This document shows, in pieces, positions 1 to 7,555 of a stretch of 7,555 nucleotides of DNA. Source of the stretch: Nitrospinota bacterium (GTDB lineage: Bacteria; Tectomicrobia; Entotheonellia; J063); NCBI GenBank assembly GCA_003696125.1, contig RFHZ01000798.1, positions 1-7,555 of the forward strand, in the 5' to 3' direction. Within the stretch, counting starts at the first letter, position 1. The number at the start of each line of letters is the position of its first letter. The notes beneath the pieces were generated by a model that searched no databases, was not told the origin of the DNA, and was given only the letters and a program-made list of their open reading frames with translations. A program made the translations under genes and the position numbers.

Positions 1-947
1 CCACTACACTTTTCCCCTTTTCCGGCCGCGCCTTCGCCGGCGGCGCCTTCGCCGGCGGCGCCCTCCCCGGCCGCGCCCTCACCACTGGCACCCAGGGTAT
101 CGTAGTTTCCGGCCGAGGCGATCAGGACCACACCGGCTTTGTGCAGTTGCTTGATGATCTGGTGGAGGAGAGGACTTCCCTGAGAGAAGCCCAGACTCAT
201 GTTGACCACCCGGATCTCGGGATGCTCGTATACCCAGCTCAACCCGTTGATCAGGTCGGAGAGGTATCCCCCTCCGTCATCGGCCAGTACCCGTACCGCA
301 TAGAGCTGGACCTGGGGAGCGATACCACGCATGACACGCCACTCATCCGGGGCACCGGCAGCAGCGGCAATGATCCCGGCGATATGGGTGCCGTGTCCGT
401 TGCGATCCAGGTAATCGTCCGGGTCCTCCCCGGCCCGGGCATTATATCCACCGATCACTGCACCGGCCAGATCAGGATGCTCCGGGTCGATACCGGTATC
501 GAGGACGGCAATCGTTACCCCCTGTCCCTGGATCACCGGATCGACTTCGTCGAGATAGATCTGGAGCAGGTTCCAGGTATAACCTCCCTCTACCGGCTCC
601 GGATCGACCGGGGTGATGAAGGTCCCTTCAAAGTGTCCCCGGCTCTGCGCAGTTATGGAGGTATCCGGCTCAACGGCGGCCACGGCTGGATGGGTACGGA
701 GTGCCTGGAGCGTGGCCTCAGGGTGATCGGCAGGCACCTGAATCACCAGGGCGTGGAGGAGGGGGAGTCGCTGGAGGATCGTGCCTCCACTGGTGGTCAC
801 GATCTCTTCCTGCAGCGTGACCGGTGTTTCGGGGGTAAAGGTCACGATGTGCCGCGTGGTCATTGCCCAGGCCGTGGTACTACCCAGGAGAAGGATGGTG
901 AGGAGAAGAAAGAGACAGCGTTTCCTTTGCGGTGGGTATGACTTCAT
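1..947 (-). CDS. Secreted subtilisin-like serine protease (peptidase S8), 3' end off the window
   Basis: The first 315 residues of an exported subtilase are visible. Residues 8-28 form a signal peptide (RKR, a Leu-rich core, then TTAWA before the likely cleavage site). Residues about 31-100 look like an I9-type inhibitory propeptide (RHIVTF near the start, AVAAVEPD near the end). The catalytic domain shows Asp150 in AVLDTGID, His185 in NGHGTHIAGI, the substrate-cleft NMSLG at 249-253 and the oxyanion Asn281 in ASAGN. The nucleophile Ser (GTSMA motif) should lie beyond the left edge, so activity cannot be confirmed. Residues 290-309 are four EGAAG repeats, followed by KGEKCS; most subtilases have a short loop here. 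The start is the ATG at 947, six bases after GGAGG. The gene is preceded by a sigma-28-type promoter and a c-di-GMP-I riboswitch. Expected role: extracellular or cell-surface protein degradation. The family call is firm; substrate and localisation are unknown. Confidence 0.93.
   Translation of the reverse strand, partial: MKSYPPQRKRCLFLLLTILLLGSTTAWAMTTRHIVTFTPETPVTLQEEIVTTSGGTILQRLPLLHALVIQVPADHPEATLQALRTHPAVAAVEPDTSITAQSRGHFEGTFITPVDPEPVEGGYTWNLLQIYLDEVDPVIQGQGVTIAVLDTGIDPEHPDLAGAVIGGYNARAGEDPDDYLDRNGHGTHIAGIIAAAAGAPDEWRVMRGIAPQVQLYAVRVLADDGGGYLSDLINGLSWVYEHPEIRVVNMSLGFSQGSPLLHQIIKQLHKAGVVLIASAGNYDTLGASGEGAAGEGAAGEGAAGEGAAGKGEKCS
21..80 (-). repeat. In-frame 15-bp tandem repeat, four copies, coding (EGAAG)4
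   Basis: Four consecutive 15-base units (pattern GAR GGC GCS GCC GGN) encode EGAAG four times inside the protease, starting nine residues after the oxyanion-hole Asn281. The units differ only at third codon positions, and a degenerate fifth unit (AAA GGG...) follows. The repeat is in frame, so changes in copy number would lengthen or shorten a loop without breaking the gene. Confidence 0.9.
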
Positions 948-948
948 T

Positions 949-1027
949 GAGCACCTCCCTTTTTCTGAGCCATGGACCCGCACGAAATGTCGCGCACCTG
1001 GCAGAGGTGCTCTGCGAAGCATTTCGT
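949..1027 (-). promoter_or_regulatory. Riboswitch expression platform with anti-Shine-Dalgarno
   Basis: The ribosome binding site GAGGTGCTC (957-949) is exactly complementary to GAGCACCTC at 1012-1004; a flanking G-U pair gives ten pairs. A competing hairpin hides that anti-SD: ACGAAATG (1027-1020) pairs with CATTTCGT (989-982), TCGC (1017-1014) with GCGA (993-990), and GCACCT (1010-1005) with AGGTGC (999-994). The outer arm of this hairpin shares ACGAA with the 3' strand of aptamer helix P1, so the two cannot form together. Inference: without ligand the hairpin holds the anti-SD and the gene is translated; with c-di-GMP bound, P1 forms, the anti-SD is freed and the ribosome site is masked. 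No U-run follows any hairpin here, so control is probably translational. Confidence 0.75.
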
Positions 1028-1116
1028 CCGGCAGCCCCGCTATCCCAAGGTGCCCAGGGCACCTTGGGACCGGAGGCTTTGCGTCCCAGTATTGCTACTG
1101 GTTTGCCCTTAACGAA
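1023..1116 (-). ncRNA. c-di-GMP-I (GEMM-I) riboswitch aptamer
   Basis: Read on the minus strand, the segment carries the GEMM-I landmarks in order: AGGGCAAACC (1109-1100), a stem CCAGTA/TACTGG closed by a GCAA (GNRA) tetraloop (1101-1086), GGGACGCAAAGCCTCCGG (1087-1070), then a P3 hairpin and TAGCGGGGCTGCCG (1042-1029). P1 is formed by TTCGTT (1116-1111) and GACGAA (1028-1023). The base three before AAACC (1107), matching position 20 of the Vc2 aptamer as I align it, is G. G there is typical of c-di-GMP binders, while the cGAMP-binding variants of Geobacter have A. The A that stacks between the ligand guanines in Vc2 (A47) corresponds to the first A of CGCAAAG (1080). The RNA lies in the 5' leader of the protease gene. 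Confidence 0.93.
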
Positions 1117-1142
1117 CGATGGACTCTTTCTGACTGTATCTC

Positions 1143-1169
1143 TTATCGGCCATTTGCCGCCAGAGTTTA
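1143..1169 (-). promoter_or_regulatory. Sigma-28 (FliA)-type promoter for the riboswitch-protease transcript
   Basis: The minus strand has TAAACTCT (1169-1162), exactly 11 bases, then GCCGATAA (1150-1143). The enterobacterial FliA consensus is TAAAGTTT-N11-GCCGATAA, so the -10 element is a perfect match and the -35 core TAAA is intact. Transcription should begin near 1135, giving a leader of about 188 bases that starts some 20 bases before the aptamer. The site is only ten bases beyond the stop codon of the preceding gene, and no intrinsic terminator separates them, so read-through from upstream may add to expression. Confidence 0.8.
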
Positions 1170-1178
1170 GGAAAAATT

Positions 1179-2846
1179 TTACCTGATATCTTTTTCTCCC
1201 CTCCTGGCCTGCTGGTCCTTGGGGCGTTCCAGCCAGATCTTCTTCATCGGGATGTACGGTGCTCCCAGGGAGTTGATCTCGACTCCACGTACATACGGCT
1301 GGTAGAGGAACTCAAAGACCTTGTGGTGCTGGCTGATCCAGGGAGCATCGTTTACCACAAGCTGCTCCATGGTGCGATACAGTTGGACCCGTCGCAGGTA
1401 GTCGGTCTCGCGGCGCGCTTCCTCCATGAACTGATCCACCTGGGGATTGTGGTAGAAGGTGCGGTTGGTCTTGCTCTGGGAGTAGAGAAGCGGGAAGAAG
1501 AAGTTGTCCGGGTCGGGAATGTCCGCGTACCAGGCCAGGCGGAACATGGAAGGCTGGCCGGCCTGGAGCATCTTCTTAAAGGTCTTCCAGTTAGGGGCTT
1601 GATGGATCTCCACCCTGACCCCGATATCGGCCAGGTACTGGCGATACGCCTCCAGTTCTGCACGGGCACTCTTCTCATGCGTGGCAAACCAGAGATCGAT
1701 GACCGGCAGGCCTTCTCCGTTGGGGTACCCGGCCTCGGCCAGCAGCTGCCTGGCCCGTTTGGGGTTGTAATAGTAGGCCTGCAGATTCGGGTTGTAGCCG
1801 GGCATGCCAGGGGGGAGAACCCCTTTGGCCACCACGCTTCCCCCCTTTCTGATCTCCCGGATGATCTCCTCCATGTTGATGGCATAGTTGAAGGCCTGGC
1901 GCACTTTGGGATTGGTGAAGGGGGCTTTGCGGTTGTTAAACCCGATGTAGAGGAGGTGAAGGGTCGGTTTGCGCAGGTGCAGGTAAGAGCGATAACGCGG
2001 GTTCCGGTTGATCTCTTCCCGCTTCATGCTCGGAACCGCCGCCTCTTCCAGGTTTCCCCGCAGGAATTCGTCCAGGTTCTCCACATCCTGCTTGCCGATC
2101 TTGAAGACCACCTGGTCGAGGAAGGGGCGTCCTTCGTAATACTTCTCATAGGCCTGCAGCACGATCTGCTCATTCTGATCCCAGCGCACAAAGCGAAACG
2201 GACCGCTGCCCACCGGCTGGGAGGCAAACCGCTCTCCCAGGCGTTCCACCTCTTCCCGGGGTACCACCTTGGCGTTGGCCATGGCCAGGATGGAGAGGAA
2301 GGGGGTGTACGGTTCCTCCAGGGTGATCTGCAGGGTATAGGGGTCGAGCGCTTTTAACCCCTCTACCCGCGAGGTCTTTCCTGCCATGACCTCCTCGGCT
2401 CCCTTGATGTACTGGAAGAACTCGGCCACCGGAGACCTGGTTTCCGGTTGCAGGATACGGGAGAGGGAGTAGACAAAGTCGTCGGCCGTGATGCCGCGGC
2501 CGTTGTGGAACTTTGCATCCTTCCGCAGGTAAAAGGTCCAGGTGAGCCCGTCCACCGAGGCCTCCCAGAACCCGGCAATGGCCGGAACAGGGTTGAGGTG
2601 ACTGTCGAACTGCACCAGGCCATCGAAGAGCTGATTCACCACCGTATAGGCGTAGATATCTGCGGTACGGGCCGGATCGAGAGAGGGCGGGTTGTTGTTG
2701 AGGGGACGCCGGTACACGCCGCCAAACTGGGAGGAGGGATTATTCCCTCCCGGAACGATCCCTGCCTCTGCCGGGAGCGCAAAGATGAGGAGTCCCAACA
2801 ACACTACCGATACGTAAACCAGGATGCGATAGCGGTCTTTAAGCAT
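1179..2846 (-). CDS. ABC transporter substrate-binding protein, family 5 (peptide/oligopeptide type), copy 2
   Basis: A 555-residue periplasmic solute-binding protein of the SBP_bac_5 (DppA/OppA) family, usual size for the group. Residues 8-24 are a hydrophobic signal core with likely cleavage after AEA at 26-28; there is no lipobox Cys. The family signature spans residues about 90-128: AIAGFWEAS, then DGLTWTFYLRKDAKFHNG, then ITADDFVYS. The start is the ATG at 2846, six bases after AAGGAGG. It lies 32 bases downstream of a close paralogue and is very probably co-transcribed with it. Neither protein has permease or ATPase genes beside it in this window, so it either serves a transporter encoded elsewhere or has a sensing role. 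The ligand is most likely peptides, judged by family only; other family 5 members bind nickel, haem, bile salts or sugars. Confidence 0.93.
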   Translation of the reverse strand: MLKDRYRILVYVSVVLLGLLIFALPAEAGIVPGGNNPSSQFGGVYRRPLNNNPPSLDPARTADIYAYTVVNQLFDGLVQFDSHLNPVPAIAGFWEASVDGLTWTFYLRKDAKFHNGRGITADDFVYSLSRILQPETRSPVAEFFQYIKGAEEVMAGKTSRVEGLKALDPYTLQITLEEPYTPFLSILAMANAKVVPREEVERLGERFASQPVGSGPFRFVRWDQNEQIVLQAYEKYYEGRPFLDQVVFKIGKQDVENLDEFLRGNLEEAAVPSMKREEINRNPRYRSYLHLRKPTLHLLYIGFNNRKAPFTNPKVRQAFNYAINMEEIIREIRKGGSVVAKGVLPPGMPGYNPNLQAYYYNPKRARQLLAEAGYPNGEGLPVIDLWFATHEKSARAELEAYRQYLADIGVRVEIHQAPNWKTFKKMLQAGQPSMFRLAWYADIPDPDNFFFPLLYSQSKTNRTFYHNPQVDQFMEEARRETDYLRRVQLYRTMEQLVVNDAPWISQHHKVFEFLYQPYVRGVEINSLGAPYIPMKKIWLERPKDQQARRGEKDIR

Positions 2847-2878
2847 GGTTTTCCTCCTTGCTGGTCATGTGGAAACCG

Positions 2879-4540
2879 TTAATCGACTCTTTGGGCCTGC
2901 TGAGCCCCTGGTCGTTTCAGCCAGATCTTCTTCATCGGGATATAGTGGGTACCGAGGGAATTGACTTCGATCCCCCGCACGTAAGGCTGATAGAGGTATT
3001 CAAAGACCTTGTGGTGCTGGCTGATCCAGGGAGCATCCTCCATGGCCAGTTTTTCTACCTTGCGATAGATGGCGATACGCTGGAGAAAATCGGTCTCCTG
3101 TCGTGCCTCCTGGAGTAAGCGATCCACCTGGGGATTGTGATAGAAGGTGCGGTTGGTCTTGCTCTGAGAGTAGAGAAGCGGGAAGAAGAAGTTGTCCGGG
3201 TCCGGGATGTCCGCGTACCAGGCCAGGCGGAACATGGAGGGTTTGCCGGCCTGGAGCATCTTCTTGAAGGTCGGCCAGTTGGGGGCACGGTGAATTTCCA
3301 GGGTGACCCCGATGTCGGCCAGGTATTTTTGGTACGCCTCCATCTCTTTGCGCGTGGTCTCCTCTTTGGAATTGGTCCAGATGTCGATGACCGGGAGACC
3401 TTTTCCCCCGGGATAGCCGGCTTCGGCCAGGAGTTGTCGGGCACGTTCCGGGCTATAATAGTAGTATCCTTCCGGATCGATGCTGTACCCCGGTATGGGA
3501 GGCAGAATGGCATGGGCAACGATATCACCCCGTTTCCTGATCTCCCGCACGATCACCTCTTTGTTGACCGCATAGTTGAAGGCCTGGCGTACTTTCGGGT
3601 TGGTGAACGGTTCTTTCCGGGTGTTGAAGCCGATGTAGAGCAGATGAAGGATGGGACGGCGAATGTGGAGGTAATCCCGATAGCGAGGATCGGTGCGCAC
3701 TTCTGCCCTCTTGCTGGCCGGTACCTTGGCCTCTTCCAGGGTACCGTGCAGGAAATCGGTAAAGTTGTCCAGATCCTTTTTCCCGATCTTGAATATGATC
3801 TGGTCGAGGAAGGGACGCCCCTCGTAGTAGTCCGGGTAGGCCTGCAGCACGATTTCCCGATTCTGATCCCAGCGCACAAAGCGGAACGGCCCGCTCCCCA
3901 CCGGATGCGTGGCAAATTCTGCCCCCGGCTTTTCCACCTCTTCCCGGGGCACCACCTTGGCGTTAGCCATGGCCAGGACGGAGAGGAAAGGAGCGTACGG
4001 TTCCTGCAAGGTGACCTGCAAGGTATACGGGTCCAGGGCCTTCAGTCCTTTCACTACCGGTGCTTTCCCCTTGTGAAATTCCTCGGCCCCGTCGATGTTC
4101 ATGAAGAATTCGGCTACCGGAGACTGGAGCGCCGGATCGAGGATGCGGGTAAAGGAGTAGACAAAATCGTCCGCGGTGACCGGCCGGCCATTGTGGAAGG
4201 TCACCCCTTTGCGCAGATAGAAGGTCCAGGTTAAGCCATCCGGCGAGGCTTCCCAAAATTCGGCGATGGCCGGTCGCAGGTTGAGCTGGACGTCGAACTG
4301 GAGGAGACCATCGAAGACCTGGTTTACCACGGTGTTGGCGTGCACATCCGAGGTGCGGGCCGGATCGAGAGAAGAGGGGTTGTCGCTGAGTGGACGCCGG
4401 TATACTCCCCCATAGCGCTCAACACCGTTCCGCTGCCCAGATGACATCTCTGCGCTCGCCGGCGCCAGCCCCCAGAGGAGTATGCTGAGTGCTGCCAGAA
4501 GTAAACCCAGGCTTCTCCATGGATTGACGCGTTTTCTCAT
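2879..4540 (-). CDS. ABC transporter substrate-binding protein, family 5 (peptide/oligopeptide type), copy 1
   Basis: A 553-residue paralogue of the next gene, first of the tandem pair. Signal peptide: MRKRVNPWR, hydrophobic core at about 11-25, cleavage after ASA at 28-30; no lipobox Cys. The family 5 signature runs from AIAEFWEAS (91-99) to VTADDFVYS. The long block FKKMLQAG to NPQVD is almost identical to copy 2, whereas the signal peptide and the segments around LPPIPGY and WTNSKEETTRK differ, which may mean different ligand preference. I chose the ATG at 4540, preceded by GAGGAGG ten bases upstream; a GTG at 4543 sits seven bases from the same site and is equally possible. The in-frame ATG at 4597 lacks a ribosome binding site and would put 19 odd residues in front of the signal peptide, so I rejected it. 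Role: capture of peptides or a similar solute in the periplasm. Confidence 0.92.
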   Translation of the reverse strand: MRKRVNPWRSLGLLLAALSILLWGLAPASAEMSSGQRNGVERYGGVYRRPLSDNPSSLDPARTSDVHANTVVNQVFDGLLQFDVQLNLRPAIAEFWEASPDGLTWTFYLRKGVTFHNGRPVTADDFVYSFTRILDPALQSPVAEFFMNIDGAEEFHKGKAPVVKGLKALDPYTLQVTLQEPYAPFLSVLAMANAKVVPREEVEKPGAEFATHPVGSGPFRFVRWDQNREIVLQAYPDYYEGRPFLDQIIFKIGKKDLDNFTDFLHGTLEEAKVPASKRAEVRTDPRYRDYLHIRRPILHLLYIGFNTRKEPFTNPKVRQAFNYAVNKEVIVREIRKRGDIVAHAILPPIPGYSIDPEGYYYYSPERARQLLAEAGYPGGKGLPVIDIWTNSKEETTRKEMEAYQKYLADIGVTLEIHRAPNWPTFKKMLQAGKPSMFRLAWYADIPDPDNFFFPLLYSQSKTNRTFYHNPQVDRLLQEARQETDFLQRIAIYRKVEKLAMEDAPWISQHHKVFEYLYQPYVRGIEVNSLGTHYIPMKKIWLKRPGAQQAQRVD

Positions 4541-4580
4541 CACTACCTTTCCTCCTCTGTAAAAGATCCTGATAACGCTT

Positions 4581-4608
4581 CCCCGCTCTCCAAACATAGA
4601 GAGCAGGG
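4581..4608 (-). other. Leader hairpin, strand of action unclear
   Basis: Minus-strand CCCTGCTCTC (4608-4599) pairs with GAGAGCGGGG (4590-4581) around an 8-base loop: ten pairs including one U-G. It would lie in the 5' leader of the binding-protein operon. Read on the plus strand, the same hairpin (with a C-A mismatch instead of the wobble) is followed by a run of seven T at 4610-4616, like a rho-independent terminator. No plus-strand gene exists to be terminated; it could stop antisense transcription leaving the operon. Confidence 0.5.
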
Positions 4609-4642
4609 ATTTTTTTAATCGTTGATGCTCTCGTTTCTTCTC

Positions 4643-4669
4643 TTATCGTAGATTTGGGGAAAAAGATTA
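4643..4669 (-). promoter_or_regulatory. Possible sigma-28-like promoter for the substrate-binding protein operon
   Basis: TAATCTTT (4669-4662), 11 bases, then TACGATAA (4650-4643). Compared with TAAAGTTT-N11-GCCGATAA, six of eight -10 bases and the exact spacing agree, but the fourth base of the -35 core is T instead of A. The eleven bases CGATAAGAGA plus a following purine-rich stretch resemble the better site at 1150-1143. The start would be near 4635 and the leader about 95 bases. This is a weaker match found by comparison with the other promoter. Confidence 0.45.
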
Positions 4670-4680
4670 GAAAAATCTTT
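4662..4680. promoter_or_regulatory. 19-bp dyad overlapping the putative -35 element
   Basis: AAAGATT (4680-4674 on the minus strand), five bases, AATCTTT (4668-4662): a perfect 7-bp inverted repeat, extended outward by G4 and C4 runs with a two-base bulge. It covers the -35 box of the putative promoter at 4669-4643, so it may be an operator for a dimeric regulator. No U-run follows it on the minus strand, which argues against a terminator. Confidence 0.35.
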
Positions 4681-4693
4681 CCCCCCTGTTAAA

Positions 4694-4790
4694 TTAACCG
4701 CAGAGTTCGCAGAGAACGCGGAGAGGAACAGCGTTTTTGGGGAACTCATCCCAGAAATATCCTCTGCGACCTCAGCGTTCTCTGCGGTAA
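4694..4790. repeat. Intergenic palindromic repeat of the 'CCGCAGAG' family
   Basis: Two imperfect inverted arms, 4694-4726 (TTAACCGCAGAG...) and 4761-4790 (...TTCTCTGCGGTAA), flank a 34-base centre. The arms are built from CGCAGAG-like units about ten bases long. Translated on the minus strand the arms give FTAENAEVAE and LSAFSANSAV. I recognise this peptide pattern as the source of many spurious small hypothetical proteins in Geobacter, Chloroflexi and other genomes, where such palindromes are dispersed. It is non-coding and probably a mobile or amplified repeat; its function is unknown. Confidence 0.7.
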
Positions 4791-4820
4791 AATGCAAATG
4801 TAATATTGTCAAGGTACTCA

Positions 4821-4872
4821 GGAGGTAGGAAGAAGGAGAGACAAAGGGGAAGCGGAGAGGAAGGGGAGGGGA
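4821..4872. other. Polypurine/polypyrimidine tract after the receiver gene
   Basis: The plus strand is purine at all but three of 52 positions (T4826, C4842, C4853). The minus-strand mRNA is therefore a C/U-rich, unstructured stretch directly after the stop of the receiver gene. Such a C-rich, G-poor RNA resembles a rho-utilisation region, and no intrinsic terminator is seen, so rho-dependent termination here is plausible but unproven. Confidence 0.4.
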
Positions 4873-4873
4873 T

Positions 4874-5242
4874 TTAGGAGAGGGCTTTGCGGACGACGGT
4901 GAGGAAATCCTCCACGTCAAACGGTTTGGGGATACACCGGTACGCGCCTTTGCGTAATGCCTCCTGCCGGAGATCGTTGGTTCCATAGCCGGTGAACAGG
5001 ATGACCGGCGTATCGGGGTGATGAGTCGAGATATGCTCGAGCACATCAAATCCGCTCACCTCTCCCATCATGACATCGGTGATCACCAGGTCAAAGCGCT
5101 CTTCCTGCAGGTAACGGAGTCCGTCTACCCCATCGGCAGCCGTGGTCACGGCGTACCGCTCCATGGTCAGCAGGAGTTCCAGGTTTTTGCGGAGGCTCGG
5201 TTCATCTTCGATCAGGAGAATCTTGCTGCTCATACACCTCAT
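4874..5242 (-). CDS. Stand-alone CheY-like response regulator receiver
   Basis: A 122-residue single receiver domain with no output domain. It has the acidic pair E12-D13 (LLIEDEP), phospho-acceptor Asp56 in VITDVMMG, Thr84 in ILFTGYG and Lys106 in IPKPFD, so all core phosphorylation residues are present. It follows the HD-GYP gene by 44 bases on the same strand and is probably in the same operon. From the phospho-Asp onward its sequence closely resembles the receiver of that neighbour (VITD.MMG.VSGFDV, then KGAY or RGAY, then KPFDVE), suggesting an internal duplication. The start is uncertain: ATG at 5242 or at 5233 (MSSKILL, typical for the family); neither has a well-spaced ribosome site. 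Expected role: phosphorelay or chemotaxis-type signalling by protein contact. Partner kinase is not in the window. Confidence 0.9.
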   Translation of the reverse strand: MRCMSSKILLIEDEPSLRKNLELLLTMERYAVTTAADGVDGLRYLQEERFDLVITDVMMGEVSGFDVLEHISTHHPDTPVILFTGYGTNDLRQEALRKGAYRCIPKPFDVEDFLTVVRKALS

Positions 5243-5254
5243 CCCTTTCTGTGA

Positions 5255-5287
5255 ACCGGGTTAAGAGGATCGAAGAGCCGACCCGGT
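5255..5287 (-). other. Intercistronic inverted repeat
   Basis: ACCGGGT (5287-5281) and ACCCGGT (5261-5255) are perfect 7-base arms separated by 19 bases, lying between the two signalling genes and touching the TGA of the first. It has no T-run. It could be a weak intercistronic hairpin affecting coupling or mRNA decay, or a dyad operator. Confidence 0.35.
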
Positions 5288-7555
5288 CAGTCTTTAAGGG
5301 CGTACCGCTTTTCGCAACGCCGCCAGATCTCGGCGGTGAGGAAGATTTCGACCACCTGGGGATCGAAGTGGATGCCGGATAAGGACCGGATGTAGGTACA
5401 GGCCTCTTCCTCTGACCAGGCCTTACGGTAGGGGCGATCAGAACGGAGGGCATCCCAGACATCGGCAACGGCAAAGATGCGGGCGGCAAAGGGGATATCT
5501 TCTCCCTTCAATCCCCGGGGATACCCGCTCCCATCCCATTTCTCATGGTGGTAGTGGGGGATGTCGAGGGCGGGACGGAGATAGGGGATCGGCGAGAGCA
5601 TCTCGTAGGCATATACCGGATGCTGGCGCATGATCTTCCACTCTTCTGCACTCAGGGGACCGGGCTTGCGGAGGATATGATCCGGGATCCCCATCTTGCC
5701 GATGTCATGCAGCAGGGCTCCACGACGGATGTGGATCAGTTCCCCGTTGTTTATGCCCATGGCCCGGGCCAGATGGATGGTCAGATCGGTGACCCGCTGG
5801 GTGTGGCCCTCGGTCTCCTGGTCGCGCAGGTCGAGGGCACGCGACCACCCTTCCAGCGTGCTGTCGTAAGCCAGGACCAGCTCCAGATTGGAGCGCTGGA
5901 GCTCGTCAAACAGGGTGGCATTGTCGATGGCGATGGCAGCCTGGGCAGACAGGGCTTCCAGGAAGTTTAACCACTCCGGTTCCGGTTCGAGTAACGTGCG
6001 ATGGAAGATCTCCATGACCCCCTTGATCTGGCCTTTGGCCAGGAGAGGGACGGCATAGTAGGAGACGAACGACTCCTGGGCGGCGATCTTCTGGAGGAGG
6101 GGGTCTGGACCGATCTGGAGATCAGGAATAAAGATGGTGCGGCGTTCCAGTGCAGCCTGTCCCGCTGTCCCTTCTCCCAGGCGCAGGCGGGAAGGGAGAG
6201 AGTTTCGGGACTGGAAGCCGCGTCCGGTAGCATGTTCGAGGGTCTGGGTGTGGGGATCAAGGAGCAGGATATCGGCGGCATCGAGATGGAGCTGGGCGGT
6301 GAGCTGGTCGAGGAAGACGTTGAGGGTAACCCGCAGGTCCAGGCTGGCGGTGATGGCCATGTCGATGTTGCGAAGGGCGTTCAACCGCTGCAGGCGTTGC
6401 TGGGTCTGTTCGTAGAGGGTGGCCCGGTGCAGGGCATTGGCCGCCACGTTGCCGATGGTGGTGAGCAGGTGGACCTCATCTGGGGTGATCGGGGTTTTCC
6501 GGCCGACCCACAGGGCACCGATGGTCTGGTTATGTTCGACCAGCGGGACACAGGCGACCGCCCGGCAACCGTTGGGGCCATCGTAGGTAAAGTGCGGGTC
6601 TTCGTATACGTTGTGGTGCACATAAGCCTGACCGGTGGCGATGACGTGTCCACTGATCCCCTCTCCCACGGCCAGCCGTTTCCCGGTCCAGCAGGACCAT
6701 TTTCCACCGGCCAGCTCGATCACCGCCTCCCCGCTCCCCGGCTTCTGCATGACCAGGGCAGCCCCCTCGGCCTTCAGCAGGTGCAGCAGTTGCTCCAGAA
6801 TCACCACCTCCATCTCGGTCCGGCTGGAAGCGGTACAGAGGGCTTTGGTCACGGTAACCAGACTCTCTAATTCCTGTTCCCGCTGCTTGCGGCTGGTCAT
6901 GTCCCGGAAGACGGCGACTCCCCCCTGCGGTCTCCCCGCGTCATCGGTCAGGGGACGGGCGGTGACACTGAGCCACAGCCCGTCCGGTACCTGCTTATGC
7001 CGGACAAACATCTCCGCGGCATCGACCGCTTCCCCTTGCATCGCCCGTACCAGGGGATGCTCCTCGATGGGATACGGGGTAAGGGTATCGGGAAGATAGA
7101 GTCCGGAGCGATCCGGCCACTCCTCCAGAGGGAGATCGGTAGTCTCAAGGTTGAGAAACCGCTCTGCGGCCGGATTGCAAAAGGAGATCCTGCCCTGGGC
7201 ATCGACGATGACCAGGCCATCTCCCATGCTCTCCTGTAAGATCCTGGTCTGCCGGCGCAAGGCCTGCTCGGAACGGGCCAGGGCCTGGGCCCGCTCTTCC
7301 AGTTCTGCCGTGTACCGCCTGACCTCTCGCTGCAACTGAATCTTCTCCAGCGCCCTTTTTACCGATGCCTCCAGCATCTCCACATCAAAAGGCTTGGCAA
7401 TGTAGTCGTAAGCACCACGCCGGATGGCCTCTATGGCCGATTCGGTGGAGGCATAGCCGGTGATGACGATGACCAGGGTCTCTGGAGTATGGGTACTGAT
7501 GTGGTTCATCACATCAAAACCGCTCACGGCACCCATCATGATGTCGGTGATCACC
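5287..7555 (-). CDS. REC-PAS-GAF-GAF-HD-GYP c-di-GMP phosphodiesterase-type protein, 5' end off the window
   Basis: The last 755 residues are visible. The first codon in frame (GTG, 7554) is Val of VITDIMMG, the phospho-Asp strand of a receiver, so it is not a start and the first half of that domain lies outside. Numbering from there: receiver to about 68 (Asp4, Thr32, Lys54 in AKPFDV); a charged helix at 69-105; PAS at about 105-225 (DGLVIVDAQGRISFCNPAAE); GAF at about 232-380; second GAF at about 396-548; HD-GYP at about 565-750. The HD-GYP core is complete: H584, LLHDIGK (H616, D617, K620), H645, HHEKWDGSGYP (H669, H670, E671, GYP at 677-679) and D698 in VADVWD. Family members hydrolyse c-di-GMP to pGpG or GMP using a metal cluster. 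Here activity is likely gated by phosphorylation and small-molecule or redox signals through PAS/GAF. No GGDEF domain is seen. The c-di-GMP riboswitch lies about 4 kb downstream. Confidence 0.95.
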   Translation of the reverse strand, partial: VITDIMMGAVSGFDVMNHISTHTPETLVIVITGYASTESAIEAIRRGAYDYIAKPFDVEMLEASVKRALEKIQLQREVRRYTAELEERAQALARSEQALRRQTRILQESMGDGLVIVDAQGRISFCNPAAERFLNLETTDLPLEEWPDRSGLYLPDTLTPYPIEEHPLVRAMQGEAVDAAEMFVRHKQVPDGLWLSVTARPLTDDAGRPQGGVAVFRDMTSRKQREQELESLVTVTKALCTASSRTEMEVVILEQLLHLLKAEGAALVMQKPGSGEAVIELAGGKWSCWTGKRLAVGEGISGHVIATGQAYVHHNVYEDPHFTYDGPNGCRAVACVPLVEHNQTIGALWVGRKTPITPDEVHLLTTIGNVAANALHRATLYEQTQQRLQRLNALRNIDMAITASLDLRVTLNVFLDQLTAQLHLDAADILLLDPHTQTLEHATGRGFQSRNSLPSRLRLGEGTAGQAALERRTIFIPDLQIGPDPLLQKIAAQESFVSYYAVPLLAKGQIKGVMEIFHRTLLEPEPEWLNFLEALSAQAAIAIDNATLFDELQRSNLELVLAYDSTLEGWSRALDLRDQETEGHTQRVTDLTIHLARAMGINNGELIHIRRGALLHDIGKMGIPDHILRKPGPLSAEEWKIMRQHPVYAYEMLSPIPYLRPALDIPHYHHEKWDGSGYPRGLKGEDIPFAARIFAVADVWDALRSDRPYRKAWSEEEACTYIRSLSGIHFDPQVVEIFLTAEIWRRCEKRYALKD

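Follow-up and report, generated by a model that had tools for sequence, protein, structure and literature searches.

The locus studied here raises the question of why the gene of a secreted protease should carry, in one and the same leader, a flagellar promoter and a c-di-GMP riboswitch, and of when a cell with such a leader would make the protease. The window analyzed, 7,555 nt in length, is an entire contig (C192) of a metagenome-assembled genome (MAG) of 4.18 Mb in 990 contigs, with 8% contamination. A first-pass annotation had described a FliA promoter, an aptamer and a platform in tandem before a signal-peptide-bearing S8 protease, without giving a polarity for the switch, and each of these elements proved to be real by independent tests. 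Our main reading, to which we assign a probability of about 0.7, is that the leader acts as a two-input AND gate on the secreted subtilase, formed by the FliA promoter and a c-di-GMP OFF switch.

The target gene and its neighborhood

The protein-coding features of the contig that matter here are the following.

3 to 947, minus strand: secreted S8 subtilase (Pfam PF00082, E 1.5e-31; PF22148, 8.3e-5)
1179 to 2846, minus strand: OppA/DppA-like oligopeptide-binding protein (PF00496, E 4e-96; best NCBIfam match OppA, below cut-off)
2879 to 4537, minus strand: second OppA/DppA-like substrate-binding protein (PF00496, E 1.4e-98)
5287 to 7554, minus strand: response regulator-PAS-GAF-HD-GYP-type protein, candidate c-di-GMP phosphodiesterase (PF13487, E 2.1e-41; HD and GYP motifs in the translation)

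Based on Pfam and the translation, the subtilase consists of a signal peptide (947 to 864, MKSYPPQRKRCLFLLLTILLLGSTTAWA), a fervidolysin-like prodomain and the subtilase domain. The hydrophobic N-terminus of the translated ORF, together with the S8 domain, identifies it as a secreted S8 protease. The start codon is at 947, which corrects an earlier reading; an in-frame ATG at 1022 was discarded as the start, as it has no Shine-Dalgarno (SD) sequence and would add 25 residues ahead of the signal peptide. A motif scan found the Asp and the His of the catalytic triad (DTG and HGTH). The Ser is located beyond the contig end, since the contig stops within a GEGAA repeat directly past the SAGN motif; several paralogues read GTSQ in the same kind of scan. 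Ten S8 matches are listed in the genome, part of them fragments, and a search of the genome contigs collection confirmed no close relatives of the window subtilase. In the subtilases of this class, the S[AV]GN oxyanion motif is followed immediately by a short tandem repeat of the type (SEGGD)n, (GEGAA)n or (SGGDD)n (seen at window 1 to 80 and at L063, L064, L065 and L022), and the unit and length of the repeat vary among paralogues. Two of these loci, L064 and L065 (contigs C231 and C200), are tandem arrays of subtilase paralogues.

Both genes for OppA/DppA-like proteins are upstream of the subtilase. In G004, a genome of the same class, a subtilase 42% identical to that of the window (L022) is followed by a homologue of the binding protein (51% identical), so the protease/peptide-binding neighborhood probably predates this genome. 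The riboswitch is absent both there and at the other subtilase paralogues, and this absence counts against the main reading. On the plus strand, upstream of the gene for the second binding protein, a stem-loop followed by a T run is present at 4585 to 4604; an NsiR1 match below threshold covers it.

An exact sigma-28 site in a flagellated host

1143 to 1169, minus strand: sigma-28 (FliA) promoter, with -35 TAAA(CTCT) at 1169 to 1162 and -10 GCCGATAA at 1150 to 1143

The promoter at 1169 to 1143 had been annotated as near-consensus, but its core is in fact exact in 12 of 12 bases: the minus strand reads TAAACTCT-N11-GCCGATAA, that is, TAAA-N15-GCCGATAA. From its position, transcription is predicted to start near 1138 to 1135, and 26 nt separate the end of the -10 element from the start of the aptamer. 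No sigma-70 promoter was found in the leader. FliA is encoded in the genome (C729; 283.5 bits versus a cut-off of 189.6), in a gene that adjoins ORFs read as FlhA, FlhF and FlhG from their translations. Flagellin and five GGDEF proteins are also encoded, and the gene of the HD-GYP-type protein shares its contig with the subtilase gene.

Exact sites are rare in this genome. The exact TAAA-N15-GCCGATAA pattern has four sites in the whole 4.18 Mb, and the reversed-pattern control has none, with a chance expectation (4^-12, both strands) of about 0.5 exact sites per spacing per genome. Sites with one mismatch also exceeded their controls (23 versus 7 and 32 versus 7). One exact site (C742:6063-6037) lies ahead of a receiver-SpoIIE gene that belongs to a cluster whose last gene encodes flagellin; the Mot-like and STAS-like members of this cluster were assigned by reading translations. 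When both spacings (N15 or N16) are considered, two of the eight exact sites precede secreted subtilases. The second of these belongs to the nearest paralogue of the window subtilase (C692, 61% identical), which has an exact TAAA-N16-GCCGATAA 98 nt before its ATG and is without a GEMM. Ahead of two M6-family secreted metalloproteases of the same genome (L138 and L145), we observed FliA sites with one mismatch, a quality at which single sites are uncertain.

We consider it unlikely that the riboswitch is functional and the FliA-like site a chance match, with transcription coming from the upstream peptide-binding-protein operon or from another promoter. The upstream gene does end ca. 10 bp before the site, with no strong terminator found between them, and the CTCT after TAAA is not T-rich, unlike at the flagellar-cluster site. 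However, a chance match would have to be correct in every core base, to stand at a suitable distance from the aptamer and to fall, in a genome with so few exact sites expected, less than 60 nt from the single riboswitch found there, and the closest subtilase paralogue has an exact FliA site of its own. Besides, the stacking of FliA sites and GEMM aptamers occurs elsewhere (see below).

A canonical c-di-GMP-I aptamer

1026 to 1116, minus strand: c-di-GMP-I (GEMM-I) riboswitch aptamer (RF03167, 68.1 bits, gathering threshold 59, E 6.5e-15)

A second model, RF01051, matches 1117 to 1027 with 71.7 bits (gathering threshold 35, E 6.6e-14 per genome), so both models exceed their curated thresholds in the covariance search that the first-pass annotation had named as a check. 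The aptamer that it had placed at 1116 to 1023 is thus real, but it ends at 1026/1027 instead of 1023. No other RNA family was called with confidence by cmscan in the window, and no second GEMM was found in the 4.18 Mb genome. The 'GGC' variant label of RF03167 was rejected as evidence of a distinct ligand: with A at the A47-equivalent and 71.7 bits from the ordinary RF01051 model, we treat the aptamer as a canonical c-di-GMP-I.

In the Rfam alignment, the putative ligand-contacting positions, which we take to be the equivalents of G20, A47 and C92 in Vc2 numbering, carry G, A and C, as is canonical for c-di-GMP. This composition argues against an aptamer for 3',3'-cGAMP, or a relaxed cyclic-dinucleotide sensor, in place of one for c-di-GMP. 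We regard such a specificity as highly improbable, even if cGAMP is a ligand of a class I GEMM aptamer with G20A (PMC6274999) and the G20-equivalent is a factor of selectivity rather than a hard filter (PMC9262584).

Two predicted, mutually exclusive helix pairs in the expression platform

1113 to 1119, minus strand: P1 5' strand, UCGUUCG (predicted fold)
1024 to 1030, minus strand: P1 3' strand, CGGACGA (predicted fold), overlapping the anti-P1 5' arm
1020 to 1027, minus strand: anti-P1 5' arm, ACGAAAUG, 8-bp perfect complement of 989 to 982
982 to 989, minus strand: anti-P1 3' arm, CAUUUCGU, pairing with 1027 to 1020 (shuffle test)
1003 to 1012, minus strand: anti-Shine-Dalgarno (anti-SD), GAGCACCUCU, 10 bp with 958 to 949, one of them G-U (shuffle test)
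949 to 958, minus strand: Shine-Dalgarno region, GGAGGUGCUC (sequence; forced folds)

According to the predicted folds, P1/anti-P1 and anti-SD/SD are two mutually exclusive helix pairs. In the alternative fold, the anti-P1 hairpin encloses the anti-SD, and inside it GCACCU (1010 to 1005) pairs with AGGUGC (999 to 994). A ribosome-site-masking platform at 1027 to 949 had been proposed before, and the shuffle test bears it out: among 3000 dinucleotide shuffles of the 60-nt linker, a helix with the P1 arm was obtained in 40, an anti-SD helix in 17 and both together in none. The fold of the whole leader has a z of -4.9, much of it coming from the aptamer.

The state with P1 formed and the SD masked (-92.3 kcal/mol, versus -89.8 for the anti-P1 state) is the minimum free energy (MFE) fold without ligand; prior to SD synthesis, the transcript has the anti-P1 hairpin as its MFE fold. 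Because masking is favored also when no ligand is bound, reaching the ON state requires co-transcriptional folding. In forced folds, the SD of the window is masked with P1 and unpaired at ca. 0.45 with anti-P1, and in the masked fold the pairs that flank the SD helix extend to the start codon. No intrinsic terminator was found on the minus strand from 1143 to 947, and therefore we prefer translational control. Since the ligand would stabilize P1 and thereby push the RNA to the SD-masked state, the platform is predicted to be a translational OFF switch under c-di-GMP, a polarity that fits a motility promoter. This polarity is only a prediction, because the gap of 2.5 kcal/mol between the two states is within model error.

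Leaders with the same layout in other genomes

G001, which represents a second family of the class, shares this platform layout, there located behind a GEMM and ahead of the gene of an unrelated secreted protein. There, the anti-SD/SD helix has 15 bp and the anti-P1 helix 10 bp; the letters differ and the pairing is kept, and none of 3000 shuffles matched the anti-SD helix taken by itself. At this locus (L008, G001:C12), the platform motif reads ACGAAATGCTTCGC...GCATTTCG, and a GCCGATAA located ca. 150 nt upstream has no clear -35 element.

Among the Nitrospirota, the order FliA site, GEMM, S8 subtilase is found at L107/L050, with an exact TAAA-N15-GCCGATAA, and at L116, with a FliA site of one mismatch and a subtilase 72% identical to that of L050. 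L124 has a GEMM and an S8 subtilase (68%), and the scan recognized no FliA site there. The leaders of L107, L116 and L124 have a platform layout similar to that of the window. No match to a FliA gene was found in the L050/L107 genome, where ordinary sigma-70 relatives were not found either, so this bin is likely incomplete. The Nitrospirota subtilase and that of the window are only 33% identical (over 168 residues), and for that reason convergence appears likelier than recent transfer.

Together with the window and G001, these make five leaders in which both helices could be forced. With P1 forced, the SD was masked in all five (unpaired 0.00 to 0.17). With anti-P1 forced, the SD was clearly opened in three of the five, with unpaired values of 0.45 in the window, 0.41 in G001 and 0.70 in L116, while L107 (0.16) and L124 (0.00) stayed closed. 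Over the whole set, the opening is modest, which counts against the main reading. These results bear on the opposite polarity, in which c-di-GMP would turn translation on and the protease would serve the attached or dispersal state, FliA only supplying the transcript. GEMM-I ON switches exist, as seen in the comparison of pilM with Cd1 (PMC9262584), and the energy gap between the two folds of the window is small, but P1, the helix stabilized by ligand, coincided with a masked SD in every leader when forced. In addition, since the P1 3' strand shares bases with the anti-P1 arm, ligand binding and the SD-free state exclude each other. Altogether, we judge the ON polarity improbable and retain the OFF switch.

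Proposed mechanism

Once the flagellar regulon is on, RNA polymerase with FliA would start the mRNA near 1138 to 1135 (the site is exact, its use presumed), and the nascent RNA would bear the c-di-GMP-I aptamer detected by covariance. At low c-di-GMP, the anti-P1 hairpin would capture the P1 3' arm and bury the anti-SD, leaving the ribosome site open, and the protease would be made. At high c-di-GMP, the ligand would hold P1, the anti-P1 hairpin would be blocked, and the freed anti-SD would pair with the SD over 10 bp. This pairing, together with the flanking pairs up to the start codon, is predicted from the folds and the comparative structure to stop translation. Thus, swimming cells with low c-di-GMP would secrete the protease, and the neighboring oligopeptide-binding proteins plausibly import its products.

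Judging from the sequence, the protease of this uncultured flagellated bacterium is probably made only during swimming. We infer a tie between motility and proteolysis, for which sequence support is good. If true, extracellular proteolysis would join the motility program via two independent readings of one and the same lifestyle decision, with sigma-28 acting at the promoter and c-di-GMP on translation, and surface attachment would halt protease synthesis at once although FliA transcripts persist. More tentatively, and somewhat below even odds in our estimate, the FliA promoter, the c-di-GMP-I OFF platform and the secreted S8 protease may form a 'forage while swimming' module that recurs and was assembled by convergence. 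In the phylum of the window, this module would belong to a broader FliA regulon for secreted proteases, with two S8 that have exact sites and two M6 that have one-mismatch sites.

Relation to known systems

Each single part belongs to a known kind. In the sections of the reports on which this comparison is based (PMC6366702, PMC3649979), the c-di-GMP-I riboswitch Cdi1_12 of C. difficile is an OFF switch of zmpI/PPEP-1 (CD2830) by premature transcription termination. It shares with the window a class I aptamer, an OFF output (predicted in the window) and a secreted protease as the target, but it acts by termination, its target is a metalloprotease instead of an S8 protease, and the same sections describe no flagellar-sigma promoter for it. 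Also in C. difficile, Cd1 (Cdi1_3) is presented in that part of PMC6366702 as a class I OFF switch of the flgB operon that links c-di-GMP to motility; it is upstream of sigD and acts by termination, whereas the riboswitch of the window is downstream of a FliA promoter and is predicted to be translational. Regarding Bdellovibrio, the pertinent section of PMC3627812 indicates that proteases are among the attack-phase genes that FliA appears to drive and that merRNA, a c-di-GMP riboswitch RNA, reaches massive expression levels in the attack phase. FliA, proteases and a c-di-GMP riboswitch RNA expressed in one phase are a likeness to the window; unlike the riboswitch of the window, merRNA, as described in that section, has no conserved ORF downstream and is not placed ahead of a protease.

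The novelty resides in the addition of a FliA promoter, in the S8 target and in the recurrence across phyla, a combination that we did not find described. The literature searched, with subscription literature outside its scope, gave no description of a c-di-GMP riboswitch joined with a subtilisin, an absence that is weak evidence.

FliA-GEMM leaders across species genomes

A survey of 85k species genomes for GCCGATAA located 15 to 45 nt before a GEMM core yielded 28 loci. At 18 of them, TAAA and the -10 element were separated by exactly 15 or 16 nt, versus three occurrences of TAAA over all 25 other spacings, although the 18 loci are not as many independent events, because some are near copies. 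Like the window, these leaders have GCCGATAA and TAAA at N15/N16 just upstream of a class I aptamer; unlike it, they mainly have flagellar or pilus genes downstream. The genes encode FlgM (L044 and L060 by Pfam, L053 and L058 by likeness), FlgE/F/G (L046 and L062), a FliL-domain protein (L041), type IV pilins (L038, L051, L056 and L061) and an S8 protease (L050). A GEMM ahead of FlgM, the anti-sigma-28, would, if true, let c-di-GMP act on FliA feedback at the four FlgM loci. More generally, this catalogue (FlgM, hook, pilin and S8, in several phyla) makes it testable why a c-di-GMP switch is found on a FliA-controlled gene. Two Thermoleophilia loci (L049 and L057) were rejected as FliA examples since they have no TAAA at the right spacing, and they count only as GEMM plus S8. 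Several of the delta-proteobacterial FliA-GEMM leaders resemble terminators, not SD-masking platforms.
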